Below are positions 1 to 64,000 of a stretch of DNA of 64,000 bases, piece by piece. The translations under genes and the position numbers were made by a program. Within the stretch, counting starts at the first letter, position 1. Each line of letters begins with the position of its first letter. Source of the stretch: Roseimaritima ulvae (lineage in GTDB: Bacteria > Planctomycetota > Planctomycetia > Pirellulales > Pirellulaceae); the NCBI RefSeq assembly GCF_008065135.1, contig NZ_CP042914.1:3825404-3889403 (forward strand), in the 5' to 3' direction. Under the pieces are notes generated by a model, which saw nothing but the letters and a program-made list of their open reading frames with translations, was not told the origin of the DNA and did no database searches.

Positions 1-1972
1 TCCAAAAGTCAAACGTGCCGGTCGCAGCCTTGGGGGCGATGCGAAACTCGACGTGCCCCGCGGCTTGATCAGCCGCCAACGTGAAGTCCGGCAGCGAAGT
101 ATTGGCCGGCAGATTGCGGCCGCGGAAAATAACAGGCTGCGGGGCTTCCTCGTCTCGCGTGACTTGGACGGGCAAGCGCAGCTTACCGCCGCGAGCCATC
201 CGCATGCCTTCGGCCGCGGCCGAGACGGAAATGTCGGTCGGCCACATCGGATGATCGAGGATGTCCAGCATCAGAGCCGACGTCAGTCGATGGCCGACCA
301 CGTTGCGGTGGCCGTGCGCGGCGGAAGCAATGGTCGCCGCGTAGGCTCGTTTGACATTACCCGGCGCCGGCAGGTCCGCCGCCGCGCCTTCGATCTGCAA
401 CGTATGCAGGGTGCGAATCGTGTTGATGTCGGCCGACAGCAGTAACGTGGTGCGGTTTTGGCTCGCCGCGATCCGGCCTCCTTGGCAGACGACGCCGGTT
501 GGCAGGTTTTTGATGGCGACATCGATGGGCCCGTTGAAGCCTTGTTGGCGGACGGCAAAGACTTCGATGGCCGTTGTTCCACCGGGCGACAAGCCGAGGC
601 CCGTCGGCTGAGATTGAGCATCGTTATTGGAGCCATGAGGGACGTAGGCGAACAATTCAAACCCGGGCGTTGCCGGCGCCACCGAAAGCAAGTATTGCAC
701 AGGAGCGTCCGCAGGCCGGGCATTAAACTGGTCACGCACCCGGACAACAAATTCGCCATCGTGAGGAGCGGTAAACAGAACGCCGGAATCACGTGGAACG
801 CTGCGAACCGCCGCCGTTCCGACCGCTGGCAGGTCGTCGTTTTGAGCCAGCAACTTGGGGCTCTTCTCGGAGCTCTCGGCGGGACTGTCAAACACCAAGA
901 TCATGGGGTCGGTGGCTTGACCCAACCGCTGCGAAATCACTTCGATCGCGATGCGGGCGCCCTGCGAGGCCTGAAAACGAAACGCGTCTTCGTCGATGCG
1001 GTCGGTTAAAAACTTGCCCTGCACCAGGCCGGGCAGCGGGATCGGCAGGGGCTGAGTATCCGGCGTGGCTTGTTCGTCGTGGACCAGCGGTTTCAGGCCC
1101 TCGGGCAGCGTCGGCAGCGACGCAGCGGCGACCCCTTGGGGCTGTGGCAGCTCCGCTGGCAGCGGCTTGCCCGGCTGGCCGAAACGCCGGAGCTGTGCCA
1201 ACGTTTCCAGCAAAGCGGGCCGTGCCGGCGGGGTCGCTTCTGGGGTCACGGTGGCGGACAACAAGTACGTGTAGGGACTGCCGCCCCGAAACAGGAAATC
1301 GCTGACCTGCAGTACATACGTGCCTTCGACCTCGCTCGCATAATCGCACCGGGGATCCGCGCCATCGATGGGAACCGCGTCGAGCACGCATGCGCCGTCG
1401 GGGGAAAACAGCCGCAGCTGCAGCAGGGCTCGCGAATCCAGCGTTTGCGCCAGAGAGTGGACGTGGAGGTGTTGGCCGGCCTGCAGATCCAGTTTGTAAT
1501 GATGCACCTGTTCCGCTTGGCAGCGAGCCTGCACCCATTGGCCCGGCACCAGTTCGACGGCCTGATCTGCGGCGGCGTGCTGATTGCCCACCGCCACCAC
1601 CGGTGCGTCGCTGACCAAGAAGGGCAGGGGATTGCTAACTCCATAGGCGCCGACCGCCCAAGCTTCGTAGATGCCCGGGGGAACCGCGGCGTCGATGGTG
1701 ACCGAAAACCGTCCCTGGTCCATTGGTGGGTGAATGTCAAAGGGCAGGGCGGGGGCGTGCAAAACAGACGCTTGAATCAGAGGATGCGAAAACACCAAGC
1801 GGTCCACTTCGGTCAGAAATTGCCCGGTTTCCAATCGCAGTTCCAGCGAAGTACCGGCCTGTCCTGCCTGGCGACTGATGGCGGTCATCTGGGTAACCGG
1901 CACCTGAGCCAGGGCTGGCGCGGCGGTGATCGCGGCCCAGGTCAGGACGGCCAAAACGGTCTGCATGCGCAT
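1..1972 (-). CDS. Secreted PPC-domain protein, C-terminus beyond window edge
   Basis: The frame is open from an ATG at 1972 (an alternative ATG lies at 1966) to the first base, so about 657 residues are present and the C-terminus is missing. The N-terminus (MRMQTVLAVLTWAAITAAPA) is a signal peptide. The body holds two segments with the sense of bacterial pre-peptidase C-terminal (PPC) domains, which are beta-sandwich modules of exported proteins: one around residues 150-240 and one around 330-430 (DEDAFRFQASQGARIAIEV is typical). The start overlaps the stop of the upstream DUF1549/DUF1553 gene by one base (TGATG), so the genes are translationally coupled. PPC proteins next to DUF1501 and DUF1549 genes recur in planctomycetes; their function is unknown. 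The identification as PPC is by eye. Confidence 0.75.
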   Translation of the reverse strand, partial: MRMQTVLAVLTWAAITAAPALAQVPVTQMTAISRQAGQAGTSLELRLETGQFLTEVDRLVFSHPLIQASVLHAPALPFDIHPPMDQGRFSVTIDAAVPPGIYEAWAVGAYGVSNPLPFLVSDAPVVAVGNQHAAADQAVELVPGQWVQARCQAEQVHHYKLDLQAGQHLHVHSLAQTLDSRALLQLRLFSPDGACVLDAVPIDGADPRCDYASEVEGTYVLQVSDFLFRGGSPYTYLLSATVTPEATPPARPALLETLAQLRRFGQPGKPLPAELPQPQGVAAASLPTLPEGLKPLVHDEQATPDTQPLPIPLPGLVQGKFLTDRIDEDAFRFQASQGARIAIEVISQRLGQATDPMILVFDSPAESSEKSPKLLAQNDDLPAVGTAAVRSVPRDSGVLFTAPHDGEFVVRVRDQFNARPADAPVQYLLSVAPATPGFELFAYVPHGSNNDAQSQPTGLGLSPGGTTAIEVFAVRQQGFNGPIDVAIKNLPTGVVCQGGRIAASQNRTTLLLSADINTIRTLHTLQIEGAAADLPAPGNVKRAYAATIASAAHGHRNVVGHRLTSALMLDILDHPMWPTDISVSAAAEGMRMARGGKLRLPVQVTRDEEAPQPVIFRGRNLPANTSLPDFTLAADQAAGHVEFRIAPKAATGTFDFW

Positions 1973-4488
1973 CAGTGGTTGAATCCGAACTCTTTGGTGT
2001 TGATCAAAGCCCAAGTCAGATCCTCGAACGCTTGGCGGCGGTCCTCGCGATCCTGCAGATACTGCAGCGAAACCGACAATTCCGAGGCGGTGGGCGGTCG
2101 GGACAGGGCTGCCAGATAGAGCTCGTTCAACTGCGTTTCAGTTGCCTTCGCGTTGGGTGACTCGCCGGCGTAGCGTGCCGACCGGCCTCCATCGTCGGTC
2201 AACTTTGCCAACATCTGGCTGGAATTTAACAGATGTAAGCTCTGCGCAAGATTGGACTCGGTGGTCCGCTCACACTCGCAGGCGGTCTTGGCGGCAGGTC
2301 GGCCGAAGACGGTTAAGAAATACGAATCAAAGCCGGTGTCGGGCAGCGAGATCGCGCGGGTTCCGGCCGGCATCCCGGCGAACTTGGTGTCCGTCTCCAA
2401 TACATCGTCGATGGCATCCAACATGACTTCGGCGGTCAGACGTTTGGGATAGAACCGCGAGTGGCTTTTCTCGTCGCGGACGTTAAACGCGTTGGCTTCG
2501 GAGGATCGCTGATAGGCTTCGGATTGGCAGATATGACGCACCAGCGCGCGGAGGTCGTAGCCCGAGCGAACAAATTCATCCGCCAAATGTTCCAGCAACG
2601 GAACGTTGGAGGGCGGATTGGTGACCCGCAGATCGTCTTCGGGATCGACGATCCCACGACCGAAGAAATGTTTCCAGTAGCGGTTCACAAGCGCCTTGGC
2701 GAAGAACGGATTGTCGGGATTGGTCATCCAATCGGCCAACACAACGCGCGGATCTTCGGCGGCGGCGATTTCCTGGGGTTCGGCATCCAAACCCACGGGC
2801 TGCAGAGCCTTGCCCGTACGAGGATGGCGGGCCGTGGCCATCCCCACCTTGCTGACTAGCGCCGGTTGATCGGGCGTGCTGCCCGGCTTTGTACCGACCA
2901 TCGAAAAGAAGGCGGCCATCTGGAAGTAGTCCGTTTGACTCCACTTCTCAAACGGATGGTGGTGGCAGCGGGCGCATTGGATTCGCTGGCCCAAAAACAG
3001 CTGAGCCGCGTCCTCCACTCGCTCGTCCCGCGTGGCAACCGTGCGATACCAGGCTACCGGCGGGTTGGCATCGATGTGTCCAGTGGCCGTGATGATCTGG
3101 CGTACAAATTGATCGTAGGGTTTATTTTCGGCCAGGCTGCGGCGGATCCAACGCGCGAATGCGTAGGTGCCGTATTGATACCCGGTCGATTTCCGCTCGT
3201 TGCGCAAAATCGTCATCCACTTGCTGGCAAACCACTGCGCGTAGTCCGGACTGTCCAGCAGCCGTTCGATCAGTTCGTCGCGTTTATCCGCAGAGCTATC
3301 GGCGGAGAAGGCACGTGCTTCCTCGACAGTCGGTAAACGACCGGCCAAGTCCAACGTTACGCGGCGGATGAACGTCGCATCATCGCAGCGCGGTGAAGCG
3401 GGGATGTTTAAACGCGCCAGTTTGGCGTTGATGGCTTCGTCGATGGGATTGCGGGGCGGTGGCAAATCAACGATTGCCGCGGAGGTGTCCATTTCCAGGG
3501 GCACCGAACCGCTATAGACGCTGACCAGTCCTTGGTAGCGGGCCATCACGGCAAAATCGCCGGTTAAATCCGCCACGGTCACAAAGCCGTTTTCATCGAC
3601 GTTGGCCATCGCCGTATCGTTGCATTCGTACTGCACCGTACGAGTGATATCTTCGCGGCTGCCGTCCGAATACACTGCCGTGACACGCAACTGTTGGTGA
3701 CTGCCTCGGGTGACGGTCGATTCGGGGGGAAAGACGTTGATCGAGGTTACGTGGGCGGCATCGGGATCGCCACGGGGCGCGCCCTGGGCGATCCAGCGAC
3801 GCAGCAAACGATACTCGTGGCTGTCTTTCTGCATCCGTTGTCCACCGCCATGAGGCGATTCATTTAACGCTTTTAATAACAGCAGGCTGTGCTGCGGAGC
3901 GGTGGGAAAGATCCGCCGGCCTCGAGATTCGATCACCAATCCGGCGTAATCGTCTTCGGGTTGGAACCCCAGCAGCGATAGTTTGAAACCGTTTTGACCG
4001 GCGGCTTTGCCGTGGCAGCCACCACCATTGCACCCCAGTTTGGTAAAGATGGGCACAATCTGGTTGGCGAAATGAACCGGTTGCTGGACTTCAAATCCGG
4101 TTACCACCACTTGCACCGAAGTGCTCAAGCCGTCCTCGCTGCGGGCCGTCACAGTCGCCTCGCCGGTGGCTAGCGGATGCACCAGTCCGGTGTCGGACAC
4201 CGCCACGATGTCGCTTGGGGAAGTGGTGTACGTGACCTGGTGCGTAATGTCCCGCTGTGCCGCGGACGATACTCGCGATACCAGCAATTGATGCCTGGCA
4301 TCACGGCCTGCCAACACCACCGGGGCTTCGGCGTCGACTTGCGCGAAACGGATTTGATCCGTCGAATCGGCGGCGGCCAGCGACGACGGCAATCCACAAA
4401 TTGCCCAGCAAGCCAACGCCAGCATCGGACTGCAGGGGAACAACCAGCGGCGCAGAGGTAACTTAAATGAGTTCACGAATCGGCTCAT
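1972..4488 (-). CDS. DUF1549/DUF1553 cytochrome-like secreted protein with Ig-like domain
   Basis: This 838-residue exported protein has a hydrophobic N-terminal signal (residues 12-40). A BIG2-type Ig-like segment follows at about 45-130, then a planctomycete cytochrome-c-like segment with CNGGGCH at 153-159, a second Ig-like segment at about 240-335, the DUF1549 domain at about 345-555 containing CARCHHHPFEKW, and the DUF1553 domain to the end. CARCH is a classical CXXCH haem-attachment motif; the first motif has four residues between the cysteines. These proteins are hallmark Planctomycetes families whose biochemical role is not established, although haem binding and a periplasmic site are likely. 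The start overlaps the end of the DUF1501 gene by 26 bases, consistent with one operon. The family call is secure; the electron-transfer role is inference. Confidence 0.9.
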   Translation of the reverse strand: MSRFVNSFKLPLRRWLFPCSPMLALACWAICGLPSSLAAADSTDQIRFAQVDAEAPVVLAGRDARHQLLVSRVSSAAQRDITHQVTYTTSPSDIVAVSDTGLVHPLATGEATVTARSEDGLSTSVQVVVTGFEVQQPVHFANQIVPIFTKLGCNGGGCHGKAAGQNGFKLSLLGFQPEDDYAGLVIESRGRRIFPTAPQHSLLLLKALNESPHGGGQRMQKDSHEYRLLRRWIAQGAPRGDPDAAHVTSINVFPPESTVTRGSHQQLRVTAVYSDGSREDITRTVQYECNDTAMANVDENGFVTVADLTGDFAVMARYQGLVSVYSGSVPLEMDTSAAIVDLPPPRNPIDEAINAKLARLNIPASPRCDDATFIRRVTLDLAGRLPTVEEARAFSADSSADKRDELIERLLDSPDYAQWFASKWMTILRNERKSTGYQYGTYAFARWIRRSLAENKPYDQFVRQIITATGHIDANPPVAWYRTVATRDERVEDAAQLFLGQRIQCARCHHHPFEKWSQTDYFQMAAFFSMVGTKPGSTPDQPALVSKVGMATARHPRTGKALQPVGLDAEPQEIAAAEDPRVVLADWMTNPDNPFFAKALVNRYWKHFFGRGIVDPEDDLRVTNPPSNVPLLEHLADEFVRSGYDLRALVRHICQSEAYQRSSEANAFNVRDEKSHSRFYPKRLTAEVMLDAIDDVLETDTKFAGMPAGTRAISLPDTGFDSYFLTVFGRPAAKTACECERTTESNLAQSLHLLNSSQMLAKLTDDGGRSARYAGESPNAKATETQLNELYLAALSRPPTASELSVSLQYLQDREDRRQAFEDLTWALINTKEFGFNH

Positions 4489-5806
4489 GCTCTACCAAGA
4501 ATTGCGGGCGTCCCGTGGGATCGACGACCGTGGTGGTCGAAACGTCGATGCCCAAGTTGTGATACAGCGTGGCCAACACTTCTTGCATGTGGACCGGGCG
4601 GTCTTCGGCATGCTCGCCCAAACGGTTGGTGCTGCCGATGGCTTGCCCGCCCCGGATGCCGCCTCCGGCCAGATACGCACAACTGACCTGGGGCCAGTGG
4701 TCGCGACCGGCATTGCCGTTGATTTTGGGAGTCCGGCCGAACTCTCCCCAGACCACGATCGTCACGTCGTCCAACATGCCCCGCTGTTCCAGGTCTTCAA
4801 TCAATGCGCTCAGGCACTGGTCCAGTTTGCCACCGTGGTCGCGAACCATGTCGAAGTTTTTGGAATGGCTGTCCCAGCGTCCGTAGCTGAGGCTGACAAC
4901 GCGGACGCCGGCTTCGATTAAACGGCGAGCCAACAGCAGGTGGTCGTTACAGGTGGGCGCTCCGTCGTACTGGAATTGGTAAGGTTTGCCATCGCCATAC
5001 CGTGCGACGATTTTGGGATCTTCCTTTGACAGGTCCAGGGCATCCAACAATTTGCTGCTGGTCAACACGTCCAAGGCCTGCTGCCCAAAGGCATCCATAC
5101 CGGCCATCGCCCCGGTAACGTCGATGTCCCGCCGCATGGTGTCCAGGCTGGCCAGTAACTGTTTGCGATCCTGCAGCCGGTCCAGCGTGATGCCTTGCAG
5201 CTTCATATTGTCCATGCCAGGCCCGTCGGGACGAAACGCGGAATAGGCCGCGCCCAGAAAACCGGCGCCGCCGGGATGCGCCCAAGGCCGATGTCGCGTC
5301 GGTTTGGCCAGTCCCACAAAGGGAGGCACCGCTGGGTCGACGGGACCTCGCAACTTGGCCGTCGCCGCGCCCAGCGAAGGGTGTCCGCCCAGGTTCTTCA
5401 ATTGGTTTTGATTCCAACCGCTCATGCACATATATCCGTCGTGTCCGCCCGTGCAGCCGACCACCGAACGGACCACCGCGGCGCGATTCATCAATCCCGC
5501 CAAGCGGGGAAAGACTTCGCAGATCTGCACGTCCGGCGACTCCGTGCTGATCGGCCGGAACTCGCCACGGATCTCCGACGGAGCTTCGGTCTTAATGTCC
5601 CACATGTCTTGATGCGGCGGGCCACCGGCCAGGAAGATGTTGATCACCGCCTTGTGCGAATGGGACTTGCCCGCCGCCGCTTCGGCACGCAACAGGTCGG
5701 CCAAGCCAAAGCCGCCGACGCCCATTCCCAGAGTGCCGATTTTGAGAAAGTCACGACGCGATTGACCGTCACAACAGCGCTGACTACCACCGAAGATGTT
5801 TAACAT
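4463..5806 (-). CDS. DUF1501 Tat-exported sulfatase-fold protein
   Basis: The 447-residue product begins with a twin-arginine signal (SRRDFLKIGTLGMGVGGFGL, residues 17-36) followed by the DUF1501 body. Visible family marks include FLAGGPPHQDMWD near residue 58, VVRSVVGCTGGHDGYMC near 114-130, VWGEFGRTPKINGNAGRDHW near 350-370 and the closing HNLGIDVSTTTVVDPTGRP. DUF1501 belongs to the alkaline phosphatase/sulfatase superfamily, but its substrate is unknown. Export by Tat implies a folded, possibly cofactor-bearing enzyme. It is the first gene of a three-gene minus-strand operon with DUF1549/DUF1553 and PPC proteins, an arrangement repeated many times in planctomycete genomes, which suggests the products act together outside the cytoplasm. 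Confidence 0.92.
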   Translation of the reverse strand: MLNIFGGSQRCCDGQSRRDFLKIGTLGMGVGGFGLADLLRAEAAAGKSHSHKAVINIFLAGGPPHQDMWDIKTEAPSEIRGEFRPISTESPDVQICEVFPRLAGLMNRAAVVRSVVGCTGGHDGYMCMSGWNQNQLKNLGGHPSLGAATAKLRGPVDPAVPPFVGLAKPTRHRPWAHPGGAGFLGAAYSAFRPDGPGMDNMKLQGITLDRLQDRKQLLASLDTMRRDIDVTGAMAGMDAFGQQALDVLTSSKLLDALDLSKEDPKIVARYGDGKPYQFQYDGAPTCNDHLLLARRLIEAGVRVVSLSYGRWDSHSKNFDMVRDHGGKLDQCLSALIEDLEQRGMLDDVTIVVWGEFGRTPKINGNAGRDHWPQVSCAYLAGGGIRGGQAIGSTNRLGEHAEDRPVHMQEVLATLYHNLGIDVSTTTVVDPTGRPQFLVEHEPIRELI

Positions 5807-6126
5807 CGCCGTAGCCGTAGGTTAGAAGGTGGGCCACAAGGCACGAGTGTTTCACGATGACTTGCGGAGGGAGGGGGAAGGTTGGTTGCAGCCACGCAAG
5901 CGGTTTTCAAGGGCGGTGCAAGCCACCTACAAGATATCCACCTGCGTTGCCCGTTGTCAACTAAATCCGATCCTCGTCAACAGGCTGCCCCACTTCAGTG
6001 CGGCTATAGAGGGCGGCTGGCAAGATAGGAGGCTTAGCCAAAACGTTCGTGCTTGCCGATCACGTTTTGGGACTAGTTGTGCCGATTCGTTCGCTTGATC
6101 GGGGGGTAGGGTACGAAAATGATCTC
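5807..6126. other. Divergent intergenic region between DUF1501 operon and TolC gene
   Basis: These 320 bases separate two divergent genes and must hold both promoters. I see no clear hairpin, operator or conserved RNA structure. The frame of the TolC gene is open upstream to 6049, but that extension lacks a signal peptide and reads as non-coding. Confidence 0.4.
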
Positions 6127-8097
6127 ATGGCAGGTTTGCATTCAAGACCGGTTGTTCGCTACCTCGCTCGTCGGTGGGCTGTGGCGGTGCTGTGTGGCGT
6201 AGGGGTGAGCGTTGCCGGATGCGAGAGTCTGGACCAGCCCAAGCGGGACGTCGGCCAACAACGCAATCAGCAACTATACCAGCAAACGCTGCTGAACACG
6301 GCACTGCCGGAAACCGTGTTGCCGTCGATCGCCGATCTTGGCGCCCCAGGCGGAGCCGCGCCGGCCGAACGGCAGGAGCGCGAGATGTCTTTGCATGAAG
6401 CGCTGACGATCGCGATGACGCAGCCTGATGTCAAACGCGTGGACGTGGACGGCCAGGTGGCTGCCTCGCCCAATACCTTTTATGACATCCAGGCGTCCGA
6501 AGCTCGACTGCAAGCGGCCCTGACCGCGTTTGACGCGACCCTTGATTCGAAACTGTATACCAACCAATTCAAAAGCCCCCCCAACGCGTTCTTTGGTCCT
6601 GGGTTAACGCAGCCCGAGAATCGCGACGAGGCGGCCGTCCAATTTGGTTTAACCAAACCGCTGCTGCACGGCGGATTGTTGTCCACCAACTACAACCCCG
6701 ATCCCGGCTACTTCTTCCTTCCGGGCGGGACCACCGACAGTTTCAATCCCACCTACGCCAGTGAATGGCAGGTGTCGCTGAAGCAACCGCTACTAAGAAA
6801 TGCAGGGTTAGAGGTCAACATCGCACCGATCCAGGTCTCGCAGTTGGAAGTCGAACAGTCGGCCTGGGAATTCAAAAACACCTTGATGGCTTCGATTCGC
6901 GACGTCGTGGAAACCTACTGGCAACTGCACGCCACGGATGTCGCCCTACGGGAATACGAACAGGTGATCCCGGTGTTGGAAGAAATTGTGCGACTGCAAC
7001 GGGAATCGCTTCGCGCCGAATTGGTGATCGCCGCCGATGTCGCCAAGGCCCAAGCCAAACTGCATGAATACAAGCAGGAATACATTCGCATTCAGTCCGA
7101 GCGGGTAACGCGTGAACTGCGACTGCGAAACCTGTTGCAGCTTCCGCCCCACGACGGCTATACGCTGCGAACCGTCACGCCGCCGACGGACCAACAACGG
7201 CGGTTGGACACCGGCCAAGCCTATTTGGTCGCCGTCGACAACCAACCCGACATCGTCAAGAAACGTTTGGACGTGTGCATCCGCAGGCTGGAGTTGCTGG
7301 TCAAAGCCAACCAACGCAAACCCGATCTGGATTTCACCGCACTGTATCGCTTGAACGGGCTGGGAGAAAACCTTGGCGACGCCTGGGACCAGATGGCGAG
7401 CGCGGAATTCACCGACGTCGAACTGGGAATCGCATTTTCGATGCCCGTGGGCATGCGGCGAGGCAAGGCCGAGTACCAGGAGGCGCGATTTCGCCTGGCA
7501 CGCGATCAGCGGTTGTTGGAACAGCAATCGTTTTCGGCGCTGCACGCCTTAACCGAAGCGGCTCGGCAAGTCGAATTGGCGTACCAAGAATACGAGCAGG
7601 CTAAGTTGCAACTGAAATACGCCACCGAGTGGACCAAGGGCGCTAAGTTGCGTTACGAAAACCCCGAACCGGAATCGAGCAGCAGTAACTGGATGGTGGA
7701 AAATCTGAACGACTACTACTTCGCTATCCGGTCGCGAACCGATGCCACCATCGCCGTCGCCGAAGCGCTGAATCAATACAATTTTCAAATGGTACGGTTC
7801 GAAGAAGTCCAAGGGACGTTGTTGGAATTTTTTGCCATCGACTACGTCAGCGATCCCTGTCGACAAGCCTCACGGTTGGCTCCGCTGGCGGTGCCCGCCA
7901 CGGCGTTGCCGGAGTCGCCGACCGCAGGGGAACGCCTGATCGATCGCCTGCAGTCGGCGACGATTGATCAGCCCGCGACGCTAGAGCAGCCAGTAGCGAG
8001 CGGTCAGCCAGCAGTGATTGGTCCGCCGGTAAATGCTCAGCCGGCGATGGCGGATGCCAGCTTTCAAGAGTTCATTGAAACCTTGAACCAGTATTAA
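6127..8097 (+). CDS. TolC-family outer membrane efflux lipoprotein
   Basis: From the ATG at 6127 the protein has 656 residues. The frame extends upstream, but this ATG places a lipoprotein signal correctly: a double Arg, a hydrophobic run and the lipobox VAGC with Cys32. The body carries two copies of the outer-membrane efflux repeat. Coiled helices such as QLEVEQSAWEFKNTLMASIR and the later RLARDQRLLEQQSF are typical of TolC/OprM trimers that form the exit duct of type I secretion and efflux pumps. A Pro/Ala/Gln-rich tail (about residues 590-640) follows. It converges on the M50/HlyD fusion gene with only 25 bases between the stops. That fusion contains the periplasmic adaptor that a TolC needs, so the two probably form one export route. 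The cargo is not shown by the sequence. Confidence 0.85.
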   Translation: MAGLHSRPVVRYLARRWAVAVLCGVGVSVAGCESLDQPKRDVGQQRNQQLYQQTLLNTALPETVLPSIADLGAPGGAAPAERQEREMSLHEALTIAMTQPDVKRVDVDGQVAASPNTFYDIQASEARLQAALTAFDATLDSKLYTNQFKSPPNAFFGPGLTQPENRDEAAVQFGLTKPLLHGGLLSTNYNPDPGYFFLPGGTTDSFNPTYASEWQVSLKQPLLRNAGLEVNIAPIQVSQLEVEQSAWEFKNTLMASIRDVVETYWQLHATDVALREYEQVIPVLEEIVRLQRESLRAELVIAADVAKAQAKLHEYKQEYIRIQSERVTRELRLRNLLQLPPHDGYTLRTVTPPTDQQRRLDTGQAYLVAVDNQPDIVKKRLDVCIRRLELLVKANQRKPDLDFTALYRLNGLGENLGDAWDQMASAEFTDVELGIAFSMPVGMRRGKAEYQEARFRLARDQRLLEQQSFSALHALTEAARQVELAYQEYEQAKLQLKYATEWTKGAKLRYENPEPESSSSNWMVENLNDYYFAIRSRTDATIAVAEALNQYNFQMVRFEEVQGTLLEFFAIDYVSDPCRQASRLAPLAVPATALPESPTAGERLIDRLQSATIDQPATLEQPVASGQPAVIGPPVNAQPAMADASFQEFIETLNQY

Positions 8098-8122
8098 AGC
8101 TCGCGGATTGTGAAATCGCGGG

Positions 8123-10603
8123 CTACCACTGGAATTCAGTCCGCAGAATTCGCAGCATGGCATGGACCAACAGCACGCCGCTCGGTCGCCGTTTGCTGTG
8201 GATGCGTCCGAACCCGGTCATTCCCGTCCGCAGCGTGCCGGCGGAGTTATCGACCTTGCAGTACACGGTCACGGTGCGTGAACCACTGGGCGGGGTCGGC
8301 GGCGTGCCGGCGGCGGCTAGCGCGATACCACCAACGGGTTGGGCGGCCGGGGCAATTCGATCGACCGTCGCGGTGAGGCTTTCAAAGGGCAGCGAGCGTG
8401 GCTTCAGCGTGATCGGCTGGCCGATCACCAACACCCGCGCGTCCTTTTCCGAAATCGAGATCTCGGCTTCCAGGTTTTGCAGGTCTTCGATCACGCACAG
8501 CGGGGTTCCGCGATCGACATAGACGCCGATCTTCTCTTTCAGGTGGGGCGTAATGATGGTTCCGCCGACCGGGCATTTGACGATTTGCTTTTCTTGTTTT
8601 CGAAGCAGGTGGTTGAGTTCTTGTTTCAGCCGTTGGAGGTGCGCCTGTTCGGCCTCGATGTCCTCTTGTCGCGAACCGGCTTCGAGCAGCGTGAGGGCCG
8701 CTTGGGCGTCGGCCAGTTCCTTTTCGCGACGCGCCAATTCGCCTTCAAACTTGATCACGCCTTCGGCTTCTCGTGCCTGTTTAAGCGCTTCGGCGCGGTT
8801 GGCTTCCAGGACCGCTTCTTGTTTGTTTTTTTTGTGGGTTAATAGTTGCTGACCGGCCAACCCGCCGGCGTCATGCAGGGACTGCATCTTGACCAACACC
8901 TGCTCACAGAATTCGAGTTGAGCGGCCGCGCTCTTGCGGCTCAATTCCAACGCCGCCAGTTCTTTGTCCAGGCTCTGCCGGGCCCGTTCCAAGTCGCTGA
9001 TCGCCAGGTCTCGCCAATCGCTCGCGCGGACGATCCGAGCCTTTTGGTCATCGATTTGTTCTTGGCGGGGTCCGCAGGTTAATCGCCGCAAGATCGCTTC
9101 GACCTCCGCAATCTCGGATCGCTTGGTGGCCAAATTGCTGATCAGATCGGGCACTTCAATCACGGCCAACGGGGCGTCGCCTGCCACCACGTCGCCTTCA
9201 TCGAAATGAACATCGCGGACAAAACCCGCGATCGGCGCGCGGACTTCTCGGCGAACAACCGGCCGCAGATAAAACTCACCCCCGGCGCGATCGTGTATGG
9301 GGATGGCCAGCAGGCCGGCGACCACTGCCAACAGAATCAACAGCCGGAACTTTCGTAAGCGTAACATGGTTCTGAAATTCTCCCCCAAAGTTCCCGAAAA
9401 GTAGCGTCTGGTCAGCAGGCAGAAGAACCCGAAGGCCGCAAACAAACTGCTGATCCCCATCAGGGATTGCAGGTACAGCGACGCCTGGAAACTCATCAGG
9501 CCTAAGAAGCCGACCGTAAAGATCCAATTGGCCATGCCGAAGGTTAACAGCCGGCCATGCTCGGGATCCGGTCCCGGTTTTTCACCGCCCCATGCCAGCC
9601 AGCGTACGTGAGCCACGAAACGTGCTCGGGCCCGGCGACGAAGGTTATGCGTGTTCAGGACGTCGCAGAGTGCATAGTAGCCGTCCAGTCGCATCAAGGG
9701 ATTTAGATTGAATGCGACCCGGATCCCACATGCCGACACGACCACCCAGGCCGCAAAATTGATCGAGCTGTCGGGCGTGGTGGCGCGCCAGACGAACACC
9801 GCCACGATCCACACCAAAAAATCGACATATGTCCCGGCCATGCTGATCAACAAACGCTGCCAACGGCTGGGCAGCAGCCAAGCGTCCGAAACGTTGCAGT
9901 ACAGGCAGGGCGTAAAGAAGATCCACAACGCCCCCATCTCATGCACTTCGCCGCCGTAGCGTTTGCAAGCCAAGCCGTGACCGAACTCGTGGAGGATCGT
10001 GATCGCAATGATCGTGAGCCAAAACACCGCCAACGTTTTCCAGCCGAGGTGGGTGCTGAATTGCTGCACCAACACACTGCGGTCGCTCCACACAATCCCC
10101 AGGGCCAGGCATCCCAGAATCATCGCCGCGACGGCAACGGTGGGGCTGAACAAGGCTCGGGTGCGCGGTTCCAAGCGGTTCAGGACCGCATCGGGATCGA
10201 ACAGCTTGACGCGAAAGAACAACAGGCTCTGCTTCTTCGCTGCTGTACGGCAGCGACGCCAGAGGTCCGTCAAGCGTAGCGATTGCGTCTGGTCACCGGA
10301 GCTTGACGAACGGCTGTGCGAGCGCTGGACCAATCCCTCCTTGCGGGCCAACGCCACAAAACCGCTCAACTCTTCGATCGTCAGAGGTTCACTGAACTGC
10401 TGCTCGAACTTGCCGACCACCTGAGCGTAGGTTTGTTGCCCGTCGAGCATCGAAAGCAGAAACGATTCCTGAGGTCCCAGTCTCATGTAGCGCTGCTTGC
10501 GATGGTTTTTGACCACCGTGACCCCGTCCGCATCAGGGGAGGCGATACGGATGTCCTCGCTGATTCGTGGAATCGTTTCGGTGGAGGATTTCGTTGCAGA
10601 CAT
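8123..10603 (-). CDS. PqqD-like / site-2 (M50) protease / HlyD adaptor fusion
   Basis: This is an 826-residue membrane protein; the ATG at 10603 follows a possible TTG at 10606. Its parts in order are as follows. Residues 30-95 form a small PqqD-like (RiPP-recognition-type) winged-helix segment. Several membrane spans start near 155. The zinc protease motif HEFGH is at about 205-209, with the partner metal site NPLMRLDG at about 301-308, as in site-2 proteases. After further membrane spans comes a biotinyl-lipoyl-like barrel (REVRAPIAGFVRDVHFDEGD, near 460). A long coiled coil follows (about 490-660), and the end is an HlyD-type beta domain. Such proteins are thought to bind a peptide, cut it in the membrane and pass it to an outer-membrane duct. 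The convergent TolC gene and upstream small peptide gene fit this. The peptide-maturation role is inference. Confidence 0.85.
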   Translation of the reverse strand: MSATKSSTETIPRISEDIRIASPDADGVTVVKNHRKQRYMRLGPQESFLLSMLDGQQTYAQVVGKFEQQFSEPLTIEELSGFVALARKEGLVQRSHSRSSSSGDQTQSLRLTDLWRRCRTAAKKQSLLFFRVKLFDPDAVLNRLEPRTRALFSPTVAVAAMILGCLALGIVWSDRSVLVQQFSTHLGWKTLAVFWLTIIAITILHEFGHGLACKRYGGEVHEMGALWIFFTPCLYCNVSDAWLLPSRWQRLLISMAGTYVDFLVWIVAVFVWRATTPDSSINFAAWVVVSACGIRVAFNLNPLMRLDGYYALCDVLNTHNLRRRARARFVAHVRWLAWGGEKPGPDPEHGRLLTFGMANWIFTVGFLGLMSFQASLYLQSLMGISSLFAAFGFFCLLTRRYFSGTLGENFRTMLRLRKFRLLILLAVVAGLLAIPIHDRAGGEFYLRPVVRREVRAPIAGFVRDVHFDEGDVVAGDAPLAVIEVPDLISNLATKRSEIAEVEAILRRLTCGPRQEQIDDQKARIVRASDWRDLAISDLERARQSLDKELAALELSRKSAAAQLEFCEQVLVKMQSLHDAGGLAGQQLLTHKKNKQEAVLEANRAEALKQAREAEGVIKFEGELARREKELADAQAALTLLEAGSRQEDIEAEQAHLQRLKQELNHLLRKQEKQIVKCPVGGTIITPHLKEKIGVYVDRGTPLCVIEDLQNLEAEISISEKDARVLVIGQPITLKPRSLPFESLTATVDRIAPAAQPVGGIALAAAGTPPTPPSGSRTVTVYCKVDNSAGTLRTGMTGFGRIHSKRRPSGVLLVHAMLRILRTEFQW

Positions 10604-10678
10604 CAAACCATTACCGAGACCTTTGCCGAAACCAATGCCGCTTGGACATGCCGAACGCGGCGGACGGTCTCGGCGTGC

Positions 10679-11152
10679 TTACGCCGTCGTCGACGGAACT
10701 TCGTCGGCAACCAGATGCGGCGGCTTGGAACCCTCAGGGCCGCGAGTCAAAATCGCCACACTCTCGCGCTCGCTGAGCACATGCACGCCAAAGGGCAGGC
10801 CGTCTTGGCGGCAACGCGTGGCGCGATGATGCCCGTCGATCAAACGATGCGCATGAACCACGGTGCCATCGTCATCGCGGTAATACAGGTGGGCCACAAT
10901 GCCTGGGTATTGAGGATCGACGTGCGCTAAATGACCTTCGTTGATCTCACAATGATCAATCGAATAGTCCACGTCGTCGGCGTCTAACTCGAACACTTCG
11001 CGGCCGTCCGCAACGATCTCTCGAGCCATGTCGATGTCAAAGACGTATTTCTTCTTAAAGCAATGAAAGGCCTCGCCGTGACGATTGCATCGCGAGCAGT
11101 CCGCGGGGGAAACGCTGTGCTCGGCTGCTTGGTTCTCCGCTTTGCGACCCAT
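10679..11152 (-). CDS. Small DGHHR-motif protein of unknown function
   Basis: The 157-residue soluble protein has a Cys/His cluster near the N-terminus (CSRCNRHGEAFHC, about residues 20-32) that could bind zinc, an acidic middle (ELDADDVDYSIDHCEIN), and the motif HRLIDGHHRATRC at about 103-115. DGHHR is the core of ParB/sulfiredoxin-type folds, where it lies in a nucleotide-binding site, but the rest of the protein is too short and diverged for a firm assignment. It ends 75 bases before the start of the M50/HlyD fusion and lies downstream of the Ser-Lys repeat peptide gene, all on the same strand, so it is probably part of the same export or modification locus. I do not recognise a named family. 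Confidence 0.75.
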   Translation of the reverse strand: MGRKAENQAAEHSVSPADCSRCNRHGEAFHCFKKKYVFDIDMAREIVADGREVFELDADDVDYSIDHCEINEGHLAHVDPQYPGIVAHLYYRDDDGTVVHAHRLIDGHHRATRCRQDGLPFGVHVLSERESVAILTRGPEGSKPPHLVADEVPSTTA

Positions 11153-11245
11153 GACTTGGGGTACCCCTTGTTCGAGTGAATGCTGACTTCATGTCTCCAG
11201 CGCCGCACCGAATCCATTCACTTTAGCTGAAAACCAAACCGGCCG

Positions 11246-11275
11246 GACGAGCGAACGCGAAAGCGCTCGCTCGTC
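11246..11275 (-). terminator. Strong hairpin between SK-repeat gene and DGHHR gene
   Basis: A perfect 9-bp outer stem (GACGAGCGA paired with TCGCTCGTC) encloses a CGC-GAAA-GCG inner stem. Read on the minus strand it is followed by a T-rich stretch. It may be a terminator or attenuator that lowers expression of the downstream genes relative to the abundant small peptide. Confidence 0.45.
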
Positions 11276-11371
11276 CACCGGTACGGAACCATCCGCCAGC
11301 CTCCGCTGCGGACCGCTTAGGCAGCGATCGCCGCCATCAACCGGTCGGCATCTAGCAGCCGGCCGATGCAA

Positions 11372-11665
11372 CTACCATTTGCCCCTGTGGCCGCGGCCAC
11401 CTTTGGAACCGCTCTTGCCCTTGGAGCTACTCTTGCTCTTGGATTTCGACTTGCTCTTGGATTTCGACTTGCTCTTCGATTTCGACTTGCTCTTCGACTT
11501 CGACTTCGACTTACTCTTCGATTTCGATTTGCTCTTGGAACTGCTACCGGAGCCCGAGCCGCTGCCCGAACCCGAGCCGCCTTTGCCCCCGGAACCTCCG
11601 CCCCCCCCGTAGATCTTGCTCGGTGCAATGCGATCTTCGAGACGTTCTAGTTTGAACTTTTCCAT
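11372..11665 (-). CDS. Short Ser-Lys repeat peptide with LERLEDRIAPS leader
   Basis: From the ATG at 11665 the product has 97 residues; upstream extension to 11704 is unlikely. It starts MEKFKLERLEDRIAPSK, a motif close to the LE-x-LE-x-R export or anchoring motif at the N-termini of many planctomycete surface proteins. A Gly/Ser spacer follows (about residues 19-40), then about nineteen Ser-Lys dipeptides and a basic tail ending GRGHRGKW. The DNA of the repeat is itself a degenerate tandem repeat. The chain is highly positive and unstructured. A leader-like segment followed by a simple-sequence core, upstream of a PqqD-like/M50/HlyD exporter gene, makes it a candidate secreted peptide or silaffin-like polycation. 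No family name is claimed. Confidence 0.7.
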   Translation of the reverse strand: MEKFKLERLEDRIAPSKIYGGGGGSGGKGGSGSGSGSGSGSSSKSKSKSKSKSKSKSKSKSKSKSKSKSKSKSKSKSKSSSKGKSGSKGGRGHRGKW

Positions 11666-11916
11666 GACGACACTCGCTCTGTAGAGTAGAAAACGAACCG
11701 CCAAACGGGTGGTGGTCGTTTGGCCGATTTGAGTTTACCAATCAGGGGGGCGGGGTCAATTAAAAAGGATGCGCAAAATTACGATGTTTTTTGCGGGCCG
11801 TTTCGCGGCGTAAACGGACCTGCCCGCGGCCCAGCCCGGTCACCAGACAGCAAATCGATCTTGATCCCGAGTGAATCGATCCGCTACCAGCGTTTTATCA
11901 CGGAGGATAAACAACC

Positions 11917-13581
11917 ATGCGCATTCGATTCTTACTCGCTTTCCAGCTGCCCATCGTTCTGGCCGCATTGCTAGGCCTGCCTCAGGCCGGTGCCGAAGAA
12001 GGATTGGTCGATCCCTACGTCGTGTTTACGGCCCATGAAAAGGTCTACGCGCGGTGTGGCCCGGCGGGCGAGTACTATCGCACCGATCCCCTGCGATTGG
12101 GCCAGGAGCTGGACGTTTATCTGGAAACCGACGATGGCTGGTTGGGCATTCGACCGCCGGAGGGAAGTTTTTCCTGGGTGCCGGCCAGCAGTATCGATGC
12201 CGACCCCGCGGGACGATCCGGCATTGTCGTCGACCGTCGAGCCGTGGCATGGATTGGAACCCATCTGGGACGAGCCCGAAAGTATCGCTGGCAGGTCCAG
12301 CTGGCCGAGGGGGAGCAGGTCACGATCCTTGGACAAACCGAACGCAACTCCGGTGAAGGCCCGGAACTGTGGTACCGCATCGTGCCACCCTCGGGCGAGT
12401 TTCGCTGGGTGCATCGCTCGCAGATCGCCGAATCGTCCGAAGAGTTGGTGCAGATGCATCGGCAAATCGACAGCGATCGCAATGCCGAGCGGCGAAGCCG
12501 CGATGCCGATCAGCCGCAAAAACTTTCCTCGCGCGAGCTGGAATCCTTTGCCGATGCCCCGCTGGTCGTGGCCGCCGACGCCGAACTGGACGCGGCGGAT
12601 CAGCCGTATGCCGAGCAAGCCAATGCGGCCCGCAATCCCTTTGAGGACCAACGACGGTCCGATGCGGTCGCCAACCAAACAACCCAGACGCCACGATCAT
12701 CACCGTCTGCAACAGCTTCCGAAGCGGTTGAGCCGACCGAAGATATGGAAGACCAACCGGTCGGTTCCGGCGTCGCCCGCACGAGTTTTGTCGAGCCGGA
12801 GATGTCGGTGGAGTCGAGCGTGCAGTTGCGAGATATCGAATCGGGGCGCAAGGCCGTTCCTCCGGCGCAGGATCTGGCTGCCGACGACAGTAGTTGGGTG
12901 ACCGGGAACCGCGAGCCCGCCGTCCGCCAGGTTGCCGCCAGCGGGCCTGCCATCCGCAATGCTTCTACCCGCGGGACGCTTCAGGAAACCACTCCACCCG
13001 TATTGAAATCCGTTGACCAACTGACGCCTTTGCAACAGCAGCAGCAGGCCCGTCAGCTGTCGCAGCGGGTCGTCAACGCGGACATCGATGAGTTGCAATT
13101 GGAACTATCACGGCAGATGGCCGCGGGCGCTTCGGCAGCGATGGTAGAACCGATTCGCCGCCGGGCTCAGATGTGGATCGAGCAATTGAGCGATCCCTTG
13201 GATCGTGAACGGGCACGGGTGTTGATCGAACGCGTCGAACAGTATCAGCGGGTATCCCGCCGGCGTGATGGTCAGCCACCGCTGGTTCCTGGCGCCACGT
13301 CGCTTCCCACGGTCACTCCCGCTTCCGCCGCCGTGCCAAACGCTCGTCCGTTTGACCGCGAAGGTTATTTGGTGCAGGTCTATTCGGCCCGTCCGGATTC
13401 GCCGTCTTTTGCGTTGAACAACGGCGCGGGGCAAACGCTGGCCTATGTCAGCCCGGCACCGGGTGTGAATCTTCGCCAGCACCTCAATGCGAAAGTCGGC
13501 TTGCAGGGCGAAATGAGTTATCTGACAGGGTTGGAAACGCCGCACTTTATCGCCAAACGCGTGGTCCGGATCTCACGTTAG
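11917..13581 (+). CDS. Secreted protein with two SH3-like N-terminal domains
   Basis: The 554-residue product has a signal peptide (residues 1-26, cleavage near AGAEE). Two bacterial SH3-like segments follow. The first, at about 32-95, contains VYARCGPAGEYYRTDPLRLG and DDGWLGIRPPEGSFSWVP. The second, at about 105-170, contains WYRIVPPSGEFRWVHRSQI. A long low-complexity acidic/Gln-rich linker follows (about 180-370), then a helical part and a short beta-rich C-terminal segment that resembles a third SH3-like fold (YLVQVYSARPDSPSFAL). Such modules bind peptidoglycan or polysaccharide, so a cell-envelope role is likely. A GGAGG ribosome-binding site lies about ten bases before the ATG. The gene converges on the reductase gene, with stops overlapping by nine bases. 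Confidence 0.8.
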   Translation: MRIRFLLAFQLPIVLAALLGLPQAGAEEGLVDPYVVFTAHEKVYARCGPAGEYYRTDPLRLGQELDVYLETDDGWLGIRPPEGSFSWVPASSIDADPAGRSGIVVDRRAVAWIGTHLGRARKYRWQVQLAEGEQVTILGQTERNSGEGPELWYRIVPPSGEFRWVHRSQIAESSEELVQMHRQIDSDRNAERRSRDADQPQKLSSRELESFADAPLVVAADAELDAADQPYAEQANAARNPFEDQRRSDAVANQTTQTPRSSPSATASEAVEPTEDMEDQPVGSGVARTSFVEPEMSVESSVQLRDIESGRKAVPPAQDLAADDSSWVTGNREPAVRQVAASGPAIRNASTRGTLQETTPPVLKSVDQLTPLQQQQQARQLSQRVVNADIDELQLELSRQMAAGASAAMVEPIRRRAQMWIEQLSDPLDRERARVLIERVEQYQRVSRRRDGQPPLVPGATSLPTVTPASAAVPNARPFDREGYLVQVYSARPDSPSFALNNGAGQTLAYVSPAPGVNLRQHLNAKVGLQGEMSYLTGLETPHFIAKRVVRISR

Positions 13582-14550
13582 CAATTCCACGACCCGTTCG
13601 GGCGATCCCGTATCACCGTTGCGCTGGTGGTGCCAGGTGCGGTGTTCGGGGATCAGGTGATGTTGGTTCGGCCACGGTGCAAACACTTGTTCGCCGAACA
13701 CGGCGCACAGCTTGTCCGAATTCATGGTCACGTTGCCGGCTCGCGGCGGCATCGGTCCGGCTTCGATTCGCGGACAGCCCTTCAACATTTTCGGGTTGTA
13801 GCCACCCACGCGATTGATCACCTGCGCGATTTCGTAGAGGCTCATCGCCCGCGGTCCTCCGGCATGGAACAGACCGGCTTCGGAACGCCGCAGCAGGCGG
13901 TCGTACAATCGATTCATGCAATCCACATACGTCGGCGTACGGACTTCGTCGAAGTACAGCGTGGCCGGCTTGTTTTTGGCAAAGCGTGATTCGATCCAGT
14001 CGATTGCGCCGGCGTGCCCATTGAAACTTGGCCCCATCGGCAGCGAGATCCGCAGGACGCAGGCGGCGGGGCAGATGTCTTGGACTTCCTGTTCGCCAAC
14101 CACCATCGTTTTGCCGTACACGGTCACCGGGTCCGGCTCGTCGGCTTCGCTGTAGTTGCCCCCGGAGCGACCGGCAAACACCAGGTCGGAGGACAGGTGG
14201 ATCATCCGAGCGTTATAGCGGGCGGCGTTGCGAGCGACGTTGCGGGTCCCCTGGACATTAATCCGCTCGGCCATCTGCGGATCCAGTTCGCAGGCCTTGA
14301 GGTGGCAGGAGCCAGCGAAGCTGAGCACGCTCTGAAAGCGGTGCTCGTCCCACAACGCGTCCATGCCGGCTTCGTCGTCGGTATCGCAGGCCAGAATTCC
14401 CGGTCCGGTCAATCGCCAGTTACGGTGCGGCCGGATGGCCAGCACCGAGTCGCCCAGACGTTTGCGGAAATAGGCAAACGCGTTGTAGCCCGGCACCCCC
14501 GCCAGTCCCGTGATCAACAGGGGCAATCGCAAATCAGAAGGCTGCCGCAT
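13573..14550 (-). CDS. RmlD-like NAD(P)-dependent sugar reductase/epimerase
   Basis: The 325-residue protein is an extended short-chain dehydrogenase. It has a Rossmann nucleotide motif near the start (LLITGLAGVPGYNAF), the Ser of MIHLSSDLVFAG, and the catalytic pair in VYGKTMVVGE (Tyr and Lys in YxxxK, about residues 144-148). The arrangement matches RmlD, dTDP-4-dehydrorhamnose reductase, or the related methionine adenosyltransferase beta-type proteins. No other rhamnose genes are nearby, so the exact sugar is uncertain. It starts only a few bases downstream of the end of the giant surface-protein gene on the same strand, so it may be co-transcribed with it. Confidence 0.75.
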   Translation of the reverse strand: MRQPSDLRLPLLITGLAGVPGYNAFAYFRKRLGDSVLAIRPHRNWRLTGPGILACDTDDEAGMDALWDEHRFQSVLSFAGSCHLKACELDPQMAERINVQGTRNVARNAARYNARMIHLSSDLVFAGRSGGNYSEADEPDPVTVYGKTMVVGEQEVQDICPAACVLRISLPMGPSFNGHAGAIDWIESRFAKNKPATLYFDEVRTPTYVDCMNRLYDRLLRRSEAGLFHAGGPRAMSLYEIAQVINRVGGYNPKMLKGCPRIEAGPMPPRAGNVTMNSDKLCAVFGEQVFAPWPNQHHLIPEHRTWHHQRNGDTGSPERVVELLT

Positions 14551-14553
14551 GAC

Positions 14554-17500
14554 CTACGCTTGATCGCTCAACAGCGTCAGGGCGTCATCGACGGCCGCGG
14601 CATCGACCTCGCCGTCGGAACTGCCCGTCAAAAGTTCTTCGGCCGTCGTGGGTTGTTCACCGGGAGTGGCAACGTCGGCCATCGCACTGTCGATCGCCTC
14701 GGTGCGTTGTTGGGCCAGCAGGGCCAAGTCAGAGCTTTCTTGCTCGTCGGAGTCCGCCGGCGAGTTGATGATCGCTGCTTGGTCGCTGCCGAGCGTTACC
14801 GTGGGAACCTGTCCGGATTCCAGCGAAGCGGAAGACTCACCCTGCGCGGTCTCTTCGCCTTGAGCGAAGGCTTCACCCTGAGCGGCGTTACTTGAACCCG
14901 AAGAGTCGTCGGCGAAACCAAACACGTCGGCGCCCAGGTTGATGCGAAGCAGTCGTATCCCGTCGCTGACCGCACGGATTTCGACGTCCGTGGAGTCGCC
15001 ATTGACGGAGGCGGACGCGGTTTGGCGAGTGCCGCTGGAGTCGCTAACTTCGACGGTTACTTGACTGCCGTCTTCGTTCAGCGAGACCGCCGGATCGGAC
15101 ATCTCCGTTTGACCGTTTTCCGCGATCACAAACAAGCTGGAATCTCCCGGAGCAACGGCGGCAAACACGGCCTGTTTGGGGGCCGAGCCGACGAAGTCAC
15201 GGATCGACATGAACTCGGGTCGCAACGAGCCGACCTGCTGCAGCGTTTGCACCACGTTGCCATCGTTTGCACCCGAGGTAATTTCGATCGACTGAGCTTC
15301 TTCACCGCCAATTAAAAACGGCATGGCGGGAATTTCGATGCGGTAGGTACCCGGCGCTTGGTCGGCAAACACGACCTCGTTGGCGGATCCCGAAGCGGAC
15401 AGTTCCACATCCACCGCTTCGCCATAATCGGTGGTTCCGACCAAACGGGCGCGGAAGGGGATCAGCATGTTGGTCGAGGGCAACTGAACGGTGAAGCTGC
15501 GCGGTTGGTAGTCCAGGACGTTGACGGTGATCGTGCCGGTTGCCGTGGCGCCCGAACTGTCGGTCAGCGTGTAGGTAAACGAATCACTGCCGGTGTAGGT
15601 GCTCGAGGGCGGGGTGTAAGTAATCGTGTCGCCGACGATGGCGACGGTACCGGCGGAAGCCGTGCTGCCCACCGAAGTAATGGTCAGCCCTTCGCTGTCG
15701 CCGTCGACGTTGGTGCCAGCATCGGCGATTTCAAACACGGTTTCCGCCGCATCGCCCTTGATGATATTGGTCGTCACGGCGCCGGCCGGGGGCGGATCGT
15801 TAACTCCCGTCACGGTAACCGTAATGGTGCCCGTGGCCGAGGCGCCGCCGGAGTCGGTGATCGTGTAGGTGATCTGTTCAGTGCCAAAGAAGTTCGCCGC
15901 CGGAGCATACACGACTTTGGTGCCGTCATCAGACAAGCGGACCGTGCTGCCATTACTGGAATCTCCTACCGCGGTCAGCGAAAAGGCTTCCGACGAGTCG
16001 GAGTTGAAATCGTTGACTAACACGTCCAGTTCGGCTTCGGCCGCGTCTTCAACCACGGTATAGGCATCATCGACGGCCGTCGGCGGCGGGTTGGCGGTAC
16101 CGACGTTAACCGTCACCGTGGCCTGGCTGGTCAGCGCGCCGTCGGAGATCGTGTAGGTGAAAGTGTCGGTGCCGGTAAAGTCTGCCGGGGGCGAATACAG
16201 CACGGCGTCGCCGCCGGATTCAATCGTCACCGTGCCCCCGGCCGAGCTCGTGCCGACGGCGGTGACGGTTAAGGTTTCGGATGAATCCGGGAGGATGCTG
16301 TCGTTCGCCAACACATCCAATCGGTTATCGGTTGTATCCGCGTCCACTTCGAAAGTGTCGCTGACCGCCGTGGGCGCGTCGTTGACGGCGGTAACATTGA
16401 CGGTAACAGTGGCTGTCTGTTGGGCGCCGGAGGAATCACGCACGACATAGGTAAATGTTTCAGCGCCGGAAAAATCGGTCGCCGGAGTGTACAGGATTTC
16501 CCCGCCACTGATGGTTACCTGGCCACCGGAATCGGGCGTGCCCACGCTGACCAATGACAATGTGGTACCGGATCCGGCAGGGATTTCGTCGTTATCCAGC
16601 ACATCGAAAGCATTGTTCGTGCTGTCTTCGCTGACGGTGAAACTATCGTTGTTAGCCGTAAACGCGGCTTCGATTTGCAAACTGACGCTGCCGAAGGCCA
16701 CGTCTTCGACGGGCGTTTTGGCGTCAGCGTCATAAAGCAAGAAATCGGTGCCGTTGGTATCGGCCGGGTCGGCGATGAACGTCGCGTCGCCGGATTGATT
16801 GGCTCGCATACGGACCGTGGCGATCAGCGTGATTTCGCCGCCATTGCCGGAAAACGAATCGCTAAACGCACCCAACTCGTCGATCAGGCCCTCGGAGATA
16901 CTGCCTACGGTGTTGGGAAAATCATCGCCGGCTTGGATCGGATCATCAGCGACAACCGAAACCAAGTCGCTGTCGAAGGTGATGTCGGTGTAGGCGGCGA
17001 ACACGCCCAGTTGCGAAAACGGCCGCGCGTCGCGTGCGGAAAATGTCAGCAGGAACTCTTCGCCCGAAGAGATACTGGTGATGGCGTTGCCATCCAAGTC
17101 GGTCACGCCCAGGATGATTTGACCGACCGCGGCTTCCTGGACGCCGACATCAAACGATTGAGTTCGGCTGTTTCCGGCCAGGTCCGTCATGACGACCGAC
17201 AGGGTTTGGTCGCCGATCTGACTTTCCACGGGCGTCCATTCGATCAGGCCGCTGTCCGGGTCGATCGTCGCTCCGGCCGGCGGGTTGCTGAGGCTATAGG
17301 TCAAGCCGCTGCCTTCTTCGTCGTGAGACAGGTTGGCGGAGAACTTTGTTCCCACGTTGGCATGGGTGCCGACCTGTTCGAGCGACACCGCGGCAGGTTG
17401 TACATTGTCGTACACCACCGTGATCGGACTGCTCGACGGACTATTGACGCCATCGGCGCCGCGTTGCCGAGCGACCACGCTGTAGGTACCGCTACCGAGC

Positions 17501-19356
17501 GCTTCAAAATTGGCGGTCGTGATGGTGACGGTTGATGACGTGGCCGAACCAATTCCCACCACGGTATCGCCGACCAACAATTCCACCGTGGCGCCCGCCG
17601 TCACGCCGCTGACGGTAAAGGTCAGCGGGTTCTCGCTGGTAACGTTATCCGTGGAGCTGCTGCCGCTGTCACTCCCGGCCACCAGATCGATGCCCGTCGG
17701 TGCCCCGGCGGTGAAGGTGACATTCAAAAACTGGATATCAATGGGCTGCGGTTGGGCTGGCGTCGCGGCGCTGTCGGCCGGCGTGACCGCAACGCCCACG
17801 CGGACCGTGCCGCTGTAGCCGGTGGGCGGGGTGACCGTCACCAAGCCGCTGGCCGAGACCGCGACGGTGGAGCCGGACGTGTCGGCCGAGTCGATTTCGG
17901 CGATGTATTCAACCGCGTCGCCTTCCAGGTCGGTCGATTCCAACTGGAACTGCGCGGGCGTACCCTGGCTGGATACCACCGGGTCGATGTCATGCAAAAA
18001 CGGCTGTGCATTGCTGACATCCGGGCCGATCGTCACCGGCACAATCTGACTGTATGTATTCCCATCGGTATCGGTAACCGTGAAGGTGACGTTGGTGGTG
18101 CCCGTGCCGTTGCCCGTCGGCCGCAACATCACCACTGAGTTTTCGGTGTCGTCAAACACGGTGACCGATTCGATCACCACGGGAATCACCGGATCCCCGG
18201 TTGTGGGATCGTTCACGGCCACGCGGCTGATGCCCTCTCGCACGTCTTCGCCTTCAACCAATTGGCCAAAGATCGAGTGCTGGAAGTCGAGACTCTGCTG
18301 GTTGCCTTCGGTAATGAAGAATTGACTGTCGTTGGTATCGTCGGAAGACTTTGCGTAAGACAGCAGACCGGTGTTGGTGTGTTGCAGATCGGCATGGTAC
18401 TGGTCGTCGAAATTGCCCAGCGATGATCCACCCGTACCGTCTCCATCCGGATCGCCCCCTTGCAGCACAAAGTTGTCAAGGATGCGGTGCAACGTCAGGC
18501 CGTCGTAGAAGCCACTGTTGGCCAATTCGATAAATCGGCTGGCCGGGCGATCGGCGCGCTGCTCGAACAACTCGAACACCATGTCGCCGTAACCCTTCAT
18601 GTCGATTCGCACGCTGCGATTGCCCTCGAGCACGATCGCTTCGAGCAGCGTGGGGTCTTCCACCGTGGCCGTCACGGTCAGAGGTTGCCCATTGGGATCA
18701 TAGGCGTTGATCGGGACGTGGATCGGAGAACCGATGGCGACCGATTGATTGGGGACGTCGACAAAGCTGGGCGTTTCAGATGTCGGAATGGGGATTCCGG
18801 ATGCCGCGGAAATCTGCTCCAGCGTCAGCACCTCGGTGAACCGGTTGTCGCCGCCAAAGTCCCAAGTGGGAAGGCTTTCAATTTCGTTGGCAATTCCCAC
18901 CGCGTTCAAGTTCCGCGAACCGTCGGTGACTTCCACAAAAGGCAGTTCAAACTGACCATCGCCGAACAATTCTTTCTGGTCGGTGCAATGCGGGCACCAG
19001 TCGGCACCATAAAACACCGCGCCCTGGTCCTTCAGCAACTTGGCAAAGGCCACCAGATCGGGGGCCTCTTCGCCCTGAGCTTCTTCGCCCTGAGCGGACT
19101 CACCCTGAGCTTGGGTGGCGGTTTGCTGAAACAGGGACTGGTCAACCGCATCGCTGCTGTCGCCGGTGGAAAACAGATCCACGTCGCCCGCTAGCATTTG
19201 CCGGCCTTCCAGCGTTTCCAGCTGCAGACCACGCCGCGGTTCGGCGGTTTGCCCGCGTCGCAGCCAGCCGGCCAGCAGCCGACGGGCGGCCGATCGCCGC
19301 TGGGTGGGGACGTCCAAATCAGGAGATGAAGCTGAGTTGCGAGAATTCCGTGGCAT
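14554..19356 (-). CDS. Giant surface protein: thioredoxin, cyclophilin, cohesin-like and cadherin-like repeats
   Basis: From the ATG at 19356 the protein has 1,600 residues (an upstream start at 19398 is possible). The N-terminus carries the planctomycete export motif LQLETLEGRQMLAGD (about 45-58). It is followed by an AQGE-rich linker, a thioredoxin-like domain with WCPHC at 120-124, and a complete cyclophilin-type peptidyl-prolyl isomerase domain (about 240-410; FYDGLTLHRI, GGDPDGDGTGG, NDSQFFIT and FGQLVEG are typical). Ig-like domains follow, then a cohesin-like segment near 760-910, and four tandem cadherin/VCBS-type repeats of about 95 residues each (for example NDSFTVSEDSTNNAFDVLDN). 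The C-terminus returns to AQGE-rich sequence. It is surely extracellular. Fusion of a redox site and a prolyl isomerase on an adhesin suggests extracellular folding, but that is inference. Confidence 0.88.
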   Translation of the reverse strand: MPRNSRNSASSPDLDVPTQRRSAARRLLAGWLRRGQTAEPRRGLQLETLEGRQMLAGDVDLFSTGDSSDAVDQSLFQQTATQAQGESAQGEEAQGEEAPDLVAFAKLLKDQGAVFYGADWCPHCTDQKELFGDGQFELPFVEVTDGSRNLNAVGIANEIESLPTWDFGGDNRFTEVLTLEQISAASGIPIPTSETPSFVDVPNQSVAIGSPIHVPINAYDPNGQPLTVTATVEDPTLLEAIVLEGNRSVRIDMKGYGDMVFELFEQRADRPASRFIELANSGFYDGLTLHRILDNFVLQGGDPDGDGTGGSSLGNFDDQYHADLQHTNTGLLSYAKSSDDTNDSQFFITEGNQQSLDFQHSIFGQLVEGEDVREGISRVAVNDPTTGDPVIPVVIESVTVFDDTENSVVMLRPTGNGTGTTNVTFTVTDTDGNTYSQIVPVTIGPDVSNAQPFLHDIDPVVSSQGTPAQFQLESTDLEGDAVEYIAEIDSADTSGSTVAVSASGLVTVTPPTGYSGTVRVGVAVTPADSAATPAQPQPIDIQFLNVTFTAGAPTGIDLVAGSDSGSSSTDNVTSENPLTFTVSGVTAGATVELLVGDTVVGIGSATSSTVTITTANFEALGSGTYSVVARQRGADGVNSPSSSPITVVYDNVQPAAVSLEQVGTHANVGTKFSANLSHDEEGSGLTYSLSNPPAGATIDPDSGLIEWTPVESQIGDQTLSVVMTDLAGNSRTQSFDVGVQEAAVGQIILGVTDLDGNAITSISSGEEFLLTFSARDARPFSQLGVFAAYTDITFDSDLVSVVADDPIQAGDDFPNTVGSISEGLIDELGAFSDSFSGNGGEITLIATVRMRANQSGDATFIADPADTNGTDFLLYDADAKTPVEDVAFGSVSLQIEAAFTANNDSFTVSEDSTNNAFDVLDNDEIPAGSGTTLSLVSVGTPDSGGQVTISGGEILYTPATDFSGAETFTYVVRDSSGAQQTATVTVNVTAVNDAPTAVSDTFEVDADTTDNRLDVLANDSILPDSSETLTVTAVGTSSAGGTVTIESGGDAVLYSPPADFTGTDTFTYTISDGALTSQATVTVNVGTANPPPTAVDDAYTVVEDAAEAELDVLVNDFNSDSSEAFSLTAVGDSSNGSTVRLSDDGTKVVYAPAANFFGTEQITYTITDSGGASATGTITVTVTGVNDPPPAGAVTTNIIKGDAAETVFEIADAGTNVDGDSEGLTITSVGSTASAGTVAIVGDTITYTPPSSTYTGSDSFTYTLTDSSGATATGTITVNVLDYQPRSFTVQLPSTNMLIPFRARLVGTTDYGEAVDVELSASGSANEVVFADQAPGTYRIEIPAMPFLIGGEEAQSIEITSGANDGNVVQTLQQVGSLRPEFMSIRDFVGSAPKQAVFAAVAPGDSSLFVIAENGQTEMSDPAVSLNEDGSQVTVEVSDSSGTRQTASASVNGDSTDVEIRAVSDGIRLLRINLGADVFGFADDSSGSSNAAQGEAFAQGEETAQGESSASLESGQVPTVTLGSDQAAIINSPADSDEQESSDLALLAQQRTEAIDSAMADVATPGEQPTTAEELLTGSSDGEVDAAAVDDALTLLSDQA

Positions 19357-20061
19357 CTGGGTCACGATGAAACCTGAATGGAAAGAACGCGAGGTCAAAA
19401 AAACGGGCCCTTGTGGCTACTTTCCACTCGGCCGGTTCGTGGCTGTATATTCAGTCGATTCGTTGCAACCCCTACCGCTTAACATCAGCAGGGCAGCGCG
19501 GAGGACTATGACGTAGCGAAAGACGCGAAAATACACGCCCCGCTCCGCAATTGGACGCCAACAGCGAAGGATTAGTTCCCCGCCTCTAAATAGGGGGATT
19601 CGCGGGCGAAACGGTCACGCACCTATTGTACGTCGGCCTTTCCAAGCAGGCGAAATTTTTTTTTCCGACGCTGGAGTCCAGGCTTTAGCCGCTTTGCGCG
19701 CATCGAAAGGGAGGCCGCCGGGGGCCGCTGGGGACAGTCACCGCGCCGTAGCTACCGTCGCCAGACGGTGGGAGCGCGGCGGCTCCGGGATATGGATTGC
19801 AAATTGCAAAATGAACATTGCAAATCGAACAATCGGTGCCACCCACCTATCTCGTCGAATTGCTTGCGTTTGGCAGGTGAACAATCGGTGCCACCCACCT
19901 ATCTCGTCGAATTGCTTGCGTTTGGCAGAACAATCGGTGCCACCCACCTATCTCGTCGAATTGCTTGCGTTTGGCAGGTGCGTAATAAGATGGTTGCAGC
20001 TAATGGAACCCATCGTTGTCCCGGGGGGGGCGCACAACTGGCACCTAAGGCCCAGGACCGC
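19357..20061. other. Intergenic region with repeats between surface-protein gene and pheT
   Basis: About 700 bases separate the start of the giant gene from the end of pheT. A GTAGCTAC-type palindromic repeat lies at 19748-19771, and an exact 49-bp triplet repeat lies at 19828-19977. The promoter of the giant gene should lie near 19360-19500. The remainder shows no coding signal. Confidence 0.6.
19828..19977. repeat. Three identical 49-bp tandem repeats
   Basis: Copies lie at 19828-19876, 19880-19928 and 19929-19977. All three are base-for-base identical and begin AACAATCGGTGCCACCCACC. A GTG spacer separates copies one and two and also follows copy three, so the original unit was probably 52 bases. 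It lies downstream of pheT in non-coding DNA. Perfect identity implies recent or ongoing expansion. Confidence 0.95.
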
Positions 20062-22122
20062 CTACGAGTCCAACAATTTGGCGTCCAATTGCCGCTCGCA
20101 ATTGCTGACGATCCGCTGCACCATCTGATCGGCTTCGGGGCCGGTCAGCGTAGCGTCGGGCCGCTGCAGGTCGATGCTCAGCAGCACTCGCTTGCGCTGG
20201 GCGCCGTCTTTGTCCGGGTTGCGATAGGTTTCTTGATACCGCACATCGGTCAACTCCGTGCCCAAGGCACTGCGGACGACGTTTCGCAGCGCGGACCATT
20301 GCACGGATTCTTCCAGCACAAAGTTCAGGTCCCGCGACACGGTTGGGTAGGGGCTGACCGCTTGGAATTGGGGCACCAGGCGGCAGTGAGCCATCAGCAC
20401 CGGCAGCGACAATTCGGCCATCGTGACGGGGATCGGCAACTTCAGCGATCGCTGCAGCGTTTCGGAAATTTGGCCCACAAAGCCCAGCGTTTCCTCGGCG
20501 ATTTTCAAGCGAATGGCTTGATCGTCCACCAAGCCGTCAATGGTTTCGGCGGTCACGTCCGGTTGGCTGCCGATTCCCAGCCGTTGCAGCAGCGTTTCCA
20601 CGACGCCCTTGGTCTGCAGGAAACTGCTTCCGCTGACCCAGGCCAACGTGTATTGCTCGGAAGGGAGATCGCTGGGCGAAGGGCCCGGTTGGTAGGTATG
20701 CGCGATTTCGAACAGGTCGGCGTTCACGTTGGCGGCCGCCCAGTTACCGGCGCGGCTGTTCAGCAAGCTGGGGACCAGGCTGCGTCGCAGGCGGCGGGCC
20801 CCTTCCAGCATCGGCGTTTCGGTTTGCAGCGCCGCCCGGTCGGTCCAGGGGCTGAGCATTTCGTCCAAGCTTTCGACCACGATGCTGGGCGTCATGGCTT
20901 CACTGATACCGGCGGCCGTCAGAATATGGCGAACGCGTTCGGCGGCCGTGTCAAAGGAACGCTTGGCGCTGGGGGCCACAGCGATCGGCGCGTCTTCGGG
21001 GATTTGGTCATAGCCGTGAATCCGCGCGACCTCTTCAATCAAGTCCGCCTCTCGGGTCAGATCGTGTCGCCAGGAGGGCGGCGTCCAGAGACTTTGTTGC
21101 TGTTCCGACTGCGATTCGCTGCAGCCCAGGCGGGTGAGAATGCGGATCACTTCGTCGCGATCGATGCGGATCCCCAGCACGCGTTCCAGTTGCGACAATC
21201 GCAGCGTAACCGGCGCTCGCGGCGCAACTTCGGCAGCGGTATCCACACAGCCTTCGGCCAGCGTTCCGCCGGCGATCTCCAGGATCAATTCGCAGCAGCG
21301 ACGGCTGGCCCAATCGACGCCCAGCGGATCGACGCGGCGTTCAAAACGGAACGAAGAGGGGCTGTGGAGTTTCAGTTTGCGAGCCGTGCGGCGGACCGAC
21401 AGCGGCGTAAAGATCGCCGATTCGATCAGCACGTCACGGGTCGAGTCGCCGACTTCGCTGTCTCTTCCGCCCATCACGCCGGCCACTGCCACGGGGCGCG
21501 AAGCATCGGCGATCACGCACATCGAGGGATCCAGCGTGTATGTCTTGTGGTCAATCGCTTCGAGCGTTTCGCCCGCGGCGGCTGGACGCACCTGGATCTC
21601 GCCGCCACCGTCCAGTTTGGCCAAGTCAAACGCATGCAGCGGCTGGCCGCATTCCATCAACACATAGTTGGTGATGTCGACGACGTTGTTGATCGGTTTG
21701 TAATGCTCGAAACTGCCGTCGCGTCGCTTCTTCCAAAACACCGAGCGCAGCGCCTCGACCAGCCAGTCGGGACTGGGACCGATCTGGACGCCACGGATCA
21801 GCCGCGCGGTGTACCGCGAGCAGGCCTCGGGGAACGTATTGGTGACCGAAACGGTCTGTTCGACCGCCGTTCCCGAAGCTTGCGGGGATGCCTCGGGGAT
21901 CGTGAGCGGCAGGTCGTACAGCACGGCTACTTCGCGAGCAACGCCGATGTGCCCCAAGCAGTCGCCGCGATTGCTGGTCACTTCAAGGTCGATGGAAATA
22001 TCGTCATCGACCGTTTCAGTGCCTTCATGATTCAGCCCCGAGAGGCTCAACCGCAGCGCCAATTCTTCATGCGTCATGTTCAACGGGACATAACGCTGCA
22101 ACCATTTCCACGAAACAAGCAT
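20062..22122 (-). CDS. pheT: Phenylalanyl-tRNA synthetase beta subunit, short form
   Basis: This is the beta subunit of the alpha2-beta2 enzyme that charges tRNA-Phe. At 686 residues it is about 100 shorter than the Escherichia coli subunit (795). The N-terminal core (MLVSWKWLQRYVPLNMTHEE) runs straight into DDISIDLEVTSNRGDCLGH, so the EMAP-like tRNA-binding OB domain normally inserted near residue 40 is absent. B3/B4 (about 110-290), B5 (about 295-370, VTLRLSQLERVLGIRIDRDE), the catalytic-like core and the C-terminal ferredoxin-fold anticodon-binding domain (YPTVSRDLNFVLEESVQW) are all present. It lies downstream of rpmI, rplT, pheS and a VOC gene on the same strand. Confidence 0.95.
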   Translation of the reverse strand: MLVSWKWLQRYVPLNMTHEELALRLSLSGLNHEGTETVDDDISIDLEVTSNRGDCLGHIGVAREVAVLYDLPLTIPEASPQASGTAVEQTVSVTNTFPEACSRYTARLIRGVQIGPSPDWLVEALRSVFWKKRRDGSFEHYKPINNVVDITNYVLMECGQPLHAFDLAKLDGGGEIQVRPAAAGETLEAIDHKTYTLDPSMCVIADASRPVAVAGVMGGRDSEVGDSTRDVLIESAIFTPLSVRRTARKLKLHSPSSFRFERRVDPLGVDWASRRCCELILEIAGGTLAEGCVDTAAEVAPRAPVTLRLSQLERVLGIRIDRDEVIRILTRLGCSESQSEQQQSLWTPPSWRHDLTREADLIEEVARIHGYDQIPEDAPIAVAPSAKRSFDTAAERVRHILTAAGISEAMTPSIVVESLDEMLSPWTDRAALQTETPMLEGARRLRRSLVPSLLNSRAGNWAAANVNADLFEIAHTYQPGPSPSDLPSEQYTLAWVSGSSFLQTKGVVETLLQRLGIGSQPDVTAETIDGLVDDQAIRLKIAEETLGFVGQISETLQRSLKLPIPVTMAELSLPVLMAHCRLVPQFQAVSPYPTVSRDLNFVLEESVQWSALRNVVRSALGTELTDVRYQETYRNPDKDGAQRKRVLLSIDLQRPDATLTGPEADQMVQRIVSNCERQLDAKLLDS

Positions 22123-22138
22123 TGCTTCAATTTACTCT

Positions 22139-22573
22139 TTAGCTGGACGGGTCTTTGGTTGAACCGGTCTGGGGTTTGGTTTGGACGGGCGAGCAGACTT
22201 CCAGCAGCGTGCCGTCGGGATCCCGTAGGTACGCGACCGTTTGCCCCCACGGCTTTTCGCTGGGGTGCACGACGACACTGGCGCCGGCGGCAACGGCCTG
22301 GGCGACGGCGGCCGGCACGTCGTCGGTCATCAACGCGATCTCGATCCCCAGCGGCTTGTTGGCCTTGTGATCGACCGGCAGATAGCCACCGGGCAGGTTG
22401 CCCTCGGCCAAGCCATGGGCCGCAAAGGCCAGCTTGGTCGTGCCGGTTTCGAGTTCCCCATAGGTTTGTGAGGGGTGCAAAAAACAGGTCTGCAGGCCAA
22501 ACGCGTTTTGATAAAACTGCAGGCTGCGAGAAACGTCTTGAACGTAGACGATGGTGTACGCGAATCGAATCAT
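22139..22573 (-). CDS. VOC/glyoxalase-family protein
   Basis: The 144-residue protein starts at the ATG at 22573 (MIRFAYTIVYVQDVSRSLQF), which begins the first beta-alpha-beta unit of the vicinal oxygen chelate fold; longer starts would run into pheS. Metal-ligand positions are plausible (an early Gln/Glu, GELETGTTKLAFAAHGLAE in the middle, and DPDGTLLEVCSP at the end with the usual Glu). Family members are glyoxalase I, dioxygenases and resistance proteins; the substrate cannot be told. The gene sits between pheS and pheT, 13 bases after pheS, so it must be co-transcribed with the synthetase genes, an unusual insertion. Confidence 0.85.
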   Translation of the reverse strand: MIRFAYTIVYVQDVSRSLQFYQNAFGLQTCFLHPSQTYGELETGTTKLAFAAHGLAEGNLPGGYLPVDHKANKPLGIEIALMTDDVPAAVAQAVAAGASVVVHPSEKPWGQTVAYLRDPDGTLLEVCSPVQTKPQTGSTKDPSS

Positions 22574-22586
22574 CGCTATGCCAAGA

Positions 22587-23609
22587 CTAGAATTGGGACA
22601 GGAACCGCATGTCGCCACTGTATAAATCGCGAATGTCGGTGATGTTGTGCCGCCGCATGCACAGTCGTTCCACGCCCAACCCAAACGCGAACCCGCTGAC
22701 GGCTTCAGGGTCGTAGCCCACAGCGGTCAGCACAGCCGGATCGACCATCCCCGCGCCGCCGAATTCGATCCACTGGTCGTTCCACAAAAAGTCCACTTCC
22801 ACACTCGGTTCGGTGAACGGAAAGAACGACGGTCGGAAACGGATCTGAACGTCTTCGCCCAAATAGTTGTTGGCGAACACCCGCAACACGGTTTTCAGAT
22901 TGGCCATCGTCACGTGCGTGTCGATCATCAGACCTTCCATCTGATGGAACATCGGAAAGTGCGTGGCGTCGGGATCGTCGGGACGGTAGACGCGACCCAA
23001 AGAGACGATCCGGATCGGCGGTTGCCGGTTTTCCATCACCCGGATCTGCACCGTGCTGGTCTGGCTTCGCATCAACTGCGAATCCGCTTCGCCCGCGGTA
23101 GCCCCGGCCGTAGCCAGATAAAAGTTATCCAGCGGGTCGCGAGCCGGGTGATCTTCGGGAATGTTCAAGGCAACAAAGTTGTGCCAAGGGTCTTCGACTT
23201 CCGGACCTTCGGCCGTTTCGAAACCCATCCGCCCCATGATCTCTTTTAAGTGATCGATGGTCTGGGTAATCGGATGGATGTGCCCCAGCGAAAGAAGCTC
23301 GCCGGGCAGCGTCGGATCCGCAGCCGGCGTGTCGTCGCCGGCTCCGCCCGACTCCAAGGCCTCGGTGGCGTTTTGCAGGGCGGCCGCCAAAGCTTTTTTG
23401 ACCTCGTTTAGCCGCTGACCGGCTTGAGGCTTGTCGGCTTTGTCGATCTTACCCAGCTGCTTCTGGATCTCGCGAAAGGCGCCGTTTTTGGCGCCCAGAA
23501 AACGCACCCGAGCTTCCTCGAGTGCGGCTTGCGAAGACACCTTGGCAAACACCTCGCTGGCCTCGTCCTGCAGCGATTGCAAGGAGGAAAGAAAATCCGC
23601 CAAAGTCAT
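22587..23609 (-). CDS. pheS: Phenylalanyl-tRNA synthetase alpha subunit
   Basis: From the ATG at 23609 (MTLADFLSSLQSLQDEASEV) the protein has 340 residues, the usual length. The N-terminal coiled coil (residues 1-90) is followed by the class II catalytic core: motif 1 region HPITQTIDHLKEIMGRMGFE, motif 2 with RIVSLGRVYRPDDPDATHFP and HQMEGLMID, and motif 3 near the end (GFAFGLGVERLCMRRHNI). Together with PheT it forms the tetramer that attaches phenylalanine to its tRNA in the cytoplasm. It follows rplT by 25 bases. An upstream frame extension to 23732 is overlap with rplT and not coding. Confidence 0.97.
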   Translation of the reverse strand: MTLADFLSSLQSLQDEASEVFAKVSSQAALEEARVRFLGAKNGAFREIQKQLGKIDKADKPQAGQRLNEVKKALAAALQNATEALESGGAGDDTPAADPTLPGELLSLGHIHPITQTIDHLKEIMGRMGFETAEGPEVEDPWHNFVALNIPEDHPARDPLDNFYLATAGATAGEADSQLMRSQTSTVQIRVMENRQPPIRIVSLGRVYRPDDPDATHFPMFHQMEGLMIDTHVTMANLKTVLRVFANNYLGEDVQIRFRPSFFPFTEPSVEVDFLWNDQWIEFGGAGMVDPAVLTAVGYDPEAVSGFAFGLGVERLCMRRHNITDIRDLYSGDMRFLSQF

Positions 23610-23634
23610 CGAAGGGAATCTCCGGGATCCTGCA

Positions 23635-23991
23635 CTACGCAGCGAGTGCGGCTTTGACCTGGTCCACGACGGCGTCGAAGCCAGCCGGATCGTTGATCGC
23701 CATTTCCGACAGCGTCTTACGGTCCAGCTCAATGTTGGCTTTGTTCAGGCCGTGGATGAATTCGCTGTAACGCATGCCGCGTTGGCGAACGGCGGCGTTG
23801 ATACGGATGATCCACAGTTTGCGGAACTCACGCTTGCGAACGCGACGGTCACGGTAGGCGTAAGCGCCCGAACGCAGTAGCGTTTCTTTGACAGACCGCG
23901 TCAGCGTGCCGCGACCGCCCACATAACCTTTGGCCCGTTTAAACAGACGTTTCTTGGATTGCCGCCGTGCGGCTCCCTTGGTCGTACGCAT
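23635..23991 (-). CDS. rplT: 50S ribosomal protein L20
   Basis: The 118-residue protein begins [20 protein letters not shown], with the long basic N-terminal helix of L20, and contains [19 protein letters not shown] and the conserved [20 protein letters not shown]. It binds 23S rRNA early in large-subunit assembly and in many bacteria also represses its own operon. It follows rpmI after a 239-base gap filled with palindromic repeats, and is followed by pheS. Confidence 0.98.
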
Positions 23992-24112
23992 CGAATCAAA
24001 CTCCTAGCTGTGCCGGCCGTCAGGCCAGCGGTTGGTTAACATCAGGCCGCCGCGCCGATGCGCGACCGTTACAACCCAGTCAACTTGAAAAAAATCGTTT
24101 CGCCACAGCTCC

Positions 24113-24225
24113 CGTAGCTACGCTCGCCAGAGCGTGGACATCGTAGCTACGCTCGCCAGAGCGTGGTTTCCGCGCCGAACCACCGTCTGACGACGGTAGC
24201 TACGTTGCGCGAGGCAACGCGGTGG
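24113..24225. repeat. Cluster of GTAGCTAC palindromic repeats in rpmI-rplT gap
   Basis: Two direct copies of GTAGCTACGCTCGCCAGAGC begin at 24113 and 24142. An inverted relative (CCACCGTC...GACGGTAGCTAC) covers 24180-24203, and a further variant runs to 24225. Each copy has short inverted arms (CGCTC/GAGCG, CCGTC/GACGG). The same family recurs at 19748, 28889, 28938 and elsewhere in the window, always outside genes. Confidence 0.85.
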
Positions 24226-24230
24226 TTGCT

Positions 24231-24449
24231 CTAGCTGCTGTACTTGCCCAGAGCCGCCTTGATGGTCGGCTCCATGCAGGAATCGACTGCCGTGGTACCA
24301 CGCAGGTTGCGCTTGCGTTTCTGCGACATCCGACCCGCCAGGTGGCTGGTACCGCTGCTGCGGTGCATCGCCTTACCCTTGGCCGACAAGCGGAACCGTT
24401 TTTTGGTTCCCTTGTGGGTCTTCATCTTCGTTTTGCCTTTACTAGCCAT
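24231..24449 (-). CDS. rpmI: 50S ribosomal protein L35
   Basis: The 72-residue basic protein (MASKGKTKMKTHKGTKKRFR...) has the L35 pattern of KMKTHKG, AKGKAMHR and SHLAGRMSQKRKRNLRG. It is slightly longer than the usual 64-66 residues because of extra residues at both ends. It is a structural component of the large ribosomal subunit. It lies upstream of rplT as in most bacteria, but infC, normally just before it, is not in this window. Confidence 0.97.
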   Translation of the reverse strand: MASKGKTKMKTHKGTKKRFRLSAKGKAMHRSSGTSHLAGRMSQKRKRNLRGTTAVDSCMEPTIKAALGKYSS

Positions 24450-24551
24450 CGAACCATAATCCTATTGGTTGGTTGCCATTTATTTCGAGCCGCACACTAT
24501 AGAGACCGCAAGCAAAACGCGGAACCCCTGTGCCATGCATATTTTATGTGT

Positions 24552-25466
24552 CTACTGTCCAAACACACAGGCCAGCTGCTGATTCATTTCATCGGTCGCC
24601 GCGGCCACGGCGTCCTGCCAATTTGCCTCGCCGAATTTATCCGCATATTCGGGCCGCCGATGGGCAAAGATAATGTGCCGCGAACTGTTGACGACTGCCC
24701 CCAATCCGGCGGAGGTAAAGCCAGCCAGCACGTCTTGGGCACCGCCGCCCTGGGCGCCAAAGCCGGGGATCAGGATGTAAGCACTGGGCATTTTTTCGCG
24801 TAACTCGGCTAATTGCTCCGGGTAAGTCGCCCCGACGACCGCGCCGATCGGGCCGAACCCGCACTCGCCACGCCGCGTGGAACTGAATTCCTCTACCTTG
24901 GCGGCCACGGTCTGGTACACCGATTGGCCTTCGCTGCTGCGGTCTTGCAGCATACCGCCGCCGGGATTGGAGGTTTTTACCAATACAAATACGCCGGCGT
25001 TGCGTCGATCGCATTGGGCCACGAACGGGTCCAAGCTGTCCGCTCCTAGGTAGGGGCTGACCGTCAGCGAATCGCTGCCCCAAACGCTGGCTTCGCCGGC
25101 GCCTAAATACGCGTCCGCATAGGCCTCGGCAGTGCTGCCGATGTCATTGCGTTTGCCATCCAGGATCGTCAACAGCCCCTTGTTGTGAGCGTGTTGGATG
25201 ACGCGGTGCAGCGCCTGCATCCCAGCCGGTCCGAGTTGTTCAAAGAAGGCGGCCTGTGGTTTGACGACCGGAACCTTGTCGGCCACCACGTCGATGATTT
25301 CGGTGCAGAAGGTCTCGAAGCCAGCCGCCCAGTCAGCGACCGAAGCTCCTTCACCGGGTTGCAACCCCTGCGGCAACGATTGCCGTCGCGGGTCCAGCCC
25401 CACGCACGTCACCGACTTCGTCGCCAGGATCCGCTGCGTCAATCGATCACTAAAGCAAACAGACAT
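24552..25466 (-). CDS. pyrF: Orotidine 5'-phosphate decarboxylase, type 2
   Basis: The 304-residue protein, starting at MSVCFSDRLTQRILA (ATG at 25466), decarboxylates OMP to UMP, the last step of pyrimidine synthesis. The catalytic Asp-Lys-x-x-Asp array is seen in TILDGKRNDIGSTAEAYADA, and the substrate loop in VLVKTSNPGGG. Length and sequence match the long bacterial type 2 enzyme (about 270-310 residues) instead of the 230-residue E. coli type. It is upstream of rpmI with about 100 bases between, probably a separate transcript. Confidence 0.95.
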   Translation of the reverse strand: MSVCFSDRLTQRILATKSVTCVGLDPRRQSLPQGLQPGEGASVADWAAGFETFCTEIIDVVADKVPVVKPQAAFFEQLGPAGMQALHRVIQHAHNKGLLTILDGKRNDIGSTAEAYADAYLGAGEASVWGSDSLTVSPYLGADSLDPFVAQCDRRNAGVFVLVKTSNPGGGMLQDRSSEGQSVYQTVAAKVEEFSSTRRGECGFGPIGAVVGATYPEQLAELREKMPSAYILIPGFGAQGGGAQDVLAGFTSAGLGAVVNSSRHIIFAHRRPEYADKFGEANWQDAVAAATDEMNQQLACVFGQ

Positions 25467-25564
25467 GATGCCAACCAAAAAATACAGAGTGTAAAAATGC
25501 CGTAGCCGAAGTCACCAGACTTTGGACTCGCAGGCTGTTAGAGCCATTTTTCGCAGCCAAAAAA

Positions 25565-25604
25565 CCCTCCCCTCGCTGACGCTCGACCCTCCCAGGGGGA
25601 GGGT
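25565..25604. repeat. CCCTCCCC-type palindromic intergenic repeat
   Basis: The element CCCTCCCCTCGCTGACGCTC is followed by a palindrome (GACCCTCCC AGG GGGAGGGTC). It lies between pyrF and the fucU-like gene. Further copies are at about 28816, 33423, 33510, 35745 and 35808, in both orientations. A GCCGTAGCCGAAGTC repeat of the other family precedes it at 25500-25530. Confidence 0.85.
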
Positions 25605-25651
25605 CGATTGGCCGTCCGCTCACGATTCGATGCGACCAAGTCAGGCGTCGC

Positions 25652-26098
25652 CTAATCCATCCGCACGCCGACGGTTAACAAGATGTTGGCGTACCGCTGT
25701 TGGTCGGCGGTCTGGATGGTCAGGATATGATCGTTCGTCGATACGGCTTCGTAGAAGGCCCACTTTTCGGTCGGCTGCAGTTCGACGTTGATGCCCGCCG
25801 CGCGGATCGTTTCGCGGTACTCGTCCCACACCGGCGGATCACCGTCGAGTGCGTACGGGCCGCTGGTTTCGGTTTCCATCGTTTGGATGGCTTCCACCGG
25901 GATCGCCGACAACACAGCCTGCAAAACCTGATTGCAGGTCACCACGCCGGGCATCAGATTCAAACTGACCAATTCCGCTCGCGGACCGCGTTTGCTGGCC
26001 GCCGGATAGTTACCGTCGGCGATCAGGATCGAACTATGGTGACCGGCAGTTCCCAGGATGGCGTTGATCTGAGGGTGAATCAGGGTGTGACGAAGCAT
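25652..26098 (-). CDS. RbsD/FucU-family sugar mutarotase
   Basis: The 148-residue protein (MLRHTLIHPQINAILGTAGH...) has the RbsD/FucU marks: the catalytic His in GTAGHHSSILIADGNYP, the central LVSLNLMPGVVTCNQVL, and the C-terminal segment FYEAVSTNDHILTIQTAD followed by a Tyr. These cytoplasmic enzymes interconvert sugar anomers (L-fucose mutarotase or D-ribose pyranase). The features fit FucU better than RbsD. No fucose catabolic genes are adjacent, so the substrate is inferred from family only. Confidence 0.88.
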   Translation of the reverse strand: MLRHTLIHPQINAILGTAGHHSSILIADGNYPAASKRGPRAELVSLNLMPGVVTCNQVLQAVLSAIPVEAIQTMETETSGPYALDGDPPVWDEYRETIRAAGINVELQPTEKWAFYEAVSTNDHILTIQTADQQRYANILLTVGVRMD

Positions 26099-26223
26099 TG
26101 TTCTTGTACGGCTGGTGAATCGAAGGCAGGGGCTCTTGGCCCGTGGAAGTGAGTGTCAAAAATCGTAGCGGGTGACGGACCGGCAGGCCATGCTACGCAC
26201 ATGGCGCGTCCAGCCGCCTCGCC

Positions 26224-26580
26224 TTAGTTGACGTCCACGTCGACGCCGCCGGCTTCCACATCGACCTTCAGATTTTCCAACGCTTCGCCGATCTTTTCCC
26301 GACGACGCTCACGACGCTCGGCGGCCGCTTCACGTCCCTCGGCGTCGACCTTCACGCCGCCTTCGCCCACGTCCACGTTCACCCCGCCGGCGTCCACATC
26401 CACGCGTCCACCGCCAACGTTGACCCGGACCCTTTCTCCGTTGGGCTCTACCGGTTCACCGGGGTCCACGTCCACGCCACCCACGGGCGTCGCGGCGGGG
26501 CTGCTGCTGTTGCCCTCACATCCGATCACCGCCAGCGTCAAGCAAAGGGCCGATAGGCTCGCGCGCAGAGAAATCTTCAT
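26224..26580 (-). CDS. Small lipoprotein with Val-Asp repeats
   Basis: From the ATG at 26580 the product has 118 residues. A lipoprotein signal (MKISLRASLSALCLTLAVIG) ends at the lipobox Cys21 (AVIGC). The mature part alternates Gly with V-D-V motifs (GGVDVDPGEP, GGRVDVDAGGVNVDVGEGG), has a charged helical insert (AAAERRERRREKIGEALENL), and ends in another GGVDVDVN. The acidic repeats could bind divalent cations, but no function is known. It is divergent from the downstream small-protein operon at 26934. Confidence 0.75.
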   Translation of the reverse strand: MKISLRASLSALCLTLAVIGCEGNSSSPAATPVGGVDVDPGEPVEPNGERVRVNVGGGRVDVDAGGVNVDVGEGGVKVDAEGREAAAERRERRREKIGEALENLKVDVEAGGVDVDVN

Positions 26581-26933
26581 CACAGTGGCTCCAAGGAGTG
26601 GTTGGGAAACACGGAAACAGGGACATTTCCATCGCAGCATTTCAGCAGGCACAGCCCGGATTTGCAATCCATCGACCAAAACATTGCCCGTAGCATGGGG
26701 AGACGGCCCGGGTTAGAAAGAACTGCCCCCAAAACCGCCGCACAGGTCGTTCCGGACCCACCTTGGTTGCCGGGCGACCTTCCTACCGCCTATTTGCTAC
26801 CACCGGACCCACTCTGTCCCGGTTTGGCACACCGCTTGCACATACCGCTTGCTCAGGATCGCCCAGCCTAGCGTTCCACCGGCCGGTGTTTCCGTTCCGA
26901 CCGGGAAAAAATGTCCCCCACAGCAGGTGCCGC
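26581..26933. other. Divergent intergenic region
   Basis: These 353 bases contain promoters in both directions and one CGTAGCATGGG-type repeat near 26690. A frame from 26763 runs into the next gene but has no coding character. Nothing else is seen. Confidence 0.4.
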
Positions 26934-27386
26934 ATGTTGAACAAACAACAGCTTCAAGATCGCTGGAACGAATTAAAAGTTCGGCTCCAAGACCATTGGA
27001 GCCAGCTCAGCGATGGCGATCTCCAACGCCCTCGCGGCACGTCCGACGAATTGGTGGACGTGATTCAAAGCAAGACCGGCGCCTCCCGCCGGGAAATCGA
27101 ACACTACATTTCACAACTGGTAGAGGAAGACCCAACGATGAGCCAACGAGTTGCCGAGAACGCCCAAGAATACACCGATTCCGCACAGCAGTACGCCGAA
27201 GAGGCGGCTCGGGAAGCCGCACGCTACGCCCGTGAAGGCTACCAACGTGCCGCCCACATGAGCAGTGATCTATCCCGCAAACTGGCTCATACCGTCCGCG
27301 AGCGACCGACCGAATCGCTGGCCGTGGCCTTTGGCGTCGGCGTCGTTGCCGGTGCGTTGTTGCTGTTCGGTCGCCGCGGTCGCTGA
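26934..27386 (+). CDS. CsbD-like / ElaB-YqjD-like tail-anchored stress protein
   Basis: The ATG at 26934 gives 150 residues. The N-terminal half (NKQQLQDRWNELKVRLQDHW ... LSDGDLQ...GTSDELVDVIQSKTG) matches the CsbD-like stress fold. The C-terminal half is an amphipathic Ala/Arg/Glu helix ending in a short membrane anchor, VAFGVGVVAGALLLFGRRGR, as in ElaB/YqjD (DUF883). In E. coli the YqjD anchor is inner-membrane and the protein can bind stationary-phase ribosomes. Fusion of the two modules in one chain is notable. It is the first gene of a five-gene plus-strand cluster. Confidence 0.8.
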   Translation: MLNKQQLQDRWNELKVRLQDHWSQLSDGDLQRPRGTSDELVDVIQSKTGASRREIEHYISQLVEEDPTMSQRVAENAQEYTDSAQQYAEEAAREAARYAREGYQRAAHMSSDLSRKLAHTVRERPTESLAVAFGVGVVAGALLLFGRRGR

Positions 27387-27428
27387 TCACTCGGGCCCTA
27401 TTCGTTTTCCCGCTTATCAGAGAGAGCC

Positions 27429-27821
27429 GTGAGTACTACAGCCACTAAGAAGCAGTCGGCCGCGATCCGCGAACGGATGCAGCAGATTCGCAACGAATTG
27501 CCCTACGACGTCGATGACGCTCGCACCCAGGTCCAAAACCTGACCGACTGGAAACACTACGTCCGGAAACATCCCGGGATCGTCCTGCCCGTCGTGGCCG
27601 CAGCGGCGTTTTTGATCGTGCCGAAGTCGCGGCCAGAGCCGAAGCAGGAGTACAGCGTGTCGAACCGACGCGGTGCCGATCGGACCATCCGATTGGAATC
27701 CGCCTCGCCGGAAAAGCGTTCGCTGATGACCGGTGTGGTCAGCGCTTTGATGACCGTGGCGCTCCGTTCGGCGACATCTGTTGCCACCCAACGTCTATCC
27801 CATTTGATGAGAAACCAATGA
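27429..27821 (+). CDS. Small membrane-associated protein (YqjK-like position)
   Basis: The start is GTG at 27429, giving 130 residues. It begins with a basic helical segment (TTATKKQSAAIRERMQQIRN), has a hydrophobic segment HPGIVLPVVAAAAFLIVP (about 48-65), a charged linker, and a second weakly hydrophobic helix (SLMTGVVSALMTVALRSATS). Length and layout recall small proteins of the yqjD-yqjE-yqjK group, but sequence identity is not evident. Its stop overlaps the next start (ATGA at 27818), so the two genes are coupled. Confidence 0.72.
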   Translation: MSTTATKKQSAAIRERMQQIRNELPYDVDDARTQVQNLTDWKHYVRKHPGIVLPVVAAAAFLIVPKSRPEPKQEYSVSNRRGADRTIRLESASPEKRSLMTGVVSALMTVALRSATSVATQRLSHLMRNQ

Positions 27822-28012
27822 TCGCGCCCATCCAACAAGGTTACCCCCCGCAAGGTCAGCCGCCACTCGAAACGGGACTGCCGCGAGCGGCCAGCGCGGA
27901 CGACACGCAGGAATCGACGGTCGTGCGATTGATCGGCGAACACCCGGTGGTCGCCGTCGCGGCGGCCGCCACCCTAGGCGTCGTTCTGGGGTGGGTCGTC
28001 AAGCGTCGCTAA
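27818..28012 (+). CDS. 64-aa single-span membrane protein
   Basis: The product has a Pro/Gln-rich soluble start (MIAPIQQGYPPQGQPPLETG) and a C-terminal membrane anchor (HPVVAVAAAATLGVVLGWVV) followed by KRR, the same tail type as ElaB/YqjD. The start codon overlaps the stop of the preceding gene by four bases. It probably sits on the inner face of the membrane with its neighbours. Function is unknown. Confidence 0.75.
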   Translation: MIAPIQQGYPPQGQPPLETGLPRAASADDTQESTVVRLIGEHPVVAVAAAATLGVVLGWVVKRR

Positions 28013-28049
28013 GCAACCACGCACCAACACTTTCACCCCCATACCCATC

Positions 28050-28505
28050 ATGTCCAACGAATCCGCTTTCAAACGCGTAGCCCGCGATGTCACCGACTTG
28101 TTCGAACTGCAGATGCAATTGTTTGCAGTCGACAGCCAAGAAGCGATGCGGCGAGTCGTTAAAGCTGTAGTGCTGATCAGCGTTGCCGCCGTCATCTCCC
28201 TGGCCGTCGTGATCACCCTGGTGCTGGCTGCCGGCTGGGGTGTGCACGAATTCACCGAATGGCCACTCAGCCTTTCGATGCTGACCGCCGCCGGAGGTGC
28301 ATTGCTGCTCGGCGGCCTGCTCGGTTGGATGGGCTACGCCGCGCTCCAACGTGCGCTCGCCTTGCTGAACGAACCCAAACGTGAATTGACCGAGAACCTG
28401 CGGTGGTTGAAGGCCACCATCCTGGCTCCCGAGACTTCGCCCCGGAACCAACTGCGTCGCGAGTCGTTCCACAGCCGTTTTCGTGTTTCCGCCGATAACT
28501 TTTAA
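28050..28505 (+). CDS. Holin-X/YqjE-like inner membrane protein
   Basis: The 151-residue protein has an amphipathic N-terminal helix (VARDVTDLFELQMQLFAVDS) and two membrane spans (VVLISVAAVISLAVVITLVL and LSMLTAAGGALLLGGLLGWM), and ends in a basic soluble tail. This is the layout of the actinobacterial Holin-X superfamily to which E. coli YqjE belongs. The holin name is historical and lysis is not implied. It is the fourth gene of the operon that starts with the CsbD/ElaB-like gene. Confidence 0.8.
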   Translation: MSNESAFKRVARDVTDLFELQMQLFAVDSQEAMRRVVKAVVLISVAAVISLAVVITLVLAAGWGVHEFTEWPLSLSMLTAAGGALLLGGLLGWMGYAALQRALALLNEPKRELTENLRWLKATILAPETSPRNQLRRESFHSRFRVSADNF

Positions 28506-28528
28506 TCTACAACCACAGGAAGATCTTG

Positions 28529-28795
28529 ATGAATATGTCCGATCAACACGCCGCTACTGAGACGGGAAAGTTCTCGGAGTTCAGCGATAACGCCAAAGAA
28601 AAACTGTCGTCCGCCGCACACACGGCCGCCGAGTCCGCCGGTTCGGCCGCCCGCGAATACGGCACACACTTCGTCGCCGAGCCCGCGAAGGACCTGTATT
28701 CGCTCCTCCGCGACTACGCTCGCGACAAACCCGATATCGCCGCCGCCTGGTGCTTCGGTCTGGGCGTCCTGGTGGGCTGGAAACTGCGACCCTAA
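28529..28795 (+). CDS. ElaB/YqjD-like small tail-anchored protein
   Basis: From the ATG at 28529, with an AGGA site at a good distance, the product has 88 residues. An Ala/Glu/Ser-rich helix (AKEKLSSAAHTAAESAGSAA) and a short C-terminal hydrophobic anchor (IAAAWCFGLGVLVGWKLRP) match the DUF883 pattern. It is the last gene of the five-gene cluster and is followed by palindromic repeats. Confidence 0.75.
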   Translation: MNMSDQHAATETGKFSEFSDNAKEKLSSAAHTAAESAGSAAREYGTHFVAEPAKDLYSLLRDYARDKPDIAAAWCFGLGVLVGWKLRP

Positions 28796-28815
28796 ACGGA
28801 CCGCTCGCGCATTTC

Positions 28816-28978
28816 ACCCTCCCCCCGGGAGGGTCGAGCGTCAGCGAGGGGAGGGTGCGATGCTATTAGGCAGGCGTCCCGTGCAGCCCGTAGCTACGCT
28901 CGCCAGAGCGTAAGACCGCCGCGGCCGTCGCCTTTCGTCCACCGTCTGGCTCCCACCGTCTGGCGACGGTAGCTACGG
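28816..28978. repeat. Composite of both palindromic repeat families
   Basis: A CCCTCCCCCCGGGAGGG element (28816-28857) is followed by GTAGCTACGCTCGCC (28889-28913) and a CCACCGTCTGG...GTAGCTAC element (28938-28978). The last one supplies the stop codon of the flanking FAD oxidoreductase (TAG within CGTAGCTA on the opposite strand), so the repeat has landed exactly at a gene end. Confidence 0.85.
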
Positions 28979-30394
28979 GCCGTCGGCCAAGAACTGGTCG
29001 ACTTCGTTGCTGACAATGACGCCGTAGTTCATCGCGCCCAACCAACCGCTCATGATGATCCCCACGCTGCCGGCGTGGTACATGCCGGTCACCTGTTGCG
29101 GCAGCGCGCGACTGACGCCCAGCCCTTCGAACTTGGTGCCGAAACTGGCGCCCAATTGATGCTGGGTGTAGTGGTTGAAGGTTCGCGGCGTTGCGGCTTC
29201 GACCCAGTCCACCTTTTCGCGGATGTTGGGTACGTAGCGGTCGAGTGCATCCAGGGTGGTTTCGATCAGATCCTGTTTGCTGGCCGCGTATTCCTCTTCA
29301 TTTAAGTCCGCCCAATCGCTCCAGTTTGCGTTGGTACTACTCACGATCGCGTGCCGCTGCTTGCCTTCCGGCCGGGTCCGCGGGTAATAAAAGCTAAACG
29401 TGCGGCTGGTGATGTCACGGCTTAGCAGCGCCTCGGTGCGGAACAGCGGCGCGGTGCTGGTGAACAGCAAATCGCCACTGTCTGGATCCACCGTCTCGCC
29501 GGGCTTGAGCGCCATATAAACCTGCGTGCTGCTGTTGTTCAACCGCACCGCTTGAGCTTCATCAAGGAACGATGAATCCAGGTTTTCGCTGCCCACCATA
29601 TCCAGGATCGTCGAACGCAGGTTGGCGTTACTGACCACCGCTCGAGTGCGAATCGTCCGTCCATTAACGACCACACTCTGTACTCGCCGGCCCGATACGT
29701 TGATCTTTTCCACCGGGCAACGGATGCGGATGTCGACGTTGTTCTGCTTCAGTTCCTTCTCCATCCGCGAGACCAAGTCGTCCGTGCCGCCTTCGTAAAT
29801 GAACACGCCCTTGCTCATGAAGTTGCTGAACACGATGCCGTAGGTGATCGCCGGGTCTTCCAGCGTGGAACCGTTGGCGTAGGTGATCGGTTCCATTAGC
29901 AGCCGAATCACGTCTTCGCGTCCGGGGAAGAAGCGATCGAACAATTGCCGTGTGGTGGTGGTTTGGTCGTCGTAGAAATTCATCCCCCGAGCGGTATCGA
30001 AAAAGTCGTTGACCGCGGCGGGGTCGACGCCGAAATCGCTGGTCAGCAACCGCGTAAAGTCTTCGCGGTTGAAGGTCGTGCGGACCGAGAACATCGGATT
30101 TTCAAAGCGGATGTTTTTCAGCTGCACGATGCGGTCGGCAATGTCTTTGCTCCAGTACCGCCGACAACTTTTCACCATCCCATAGGGAAAGCCGTGCAGG
30201 GAGATATCGAAAATATGTCCGCCTGGTCGGCGAAACCAAGTCGCCAAGCCACCCAGCTTGTAGTGCTGCTCGAGCAGCAGCACGCGGTGTCCGGCCCGTC
30301 CCAGAATGTTGGCGGCCGTCATGCCCCCCAAACCGCTGCCGATCACGACAACATCGTACTCGTCTTGGGCGCCTTTCAGAAAATCTCGCGGCAT
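28973..30394 (-). CDS. Phytoene desaturase-type FAD oxidoreductase
   Basis: From the ATG at 30394 the protein has 473 residues. The N-terminus holds the FAD-binding dinucleotide motif ([20 protein letters not shown]) followed by [16 protein letters not shown]. The C-terminus has the second flavin motif ([20 protein letters not shown]). The overall pattern is that of the CrtI / carotenoid isomerase / retinol saturase group, which desaturates or isomerises polyenes, often for carotenoids. No other carotenoid gene is present here. The last residues are encoded by an intergenic repeat that supplies the stop codon. Confidence 0.85.
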
Positions 30395-30489
30395 GTGTGG
30401 AAAGAGGGCTGAGGTGGCGGGAGGAGGATCAATTCGGCCCGACACTTTCCCGCATTTTCTCACCCGGTACAAGCCCGCCGCCCTTCCCC

Positions 30490-30635
30490 CGTAGCCGAAC
30501 TCGCCAGAGTTTGGACGCGCCCGTAGCATGGGCCCCCGGCCCGTGTCATGACCCAGCTCCCACCGTAGCCGAACTCGTCAGAGTTTGGACGCGCCGCCCT
30601 TCCCCCGTAGCATGGGGCCCCTGGCCCGTGTCGCG
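30490..30635. repeat. Alternating GTAGCCGAACTCGCC and CGTAGCATGGG repeats
   Basis: Copies of CGTAGCCGAACTCGCCAGAG (30490 and 30564, the second with one change) alternate with CGTAGCATGGGCCCC elements (30522 and 30607). Both are short imperfect palindromes (AACTC...GAGTT; GGGCC...GGCCC). No gene is seen between 30395 and 30691. Confidence 0.8.
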
Positions 30636-30691
30636 ACCCAGCTCCAGCCGTTCACGCTATGTCAGCCTGGAAAGGCTGACGTACCTTGAGG

Positions 30692-31384
30692 CTACAGCGG
30701 CAACACGTCGGGCTGCAGTTCCAGAAAAATGCCCGGTTGGTCGGCGTCGGGCGGAGCGGCCCCGTACAACCGTTGAGCTCCCTCCCCCACCATCCAGCGA
30801 TCTTCGATCAATCGCATCGAGGCATCAGCGGGCACAGCCGTGGCCTGCATTCCCACGCCGGCGCGAAGCACTTCGTGGGAGCCGCGGAACACAGCGGTCA
30901 GTTGCGGGACCAGCGTCGAAGCCATCCGGCGATCCCCTTCCGGATGGCTCGCCTGGACCCCGATTTTCCAGCGATCGTCCCGCGGATCCGGCGCCACGCG
31001 AACCGTAATCACGGACTCACCGGGTTGCAGCGGCACGGCGGCAAACCACTCCGGACCGGCCGTATCAGCCGGCCACCAGGCGCTGTACGCCACGCGGAAT
31101 CGCCCCTGCTCGGGCACCCGCACGCGGACCCGCCACGTCAGCGGTTCGTCTGACCGCAACCGCACCGCGACGACCTGATCGGCGGGATGCTCGCCCAGAT
31201 CGCCGACTTCCCGCCGCAACCGTGCCAGTTCCGCCTCGGCCGATCGCATTCGCTGCAAACTGACCACGTTGCCGCACACCAAAGCGACCACCAACGTCGC
31301 CAGCAAGCTTTCGCGGAGGCTGAACCGAAAGCGTCGGCCGCGTGAAGGCGCGATGGGCGGTTCTGGAGGTGTGTCGAGCGACAT
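30692..31384 (-). CDS. Membrane-anchored protein of unknown function
   Basis: The 230-residue protein has a Pro-rich start, one membrane span (LRESLLATLVVALVCGNVVS, about 22-41) followed by a coiled coil (MRSAEAELARLRREVGDLGE), and a beta-rich periplasmic part of about 150 residues. I do not recognise a family; similar single-span proteins with FSLRESL before the anchor are common in planctomycetes. It lies between repeat clusters with no close partner. Confidence 0.75.
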   Translation of the reverse strand: MSLDTPPEPPIAPSRGRRFRFSLRESLLATLVVALVCGNVVSLQRMRSAEAELARLRREVGDLGEHPADQVVAVRLRSDEPLTWRVRVRVPEQGRFRVAYSAWWPADTAGPEWFAAVPLQPGESVITVRVAPDPRDDRWKIGVQASHPEGDRRMASTLVPQLTAVFRGSHEVLRAGVGMQATAVPADASMRLIEDRWMVGEGAQRLYGAAPPDADQPGIFLELQPDVLPL

Positions 31385-31417
31385 TGAATTATCGAATCTG
31401 TAAGAAAGAAGCCCACC

Positions 31418-31447
31418 CGTCCAAACTCTGGCGAGTTCGGCTACGGC
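31418..31447. repeat. Inverted GTAGCCGAACTCGCC repeat
   Basis: One copy, in reverse orientation (CCAAACTCTGGCGAGTTCGG), with a partial extra GTTCGGCTACGG unit beside it. It separates the membrane protein and the PhnP-like gene. Confidence 0.75.
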
Positions 31448-31474
31448 TCGTTCGGCTACGGATTGACGATCCGC

Positions 31475-32356
31475 TTAGCGGTCCAGCCACATGCTTCCAA
31501 TATGGCCTATCAGCGGGATCTCCAGCCCATCGTAGGCCAGTCCCACGCCGTCGGGCAGCTCTTCTTGCAGGGCTTCGTAGCCCAAATCGTGCGAAACGTG
31601 GGTCAGCAGCGTCCGCTGAGCCCCTACGTTTCGGGCTACTTCAATGGCCTCTTGCAAGCCGAAGTGGGTCGGGTGGGGCTCGTGCCGCAGCGCATCGATG
31701 ACAAAGGTTTGGACGCCCTGCAACCGCTTCATGGTGGCTTCGGGAATATTGTTGGTGTCGGTGCAGTAGGCGAAGTCACCGATGCGGAATCCCAACACCT
31801 GGGTTGCGCCGTGATGCAAACGCAGGGGCGTGACCGTGGCACCAAGCACCTCAAAAGCCTGACTTTCGTGGATCTCGCGGGTCTCCAGTTGCGGTCGAGC
31901 CCCCGGATGCGTGACCGGAGACTCGAAAAACGCGTAGTTATAAGAGTGCCGAATGCGGCGTTCGACCGACTCCTCGCAGTACAAGGGCACCGGATGGCCC
32001 AGATAGAACGGAAATAAACGCAGGTCATCCAGCCCAAACAGGTGGTCCGCGTGGGAGTGGGTATAAGCCACCGCGTGTACGATCCCCACGTCCTCCCGCA
32101 GCAATTGCGTGCGGAGGTCCGGCGGGGTGTCGATCAGCAAATTTCCCTGGGGAAGTCCCAAAACAATCGCGCACCGTGTCCGCTGGTCCCGCGGGTGTCC
32201 GCCCGTGCAGACCGCGCAGTCACAGCCCAGAGCGGGCACGCCGACGCTGGTGCCGGTGCCCAAAAACACGATTTTTCCAGTGATTTCACGGGTTTTGGGC
32301 AGTTTGAGGGTGCCGGAAATGATCGCCGGGGTTTCGTCATCAAGGTCGCTATTCAT
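31475..32356 (-). CDS. PhnP-like metallo-beta-lactamase fold hydrolase
   Basis: The 293-residue protein has the zinc motif THSHADHLFGLDDL (HxHxDH, about 104-109), the N-terminal FLGTGTSVGVPALGCDCAVC with two Cys that bind a structural zinc in PhnP, and later His/Asp ligands (YCTDTNNIP, LLTHVSHDLGY). PhnP is a phosphoribosyl cyclic phosphodiesterase, but bacteria carry many PhnP-like hydrolases outside phosphonate operons. No phn genes are nearby, so the substrate is uncertain. It is divergent from the sugar isomerase at 32480. Confidence 0.85.
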   Translation of the reverse strand: MNSDLDDETPAIISGTLKLPKTREITGKIVFLGTGTSVGVPALGCDCAVCTGGHPRDQRTRCAIVLGLPQGNLLIDTPPDLRTQLLREDVGIVHAVAYTHSHADHLFGLDDLRLFPFYLGHPVPLYCEESVERRIRHSYNYAFFESPVTHPGARPQLETREIHESQAFEVLGATVTPLRLHHGATQVLGFRIGDFAYCTDTNNIPEATMKRLQGVQTFVIDALRHEPHPTHFGLQEAIEVARNVGAQRTLLTHVSHDLGYEALQEELPDGVGLAYDGLEIPLIGHIGSMWLDR

Positions 32357-32479
32357 TAAATTTCCGTCTCACGAGGGTGCACCTTCCGAATATGGGGCAA
32401 ACCTGCAATACTTTGCGATTCGTTTCGCACCCATGCCATCAACTGATAGCATCCCGGATTCAAAGAGGATTTTATAGGA

Positions 32480-33397
32480 ATGTTGAAGAACTTTTCGCCG
32501 CAAGGATTGGGGATCACTGGTCGCCAAAGCGAACTGATTGAACTGGCCCTGACGTACGCGTTTCGCGGCATGGAAGTCAATATGATGGACATGCTCAAGC
32601 GAAGCCAACGCACAAGCTTCGAAGATGCCGCCAAATATCTTCGCGCCGCCGAAATCAAAATTGGCAGCTTCGACACCGGTGTCGACCTGGATTGCAGCGA
32701 CGATGAGTTTGCCACGCAACTCGCACAAGTGCATCCCCTGGCCGAAGTCGCCCAGCAGTTGGAAGCCGATTTGGCGACGCTGCGCTTGCCCTCCGCGACG
32801 GATGTGGCCGCATTCCCGGAATTCTTCGAAACTGTCACCAAGCGAATCAATCAGATCGCCGCCGTGTTGGCCGAAAAGAACATTCGTTTGGCCCTGTCGT
32901 TCGCTGCCGGCGCCGACAAGGTTGAAGGCAAGCAGTACCCGTTCGTCAACACCGTGGAAAGTTTCCTCGCGGTGGTCAAGAACGTGTCGGCCGACAACGT
33001 GGGCTACGTCATCGATACCTGGGACTGGCATGTCGGTGGCGGCAACCTGGACCAGATTAAATCGGTTCCCACCGACAAGATCTTCGCGGTTCGCTACGGT
33101 GAATTGACCGAAGACGCCACGCCGGACAGCGCCAAGAGCGCCGATCGGATTCTGCCCACCGTCGAAGGACCGCTGAATCACGTTGAATTGACCAAGTACT
33201 TGGCCGAAGCCAACGTGGACGCGCCGATCATGCCTACCGCTTCGGGAGCTCAGTACAAAGAGCGTACTCGCGAAGCGACCGTGAACGCCGCCCAAGAAGC
33301 GATCGACGCCATCTTCGAAGGCGCCGGTTTGCCCGTCCCGCCGCGACCCATGGATCTGGTTTCGTCGATGCCCTACGAACCCACCCCCATGAACTAG
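32480..33397 (+). CDS. Sugar phosphate isomerase/epimerase (TIM barrel)
   Basis: The 305-residue protein starts MLKNFSPQGLGITGRQSELI and fits the xylose isomerase-like / AP endonuclease 2 TIM-barrel fold. Candidate metal-site segments are RGMEVNMMDM, IRLALSFAAG, and the conserved GYVIDTWDWHVGGGNLDQIK (Asp and His). Acidic C-terminal PRPMDLVSSMPYEPT follows. The reaction is likely isomerisation or epimerisation of a sugar acid or polyol in the cytoplasm; the substrate is unknown. It is followed by a run of CCCTCCCC repeats. Confidence 0.8.
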   Translation: MLKNFSPQGLGITGRQSELIELALTYAFRGMEVNMMDMLKRSQRTSFEDAAKYLRAAEIKIGSFDTGVDLDCSDDEFATQLAQVHPLAEVAQQLEADLATLRLPSATDVAAFPEFFETVTKRINQIAAVLAEKNIRLALSFAAGADKVEGKQYPFVNTVESFLAVVKNVSADNVGYVIDTWDWHVGGGNLDQIKSVPTDKIFAVRYGELTEDATPDSAKSADRILPTVEGPLNHVELTKYLAEANVDAPIMPTASGAQYKERTREATVNAAQEAIDAIFEGAGLPVPPRPMDLVSSMPYEPTPMN

Positions 33398-33422
33398 TCA
33401 GCGTCCCGCGGGGCGACGCCAC

Positions 33423-33557
33423 TTCACCCTCCCCCCGGGAGGGGCGAGCGTCAGCGAGGGGAGGGTTTTTCGGCTGCGGAAAACGCCCCTAACGACCTGT
33501 AAGTCTAACGAGCCCTCCCCGTTCGTTCATCGCGACCCTCCCAGGGGGAGGGTGAAT
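33423..33557. repeat. Two CCCTCCCC palindromic repeats in opposite orientation
   Basis: One copy (33423-33470) reads palindrome then GAGCGTCAGCGAGGGGAGGG; the other (33510-33557) is inverted and diverged (CCCTCCCCGTTCGTTCATCG). They lie between convergent genes, so may act in transcription termination in both directions. Confidence 0.8.
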
Positions 33558-33614
33558 TGGGTTGGTGCAACTTGTGTAGACACCAATGCCCAGGGGGAGG
33601 TCGAATTGCTCGCG

Positions 33615-35555
33615 CTATTTCAGTCCCACCGACAGCCAACCGTCACGGGCCGTGATCGTGCGGGGATAGATGGTCAGCCCGCCGACTTCCTCAAGCGGCA
33701 ACTCGATGGGCCGATTCAGGATTGCCGGGGGAAAGGCGTTGCGGAAGGCGATTTGGATATTGCGTTTGATCGCCACTTGCGTGACGCTCAACCGGCCTCG
33801 ACCAGGAAATGCGACGTCCACGTCGCCCTGACGCAGCAGGTAGACCTTGTCCTCGAAATACGTTGGCTTGTAAACGGCCGTGATTTCGACGGATCGATCC
33901 AGTTCCCGCGAAGCTTGGCTGAATCGTCTGCCTCGCACGCCCACTCGCAGCGTGTCGTCGCGAGCTTCGAAAATCAAGGGACGGAAACCGGCGAATTCAA
34001 TTTCAAAAGACTCCAACGCTTCCGCGTCGATCGGCTGATCGTCCTCCATCGGCGGCGGCGTCACGAACGGTTCCGGCAACGGTTTCTCCTCATCCTCGGG
34101 CGACCGCAAGCCGTCCAGCAGCGACTCGATCTGCTCGCGGTTCATCGTGCGGCCCGCCAACACCTGCGACGCCACGTTGTCGATCGCCGATTCGTGGAAT
34201 TGAGCACCAATATAGGTGTCGGAGCTCAACCCCGGAGGCGTGGTCAACGCCAGCACTTGGTCCGGTTCGGCTTGTCGCAGATCGACGTACACAAATGAGT
34301 CGCTGGCGTACATCTGTCGCGTCGGCACCGAAACGTCGAGTCGTCCAAAGGTCTTTTCGATGTCGTTCATCGGCAACTCCAGAGAGCGGCCGGCAAACCG
34401 CGACGTCTCGCGGTCGAATTCGCCGCCCACTTGCTGTTGCAGCTTCCGCACCGAGATCTGTTCCGCTCGCGGCTTCTGCTCGGCCGCGCGCCGCGAAGCG
34501 ATCTTGCGGACCAGCCGTAAGCGATGATTGACCCGTTGAATATTGGTGTTCAGTTGAGCCTCGGCATACGTGGGCTCCAACTGAATGCCTTGTTCGCTGA
34601 CCAGCAAGGTTCGGCGAGCCATCACGTTGCCGTGCGAAAGCGTGTTTAAGCTGACCGGGCCGTTGTAGCCGGTGTTGCGGGCCGTGAAATTGCCCATCAT
34701 GGACAGCTGAATGCGGACGGTGTCGTACGAGGGAACCAAATTCGCCTGCACCGAACCGATCAGCGTGGCGTTGCCGATCACTCGGGTTCCCAGGATACAA
34801 TCGTTCACCGGCTGCGTCCGATTGATCGACCGCGAGGCGATGCGATTGATTAACGGTTCTCCGATCATCAACCGAATGTTGGGCTGCGAAAATTTGCCGC
34901 GAAGGATCGACAAGACGGCGTCGTCCTGGCCGGCTTCGTCCAACAAGTCCAACACGACGGACAGTGACGCAGCGTCTTCGGCTTCGGGCACATCCTGCAT
35001 TTCCCGCATTCGTGCGGCTAACTTGTCCAGTTGCCCCGCCAGGATCTCGATCGTGCGGTCACGGCGGCGAAAGCGAGCGGCCGATTCCAACCGCCGTAGC
35101 GACCGACGCAATCGACGCATCGCCGGCAGGTCCAGACCCGCCAGGTTACGGCTCATACGAAGCTGCAGCTGTTCGGCTAGCTGGCGCTGCTGCGTTGCGT
35201 TATCGGCTTGTTTAATCGCCTGCTGTAGGGGAGCGATGTTCAAGTAGCGGAACCAAGCGGCACGGTTTTCGTCATCTGTGTGCTGACGCAGATAATCGTC
35301 CAGAGCCTCGAGTTGTTGCAATACCTCGGCTTGAGCGGCCTCCAGATCCGGCAATTTCGCGGCATCCAAACCCTCTTTGGCGGCCAAAATTCTGTCCGCC
35401 AACTCCGCGCGCTGCTCCGCGTCAATCTGGCCAAAGGCCCGCGGCTGGTCCAGCCCCGCCAGGCCGAAACATCCAAAACCGATCAATCCGATGCCAAGAT
35501 TAACCACCCACGTCCGAATGGAGTGATGAGCCTGACGTAAAATACAACCTAGCAT
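33615..35555 (-). CDS. Large secreted planctomycete protein of unknown function
   Basis: The best start is the ATG at 35555 (MLGCILRQAHHSIRTWVVNL), giving 646 residues with a signal-like hydrophobic segment ending near AFGQ; upstream starts at 35609 and 35624 are possible. A helical coiled-coil region (about 45-200, with QAEVLQQLEALDDYL and RRLRRSLRRLESAARFRR) is followed by a beta-rich region with segments such as TRVIGNATLIGSVQANLVPS. No enzymatic motif is seen. It may be a cell-surface or envelope protein. Long homologues of unknown role are found in other Pirellulaceae by my recollection of the style, which I could not check. Confidence 0.7.
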   Translation of the reverse strand: MLGCILRQAHHSIRTWVVNLGIGLIGFGCFGLAGLDQPRAFGQIDAEQRAELADRILAAKEGLDAAKLPDLEAAQAEVLQQLEALDDYLRQHTDDENRAAWFRYLNIAPLQQAIKQADNATQQRQLAEQLQLRMSRNLAGLDLPAMRRLRRSLRRLESAARFRRRDRTIEILAGQLDKLAARMREMQDVPEAEDAASLSVVLDLLDEAGQDDAVLSILRGKFSQPNIRLMIGEPLINRIASRSINRTQPVNDCILGTRVIGNATLIGSVQANLVPSYDTVRIQLSMMGNFTARNTGYNGPVSLNTLSHGNVMARRTLLVSEQGIQLEPTYAEAQLNTNIQRVNHRLRLVRKIASRRAAEQKPRAEQISVRKLQQQVGGEFDRETSRFAGRSLELPMNDIEKTFGRLDVSVPTRQMYASDSFVYVDLRQAEPDQVLALTTPPGLSSDTYIGAQFHESAIDNVASQVLAGRTMNREQIESLLDGLRSPEDEEKPLPEPFVTPPPMEDDQPIDAEALESFEIEFAGFRPLIFEARDDTLRVGVRGRRFSQASRELDRSVEITAVYKPTYFEDKVYLLRQGDVDVAFPGRGRLSVTQVAIKRNIQIAFRNAFPPAILNRPIELPLEEVGGLTIYPRTITARDGWLSVGLK

Positions 35556-35744
35556 TCCCCAGTCCTTTATGTTTACCAGTGCCCGCGTCTTGTCCAGAGT
35601 TATTTTCATCAGGGCTAAAGGCATTGTAAACCGTCGGGGCTCGTCAATCGCCCCGGCAAGTGCGAAATTGAGGGAACGTTAGAGCCAATCGTCTCCCCGC
35701 CCCCGCCGCGCGGGACGTGAAGTGTATTAATGCCGGATTCACTT

Positions 35745-35850
35745 CACTCTCCCTCTGGGAGAGTCGAGCGTCAGCGAGGAGAGGGCGACCGCGCCGCTGC
35801 CAAAGAACCTCCCCTCGCTAAGGCTCGACCCTCCTTAAAAAGGAGGGTGA
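35745..35850. repeat. Two CCCTCCCC-type repeats upstream of TerB-like gene
   Basis: An inverted copy (35745-35790, CTCTCCCTCTGGGAGAG) and a direct copy (35808-35850, with palindrome CCCTCCTTAAAAAGGAGGG) occupy the gap 35556-35977. The rest of this gap should contain the promoters of two divergent genes. Confidence 0.8.
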
Positions 35851-35977
35851 AGGAAGCGGCCCCAAGGTCCAATGCTGCAGAAATTCATTTCACGTCCCCA
35901 GCGGATTGCGGGAAGGTGAGGGGTTAAACTTACACGCGTATCCGCTTCCTCTTCTCTCTTGATGGAGTCCCCACGCC

Positions 35978-36550
35978 ATGTCCGACCAGCTCCACAGCTC
36001 AGAACGCCAATTGAACGAAAAGTTTTACGCGGATGTCGACGAGAAGTTGGTGAAGGATTTGCGGGAGGATTTGGGGGACGACGTCGATGCCCGGGCCTTG
36101 GCTGCCGCGACGGGAATTGTCGACAGCGATCTGGTGACCGAACTGGTGCGTTTGGGCGTTTCGGCTGAAACGTTGGCGGCCTTCCGGATGATCCCGCTAT
36201 TGCATGTGGCTTGGTGCGACGGTCAACTACAACCTTCCGAACGCGAGGTTCTGTTGGATGCCGCCTGCCGCCGCAACATGGCTCGCGGATCGGCCGCCTA
36301 CCGGGTGTTGGATGAATGGATGGAACGCCCGCCGCGCAGCGAATTGATGACGGCTTGGAAGAAGTATTTGGAAGAGATGTGTGACGGTTTATCGTCGACG
36401 GCGATTTCGGTATTGCGAAGCGAGATTGTGGGTCAAGCCGAGATGGTCGCGCAAGCCGCCGGCGGCATCCTCGGCATCGCCGCAACCAGCAAAGCCGAAA
36501 AGAAGGCCCTGGAAACCATCCGCACCGCCTTCAACCAAGCCGCCGCCTAA
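35978..36550 (+). CDS. TerB-like protein
   Basis: The 190-residue protein carries an all-helical TerB-like segment (about 65-180) with the recognisable IPLLHVAWCDGQLQPSERE metal-binding-type motif (Asp in WCDG and following Glu). TerB-like domains are widespread and linked to membrane stress, tellurite resistance and metal sensing, but no ter operon is present. An N-terminal helical part is of unknown role. It converges on a DUF4432 gene with a strong bidirectional hairpin between. Confidence 0.72.
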   Translation: MSDQLHSSERQLNEKFYADVDEKLVKDLREDLGDDVDARALAAATGIVDSDLVTELVRLGVSAETLAAFRMIPLLHVAWCDGQLQPSEREVLLDAACRRNMARGSAAYRVLDEWMERPPRSELMTAWKKYLEEMCDGLSSTAISVLRSEIVGQAEMVAQAAGGILGIAATSKAEKKALETIRTAFNQAAA

Positions 36551-36558
36551 GGTCGTAA

Positions 36559-36649
36559 GGTCGTCGTTCGCTCCGCGAACGCAACGAAACAAAGCGCAAC
36601 GAAAGGCACAGGCGGTGGATTCGTTGTGTTCGCGGAGCGAACAACGACC
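36559..36649. terminator. Bidirectional terminator, 29-bp inverted repeat
   Basis: Arms at 36559-36587 and 36621-36649 pair with only two differences (GGTCGTCGTTCGCTCCGCGA against its complement). Each arm contains TTCGCTCCGCGAA, a small hairpin of its own that recurs in the 67-bp tRNA-associated repeat (TTTCGCTCCGCGAAA). It lies between convergent genes and ends two bases before the DUF4432 stop. Confidence 0.75.
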
Positions 36650-36650
36650 A

Positions 36651-37748
36651 TTAACCAAACTGCTGGGTTGCGTAGTCCGCTACGTCGACGGCCGTTGTCA
36701 TCGGTTGCAGCCGCACGCGAAACGTGACCGACTCGCCGGCCTCCAGCGTGACCACTCGGCCCGCCGCGGTTTCTTCGCCACGCGTGTTGGGCAGATTGGT
36801 CGCTGGCTCGATGCCCACCACGTAGCCGTCATCCATCGCTGCGGTATTCTTCCAAACGACCAGCTGAGGCAGCGTGCGGGTGTCGAACTGGACGCCCAAC
36901 CCCAACGTCCCATCCGCGGATTTCAACAACGCCGCAGAATGCACTCCGTCGGAACTTTCGGGCGTGACAAAGTACACGCGTTCGGCGTACCCGCTTTGAG
37001 GCTCACCGATTTGATTCCACTGAGCAATCTCGGCTTGCGACTGTTCGTCTTTTCCTTTGACTTCTTGGCTGGCCACCTGCAGCTCGGCGCCCGGACCCAG
37101 CACCGGCGGACCCACGTTGATGTGGTACAGCATTTGCGCCGTGGCCGCTCGGGATAAACCGTTGGTGACCGTGTCTTCGATTTCGACCGACGTTTCTCCG
37201 GCCGTCACGGTCAACCGACTGCGCAGTTCCAGGCGTTTGATGAACAGCCGAGCTTCGGTGACCACGCCCTCCAGCGTCAGCCGCCCAGACTCCGGATCCA
37301 CTTCGACCTTTAGCACGCTGGCCGGCAGGTTGGCGATGCGGCCATGCAGCGGATACTCCAGTTGTCCCGCGTCGTTCCACTGTGGGGCGCCGTTGCTTTC
37401 CAAACCGCAGCGGACCAGCAACTCGTCAAAGCCTTCCAGCCAACCGATGCCGCCGGGATCAAACACCGGCACCAAACTCGGGTGCACCGGTCCGGCGACG
37501 GGCGACTGCCAACCGAATCGTTTGCCTGCGGATTCCATTCGCCAGATCGCCATGCCTCGCGAGGGCAACACGATGACTCGCACAGCGCCGGTGTCGATCG
37601 AAACGACTTCCACACCCGCGGCGGCTCCGTCGACAAAATGGCCTCGACGCAGCGTGATCGTGCCTTTGGTCGTGGAACAATTCACCGCGCACAAGCTGGG
37701 TTCGTCTTCCCACCGCACACGTTCCGCCGCGATCTGTTCAAAATCCAT
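36651..37748 (-). CDS. DUF4432 aldose 1-epimerase-like protein
   Basis: The 365-residue protein has the galactose mutarotase-like beta-sandwich pattern: SRGMAIWRM near residue 65, GFDELLVRCGLESNGAP (about 108-124), HGRIANLP near 136, MLYHINVGPPVLGPGAE (about 209-225) and VGIEPATNLP (about 319-328). These match DUF4432. Members are thought to act on sugars; no reaction is proven. It begins about 26 bases before the DUF1598 gene on the same strand, hence possibly co-transcribed. Confidence 0.85.
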   Translation of the reverse strand: MDFEQIAAERVRWEDEPSLCAVNCSTTKGTITLRRGHFVDGAAAGVEVVSIDTGAVRVIVLPSRGMAIWRMESAGKRFGWQSPVAGPVHPSLVPVFDPGGIGWLEGFDELLVRCGLESNGAPQWNDAGQLEYPLHGRIANLPASVLKVEVDPESGRLTLEGVVTEARLFIKRLELRSRLTVTAGETSVEIEDTVTNGLSRAATAQMLYHINVGPPVLGPGAELQVASQEVKGKDEQSQAEIAQWNQIGEPQSGYAERVYFVTPESSDGVHSAALLKSADGTLGLGVQFDTRTLPQLVVWKNTAAMDDGYVVGIEPATNLPNTRGEETAAGRVVTLEAGESVTFRVRLQPMTTAVDVADYATQQFG

Positions 37749-37774
37749 TCAATTCCATCCCACAACGAACAACC

Positions 37775-39451
37775 TTACTTCCCCGCGTTCCACCACCAGC
37801 GATCCAGCGAAGCGGGACGGAAGGTGTCGCTGGGACGCGACGAAGCCAAGCTGTCGTAGGTTTCCAGTTTTCCCGTCAGGGTCTGGGAACTGTCGACTAA
37901 TACGCCACCGCTGGCAACGATGATATGGTGTCGCTTGCCACGATGTTTGACAGTATGCATGACCGCAATCGAATCAACAACTCGGGGCGTCGGCAGCGTG
38001 GCGATGGTGCTGGCCGAGTCATGGGCCAGCGGTCCCAGCACCTGTTGCATGGCTTGAGCATCCATGTGTTGTCGCACCAGTTCCGACACGCAAGCGATCG
38101 CGTACATGCCTTCCAGTGAACTGTAGATCGGGTACTTCATCGCGATCGCATCGAAGTGTTGATTAAACGCGGCGGTGAAAGCACGGCTGCGAGGATCCAC
38201 GGCGGCAACATGTCGATTGCCCAGTTGGTCGGGACGCTGATCTTCACTGGCCAGCTTGATCGGGCGACCGACTAATTGGAAGGTGTTGCGATCGGCATCG
38301 GCGCGGATCGAAATCGGATTGGCGGTAAACCACAATCGCAGCAGTTGGCCGTCGGGTGGCCCCTGAGCGATCATCTTGGTGACCACGTCCAGGTAGTTGG
38401 GAACGCCGCGTGGCATCGGTTGCTGTCCCAACGCCAGCTGCTTCATATGCCGGTCGGCTTCGACCAACATCCAACCCAGCGGTCCATCGCCGGTGGTGCC
38501 GAATACCGAAACCGTTTGACGTCCCAGAGCGGTTTGCAACGCGTCGGCGGCGTTACCGATCGGAATCTTGTCTTGTTGAATCTGGGCCGCCACCGCCATC
38601 GAACGCGCGATGCCTTCGTTGGTGGGATCGATGGTGCAGCCAAACGATTGGCGATCGAAAACCGAACGCACCACCGCCATCACGACCGGCAGCTGCAACG
38701 TCGCGGCGCCGGTTTTGCGGTCACGCGGCCAGCCGTTCGATGTTTCGATGCCTCCCACCGCCCCGGCCAGCAGAATGTCCGGTTTGGCTTCGTCGATCAT
38801 TACGTACTCAATGCGGCTCAACCCGCCGACGTTATACAGCGATTCGCTGGGCGGCTGACCCAACGTCTGCAAACGGATCCATTCCTGTGCCAGCCGTCGC
38901 AACGACACGACTCGCAGCGGCGAGGGTTGCCGCCAATCGTTTGCGTCGGCGTTGGACGCGGCGGTACCCAGTAGAGCGGCGATGTCGTCCAACGACGCGC
39001 CGGCCGCCTGCAGATCCGAGTCCCGCACCAGACCTTCGGCATCGACAAAGATGCCGCCCGGATAAGGCGCCATTGTGCTCGGGCCGCCCAACGCTTCCCA
39101 AGTATCCGGAGCGACCGTGGTTTCGATCAGGCTCATCAGCTGGGTGAAGTCCGCCAAACTGCCGCCGCCGCGAACGCCTTGGATGGCGGCGGCTTGTTGA
39201 CCAGGATCGCCGATCGAAGCGATCGAACGCGATGCTGCCAGCGGATCGCCCGACAAACTCTGTTGCAGAGCCAAGCCGGAGAGCCGGCCGTCACGTTGGG
39301 CGCCCGCCAGACCGTCGGCTGCCGCGCGAGCCAATCCGAACTCGCCAGCGGCCACCGGCCCAAGGGCGTCTTGGGGAACCGCGAGCGGGGAGACGAGCAG
39401 CAGCAGGACAACACCCAGTCCCGCAACACAAACACAACGCAATCGCTTCAT
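37775..39451 (-). CDS. DUF1598 secreted protein
   Basis: From the ATG at 39451 (MKRLRCVCVAGLGVVLLLLV) the protein has 558 residues with a clear signal peptide. The body shows DUF1598 features, including GGIFVDAEGLVRDSD, RLSRIEYVMIDEAKPDIL-like sequence and the repeated WRRYLV-style helices replaced here by LVEADRHMKQLALGQQP. DUF1598 is nearly restricted to Planctomycetes and of unknown function. The alternative start at 39532 would hide the signal peptide. Confidence 0.8.
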   Translation of the reverse strand: MKRLRCVCVAGLGVVLLLLVSPLAVPQDALGPVAAGEFGLARAAADGLAGAQRDGRLSGLALQQSLSGDPLAASRSIASIGDPGQQAAAIQGVRGGGSLADFTQLMSLIETTVAPDTWEALGGPSTMAPYPGGIFVDAEGLVRDSDLQAAGASLDDIAALLGTAASNADANDWRQPSPLRVVSLRRLAQEWIRLQTLGQPPSESLYNVGGLSRIEYVMIDEAKPDILLAGAVGGIETSNGWPRDRKTGAATLQLPVVMAVVRSVFDRQSFGCTIDPTNEGIARSMAVAAQIQQDKIPIGNAADALQTALGRQTVSVFGTTGDGPLGWMLVEADRHMKQLALGQQPMPRGVPNYLDVVTKMIAQGPPDGQLLRLWFTANPISIRADADRNTFQLVGRPIKLASEDQRPDQLGNRHVAAVDPRSRAFTAAFNQHFDAIAMKYPIYSSLEGMYAIACVSELVRQHMDAQAMQQVLGPLAHDSASTIATLPTPRVVDSIAVMHTVKHRGKRHHIIVASGGVLVDSSQTLTGKLETYDSLASSRPSDTFRPASLDRWWWNAGK

Positions 39452-39557
39452 CGGACAATCCATAACCGGGCAAGTGAGAAAAGGGAACCGCATCACGGGT
39501 ATTTGTGTTCTAACATAAACCAACCCGATCACGCCAATTTTTCACCGCCCCAAAAAC

Positions 39558-39625
39558 GTAGCCGAAGTCGCCAGACTTTGGACCGTCCCCCCTCCCCCGT
39601 CGTAGCATGGGCCCCCGGCCCGTGC
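39558..39625. repeat. GTAGCCGAAGTCGCC and CGTAGCATGGG repeats
   Basis: One copy of CGTAGCCGAAGTCGCCAGAC (39558) and one CGTAGCATGGGCCCC element (39600) lie between DUF1598 and the prenyltransferase-like gene. Confidence 0.8.
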
Positions 39626-39663
39626 AGATCCTCAGAATTCCGGCGAGTTCAGCCTCGCCCCGC

Positions 39664-41568
39664 TTACAGATCCCCGGGCACAAAATCGTTGGGCCCCGGT
39701 TCGCGTTGCTTGACCGCGGCGGGTTTCTGGTTCAGCGCGTACAGCGGCAGGTGGCGATAATAGACCTCCAAGCAATAGATCGACAGGCAGGTCGTATACA
39801 GGCGCCCGCCGGAATTTCCCCAGCGACTACCCTGAGGCGACCAACTGCCGGCCTCGCGACCGCTGCGGACCTGAGCGTCTGGCAGTTGAGACTTCATCCG
39901 TGCATTCCAACGGGTCCACGGTGCGCCGCCGTAATGATGCAGCACCTGGGTGGCGTAATACCAGTAGTAATAGTTGCCTTCTTCGATATTGAAGTTGTAG
40001 TTGGTGGTAATCGTTTCGACGGCTTCCACCAAAGCCGGATGATCGCGTTGCCAACCCAAGTACTGGCGGCACAATAAACCTTCGGCGGTCATCGTGGGCG
40101 AAGCCGTGCCGCGTTCCTGGTAGGAGTACGCTGCGCCGTCATAGGACTGCACCAAGTCGAGGTATTCGTCGACCTTGTACATCACCTGCGGGTCGACTTC
40201 CAAGCCGGCCGAGCGCGCACTTTCCAGAGCCATCACGAACCAGCCGGTTACCGACAAGTCGGCACCGATCCGCGGTTCGTATCTCCAGCCCCCGCTGCGG
40301 CTCTGAGCTCGCTCGGCATATTTGACCGCTTTCTGGGCAGGTTCGCGAAGCCAGGAATCCTGGGTCATCGCATACAGTTCGCTGATCGCGATCGTGCATT
40401 GAGCTTGCGCGTAAGCGCGGGCATGGCGGACGCGGGTGCCACTGGCGAAGAAGCCTTCACGGTCTTGTTGGTTAAGCAGGAATTTGGTGCCGCGTTCAAC
40501 TTCTTTGGCGTACTTGCCCGTCAGGTGCGTATTGCCGTCCCCTTGAAAAGCCAGCAACGCCATCGCCGTGGCCGCCGCCTTGTTCTCACTGGTTGCCCCG
40601 TCCAAATACGGTCCCGTCAAACTCCACGATCCGTCGCGACGCTGTTGTTTCTTCAACCAAGCCAGTCCCGCGTCGACCGCTTCCACCGTCGTCGCGTCGC
40701 CTCCGTACGCTGCCAGTAGGGCGCTCTTCATCGCCCCGCTGCGACCGGTAACCATCGGCTTGATCGGTATGTTGCCCGCCTCCAGCGGTACGTTCATCGT
40801 CGACAGCGGTTCCGGATCGGGCAGATCCATCAAGGGCATATCCGACGGATCGGGCAGCTCTACCGGCGTGTCGACGGGAAGGTCATCAAAGGATTCCACC
40901 ATCGAATCCATGGGGTCTTCCATTTGGAATTCCGACAATTCATCGCTGTCGCTTTCCTCGGTTGCCGGGCCCAAGGTCAACACCACGCGGCCGATGCGGT
41001 GGCCGGCCGGAGAAGCTAACAGAGCCAACAACAACAGTACGACCAAGTGGATCACCAGACTGATCAGCCACGACGGTGCCTCGCGCAGCGTTTCTTCGAC
41101 CAGATCCTCCTCTTCGGCTTCCGCTTCGGCCTGCTCCTCGGCGATGCCCTGCAGTTCCCCCTTCCAGCGAATGCCTTTGGCGGAACCGACGCCGGTGGCC
41201 GGAGCCTGATTGCCTGCGGCGGCTGCAGCGGCGGGACCGGAAGCGGATGCAACGGCAGCGGGTTGAACCGCTGCGGCCGTGCGAGCGTTGGGACGCGGCG
41301 GGCGAATCGCAGCCGGCGTGGCGGCCGGTGGAGGGGGCGGCGGGACGGCACGCGACGCCGAACCCTTAGCTACGCCCGATGAACCGGCCACTGCCGGTGG
41401 CCCCGAAACTGCGGGCGGACCTTGAGTCGCTGGAGGAGCAGCCGGCGCTGGCGCCCCTGGGGGGGGCGACGATTGCGAAGCGGAGCGAGACGCGGCGCCG
41501 GGAGGTGGTGGCGGTGGAGGCCCCGCCTCGAACGCGTCTATATCGGTATCGGTTTGCGAACCGGCCAA
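39664..41568 (-). CDS. Membrane-anchored prenyltransferase/terpenoid-cyclase-fold protein
   Basis: The protein has 634 residues and starts at a TTG (41568) supported by a GGGAG site eight bases away; no ATG exists before the in-frame upstream stop. A Pro/Ala-rich cytoplasmic part (1-165) precedes one membrane span (WLISLVIHLVVLLLLALLAS, about 171-190) and an acidic linker (about 205-260). The C-terminal 320 residues are alpha-barrel repeats of the squalene/prenyltransferase type, seen in VDAGLAWLKKQQRRDGSWSL, GTKFLLNQQDREGFFASG and AVKYAERAQSRSGGWRYEP. The catalytic DxDD motif of squalene cyclases is not seen, so it is probably a binding protein and not a cyclase. Such proteins are frequent in planctomycetes. 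Confidence 0.82.
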   Translation of the reverse strand: MAGSQTDTDIDAFEAGPPPPPPPGAASRSASQSSPPPGAPAPAAPPATQGPPAVSGPPAVAGSSGVAKGSASRAVPPPPPPAATPAAIRPPRPNARTAAAVQPAAVASASGPAAAAAAGNQAPATGVGSAKGIRWKGELQGIAEEQAEAEAEEEDLVEETLREAPSWLISLVIHLVVLLLLALLASPAGHRIGRVVLTLGPATEESDSDELSEFQMEDPMDSMVESFDDLPVDTPVELPDPSDMPLMDLPDPEPLSTMNVPLEAGNIPIKPMVTGRSGAMKSALLAAYGGDATTVEAVDAGLAWLKKQQRRDGSWSLTGPYLDGATSENKAAATAMALLAFQGDGNTHLTGKYAKEVERGTKFLLNQQDREGFFASGTRVRHARAYAQAQCTIAISELYAMTQDSWLREPAQKAVKYAERAQSRSGGWRYEPRIGADLSVTGWFVMALESARSAGLEVDPQVMYKVDEYLDLVQSYDGAAYSYQERGTASPTMTAEGLLCRQYLGWQRDHPALVEAVETITTNYNFNIEEGNYYYWYYATQVLHHYGGAPWTRWNARMKSQLPDAQVRSGREAGSWSPQGSRWGNSGGRLYTTCLSIYCLEVYYRHLPLYALNQKPAAVKQREPGPNDFVPGDL

Positions 41569-41843
41569 AACGCAGTCTCCCGGAGCGAAGCGATGAAATC
41601 AAGAAAAGTTACGAGTGCGGGGGCGGACCAGCGGTAAGCAAAAAAATGCTGCTGGCCGGACCCGCACTGTCATTGTCCTAGTATAAGGAACAACAAGCAA
41701 AATAGGGGAATCTGCTCCATGAATCGCGGTCAAAGCCCGTTTTTTGTGGGGAATTGACGGAAAAAACGGACCAATGAGTCGCGTCGAACCGAAGAGGTTG
41801 CGTAGAGCTTTCAAGAAATCTTCATCAGCGGGCTCGGACCCGG

Positions 41844-41870
41844 TTGACAAAAGTCGAGCTTCGATAGATA
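41844..41870 (+). promoter_or_regulatory. Candidate promoter of tRNA-fMet gene
   Basis: A consensus -35 TTGACA (41844-41849) is followed after 15 bases by TAGATA (41865-41870); the shifted hexamer GATAGT would give 17 bases. The tRNA starts 51 bases downstream. Confidence 0.45.
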
Positions 41871-41921
41871 GTTCTACCACGGTTGCGGCAGCGACCGAAA
41901 CCATCAAAACCACCAAAACAT

Positions 41922-41993
<72 letters not shown>

Positions 41994-41995
<2 letters not shown>

Positions 41996-42060
41996 CTTTT
42001 GGTCGCCTTTCGCTCCGCGAAAGCAGCGCCACGAACTCAAAGGCCGGCATGCCCAGCATG
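41994..42060 (+). repeat. Left copy of 67-bp direct repeat (attachment-site-like)
   Basis: This 67-base segment starts at the last two bases of the tRNA (AACTTTTGGTCGCC...) and ends GCCCAGCATG. It is identical to 54555-54621. It contains a hairpin (CTTTCGC/GCGAAAG) and the first half of the terminator stem. Position at a tRNA 3' end and exact duplication 12.5 kb away are hallmarks of an integrated island. Confidence 0.9.
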
Positions 42061-42072
42061 TCGGCCTTTTTT
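42039..42072 (+). terminator. Rho-independent terminator after tRNA-fMet
   Basis: Stem AAGGCCGGCATGC pairs with GCATGTCGGCCTT over 13 positions (one G-T), around a CCA loop, followed by six T. It terminates the tRNA transcript. The right copy at 54600-54635 has one mismatch (CCGTCC) but also a T run. Confidence 0.85.
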
Positions 42073-42509
42073 CGTATTTACCCAGTAAATCGCAGTGTTT
42101 GCCAGCTCCACGCTGCCCCGCTTCATTCTTGGTTTCTTGGCGGCAGAGATTCTCCTGGACGGCCCTGGGTTATGCGATAGCGGCGTTTTAGGCCGTTTTC
42201 TTGGTTTCTCCGTTTCTCTGTTCGTCCGGGTTATCTCCCGTCCGACTCTCCCAGACGGTCAGGATACGAAACGCTTGTGACCAAGCAAAACACTGAGTTT
42301 TTGCATCAGTCGCAACGTAGGGGGTGACGAACGGCTCAGCTTGCAGGCTGTCGGTTTAATCGTTTAACCCGCAGCCGAAGGCGCAGGCGAATACGTTAAC
42401 TGCCGCCACGGGCCAGTCATCGCACCTTGCACTTCGACGCAACGATTAAATCGACAGCCTGCTTGCGGCTAAGAAACAGAGAAATGCCGGGTAATAGAAA
42501 GGCAATGCC
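42073..42509. other. Island left end: non-coding region
   Basis: No gene is seen. The region holds a long inverted repeat (42343-42462) and GTTTC/CTCC-rich sequence. Base composition looks less GC-rich than the flanking chromosome. Confidence 0.5.
42343..42462. repeat. 22-bp inverted repeat with 76-base loop
   Basis: Left arm 42343-42364 (GCAGGCTGTCGGTTTAATCG...) and right arm 42441-42462 (its complement, ...CGACAGCCTGC) differ at one base. The loop is GC-rich with shorter internal pairing. It lies at the left edge of the island, upstream of the nucleotidyltransferase pair, and could be a folded single-strand element or a remnant of a mobile element end. Confidence 0.7.
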
Positions 42510-42770
42510 ATGCAGCCCTATACGACCGACACGTCCCGTGAAGCCGAGGCGATTCAATTGGAATTGTTGCGGCGGATGTCACCGGCGGATCGAATCGCCA
42601 AGATGTGCAATCTTTCGGCGAGCCTGCGTCGGATGGCGTTCGACGCAATTCGCCGCCGTCACCCCAAAATTGGCGAAAGCGAAGTACGGTTGAAATTCAT
42701 CGAACTGACCTACGGCAAAGAACTCGCCGATGCCGTTCGCGATCACCTACGGCATCGCGAAGGAGCCTGA
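42510..42770 (+). CDS. 86-aa partner of nucleotidyltransferase
   Basis: The small helical, charged protein (MQPYTTDTSREAEAIQLELL ... LRHREGA) ends three bases before the GTG start of the nucleotidyltransferase-like gene, with which it must be co-translated. By position it could be the antitoxin or accessory subunit of the pair. A family name is not certain. Confidence 0.72.
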   Translation: MQPYTTDTSREAEAIQLELLRRMSPADRIAKMCNLSASLRRMAFDAIRRRHPKIGESEVRLKFIELTYGKELADAVRDHLRHREGA

Positions 42771-42772
42771 AC

Positions 42773-43348
42773 GTGTCCGACGCCGATGACCTGGTACTCG
42801 CGTTGCGACCGGTTGCGGAAACGCTCAAAGCGATCGGCTTCCGCTTCTACGTCGGTGGCAGTGTCGCCAGTTCGTATCACGGTGCGGTCCGCTCGACGAT
42901 GGATGTCGATCTTGTCGGCGAACTGACCGAGGCTGACGTGCCGTCGCTGCTGAAAAAACTCGGCAGCGAATACTATGCGAGCGAACCCGCGATCCGAGAC
43001 GCGATCCGGCGACAATCTTGCTTCAACCTGGTTCACTTACCCATGTCATTCAAGGTCGACGTATTCGTCAGCCAACAGCGACCGTTTGATTTGCAAGTCA
43101 TTGCCCGAGCACAGTTGGGGAACCTGGACTCGGATACTGATTGGCTCGTTCCCATCGCCACGGCTGAAGACATCATCGTTATCAAGCTCCAATGGTACCG
43201 ATTGGACGGCGAGACGTCGGAGCGACAGTGGAACGATATGTCGCGACTGATTTTGCTGCTGGGGGCGTCGGCGGACTTTGATTATTTGCACCCAGCGTCC
43301 CAATTGGTCGGCGTCGAAAATCTGCTTGTGCGGCTTCTCGAGAAATGA
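42773..43348 (+). CDS. Nucleotidyltransferase-fold protein (AbiEii-like)
   Basis: The GTG at 42773 has a strong AAGGAG site seven bases upstream and gives 191 residues. The nucleotidyltransferase signature is visible in FYVGGSVASSYHGAVRSTMD followed by VDLV (GGS then D-x-D, the DVDL metal pair), with a third acidic residue in FKVDVFV. This fold is shared by AbiEii-type toxins, MNT antitoxins and tRNA-modifying enzymes. With the overlapping 86-aa gene it may be a toxin-antitoxin or defence pair. It lies near the left end of the tRNA-bounded island. Confidence 0.8.
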   Translation: MSDADDLVLALRPVAETLKAIGFRFYVGGSVASSYHGAVRSTMDVDLVGELTEADVPSLLKKLGSEYYASEPAIRDAIRRQSCFNLVHLPMSFKVDVFVSQQRPFDLQVIARAQLGNLDSDTDWLVPIATAEDIIVIKLQWYRLDGETSERQWNDMSRLILLLGASADFDYLHPASQLVGVENLLVRLLEK

Positions 43349-43479
43349 ATTGAGTTCCATTTAGTCGCCGCTATCTCCCTCCGCGTCAATGATCAACTCC
43401 GCCTCGTCATCAGCCAAGTCGATCCTGATGTACCCGGTGCTCATTTGGAAAACGGCTCGCGATAGAATGACCGGCAGTG

Positions 43480-43957
43480 TCCTTTGTTGAGCGGCGTGGC
43501 CGAGTCGGTTCACTAAACATCACTCCGTCGACTATCGAGTCGTGTTCGCCGGGCAACGTTTCCGTCCTGTTACGGATGCGGTCGGTGTAGACCGGATTGC
43601 GTAACAGCTTCGTTATTGTCCGTCTGGTCCAGCAGCGCTGATATTGCTGGCCACCCGACTGGCCGCCGATTGCCCAAAGTTCGGTCCCGTAACAACCACC
43701 AAGTGAACTTTATCTTCCTCAAGCAACGCGAGCAATTCGCTGAGCGACGCCAGGGGGTTTACGAGTCGATCAATCTTGTAAACGATCACCCGCTGGATCA
43801 AGTCGTCTTTCACCGCGTTGATCAATTACTGCATCGCCGGCCAGCCGAGCGTTTCGCTTGATTCACCTTCATCGGCAAGATAGTCGGGGACCTGCAAACC
43901 CAATGACGTAGCGGTGTCCAAGCAGATTGCGTACTGAACGTCGCAGGAACCGAGGGA
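43480..43957 (-). pseudogene. Decayed serine recombinase
   Basis: Three blocks in order on the minus strand match a resolvase-type recombinase. The first is the N-terminal part (DVQYAICLDTATSLGLQVP ... DEGESSETLGWPAMQ), interrupted by a TAA. The second is the resolvase core LINAVKDDLIQRVIVYKIDR ... LASLSELLALLEEDKVHLVV. The third is the recombinase domain motif LLRNPVYTDRIRNRTETLPG EHDSIVDG. Stops and the absence of the central 150 or more residues show it is dead. The catalytic Ser is not in the surviving sequence. It is probably the former mobility gene of the island or of an element within it. Confidence 0.8.
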
Positions 43958-44357
43958 GCCACCGCCACAACGCGACTACCGCGAATAGACAACGGTCAGC
44001 CGAAATGGGGTTGTATCTGTATCATTCACGTCCGATGATCGCCGCTTCGAAGACTCAGGCTAAAGCCCGCCGGGCTGGATATTTTCCGCGAGCGTTTCTC
44101 GCTTTAGCGCTAAAATAGTTACGGGCTGATCATGCTTGACAACCTGGATGACGGCGTTTGCCATGTTGCGGCGGAAGCTCAACGGAGTGAACTGCTTAGC
44201 GTGAACTTGCAGATGCGCACACGTATATTCTGTATAATCTGAGGCAGCGGTTCAGGCTCTACCGCGAGTCGATATCGCCCACGCCGACCAGATTATCGCA
44301 AAATGCCGATAGGTTGATCTTGCTGTAATCCTCTCTTAATGCCGCGACAGAGTTCTC
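43958..44357. other. Non-coding stretch upstream of nitrilase-fold gene
   Basis: No gene is supported. A possible promoter for the downstream gene has TATAAT at 44233-44238 and TTGCAG at 44207-44212 (20-base spacing, so weak). Palindromic fragment GCTAAAGCCCGCCGGGC lies near 44062. Confidence 0.35.
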
Positions 44358-46085
44358 ATGGAATTTAATCCACTAACAATCAAGCAGTTTTTGAAGTACT
44401 TGGTTCCGAGGTATGTTTCTAGGGCGGGACTACGATGCCCAGACTGGCCCGCAGATATTTTTGCGATATCAGCAGCATTGCTTGAGAAATCCGGAGGGTA
44501 CACAAAGGTTGGAACCGAATTCTGCCCATGCGAAGTAAGTGGTTTCGACGATCTCGATGAGCGCAACGACCAACTTGATGGCTTGGCCAACCAATGGCGA
44601 ACCAAAATTTCCAAGCAACTAAGGAAGGAGGCATTCAACGAGTCATCTGACAAATCTCGTAGACCTTGGAAAAAGCCGATTGAAATACCGGAGACAGTTC
44701 AAGAATGGTGGGAGCATATAAATAGAAACTGCGGACTCCCAGTTTCGAGTATTGTCGAAGAGCGAGTCTTGCTTGCAGCAATAGTCAACCTGCTTGCCGT
44801 CGCTGACGAGTGCTTGTCACGTGTTGGAATGCGGATTCACGGAGGCGAAAGTTTCGGGAAGTCGGAAAAACTTTTTTGGCAGTTCTGCGAAGTTCTATTA
44901 GCTCCCTTGGGTGCCAAAGGATCAACGCTGTGTCGCGAGATAGACCCAACACGAATCAGAGTTTTGCCCAAATCGCAAATTCCGGCCGGCGGTCTGTCTG
45001 TGCGTAGCATGTCGCATTATCTAGCGATGTGCCCTCCGATTGAGATCCCAGTTCACTGGCACAGCGCAGACTTTAGGTCTGAGGCTATAGCCGACGACCA
45101 TTGCAACATTCTTCTTGTGCCTTGGCCGTACGAAGTAGCGCCCGTCCAATTTCAGCCTTGGGAGAATGGCCGCAGTCTTAACAATCCTGACGCGAGACGA
45201 TTTGTCTTTGATCACGATGTCGATGAGTCGACTGATAAAAAGCTACTGGAGACCGTCGGAAATTTGCTCGACAGGGCACAGGCATCGGTGGGGAAGGTTC
45301 ATATGGTAGTGTTACCGGAGCTATCAATCACTGATCGCCAACACCAAGCTCTTTCAGAACAAATTGTTAGCCGTGATTGCATACTGATATCGGGAGTTGC
45401 AGATGACTTCCAACCGGATGGTCCAGAAGGAAAACACATTCCAAGAAATGTTGCAAGGACTACCGTGCCAGCTGTAAACGCCAATGGCAGAGTCGATTAT
45501 GAACAGTTCAAACACCATCGGTGGAAGTTGGACTCGTCACAAATAGTACGATATGGACTCTCGTCGACACTGAACCCGCGATTCGACTGGTGGGAAGCAA
45601 TCGAGCTTTATGATCGTCACATCAATTTCATGCGACCGAAATCTTGGCTTTCGATGTGTGTGCTTCTTTGCGAAGATCTCGCTCAGTTTGATCCAGTCGG
45701 GAGATTTGTGAGAGCCGTCGCACCTGACCTAGTTATTGCATTACTAATGGACGGCCCTCAGCTGGCAAGTCGATGGCCAGCGAGGTACGCAACCGTTCTC
45801 GCGGATGATCCTGGTAGCGCGGTCCTAACTCTGACCAGCCTCGGAATGAATGCTTTGAGCCGTAAGCCAAACGATCTCGGAGCTGCAGTTCCCAGGACTA
45901 TCGCTTTGTGGAAAGATCCATTGGCAGGTCTCGTGCCAATAGATTTGCCTTCAGGCAAAAACAGCGCTATACTAACTGTTCGCAACAATCAGCATGATCA
46001 CGAGATTATCAAGTGGACGGCGGACGGGAGGTCGAATGATTATAAATTCGGGACCCCAACTTATGGTGGTGTGCATTTTCTTTAA
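44358..46085 (+). CDS. Nitrilase-fold protein with novel N-terminal region, candidate defence effector
   Basis: The 575-residue protein has a 240-residue N-terminal region that I cannot place (helical, with CPCEV, and TVQEWWEHINRNCGLPVSS), then a carbon-nitrogen hydrolase (nitrilase) fold. The expected catalytic triad is visible: Glu321 in VVLPELSITDRQH, Lys385 in YEQFKHHRWKLDS and Cys438 in CVLLCEDLAQFDPVGRF. Nitrilase-like domains are known as the C-terminal part of RT-containing defence proteins (DRT type 1), but no reverse transcriptase is here. Codon use is more AT-rich than the flanks. It lies in a tRNA-bounded island, and a 61-aa gene starts 13 bases after it. Substrate and role are unknown; defence is inference. 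Confidence 0.75.
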   Translation: MEFNPLTIKQFLKYLVPRYVSRAGLRCPDWPADIFAISAALLEKSGGYTKVGTEFCPCEVSGFDDLDERNDQLDGLANQWRTKISKQLRKEAFNESSDKSRRPWKKPIEIPETVQEWWEHINRNCGLPVSSIVEERVLLAAIVNLLAVADECLSRVGMRIHGGESFGKSEKLFWQFCEVLLAPLGAKGSTLCREIDPTRIRVLPKSQIPAGGLSVRSMSHYLAMCPPIEIPVHWHSADFRSEAIADDHCNILLVPWPYEVAPVQFQPWENGRSLNNPDARRFVFDHDVDESTDKKLLETVGNLLDRAQASVGKVHMVVLPELSITDRQHQALSEQIVSRDCILISGVADDFQPDGPEGKHIPRNVARTTVPAVNANGRVDYEQFKHHRWKLDSSQIVRYGLSSTLNPRFDWWEAIELYDRHINFMRPKSWLSMCVLLCEDLAQFDPVGRFVRAVAPDLVIALLMDGPQLASRWPARYATVLADDPGSAVLTLTSLGMNALSRKPNDLGAAVPRTIALWKDPLAGLVPIDLPSGKNSAILTVRNNQHDHEIIKWTADGRSNDYKFGTPTYGGVHFL

Positions 46086-46097
46086 ATGAGGTGACAA

Positions 46098-46283
46098 ATG
46101 GGACGTAAGCCAGAAAGCCAAGTGGAAAAGGACATTCTGATCAGAGTTAAGCGGGCACAGCGGAAAAGCAACTGTCCGCAGTTGGGAGCAACCACCAGGA
46201 AGCGGCAGACGAGCGAGTTTAAAAGGCAGTGTAAGAAGCTTTCGAGCAAAGGTGTCTGCCTAAAATGTGAAGGGATCATCTGA
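46098..46283 (+). CDS. 61-aa basic protein downstream of nitrilase-fold gene
   Basis: The start codon lies 12 bases after the preceding stop with GAGGTG in the right place, so the pair is probably co-translated. The protein is very basic (KRAQRKSNCPQLGATTRKRQ) and ends in CLKCEGII, with a CxxC that could bind metal with the earlier Cys. It may be a nucleic-acid-binding partner of the nitrilase-fold protein. Confidence 0.6.
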   Translation: MGRKPESQVEKDILIRVKRAQRKSNCPQLGATTRKRQTSEFKRQCKKLSSKGVCLKCEGII

Positions 46284-47364
46284 TCTTGGCCTGTGATTCA
46301 GCGGCTTTTCGTATGGGACGGTTAGGGATCTCGTGCGAGCGGTCAAGTGCCGCCACTGCGGCACCACAAAGCCCGATTGAACGTTTTGAGCGTTCAACCA
46401 ATTGCTGTCGTTTTCCGTTCTGAATCTGCTCGGTTTCCTTCGATTTACTAGAGACGTTTGTGCTGGCAATCGAGCGTTCATCCAGCAGAAGTGGGGTCGA
46501 TGGACTTCCCTAAGGTGACTCAAAATTCAATTTGTCGGGCGATTACTTCGCTGTGAGAATTGGACAACCTCCCGAGCGACTTCAACAATTTTCTATGATC
46601 TTTGGACCGGCTGGCTCATAGTTCGCATTGGATGAGCCGAGACCATCGATGGCAAATATGTGGATCGGGCGAGCGAGCCTTGGGAGCGTCCAACCCGTGA
46701 GCGTAAAAAATCCACCAACCGCGTTAAGAAGTTTTCCCTCGGCCGCTCACGTCCCGGCAGCATTTTGCTACCCTAAATCCCGCTATTTTTCCTCACGCGG
46801 GCAGGGAAAATAGTGCCTGTTAGAAAAACGGGAAGAGCAAGTAGAGAGGAGCGGAATCCCATTTGCAGACGGTCCGCGCAGGTAACATTTTAGGGGACTT
46901 CGGTTCTCTTGACGGCAATTGATCAACATTGCGCTGCCTTTTAGACATTCGTCTGTTAACCCAACTGTCGAACCGAGCCCATCAAAATTTGAGCTTAGTT
47001 TGAATAGGCGAAAGCTCTCGCAAACTAGCTAACGCCCGTTGTCGCATGTCGACCAGCGGGCGTTTTTCGTTTTCGCCGCATTTTTTGCAATTGTTCGGCG
47101 GTTCCACGGCGATAACCAGTTGTCTCTGTTTCGCCTTCAAAGTGCCGGGGGCCGACGCAAACCCCAGCGATTCGGATCGAAACCCGAGATTAACCCAAAA
47201 CGTTCGCTTGTTCTCTGTTTGACGTGGCGACACCGTTAACAGCTGGCAGCGAGAATCTGTGATTGCTCTGTTTGGCCCAAAGCGATCTCGCCGTTTCGAC
47301 AGGATAAAAGAGCGAAACGCGGTGTACCCATCGCGGCGTCATACCACTGCCTCGAACGACCCGG
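46284..47364. other. Long gene-poor stretch in island
   Basis: About 1.1 kb shows no convincing gene. A minus-strand frame 46982-47233 (83 codons, with CKKCGENEKRPLVDMRQRAL) has a hint of coding and may be a real small protein, but I cannot support it. Short fragments look like decayed sequence. Confidence 0.4.
47031..47067 (+). terminator. Possible rho-independent terminator
   Basis: Stem AACGCCCGTTG (47031-47041) pairs with CAGCGGGCGTT (47054-47064) with one G-T or mismatch position, followed by TTTTTCGTTTT. No intact gene lies directly upstream, so the terminator may be a remnant. Confidence 0.45.
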
Positions 47365-47690
47365 ATTTGTTTCATTGACTACCACCTTACCTTCCCAACG
47401 ATACGCCGCCAACTTCTCCTCCATGGCAACGCTGTCGTCCGTACAAGTCTGTTAGACACAAGCGGAATCGGCTTGCCAATTATCCAGTAGAGTCCGAATT
47501 GCCCGGCACTGCAGTATGAAACGCAATCGCGTTGTACTCATGGTTGCCCATCACTGCCAACGCATCTCCGCTTCCACCATCGCCCGAGCAATCTTGATTG
47601 CTTCACCGGTCGCCGAACCGCGATCCACGACGTCGCCGACGAACACGACATCCCAGTCGGAATGCCGATAGCCTAGGGACATGCTTCCGG
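47365..47690 (-). pseudogene. Decayed metallophosphoesterase
   Basis: On the minus strand, DWDVVFVGDVVDRGSATGEA carries the GDxxDRG motif of calcineurin-type phosphatases. After a one-base frame shift, DALAVMGNHEYNAIAFHT carries the GNHE motif. A later piece, DDSVAMEEKLAAYRWEGKVV, resembles the C-terminal end of the same family. The middle is missing and frames disagree, so it is a deleted, frameshifted gene. Motifs match planctomycete metallophosphatases of the diadenosine tetraphosphatase-like group. Confidence 0.7.
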
Positions 47691-47762
47691 TTCACCTGTT
47701 GTGATGCTCGTTGTTGCCTGGGATCATATGAGCGATCGCAAACAATCCATCGGGCACTACGA

Positions 47763-48449
47763 ATGAACTCTGACGAATTATCCGTCAAGGCACTGACGCA
47801 AGTATCCATCGCCGAATTTGAATTCGAGGCTCCGCCATTGTGCGAGAAGGTGAAACGCAATGCCGGAAAGGTAATGAAGGAGATCCCGGTTCAGCGATTG
47901 CAGGCGGGCGGCCAGCAACTCAGCCAGCAACGTGGCTCGCGGTATCAGTGGGGCGAGGGAATCATCCTGAATCGGAATTCTCGCGTAAGCGGCGGGTTCT
48001 GGACAAACATGCCGTCCTCACAGCTTGAAGATTTGCGTCAGGTGACGGCTGATTATCCTGCGATCTTTCTTTTCTGCTACTACGAGATCCCTCAAAGCAA
48101 ATTACATGTTTGGGCGGTCCCAGACGAGGTCGCGATTCGGAGCCTTGCGACCGTGCCGGAGAACCAGTCTGGCGTGAAGACGGTCTTCATTGATCTTCGG
48201 ACACAGCGATTCAGTTACGCCGATGACGCACCAGACCTCACGCCATACTACCGCGAAATTGATCTTTCCGATGCGGAGATTGAGGCACTGACGGCAAGCA
48301 TCAAACAAGATGCCGCGGCGAAAGAATTGGCGGTTGATGGGACTGATGACGGCGAGGATGACGACGATCCAAGCTTAGACACGGATTACTACAGCCAGGA
48401 AACGGTTGACTTTCTACTTGAATTACCAGATTGTCACGGGGCGCTCTAA
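47763..48449 (+). CDS. Unknown protein truncated by IS insertion
   Basis: From the ATG at 47763 the product has 228 residues. The N-terminal 150 are mixed alpha/beta (for example YPAIFLFCYYEIPQSKLHVW); the end is very acidic (DGTDDGEDDDDPSLDTDYYS). The last codons and stop (CHGAL) lie in the left end of the IS element at 48433, so the natural C-terminus is lost or replaced. I do not recognise the family. Confidence 0.6.
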   Translation: MNSDELSVKALTQVSIAEFEFEAPPLCEKVKRNAGKVMKEIPVQRLQAGGQQLSQQRGSRYQWGEGIILNRNSRVSGGFWTNMPSSQLEDLRQVTADYPAIFLFCYYEIPQSKLHVWAVPDEVAIRSLATVPENQSGVKTVFIDLRTQRFSYADDAPDLTPYYREIDLSDAEIEALTASIKQDAAAKELAVDGTDDGEDDDDPSLDTDYYSQETVDFLLELPDCHGAL

Positions 48450-48520
48450 AAGGGACCACCTATGGGCGCCTATGGTCCCTTTTGAAATTGATGGTTTGGG
48501 ATCGGGCGATTTTGCCCGAT

Positions 48521-49207
48521 CTACTTGTCTTTTTCGGCATCCGAGCCGGTGGGCGCTTTGGTCCCTTTTGAAGTTTTCTCAGCATTTTTCAGCCGGTAGC
48601 TGCGGCCCGTGATCTTCATGATCTCCGCCGCTTGCAGGAACCGATCCGGGATCGCGCTGGCACTGGGGACATCTCCGATCAGCTTCCCCCAGTCCGCCAG
48701 CGGGCGGTTCGTGGTCATGATCGTGCTGCGGACTTCATGACGACGCATGATGATTTCGAATAGGTATTCGCCACTGCGTTTGGGAAGCTGCTTCATCCCC
48801 ATGTCGTCGATGATCAGCAAGTCCGGCTTGAGATACCGCGCCAGCACCTTCTCCTCGCCGCCCATCGCTTCGTCGTGCAAGAAGTCTCGCACCACATCGA
48901 AGACGCTTCGGTAGAACACCAATGCACCACTGCGAATCACCGCGTGTCCGATCGCTTGAGCCAAGTGTCTTTTGCCCGTTCCCGGCGGACCGCACATCAG
49001 CACGTCTTTAGCCTGGCGTAGGAAGTGACCGCTGGCCAAGTCAAACACCTTTGCTCGATCGATGCTGCGATTGAATGAGAAGTCGAAGTCTTCCAAACGC
49101 CGGACATCTCTAAACCCCGCTCGACGAACGCCACGTTCAACCTTACGATCGTTCCGCACCAACGACTCATCGGCTAGGATCAGTTCCAAGAACTCCGAGT
49201 GCGTCAA
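48521..49207 (-). CDS. istB: IstB-type transposition ATPase
   Basis: The 228-residue protein is the IstB helper ATPase of IS21 elements. Walker A is CGPPGTGKRHLAQAIG (Arg replaces the usual Thr after Lys) and Walker B is LLIIDDMGMKQLP. GEYLFEIIMRRHEVRSTIMT and TTNRPLADWG complete the AAA+ core. It assembles on DNA and stimulates IstA. It overlaps istA by four bases (ATGA). The K-R substitution in the nucleotide loop may reduce activity. The C-terminal SKGTKAPTGS is encoded by a copy of the IS-end motif. Confidence 0.92.
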   Translation of the reverse strand: MTHSEFLELILADESLVRNDRKVERGVRRAGFRDVRRLEDFDFSFNRSIDRAKVFDLASGHFLRQAKDVLMCGPPGTGKRHLAQAIGHAVIRSGALVFYRSVFDVVRDFLHDEAMGGEEKVLARYLKPDLLIIDDMGMKQLPKRSGEYLFEIIMRRHEVRSTIMTTNRPLADWGKLIGDVPSASAIPDRFLQAAEIMKITGRSYRLKNAEKTSKGTKAPTGSDAEKDK

Positions 49208-49542
49208 CTTGCTGGCTGGGCATGTAGGCCGCGGCTAAGCTTCTCTTCGATCACTTCACGAAACGGCTCACAAGCACTGGCCGACTTGGGGGGGGCGACA
49301 GGCTTGGCAGTGTCGCCAGAGCCGGTGGGCGCCCCGGTCCCTTTTGACTCGTCGCTGGGTTGCTTGCTGACACCATCGTCGGCCAGGTGCCGCCGAACCG
49401 TCTTGCGATCGACCCCAGGAGCCTCGGCGATTTCCCGCTGCGACTGACCCTGCTGATGTAAGTTCTTGATGGCGTTGGACTTGGTCACGCTTAAATGATT
49501 GGCCACGGCCTCCCGTTCTCCGTTCTGCAAGGTGCAAAACAA
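49204..49542 (-). pseudogene. istA: IstA transposase remnant
   Basis: Only about 112 residues remain. They hold the N-terminal helix-turn-helix (AIKNLHQQGQSQREIAEAPG VDRKTVRRHL) and the start of the following part (EPFREVIEEKLSRGLHAQ), after which the DDE catalytic core, normally 250 or more residues, is missing and the frame ends in PAS. The start is a TTG. The copy cannot transpose by itself. Confidence 0.85.
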
Positions 49543-49625
49543 ACAACAGTAGTTCGGCCAACCCTCTCACAGTGTGGAGGACTTTCAAGCGCCTATTACT
49601 GGTCCCTTTTAGGCGCCCCCTGACA

Positions 49626-50047
49626 ACCGGACAAAGGTCACCGGGCAGGCAAAACGCTGTATCCCAGGTAAATGGAGGGTTTCGGCTGTGTCGTTCTACG
49701 GCAAACCCAAACTGGACAAATTGTCCCCTGATTGTGTTGTTTTGTTCAGGTGGGCAGCGTTCCACAGTGGAGACGATTAGTTGCGTCTCTGGCTCTATGA
49801 AATGGGCACCGGGCGAGGCTCAGAGGTCCCCGTTTAGAATTCCCCCACGTAGCACCGCAGAGGTTATGGGCGTTTCCTGGCCCTAGAAGAATGGCACCTG
49901 CATACCACCATATCGCCCGAGTGAAACGAGGGCGCTATACGATGCGTCTGGGGCGTGGGATGCCTGTAAACTGAACCTAGGGAGCATTCCTGTGTCGAGT
50001 TGTTGTACTGGGTGATGTTTTTGGGCTCGGGATTGGATTCGATAACG
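49626..50047. other. Non-coding stretch right of IS element
   Basis: No supported gene. It should contain the promoter of the HEPN-motif gene; I cannot pick clear hexamers. Confidence 0.4.
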
Positions 50048-50659
50048 ATGGACGATAAGACGATGCAAGCTTGGCGAAAGTTTCTCGACCCCGACTTGCT
50101 CAGGACGAACTTAATTAGTGCATCTTTGTTTCTTACCGGGTGGGAGCTGCTGCGGGAGTGTGTGATTGAGCAGCCCAAGGGTTTCTTCGTTGTTGTTCAT
50201 GGTGACCTCAGCGAAGACAGGCAAACCTACCGTGAAGAGATTTTGTGCCGCGACAAGAGTCCCTTTCTGGCATCGCTTGCGTGGTTCCACGAACAAGGGG
50301 CTGTGGACGACGACGATCTGACGTTGGTGGATCTCCTCTATAAATATCGGTGCGAGATTGCCCATGAACTTCCCGCAATTGTGATGTCGGATCAGGAAAT
50401 CGACATCCCCCTTTTTGGCCGCTTGGTTGGTCTCGTCGACAAGATCGATCGCTGGTGGATTCGCGAGATTGAGTGTGCCATTAATCCTCTTGCAAATGGG
50501 CAGGCCCCTTACGATGTTCCCGATTCTGAAATCCACTCTGGCAGAATGATCGTTCTGTCGATGATGCTCCAAATTGCGACCGGGGATGAGGAGCAAGCAA
50601 ACGTATGGAAGAATATGTTGCCCGAGGCCGGCGAACGTCCTACCTGGGATGCGTCTTAG
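50048..50659 (+). CDS. HEPN-motif protein, candidate RNase
   Basis: The best start is ATG at 50048 (MDDKTMQAWRKFLDPDLLRT), 203 residues; an upstream start at 50000 is less likely. The protein is all-helical, and KYRCEIAHELP (Arg101 to His106) is the Rx4H motif that defines HEPN ribonucleases. The flanking helices (TNLISASLFLTGWELLRECV; EIDIPLFGRLVGLVDKIDRW) fit the four-helix HEPN bundle. HEPN proteins are common effectors of defence and toxin-antitoxin systems, often paired with a nucleotidyltransferase; the nearest such fold here is 7 kb away and not adjacent. No small partner gene is seen next to it. Confidence 0.72.
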   Translation: MDDKTMQAWRKFLDPDLLRTNLISASLFLTGWELLRECVIEQPKGFFVVVHGDLSEDRQTYREEILCRDKSPFLASLAWFHEQGAVDDDDLTLVDLLYKYRCEIAHELPAIVMSDQEIDIPLFGRLVGLVDKIDRWWIREIECAINPLANGQAPYDVPDSEIHSGRMIVLSMMLQIATGDEEQANVWKNMLPEAGERPTWDAS

Positions 50660-50781
50660 CGAGGTGCTGAACCTTGCCCCTGTCGTTCAGAGCACTTGAG
50701 ACTCTGCCACGGATTCCCCGTTTCTCGTTTTCCGACTCCTCGCGGCTACCGGAAAACACCAACCAGATGCCCAAATGAAAA

Positions 50782-50810
50782 CGGCGGGGCTAATCGGAAT
50801 AGCCCCGCCG
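50782..50810 (-). terminator. Rho-independent terminator of PEP-CTERM gene
   Basis: An 11-bp perfect stem (CGGCGGGGCTA/TAGCCCCGCCG) with a 7-base loop is followed on the minus strand by TTTTCATTT. It lies about 105 bases after the stop of the PEP-CTERM gene. Confidence 0.85.
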
Positions 50811-50916
50811 ACGTTAACGGTATGTTGAACGTGTGAACCAGCTTTATGAGCAAAGTGCGGATGCGATCCGCATCGGTAAATACGTTCGACGTTGGTTAGG
50901 TTGGGTCAACGTGGGC

Positions 50917-51477
50917 CTAAACCAAATCCATTTTGACCTTTTGGCGTCTGCGGCTTACGACTAAGACTAAGGCTCCGATGCCGAAGATGGCGAGTGAGGT
51001 TGGTTCGGGGACGGCAGCGTCGCCAAACGTGGCAGTGCTATTGATTTCGCTGAAACCAACAGAACCTTGCCCGCTGGGAACAGTGTTTGTAACGCCAAGT
51101 AACACAGTGTAAGTCCCGCCACCGGTTATAGCCGGGAAAGCAAAATCAAGGTCAAGAGTTCCCAATGGATCTCCGTCGTTGATGGTGAAATTTCCAACCA
51201 AAGAACTATTTAAGAAGACATCGAAATTCACAAAGGCCCCAGAGCGTAAACTGTTGAAATCTACATCAAGGATCAACTCTAGAAGGTCAATTGAAACGAG
51301 TCCCGTGCCAGAGAACTCCTCGAAAACAGTATGGGTTGGGTTAAAGAAGTAGGTGCCGGAGCTGGCAGTCGTTGTTGATGAGCTAGAGGGAAAATCTACC
51401 ATCACGCCCGCCTGCACCTGCCGCGTCGTGGCAACCAACATCGCCAAACACGCAATCGCTAATATAGATCGTTTCAT
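50917..51477 (-). CDS. PEP-CTERM sorted surface protein
   Basis: The 186-residue protein has a signal peptide (MKRSILAIACLAMLVATTRQ) and ends in the exosortase recognition tail VPEPTSLAIFGIGALVLVVS RRR. Such tails are cut by exosortase at PEP, placing the protein in the extracellular polysaccharide matrix. The body is beta-rich and of unknown function. The exosortase is not in this window. An active transcription unit is indicated by the strong terminator downstream. Confidence 0.9.
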   Translation of the reverse strand: MKRSILAIACLAMLVATTRQVQAGVMVDFPSSSSTTTASSGTYFFNPTHTVFEEFSGTGLVSIDLLELILDVDFNSLRSGAFVNFDVFLNSSLVGNFTINDGDPLGTLDLDFAFPAITGGGTYTVLLGVTNTVPSGQGSVGFSEINSTATFGDAAVPEPTSLAIFGIGALVLVVSRRRQKVKMDLV

Positions 51478-51619
51478 GTTGTTTTCCTGAAAGCACCCTC
51501 TTGGTGAGGATTAGTTGAATCGTAGATTAAGTAGCAACTTGGAGGACACGCAACAATCCGCGTGCTGTAGTCATGGCGAACAACGCCACGACTTGTCAAC
51601 CAAAAGAGTCGCTGAATAT

Positions 51620-51979
51620 CTACGAAGGTCTCAGGAGAGATCGATAGTGAGGGGTTTGCGGCAGACGAATGTCACTTCTTGAAATCTGCCATCGCAATTC
51701 AGCCATGGGAGATGGCGTCGCAACGCCAGCCAAGGCCGCAATCAAAACGACAGAACCGCTGGAGGGCGAAGGCGACGTAGCAAGTCCCTCAACGGGGATG
51801 GCGTACTGAATGTGCTCGTCACGTTCCCTGTCGCCATGGGGAACAACGCTCGGAATGGATGCGGCCCCACTTGCCTGCGAAATGCTCGGACCTTTCTGCG
51901 AATGGACTATCACTCCAGCCTTTACCAGCGACGGGCAAAGCATCAGCATAAAGATCAGCAGGGGTATTCGATGGGCCAT
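51620..51979 (-). CDS. Short secreted protein of unknown function
   Basis: The 119-residue product begins with a signal-like peptide (MAHRIPLLIFMLMLCPSLVK) followed by AGVIVHSQ and a hydrophobic stretch near residue 85. The composition resembles a planctomycete exported protein but no family is recognised. It could be a degraded relative of the PEP-CTERM gene next to it. Confidence 0.45.
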   Translation of the reverse strand: MAHRIPLLIFMLMLCPSLVKAGVIVHSQKGPSISQASGAASIPSVVPHGDRERDEHIQYAIPVEGLATSPSPSSGSVVLIAALAGVATPSPMAELRWQISRSDIRLPQTPHYRSLLRPS

Positions 51980-52198
51980 GTGGCTATCCTAAAGGGCCAC
52001 ATCGGTGGGGTGCAAGCATTGCCCCCGCTCTATCGTTAAAATCTGCAAAATAGTCACGATCGGGGGAGAACCGACATTTCCATACCCGTGTAAAAAAACA
52101 CCCCCCCACCAACACCACCACACACCCGGCGGGGTACTATCTGGCGGTTTAAGGACTTTTTGTCCTGTAAATCGCAGGAAAAACGTGTTCCACGGCGA
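51980..52198. other. Short intergenic gap
   Basis: These 219 bases contain a C-rich stretch (ACACCCCCCCACCAACACCA) near 52090 and no visible gene. They separate the small secreted protein from the C-terminal end of the next gene. Confidence 0.4.
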
Positions 52199-53254
52199 TC
52201 AACTCAATTCGGGTTCGAAACCGAGCTTTGCCGCGTAGAAGTTGGTCATGACCTCTCGCAACGTTCGCTCATGTTTGGCGGGCACAATAAACGAGTCATG
52301 CACGCCCAAGCACGGCACGCCGAGTTGAGCGAAATGGTCGAAAACTTCCATCGCAATATCTGAATCGATCCGCATTAATCGCATGCCGACATCATCGCAA
52401 AATGAATCTTCAATCGGTCGGTGTCGACTTACAACGGCTGCAACAACTTCGGCGAAATTCGTCTCTTGGTCTGCCAACGCCCGTTTGAGACGCTTTGCTG
52501 CCCGCAGGGCTCGACCGCTCTTGCCCTGGATTTTCAAACTATCGTTGCAACTGGCGATGGCGGCTCGCTGTGATTTGGCATTAAGCAGAGCGTTAACTTG
52601 TTCTTCGGAAGTCATTTGCTCGTAACGATGCATTGCGTCTTTGAACTTCGGCAATTGTTTCTCGTCGTCCTGAAAGTAGGTCTTGGTTTTGTACATCGCG
52701 TAAGCCAGCGCTTCGTTGTTGTAGAGAATGAATAGGAGCCTGACCAAAGCGCTCATCAAGGTGTGGAACGGTTCGGGACGTTTTGAAGCTGGCATCGTTT
52801 CGAGTTCGTAGAGATCGTCCTCATCCAATAGTTCAAAGTCGAACTTCTTTCGATCGAACCGATCACCGATGGGACTCTTCCAACTCTTGTCATAGTGCTT
52901 TTGCCAGCTTCCGATTGACCAGCCCTCACTGAAATATCTGTCAATGTCATCGGGGATATACGCAAGAGGTCCGCCGCCGTGTTCGGAGATTGTCGTTGCA
53001 ATGAACCTCGCGCGATCGACATCCCAAACAGTGTCACGTAGGCGATAGCCAAGTGGTTGTCCGTCGCCCTCCATCGAGCGCCCTCCGATCGCAACTTTGT
53101 TGTCAGGTGGAAACGGAAGTTGGAGCGTGCGAGTCATCACGATCCCGTCTCCCCAGTCCTGCATTAGTGGCGTAAAGAAAAGATGCAGATCCAATTCGAG
53201 TTTGTACTCAAGAGCTTTGCCGCGAGACCTGATCGCATCTTTGTCATCGCTCAT
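52199..53254 (-). CDS. Mobile-element protein with polymerase-like HDS motif
   Basis: The 351-residue protein is poorly recognised in its first 240 residues. The C-terminus (RHRPIEDSFCDDVGMRLMRI ... GVPCLGVHDSFIVPAKHERT LREVM) resembles, by my recollection, the C-terminal palm motif of proteins on plasmids and phages, with HDS/HDE recalling motif C of family A DNA polymerases. It may take part in island or plasmid replication. Its stop is close to the right side of the island. The assignment is tentative; a coding sequence is certain from its length and clean frame. Confidence 0.65.
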   Translation of the reverse strand: MSDDKDAIRSRGKALEYKLELDLHLFFTPLMQDWGDGIVMTRTLQLPFPPDNKVAIGGRSMEGDGQPLGYRLRDTVWDVDRARFIATTISEHGGGPLAYIPDDIDRYFSEGWSIGSWQKHYDKSWKSPIGDRFDRKKFDFELLDEDDLYELETMPASKRPEPFHTLMSALVRLLFILYNNEALAYAMYKTKTYFQDDEKQLPKFKDAMHRYEQMTSEEQVNALLNAKSQRAAIASCNDSLKIQGKSGRALRAAKRLKRALADQETNFAEVVAAVVSRHRPIEDSFCDDVGMRLMRIDSDIAMEVFDHFAQLGVPCLGVHDSFIVPAKHERTLREVMTNFYAAKLGFEPELS

Positions 53255-53283
53255 TCGTCTGGCGCCTGGATTAATCTGTGTGT

Positions 53284-53907
53284 TTACTCGCTGAACCTTT
53301 GGTGTAAGTCAATCAGCGGTCCATAGTTTCGCGAGTCAGCTGCTTTGATTGCAGCAATGTACTCGTCACGAATCGGACTCTCTGTGTTTCGCAAGTCGGT
53401 CGCCGGCCAGAGTGTTGCTGGCTGGTCGTGTTGCATGAGCCAGACATTCGCCAATAGTCGAGCCCATCGACCATTCCCATCTTCAAAGGGATGAACCCAA
53501 ACCGCGCGGTGATGAAACTCAGCAGCGGTTGCGATCACGAGAGCGCCCGTTTCGTTGTGTCTCTTGCCGGCCTCCATCGCAATGACGCCGAGTTCCGCCG
53601 CGATGATGTTGGGGCTCACTCCGATGTTCTTTTCAGTCGATCGGATCTCTCCTGCCCAGCTCCAGATCGAACCAAGCATTTCACGGTGGAGTCCGAGAAG
53701 CCAATCAAAATTGAACGGCGCGATCTTCCGGGATGGTTTCGACAGTAAGTATTTCTCTGTCACGCGAAGGATCGACGCAAACTCGACCTCGTTGAGCTCG
53801 CGTCGAGTTTTGATCGTCTTGAGTTTTAGGCCCGATCCATCGAACGGCGTGTCGTCATCTTTCCCGCTAGAACCAAGCCCCGTACCTTTGCTACGACCAG
53901 CGTTCAT
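53284..53907 (-). CDS. Fic-family protein (mobile mystery protein B type)
   Basis: The ATG at 53907 overlaps the stop of the upstream XRE gene by four bases (ATGA) and gives 207 residues; a GTG at 53916 is possible. The Fic motif HPFEDGNGRWAR (His at about 139) marks an AMP- or nucleotide-transferase active site, in the form HPFxxGNGRxxR. The layout (Fic protein directly after a small helix-turn-helix gene) matches the pair called mobile mystery protein A/B. The Fic inhibitory helix motif [ST]xxxE[GN] is not seen in the chain, so the HTH partner may hold regulation. Product and target are unknown. Confidence 0.88.
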   Translation of the reverse strand: MNAGRSKGTGLGSSGKDDDTPFDGSGLKLKTIKTRRELNEVEFASILRVTEKYLLSKPSRKIAPFNFDWLLGLHREMLGSIWSWAGEIRSTEKNIGVSPNIIAAELGVIAMEAGKRHNETGALVIATAAEFHHRAVWVHPFEDGNGRWARLLANVWLMQHDQPATLWPATDLRNTESPIRDEYIAAIKAADSRNYGPLIDLHQRFSE

Positions 53908-54281
53908 GGGGCCCACAGTTTTCGACTGGACGATGCAATGCGAGCTTTCGCTGCTTCGAGATGCGATTGAGCCGAAGCCCGCGAGACAGCTTGGGACTCG
54001 AGCGCCACATTGCCCTGCGTAAGTGCAATCAAACGTTTGGCTTTTGCAGTGGCAATCTGATCTCGGAATTGCTCGGCGGGAATCTCTGTTAGATCGAGAG
54101 AGATACCCAGGGCGAGCAGAATGGCCTGCAAGTTTGCGAACGAGAATTCATGGTCCTCACCGCCGAGAATCCGAATGACCGTGGCCCGCGAAACGCCGCT
54201 GCGGCGCGCAAGATCCGAACCAGAGATATCGAGCTCTCGTTTTCGTTCTTGGATGCGGGCGACTATTTCGGGAAGGGGCAT
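53904..54281 (-). CDS. XRE-type helix-turn-helix partner of Fic gene
   Basis: The 125-residue protein has an XRE DNA-binding domain at the N-terminus (LDISGSDLARRSGVSRATVI RILGG, about 18-42) and an Ala/Arg/Gln-rich tail (QSHLEAAKARIASSSRKL). It is transcribed first in a coupled pair with the Fic gene (four-base overlap) and likely acts as repressor and antitoxin. Sequence fits mobile mystery protein A style proteins. Positioned at the right edge of the island, just before the second repeat. Confidence 0.85.
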   Translation of the reverse strand: MPLPEIVARIQERKRELDISGSDLARRSGVSRATVIRILGGEDHEFSFANLQAILLALGISLDLTEIPAEQFRDQIATAKAKRLIALTQGNVALESQAVSRASAQSHLEAAKARIASSSRKLWAP

Positions 54282-54554
54282 GGCGACACGTCCGGGTTAT
54301 ATAGAGGGGCTGGTTCGCAGATCGGGCAGAAAACCGCAGCTCATCGGCCATGATGGAATTGTTGCATGCGTGCTACAAAAGTCAACTGACTATTTGCTTG
54401 GCAGCGACGATACGCCCTGCAAAAGACCACAGAAACGCGATACTACTCAAGCGGGAACAAAAACGGCCCGATACTGGCCCCGCCTATACCCGCACAAGCA
54501 CGGCCCCCTCAAGAGAGCGGCAAGGAGTCTGAATGAGGGAGATGTGGTTTGCTA
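54282..54554. other. Right end of island
   Basis: Non-coding, about 270 bases. It should contain the promoter of the XRE/Fic operon. No integrase gene is seen. Confidence 0.4.
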
Positions 54555-54621
54555 AACTTTTGGTCGCCTTTCGCTCCGCGAAAGCAGCGCCACGAACTCA
54601 AAGGCCGGCATGCCCAGCATG
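54555..54621 (+). repeat. Right copy of 67-bp direct repeat
   Basis: Identical over 67 bases to 41994-42060, the segment at the tRNA-fMet 3' end. Only AA of the tRNA precede it here (context GCTAAACTTTT), so the tRNA gene itself is not duplicated. The sequence after the repeat differs from the left copy (GCCGTCC for GTCGGCC in the terminator arm), as expected at a junction with old chromosomal sequence. Confidence 0.9.
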
Positions 54622-54795
54622 CCGTCCTTTTTTTGTTTCTTCCCGATACCCCGCAGCCGCTTGCATCGATGTGCGGGCCAAAAGTTTTTTGGGCGTTTCG
54701 GAATCCTGCGAAACCTCAGGCTTGTACTGGCTGCCGAATTTCGGTTTCTGGGCCAGAATTCTGACGTTCTCTGTGTGTCTTAGCCGGTTTGGAAC

Positions 54796-55317
54796 ATGAG
54801 CCGTAGGTACCCACCGAAACGAAGCGCCAACACCGTTTGCCGGGTCTGTGATTTGGAGACACTGAGAATAGCTGAGAGACGCGAAGCTCATCGCGATTTC
54901 ACCGCCGACCACCAAACCCAAGCGATCGCCGACGACCCGGTGGCGATGTTTCAGCAGATGACCGATGTCCAAGGGGTGATGGCGATCGAAAAACGAGATG
55001 CGCTTTCAGGCAAATTCGATCCACCAGACGGAGCTTGGTCGCTCCTGATTCAGCCCCGACACCAGAAATGGAACTGGCTTGCTGGGCCTTCGATGTTTCA
55101 GGAAATCATCCGAAAAATTGCGAAAACGGGGCCGGGTCGTTGGTTGAGAACCGGCTACCAAAAAGCAAGTGGTGCGCTCTATGTCGAACTGTACGAAGCA
55201 GGGCGACGAACGTTGTTTTTCTCAAGTGATGGTGCTGCTTGGGATGAACCCGAAGGCGATGAGGACGAACTTGATGGATTCTTGGAATCTGACTCCAATG
55301 ACTACTATGCTAGTTGA
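54796..55317 (+). CDS. Protein of unknown function upstream of ankyrin gene
   Basis: The 173-residue product has a basic N-terminus with CRVC and a more conserved-looking body (from about DDPVAMFQQM on), including GAWSLLIQPRHQKWNWLAG and GYQKASGALYVELYEAGRRT. It ends in a very acidic tail (EGDEDELDGFLESDSNDYYA). No family is recognised. The true start may be internal, such as the Met near 54946. It is on the same strand as the ankyrin gene 61 bases downstream and may act with it. Confidence 0.6.
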   Translation: MSRRYPPKRSANTVCRVCDLETLRIAERREAHRDFTADHQTQAIADDPVAMFQQMTDVQGVMAIEKRDALSGKFDPPDGAWSLLIQPRHQKWNWLAGPSMFQEIIRKIAKTGPGRWLRTGYQKASGALYVELYEAGRRTLFFSSDGAAWDEPEGDEDELDGFLESDSNDYYAS

Positions 55318-55378
55318 CCGCACGAGTACCAGGTTTTTCGCAAGCGATTGATCGCAGCGACGCAACGGAGCGAAGACA

Positions 55379-57622
55379 ATGAAGATACGTGATTCAAATC
55401 ACGAGGCGATGGTGGAAGCGATATGCGATGGAAAGCTGCCCGAGGTGAAGCAATGGCTGGACAAGGGAGTTTCGCCTGACGGACCACCGCAGTGTCCCGC
55501 TTTTGCCAGGCCTCTAGCCTTAGCGTTAAGCAACGGTCACCTTGAGATTGCTGAACTGTTGGTCGCCCGAGGTGCGAGTCCCAGCACTGGCTTCAATGCG
55601 TTGAACGATTGCATTGACAACTCGGACCTGAGCGAATGGATTGATCGGCTGATTGTCGATGCGCACCCCGACTTCAGCAAGAGTTTCCAGGAAGCGTTCG
55701 TGCATGCGTGTGAGGAGGGCAAGCGTGAAATTGCTGAAAAAGTGTTGGCGGTTTGCCCAACGCCTGCCGAGTTCACATTTCGTCGATGTCCACTCGGGCA
55801 AGCGATCTGTTCACAGCAAACAGAGATCGCATTGTGGCTGCTTGAGATTGGATTCGGGCCGCAAAGTCATCTTGCAAATGAGAAACCGCCCGTCGTTTAC
55901 GCGGTCGTCGCAGATGAACCGAAGGTACTCGAACGATTGATCGAGAAAGGCCAGCCAGTCGACCAAAAAGTGAGTGGCCATCAAACTGTCTTTACGTGCA
56001 TACCCAAGCTGTACTCACGACTTCGTCACGTGAGAGACTTTCCCAAAAACGACAAGTACGAGGTGTTTCACGAAGGCAGTCTTTTGCATGTGGCAGCGGT
56101 TGCAGGCAGTCCGAAGTGTGCGGCGGTGTTGCTACAGGCCGGACTGGACCCTCAGATCACCGACAGTGAGGGACGCACGCCGACCATGTTGGCGGCCATC
56201 GGTGGAAAGCACACGGCTGACGTTTTGAAACTATTACCCGAACCGGACCTCAGTGATCGTACAGCGGTGATTGATCTAATGGCACGAGGGCTCCATGACG
56301 ATGATGCCAACGCCGTGATGACTGCGATCGAACACGGCTTCGATGTTTCGACGTCCATCAAGACAACATTCGGCGTGGTATGGACGCCGTTGACGTTCGC
56401 TGCGATCCGCGGCGACATAGCCGTGGTGCAAGCCTTGTTCGATGCCGGCGCTGACATCGATCGATCGGATTGGACCGATCGCAAGCGACCAGAGATGAAA
56501 GGGATTCGCTATCTGTATAACAATGGTGGCTTAGCAACGTTTTCCGATCCGGCTGCTCCGATCGACCGAACCGCTCTCGGCTGGGCGGCATTGCACGGGA
56601 ACGTTGATGTTATCAAGTTCTTGCTCGATGCAGGTGCTGATCGTTCTCGCCTAGATGCATTGTCAATGACGGCGCTGCATAACGCCGCCTTGGGGAATCG
56701 TCCGAAAGTCATTTCATTTCTTGTCGATTCAGGGTTCGATCTGCACGCCGAAGCGTTTGACCGAATGACTCCGTTGCATGTGGCGGCCGAGGTCAACGCA
56801 ATTGCTTCGGTTAAGAAGTTGTTGGAACTCGGGGCAGACCCGGCGCGGTTGAACAAACGTGGCGAAAGTCCTTATCTCGCCGCGAAAGAGATGGGGAATC
56901 CGGGGGCCTATCGAGCTTTGGAATCGCACACGCCTGAAGAATTGCGGAAAAAGAAACGCAAGCCGAAACCACCACCTCCGTCGCTGATGGGAGGCAATGA
57001 GGAACGCAAGGACATCTTGGCGGCTGCCAAGAAGCGATTCGGGAAAGAGGCCAAGCAACTCTGCAACAAGAATACCGTTGATCGCTTGGCAAGCCAAACC
57101 AGCACGGACGAATTTATTGCAGTCGCCGAAACCATTCGCAAAAAAATGAGGGCGGCGGAATTGCAACGTCGGGCCAATACCCCACAAATCCTCTGGTGCC
57201 AGAATGTGAAGATCACCGACGCAAGATTACTGAAGCTTCAATCGGAGTTCCTGCCGAAGTCTGTCTATCTAACTCGGGGCCTGTTACGCGACGATGGTGG
57301 TGCAACCGTGCACATTGTTCCCACCAGCAACCTGTTTGAAAACTTTGTCGCGTTTTATACCAATGGAATCAACTCGGGGATTCATCACGAGCTGATGCTC
57401 GCTTGGCTGATGGACTTGCATGCTCGCTATCCCTACGACCTGGTCAGCGTTGGTCACGATGGGCTGGAACCTCGGTTTATATCGCCACCCACAGACCGAG
57501 AGGCGCTGATGCGAGAATTATTGACGATCTGTCCTCCTGAGGATGACGAACAGACGGCAACGAACTGGCTGCGCAAACGTTTGAAAAGCAAAACACCGCA
57601 GCCGTTTTTTTGGTGGGATTGA
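55379..57622 (+). CDS. Ankyrin-repeat protein with novel C-terminal region
   Basis: The 747-residue protein carries about a dozen ankyrin-type repeats (residues 5-525), such as RPLALALSNGHLEIAELLVA, GSLLHVAAVAGSPKCAAVLL and TPLHVAAEVNAIASVKKLLE. A basic linker (KKKRKPKPPPPS, about 521-532) leads to a 210-residue C-terminal region of unknown fold, which includes LFENFVAFYTNGINSGIHHE. No signal peptide or membrane span is seen, so it is cytoplasmic. Ankyrin arrays bind partner proteins; the C-terminus may be the effector. It may function with the small gene upstream. Confidence 0.82.
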   Translation: MKIRDSNHEAMVEAICDGKLPEVKQWLDKGVSPDGPPQCPAFARPLALALSNGHLEIAELLVARGASPSTGFNALNDCIDNSDLSEWIDRLIVDAHPDFSKSFQEAFVHACEEGKREIAEKVLAVCPTPAEFTFRRCPLGQAICSQQTEIALWLLEIGFGPQSHLANEKPPVVYAVVADEPKVLERLIEKGQPVDQKVSGHQTVFTCIPKLYSRLRHVRDFPKNDKYEVFHEGSLLHVAAVAGSPKCAAVLLQAGLDPQITDSEGRTPTMLAAIGGKHTADVLKLLPEPDLSDRTAVIDLMARGLHDDDANAVMTAIEHGFDVSTSIKTTFGVVWTPLTFAAIRGDIAVVQALFDAGADIDRSDWTDRKRPEMKGIRYLYNNGGLATFSDPAAPIDRTALGWAALHGNVDVIKFLLDAGADRSRLDALSMTALHNAALGNRPKVISFLVDSGFDLHAEAFDRMTPLHVAAEVNAIASVKKLLELGADPARLNKRGESPYLAAKEMGNPGAYRALESHTPEELRKKKRKPKPPPPSLMGGNEERKDILAAAKKRFGKEAKQLCNKNTVDRLASQTSTDEFIAVAETIRKKMRAAELQRRANTPQILWCQNVKITDARLLKLQSEFLPKSVYLTRGLLRDDGGATVHIVPTSNLFENFVAFYTNGINSGIHHELMLAWLMDLHARYPYDLVSVGHDGLEPRFISPPTDREALMRELLTICPPEDDEQTATNWLRKRLKSKTPQPFFWWD

Positions 57623-57792
57623 TCGGATGCTCGATGATGTTCATGCGTCTAGACCGCCAGCAATACTCCGGACTTCTCTCCGTGCGTGAAGGCAACTCCC
57701 ATCGCTGCCGCGTGCAAACCAAATGGCTTGCGCGGAACACGAGAAAGAAAGCGGGCTAAACTGAAAAGGCGAGCTGAATGGAGCCTGCTTAA

Positions 57793-59415
57793 ATGGCGCT
57801 TCCCAATCATCCTTCCGAATCCAAATTTATGAACTTGCGAACTCCAACAAGATCAGTCTGTCGGGCAGGCGTCGCAACGATGACGTTATTTGCTTTGGCT
57901 GTAGCTGCCGCTGCCGATGAGAATCGCCCAAATATTCTGGTCATTCTGACGGATGATCAGCGTTTCGACGCCATGGGGTTCGTGGGGCATCCTTTCCTCG
58001 AAACTCCCCATGTCGATCGGATCGCCAGGGAGGGAGCTCACCTCAAAAACGCTTTTGTCACCACGTCGCTTTGCTCGCCCAGTCGCGCTTCGATCCTAAC
58101 CGGACTCTACGCTCACAATCACCGGGTCGTCGATAATTACAACCCGATTCCGAAGGGGCTCCGGTACTTTCCTGAGTATCTGCAGGAAGCCGGTTACGAG
58201 ACGGCCTTCATCGGCAAATGGCACATGGGCGGGATGATTGATCACGTGCAACCGGGATTCGATCATTGGATCAGCTTCAAAGGACAGGGTGTGTACTTTG
58301 GAGATCTCGATGAAGCCAAAGTGAAGGGACGTTACGTCCCGCAAGTCAATCGGGACGGATTCAATATCAACGGAAAACGCGTTCCCCAGGAAGGGTACGT
58401 CACCGATATCCTCGACCGTTTCAGCCGCGAGTGGATCGAGGATCGCAAGGGAGATAAGCCATGGATGCTGTACCTGTCCCACAAAGCCGTGCATGCCGAC
58501 TTTCTCCCGGCAAACCGCCATGCCTACTCCTACGAAGATGCTCCTTTCGTGCGTCCCAAAAGCTGGTTTGAAAGTCCTGAAGAATTTACCGATGTCCCTC
58601 GATGGGTACAACATCAACGGAACAGTCGGCACGGTGTCGAATTCGCCTACTACACCAACCTAAACATCGAAACCTATTACAAACGCTATTGTGAAACGAT
58701 CCGGGCGATTGATGAGAGCACGGGGCGAATCATGAAACTGCTGGAGTCCAGGGGCGAATTGGACAATACGCTGATTCTCTATCTGGGAGACAACGGCTTT
58801 TTGTTCGGTGAACATGGACTGATCGACAAACGTTGCGCGTACGAGGCGTCCATCCGGATTCCGATGGTAATGCGATGTCCGCAACAGTTTGATGGCGGCC
58901 AGACCGTTGACGAAGTGGTGGCCAATATTGACGTCGCGCCGACACTGCTCGACGCCGCGGGCATCGACAAACCGAAACACATGGATGGCGAGTCATTCCT
59001 TCCGCTGTTGCAGGGCAAAGACGTCGATTGGAGAGACTACCTGTTGTACGAGTATTACTGGGAGCGGAATTATCCTCAGACGCCGACGATGCACGCCCTC
59101 GTCGGTAAACGATACAAGTACATTCGGTATCACGGAATCTGGGATACCGATGAGCTGTTCGACCTGGAGAAGGATCCTGGCGAAAAACACAATCTGATCA
59201 ACGATCCAGAGCACCAGCAGTTGATCTCGCAATTGAACACGAAGCTGTTTGAAGTGCTGAAAGAAACGAAAGGAACCGAAATGCCCATTCTGCAGGATCG
59301 GGGCACCAAGTTTCTCCACCGCAAGGACGAAGGGACCCGGGGCACTGATTTTCCAGATTGGTTTTACCGAAAGCCTGAGGCCTCGTGGCAACCGGACCCG
59401 AACAAAACAAAGTGA
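57793..59415 (+). CDS. Secreted formylglycine-dependent sulfatase
   Basis: The 540-residue enzyme (start 57793 with a GGAG site; ATG 57829 is an alternative) has a signal peptide ending near AVAAAADENRPN. The sulfatase core opens with NILVILTDDQRFDAMG, then CSPSRASILTG, in which the Cys is converted to formylglycine by a maturase. Metal ligands recur in TLILYLGDNGFLFGEHG. Substrate is a sulfate ester; the neighbouring galactan hydrolase suggests algal polysaccharide. It is divergent from the GH86-like/sulfatase operon. Confidence 0.93.
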   Translation: MALPNHPSESKFMNLRTPTRSVCRAGVATMTLFALAVAAAADENRPNILVILTDDQRFDAMGFVGHPFLETPHVDRIAREGAHLKNAFVTTSLCSPSRASILTGLYAHNHRVVDNYNPIPKGLRYFPEYLQEAGYETAFIGKWHMGGMIDHVQPGFDHWISFKGQGVYFGDLDEAKVKGRYVPQVNRDGFNINGKRVPQEGYVTDILDRFSREWIEDRKGDKPWMLYLSHKAVHADFLPANRHAYSYEDAPFVRPKSWFESPEEFTDVPRWVQHQRNSRHGVEFAYYTNLNIETYYKRYCETIRAIDESTGRIMKLLESRGELDNTLILYLGDNGFLFGEHGLIDKRCAYEASIRIPMVMRCPQQFDGGQTVDEVVANIDVAPTLLDAAGIDKPKHMDGESFLPLLQGKDVDWRDYLLYEYYWERNYPQTPTMHALVGKRYKYIRYHGIWDTDELFDLEKDPGEKHNLINDPEHQQLISQLNTKLFEVLKETKGTEMPILQDRGTKFLHRKDEGTRGTDFPDWFYRKPEASWQPDPNKTK

Positions 59416-59461
59416 CATGAAACTGTGCTAGGAGGCTGATTTCGCTCTGCTTCCTAAACGA

Positions 59462-59695
59462 TTGATAGGTGGTACTGTTTCAGCCGGCAAGGGAACCGAA
59501 GTTTCCGTTTCCGAGCCGCTGCCTGACCTGAACGTCGAGCAGATCGAAGGACTGTGTGTCGTCCGGCTTTCGCGATTGATTGAAATAAAGATCGCCTGCG
59601 GGATGAGCAACTTGCGTCGCAAGCACAAAGACTGTGCTGACGTGGTCGAACTCATCGTAGTCCGCAATTTAGATGACGTCCCTCATTTTGAGTAG
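59462..59695 (+). pseudogene. C-terminal fragment of nucleotidyltransferase-like protein
   Basis: The 77-codon frame reads VEQIEGLCVVRLSRLIEIKI ACGMSNLRRKHKDCADVVEL, which matches the C-terminal helix pattern of AbiEii-type nucleotidyltransferases (KLIELKLASG...KDLADVQELI). The N-terminal catalytic part is absent, and no start signal fits. A decayed relic is likely. Confidence 0.5.
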
Positions 59696-59749
59696 GCAAA
59701 GTCGTTGCTAGGGGCAGGTCTTGAGGTGCCTGAATGTCGGTGGCATGCG

Positions 59750-62146
59750 TTACGGGAGTTTGCGATGTGTTACGATCTGCACGGATGTGATCGTCGATCT
59801 TGGTTGGGCTGAGATCGTGATGGTGTTCTCGTCGTTTAGGAGCGAGGCGGGGAGGGCGGCATCGAGCGGTGCGAAGAATTCACTGAATTCATCGGCGTCG
59901 CCTGTGTCGATCTGGATGGGCGCTCCGTTGAACTCCACTGTCAACGGCTCGGTCAATCCACCGCGTCGATGCATGCCGATCAGCAATCGGGCTGACTGCA
60001 CCGCTTCGGGGCTGTCCAGTGCAATCTGGAAGCTCGTTTCCTGCCCATCAGCGGCGACCGCTGTCTGGGCCGCATAGGTGCGATCGACCTGCAATTTTCC
60101 TGACGGCTGAAGGGAACGTTCCAGTGGCAACCGAATCACGGTCGTTTCATTGACGTCGACAGGGATGGCGGCCGCGTCGACGGGGTGCTCGGGTTCGAAA
60201 ACAACTTCGCCCTGGTGATAGTTCAACCGTGTCTGCAACGCAATTTTCGCCCCGACCTGATTGGCGACTCCGGAAAGATCGACCGCGATTTGCCTGCCGC
60301 CCATGTTGGTCACGGCCAACGAAATCCGCTTGCCATCATGAACCGCCACGACGTCCAGCCAATCCCGATCGAACTCGACCGGCAGGCGGTGACCATCGAA
60401 ATCTCGCCACAACTCGAAATAGTTCGCGATGGTGGTCGGCTCAAAATCGTCGATCTTGTGGTGGCGCTTGCGATCTGCCTTTGGCGCAAATGCCGCGTCG
60501 CCGCTGTTAGGGTTCCATGACATGTGCAAGAAAATGAAGGGTACGAACATGTCGATTTGATCGGGTCGTTGCATGGACTTGGTCAAATACGCATTCCATG
60601 CATACAGCCGTAACCAGTTGTCGGACGGCTCTCGCCCGTTTTGCAGCGACCCGGTTTCCGTAATCAGAATCGGTAGCACGTTGTCGACTCGGTGCATCTC
60701 CGCCCGCAACATGTCTAGGATCGCTTCGAATCGACCGAGCAGGTAATTGGAATAGCCCAGCCCACGCCGCTCGTGAGCACCCAACGTCAACGCGTTCTCG
60801 TAGAAGTGGTGCGAGAAAAAGTCGATGTGGCCGCGTGTTTCTTTGATGAAGCGAGCTTGATTTCGGTACAGTCCGAAGTCGCCCGCTTGAAGTTGCATGT
60901 AGGCCGATGACGGCCCACCAACTTTAACCTCGGGGGCAACCGAATGAATTTCATCGGCAACGCGGTTGTGGAAGTCGGCCAGCAACCCCCAGCCGTCGAT
61001 GCCCTGCTTTTCTTTCCAGTGATGCGCCCATTCCGATTGAACGCTGCTTTCATTCTTGACTTCCCACCAAGCCGCCGTCGAGCCGCCATCGCGAATCTGA
61101 TCGACAACATACGCCGCGGCAAGCTCGGCCGCATCGTCAAAGTGCTCGATTTTCGGCGTTCCGCGACCCACCAAGGGAACGGACATGAATTCGGGCCAAT
61201 CGTTGAAGCACAAGGCAAAGGGCTTGTCTTTCCAACCCGTAAAGGCTCCGCGTTGTCGCGAACCGGCGTCGTAGCGATCAAAGAACGTCAGGTCGGCAGC
61301 TCCCGGTTTGTCTGTCCGTTCAGAGATGGTTGGGTCGCCTTTGTTCCAAGCTCGCGTCAGAGCCGGATTGAATTTGAACGCTCCGCGACCGGGCAGGAAA
61401 TTTCGTTCGTATGCCCATTTCTCGAAGGATTGGTCGACGACACCGGGCGTCTCGTGAATCCTAAACCAACGGTCACGTTGCAATTCCGTTGATCCGCCGA
61501 TCGAGAGTTCATGATCGGTGTCGACGTGAATTTCGACTCGCTCGCGTGGAAATTCCGAACCCAGATCGCGATAGGGGATGGTGTCGAATTCGGGCGGGAT
61601 CGCTTTTTGCGCGTAGAAGACAAGATCGTCGATTCGACAAACATCGTCCTTTGTCTTCATCAAGAACCGAATTTTCATCGGCTCCGGTGGTTGGTCCGAC
61701 TTCGGAATCGAAGGCATTTGAACGCGGTAAAAGTCCTTGACTTGGACGCTGCGTGGCGGAGCTTTGTTGGGCGAAAACGGAAAGACATGCACTTCCTTGA
61801 TCCGATCCAAGTTTTCACCATGAAATCCGAAGTGGCGAAACAGTCCGGCGATCCGCTCAGCGCCCTTGGGCAGGCTGAGTTCGTCGCCGTCGCGAATTTC
61901 TTTCGACTTCTCAAGAATGGTCAGTTCTTTCAGACCGCGATCACGACCGTTGCCTCGGTAGACCGTTTCTCGATCCTTGGAAAAGGTATCGAAAAGATAG
62001 TCATGAATGGCTTTCTGTTTCTGACCCTCGGCGCTGATCTTCGCCGGTTTCGATGCATCTTGCGCGGATGCAAAAGCGATCGTCGTGACAATCAAGCAAG
62101 CAGAGAGTGAGTAACGCGCGAATGCGAAAGGCTTGATGTTAGGCAT
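59750..62146 (-). CDS. GH86-like beta-agarase/porphyranase
   Basis: From the ATG at 62146 the enzyme has 798 residues with a signal peptide (MPNIKPFAFARYSLSACLIV). The catalytic (beta/alpha)8 region shows the acid/base site as WWEVKNES (Glu366) and the nucleophile site as ITETGS (Glu497), the pattern of GH86 agarases and porphyranases. Additional segments (FSHHFYENALTLGAHERRGL, VPFIFLHMSWNPNSGDAAFA) fit. An N-terminal beta module and C-terminal beta-sandwich domains frame the core. Substrates would be agar or porphyran from red algae. It is followed in the same operon by neighbours including a sulfatase, which can remove the sulfate of such galactans. Confidence 0.65.
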   Translation of the reverse strand: MPNIKPFAFARYSLSACLIVTTIAFASAQDASKPAKISAEGQKQKAIHDYLFDTFSKDRETVYRGNGRDRGLKELTILEKSKEIRDGDELSLPKGAERIAGLFRHFGFHGENLDRIKEVHVFPFSPNKAPPRSVQVKDFYRVQMPSIPKSDQPPEPMKIRFLMKTKDDVCRIDDLVFYAQKAIPPEFDTIPYRDLGSEFPRERVEIHVDTDHELSIGGSTELQRDRWFRIHETPGVVDQSFEKWAYERNFLPGRGAFKFNPALTRAWNKGDPTISERTDKPGAADLTFFDRYDAGSRQRGAFTGWKDKPFALCFNDWPEFMSVPLVGRGTPKIEHFDDAAELAAAYVVDQIRDGGSTAAWWEVKNESSVQSEWAHHWKEKQGIDGWGLLADFHNRVADEIHSVAPEVKVGGPSSAYMQLQAGDFGLYRNQARFIKETRGHIDFFSHHFYENALTLGAHERRGLGYSNYLLGRFEAILDMLRAEMHRVDNVLPILITETGSLQNGREPSDNWLRLYAWNAYLTKSMQRPDQIDMFVPFIFLHMSWNPNSGDAAFAPKADRKRHHKIDDFEPTTIANYFELWRDFDGHRLPVEFDRDWLDVVAVHDGKRISLAVTNMGGRQIAVDLSGVANQVGAKIALQTRLNYHQGEVVFEPEHPVDAAAIPVDVNETTVIRLPLERSLQPSGKLQVDRTYAAQTAVAADGQETSFQIALDSPEAVQSARLLIGMHRRGGLTEPLTVEFNGAPIQIDTGDADEFSEFFAPLDAALPASLLNDENTITISAQPRSTITSVQIVTHRKLP

Positions 62147-62215
62147 GGAAGGAAAGCCTGTGGGAGTCGCGGTGGAAGTTGATTGCTCGATTTGATCATT
62201 GAGTGATTCTTGCAA

Positions 62216-63958
62216 TCAGGGTGAGCTTGATGAATTGATCAACTCAATGTTTGCGAAGTAGGCACCTCGCTGAATGTTAGTTTGCGCGTCGGTCACCCAG
62301 CTCTGCAGCAACATCTCACCGACCGGTAGTTCTATATCAAAAACGATGGAAGCTTGACTGGGGCTGATTTGTCTTGTCCGTTGGACATCGCCGATTTTCA
62401 GTCGAACTTCTCGAGCTCCCATGGGCGCTGGTGCGTCCTCAGGGAACCTCGACAGCTGGATTCGATATCGGCCGGATCGAACCACGTTAACGGCCCAAAA
62501 TCCATTGATTGCGATTGAATCGTCGCTGAGTTGTGCTTGTTTCCAGATCACATTTCCTTCGGTGGGATGCCAATCTCGCACCGTAAGTCGTGTCAGACTC
62601 TCTTCGGCTGCACCGAGCTGAAAACGGGTGAAGTTGGTATCCGCTGCGAACACATCTGCAAAATAACGTTCGTATTGAGACTGCAGTTCCCCTGCGACAT
62701 CCGGATGTCTTGCGGCGACGTTCTGTTTTTGACCAGGATCGTGGATGATGTCGTAGAGTTCGCCGTCCACCAAACGCCACTGTTCGGTCAACACTGCGTA
62801 ATGGGGCATGCCATGTTTCTTCGGCGACAGTTCGAGTCGGGGCCTATCGCCCTGTCGCTCAACGATCAACGTGCGATCAGACCACCCGCTCCCGCGACCT
62901 TCCAACAAATCCGCTATCGACTGACTATCGAAATGAATGTCTTGGGGAACATTGAGTCCACACCACTGGATCAGGGTGGGCAGCCAATCCCGACACGACG
63001 TGAGTTTGTCAATCTCCCCTCCAGCTTTCAATTTGGCAGGCCATCGTACAAAGCACGCAACGCGGTGACCGCCTTCGTAGACGGATCCCTTCTTCCCACG
63101 CATTCCCGCGTTGAAACCGTCTTGCGGCTCTCCTCCGCTGGCCCCTTTCGCTGTGCCATTGTCACCCATGAAGATGACGATGGTGTTCTCGGAAAGCTGT
63201 TGCGATTCGAGGCAGTCTAACAGTTGTCCTAAATTCTCGTCAAAATTGATTATCTGTCCAAAGAACTTCGAACGTTCTTCCGAATGCCCGCTGGCAATGA
63301 ACGGGGCAGAGTACTTGTCGGCAACGGTATGGGGGCTGTGCATCGCATTGAGCGGCAAGTAGATGAAGAACGGCTGTTCGCTTGCTTGCGAGACCATTCG
63401 CTGGCACTCACGAAAGAAGACATCCGTGCAATACCCCGGGATCTGTTCCGGTATGCCGTTGCGATAGTAGGTGTCGTCAAAATAGTCGTTGGTGATCGGA
63501 TTACCGATTTCGTCAATACCACCGGCAAGATGGCGAACGACATCTTGAAAGCCACGATATCGTGGAGCGTAGGGCCACGTGTCGCCGAGGTGCCATTTGC
63601 CAAACATCCCAGTGCGGTAGCCAGAAGCGGCAAACAAATCGGCCATCGTGACCTCGTTGGGGTTCAACAGTTGTCGCCCCTGCGTCACCGTCCACGCGCC
63701 GACTCGCGAAGAGTACCGTCCCGTCATCAACGCAGCTCGGGTGGGCGTGCATACCGGATCGACATGATAGTCTTCTAGTTGAACGCCTTCGGCTGCCAGT
63801 CGATCGATGTTGGGCGTCTTGAGCCAAGGATTACCGTGACAAGACATGTCCCCGTATCCCTGGTCATCGGCAACGATGACAATCACGTTGGGACGCTCGC
63901 GTGCGCTGCCGATGCACGCCATGCAAACCAACAGGCAAATTGATCCGAGTGGTTTCAT
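62216..63958 (-). CDS. Secreted sulfatase with CTPTR motif
   Basis: The ATG at 63958 (MKPLGSICLLVCMACIGSAR) gives a signal peptide and 580 residues. VIVIVADDQGYGDMSCHGNP opens the core and VCTPTRAALMTGRY carries the Cys matured to formylglycine. GDNGTAKGASGGEPQDGFNA is a metal-ligand segment. A C-terminal beta domain (about 430-580) is an extra module. It lies 70 bases upstream of the GH86-like gene on the same strand, so they form an operon for sulfated galactan breakdown outside the cytoplasm. Confidence 0.93.
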   Translation of the reverse strand: MKPLGSICLLVCMACIGSARERPNVIVIVADDQGYGDMSCHGNPWLKTPNIDRLAAEGVQLEDYHVDPVCTPTRAALMTGRYSSRVGAWTVTQGRQLLNPNEVTMADLFAASGYRTGMFGKWHLGDTWPYAPRYRGFQDVVRHLAGGIDEIGNPITNDYFDDTYYRNGIPEQIPGYCTDVFFRECQRMVSQASEQPFFIYLPLNAMHSPHTVADKYSAPFIASGHSEERSKFFGQIINFDENLGQLLDCLESQQLSENTIVIFMGDNGTAKGASGGEPQDGFNAGMRGKKGSVYEGGHRVACFVRWPAKLKAGGEIDKLTSCRDWLPTLIQWCGLNVPQDIHFDSQSIADLLEGRGSGWSDRTLIVERQGDRPRLELSPKKHGMPHYAVLTEQWRLVDGELYDIIHDPGQKQNVAARHPDVAGELQSQYERYFADVFAADTNFTRFQLGAAEESLTRLTVRDWHPTEGNVIWKQAQLSDDSIAINGFWAVNVVRSGRYRIQLSRFPEDAPAPMGAREVRLKIGDVQRTRQISPSQASIVFDIELPVGEMLLQSWVTDAQTNIQRGAYFANIELINSSSSP

Positions 63959-64000
63959 GGTGCACATTCTCTATCTAACGTAGAAATTGGCAGGTCAGCC

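Follow-up and report, generated by a model that had tools for sequence, protein, structure and literature searches.

What do the genes between positions 6127 and 11665 of this 64-kb window (the whole stretch of DNA analysed here) do together? A sequence-only reading had proposed that they recognise a peptide, cleave it within the membrane and export it. This is largely supported by gene linkage, by a predicted RRE fold and by the precedent of the daptides, the biochemical steps being those that we infer. In our judgement the locus is probably a compact RiPP-style maturation and export cassette, in which leader binding, cleavage and HlyD/TolC export would be combined with a DGHHR protein acting before export. 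The cassette consists of the following features.

11372..11665, minus strand: candidate precursor peptide, 97 aa, with LERLEDRIAPS in the leader
11621..11665, minus strand: leader MEKFKLERLEDRIAP, proposed RRE-binding motif, with proposed cleavage after Pro15
Leader peptide spanning F4, L9, E10, R12 and P15: MEKFKLERLEDRIAPSK
10679..11152, minus strand: DGHHR protein, 157 aa, with CxxC near the N-terminus and LIDG[HN]HRA; no Pfam family
8123..10603, minus strand: RRE - site-2 protease (M50) - HlyD fusion, 826 aa, ATG at 10603
10262..10603, minus strand: predicted RRE/PqqD-like part of the fusion (about residues 1-95, with linker)
6127..8097, plus strand: TolC-type outer membrane lipoprotein (Pfam OEP, E=1.8e-24)

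All parts that had been claimed were recovered in place from the open reading frames and Pfam. The small DGHHR protein and the 97-aa peptide lie upstream of the fusion on its strand, as described, and the TolC-type lipoprotein converges on the fusion with a stop-to-stop gap of 25 bp. Positions 1972-5806 (minus strand) carry an adjacent PSCyt2/PSD1 (DUF1549/1553) gene with a Big_2 domain and a DUF1501 gene.

The fusion had been described as a single 826-aa protein with HEFGH, NPLMRLDG, an HlyD part and a PqqD-like part, and this description holds. Pfam matched HlyD (2e-15) and M50 (9.7e-8), with PqqD sub-threshold in the window protein (0.024) and matched in 9 of 15 members (best 2.3e-6). Both site-2 protease motifs are intact (HEFGH at residue 206 and NPLMRLDG at 302, in the 827-residue reading), and H206, E207, H210, P303, D308 and G309 are invariant. 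Seven hydrophobic membrane segments were found in the window fusion by a crude hydropathy count that was less clean in relatives; this odd number would place the RRE inside and HlyD outside.

The proposal had been made to depend on a PqqD fold in the N-terminal domain. An RRE/PqqD fold is indeed predicted there, with leader-binding RREs as the top structural matches. The AlphaFold model, built from 15 members (pLDDT 83.7), was matched by Foldseek first to 5v1u, 6jx3 and 5v1v, all lasso RREs with bound leader (TbiB1 for 5v1u and 5v1v, lasso B1 for 6jx3), with a probability of 1.00 to TbiB1 and other leader-bound RREs and a best E of 4.2e-4. The RREs of ThcOx, SuiB, SkfB, TigE and the cyanobactin heterocyclase came next. 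A PDB sequence search with the same domain returned TbiB1 (5v1u, E 0.11) as the single match.

Among NCBIfam models, the best over residues 13-398 was the daptide intramembrane metalloprotease NF041824 (6.8e-66), at 222.9 bits and thus below the equivalog cut-off of 300. The same model gave 191-233 bits with the RTEFWW-type fusions scored and 157-185 bits with four further fusions encoded in the window's own genome. The C-terminus of the cassette fusions reads RTEFWW or nearly so, and in the tree these proteins form a single clade, separated (100/100) from 39 further planctomycete PqqD-M50-HlyD proteins. Another RTEFWW-type fusion, in genome G028 (L044:9583-12456), has no DGHHR or peptide gene within roughly 20 kb and may be either a solitary relative or what is left of a former cassette. 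It was scored from a guessed start point (L044:9583-12150) and left out of the fusion tree.

The candidate substrate is a hydrophilic, highly basic repeat without a membrane segment. The window peptide runs from the leader MEKFKLERLEDRIAP through a Gly/Ser-rich stretch and a repeat of Ser-Lys units to a short basic tail, with a core net charge of +26. The Ser-Lys repeat had been correctly noted before, but not its size, given as about nineteen dipeptides: there are 21, of which 18 form one uninterrupted run. Its serines use four codons, drawn from the TCN as well as the AGY box, in six distinct hexamers with the amino acids unchanged, a pattern to be expected of a repeat maintained at the protein level. 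In the 8.2 Mb genome, searched on both strands, the DNA pattern for LERLE[DE]R had one match, the window peptide gene.

Cassette leaders follow the pattern F-x-[LIV]-x-RLE[DE]R[IV][AV]P, and in an alignment of 11 sequences F4, R8, L9, E10, R12 and P15 are invariant while the core repeat varies. The leader codons of the window and G016 differ by six synonymous and two non-synonymous changes. The cores include SKSK, GGSSKK, GSHKGGSHK and GKGHSGKG repeats, all rich in Ser/Gly and basic residues and drawn from Ser/Gly/Lys/His, with net charges from +9 to +37, and the last residue of the peptides is W, K, C or P. Cysteine is found in most of them and is not essential, since the window, G016 and Rhodopirellula maiorica peptides have none. 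The leader contains no transmembrane segment, an uncommon trait among substrates of site-2 proteases.

Across GTDB, scanning for the DGHHR protein turned up 18 loci, every one of them in a record labelled Planctomycetota. Of 392 genomes sampled from the phylum, two encode the protein, one being the window's own genome. Among 40 relatives, it was present in three genomes only (G000, G016 and G013). In each of these the DGHHR gene is directly upstream of a fusion related to that of the window (69% and 33% identity in the two relatives), with the leader-bearing peptide upstream of the DGHHR gene. The other relatives among the 40, including three of the same genus, had no DGHHR protein. Because the gene is found in few genomes and with the same set in each, the cassette is rare and patchy, but coherent.

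We then have 20 DGHHR loci (the window, G016 and the 18 from the GTDB-wide scan), which are not independent: L075 is nearly the same as L077, whose contig is that of G013, and L068, L069 and L072 are closely related to one another. The fusion adjoins the DGHHR gene in 19 of the 20 (truncated in L080, where the contig stops); only L078 has none. A complete leader-bearing peptide was detected in 13 loci and a repeat tail only, cut by the contig end, in three more (L064, L065 and L073); it is absent in four, namely L069 and L070 (contig starts), L080 (a 3.3 kb contig) and L078 (no fusion). The order peptide, DGHHR, fusion holds in most loci; it is reversed in L079 (fusion, DGHHR, peptide), and L064 has its repeat tail on the far side of TolC. 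Linkage in relatives had been named beforehand as a test of the proposal, and the peptide, DGHHR and fusion genes do stay linked across Planctomycetota families, with leader and gene order conserved in Pirellulaceae, Planctomycetaceae and Gemmataceae. Almost the complete set is found on contigs of sufficient length. Convergent OEP proteins were identified with Pfam in 9 of 10 relatives, 8 of them immediately adjacent and that of L069 about 2.8 kb away; in L075/L077, TolC is not adjacent. The gene set and leader are conserved, the catalytic residues intact and TolC usually adjacent.

Two of these loci stand apart. L078 (L078:904-3831) lacks a fusion; next after its divergent DGHHR gene comes a 797-aa protein with the tag LEPLEDRITP, the sole sign that DGHHR might accompany larger tagged proteins. 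The contig of L072 (CAMDPK010000273.1) is labelled Candidatus Kuenenia and is possibly mis-binned or mislabelled; its fusion closely resembles the ones in L068 and L069, which carry the label Planctomyces sp. SH-PL62.

The DGHHR protein itself has a conserved CxxC and a conserved LIDG[HN]HRA box. Its structure model (pLDDT 86.5) had no significant fold match in PDB by Foldseek, and neither Pfam nor the PDB sequences gave one; a search for phage or plasmid relatives returned no match. One PHROG of unknown function matches three DGHHR members (3.4e-5) and is uninformative. By eye, the LIDGHHRA box resembles the ParB box. The idea of a ParB/Srx (serine-kinase) protein was rejected, as neither profile nor fold supported it: in an hhalign comparison with planctomycete ParB_N only the DGHHR box was aligned (probability 0.5%), and Srx was non-significant in the Foldseek search (E 1.6). 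No known RiPP-modifying enzyme was recognised in the window cassette, and the DGHHR protein, as its sole candidate modifier, could modify or escort the peptide.

Judged from its sequence, the cassette has both an HlyD adaptor and a TolC duct. A motif scan of the DNA around 18 cassette loci found no ORF with Walker A plus an ABC signature. We infer leader binding, cleavage, export, an inner-membrane route, a function for the DGHHR protein and a role of the peptide outside the cell as follows. The cytoplasmic RRE of the fusion would bind the leader of the 97-aa peptide (F-x-L-x-RLEDRIAP), and the fused site-2 protease would cut the leader off, probably just after Ala-Pro, that is, after Pro15. 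The cationic Ser-Lys/Gly repeat core would then pass to the HlyD part of the fusion and exit via the TolC-type duct, the DGHHR protein having modified or escorted the peptide ahead of export.

The leader resembles the LExLExR N-terminal tag of many secreted planctomycete proteins (often LEDRxxP); in the Gemmataceae genome with cassette L079, for example, RLRLERLEDRAVPD, RINLERLEDRWAPA and MRLESLEDRVTPA occur close to the N-terminus of large proteins. The tag is found order-wide (576 matches vs 77 in the reversed control), with 0 to 55 N-terminal LExLExRx[LM]L matches per genome among the 40 relatives. Both the likeness to large secreted proteins and the breadth of the tag would suit an ordinary surface or matrix protein that bears the tag and leaves by a general export route, the fusion exporting something else. 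We consider this unlikely, as tagged genes showed no clustering near the fusion paralogues on inspection of their positions, whereas the short peptide goes with one fusion clade and the DGHHR gene. A link between the order-wide tag and fusion copy number was not supported by the Spearman values (-0.09, p 0.58, raw and -0.42 per Mb, with some HlyD-only matches included in the fusion count). RRE-site-2-protease-HlyD fusions are present in every planctomycete relative searched. A wider idea, to which sequence resemblance lends a rather slim chance, is that the leader would be a minimal LExLExR tag, with these fusions as receptor, signal peptidase and export adaptor for the tag without an ABC transporter. 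About 3 kb from the cassette, the window also encodes (14554-19371, minus strand) a 1605-aa secreted protein with a LETLEGRQMLAGD tag, sub-threshold PF07595, a cyclophilin domain (PF00160) and Ig/cadherin repeats.

Regulated intramembrane proteolysis is the classical task of site-2 proteases, and the common planctomycete paralogues of the fusion adjoin a GAF-type/HlyD operon. Both points would fit signalling rather than export, with the protease cutting the peptide in the course of regulated proteolysis, the peptide working as a regulator in the cytoplasm or at the membrane, and TolC serving another substrate. This reading seems quite improbable to us: the conserved candidate substrate is highly basic and hydrophilic and has no membrane segment, TolC recurs beside the fusion, and no recurrent regulator gene was seen in the ORF lists of the cassettes. 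Replication slippage can create low-complexity SK repeats, but a chance repeat ORF beside unrelated efflux genes is extremely improbable and largely refuted by the linkage in relatives, to which the conserved leader and gene order in three families, the mostly synonymous leader changes and the mixed serine codon boxes can be added.

If the maturation and export reading is right, leader recognition, leader removal and export are joined in one polypeptide, whereas they are encoded by separate genes in the daptide system, and the cassette achieves this without an ABC transporter in the cluster. It would also give the planctomycete RRE-M50-HlyD proteins a candidate substrate and offer a way to test what the orphan LExLExR tag means. 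The Ser/Lys-rich cores may be surface, mineral-binding or polyanion-binding materials. In composition they are presumably silaffin-like, and a literature search for a silaffin link gave nothing relevant.

Several known systems share parts of this arrangement. The HlyD adaptor and TolC outer-membrane duct are as in type I or tripartite secretion, but the cassette adaptor is fused to a protease and the motif scan detected no ABC ATPase; since no linked ABC motor was found, the cassette is not a type I secretion system. With the PF07595/LExLExR tag the leader shares the LE-x-LE-x-R core, often followed by P or L, but it fronts a short peptide where the tag fronts a large adhesin, and Pfam gave no PF07595 match in the cassette peptides at E<=1. 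The epipeptide protease YydH/LiaK (NF058609) is likewise an M50 protease acting on a RiPP precursor. Its model lacks the RRE and HlyD parts of the cassette fusion and matched the window fusion weakly, in the M50 part only (36.7 bits, below the cut-off of 225).

A paralogous architecture is that of the 745-aa PqqD-M50-HlyD proteins present in all 40 relatives, which have the same three-domain order as the cassette fusion and also match NF041824. They differ in belonging to another clade (100/100 split), in a mostly TFNFEL-like C-terminus and in lying beside the GAF-type/HlyD operon, and no linked leader peptide or DGHHR gene was seen with them. That operon recurs in L045, L050, L052, L056 and L058-L061, where a protein of about 680 aa (GAF-type by eye) comes first, followed in most by an HlyD-like protein (300-420 aa) and then by the 745-aa protein, often with a further small neighbour.

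The traits of RRE-dependent RiPP systems seen in the cassette are a predicted RRE fold and a linked candidate precursor with a conserved leader and a variable core. In a literature search of partial coverage, no paper treating an RRE together with HlyD was found, and the cassette is apparently undescribed so far. The nearest counterpart is the daptide system (MpaP/DapP and the MpaA leader; PMC10036551; NF041824), which likewise has an N-terminal RRE fused to an intramembrane site-2 protease and short linked ORFs with a conserved N-terminal leader. Unlike daptide clusters, the cassette has a fused HlyD part, a hydrophilic repeat core where that of daptides is aliphatic, and a DGHHR protein; it also lacks DapB/C/D/M, the C-terminal Thr and an ABC transporter, and its fusion scores below the NF041824 cut-off. 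No DapB, DapC, DapD or DapM family was detected among the window neighbours scanned, relatives being judged by ORF lists only, and the cassette peptides do not end in the invariant C-terminal Thr of daptide precursors; with neither the terminal Thr nor the Dap enzymes, the cassette is not a daptide cluster.

In daptides, the RRE fused to the site-2 protease removes a leader with the motif ELExMEAP and Pro at -1, and in a related step Leu(-7) and Met(-4) are indispensable for recognition by the RRE of a separate protein, MpaB (PMC10036551). L(-7), E(-6), A(-2) and P(-1) of the daptide leader can be aligned with RLEDRIAP of the cassette: L, E, A and P match in position, whereas M and the other E residues do not. 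It is because the L, E, A/V and P of the cassette leader are equivalent to these daptide positions that we propose binding by the RRE, cleavage after Ala-Pro and delivery to HlyD/TolC.
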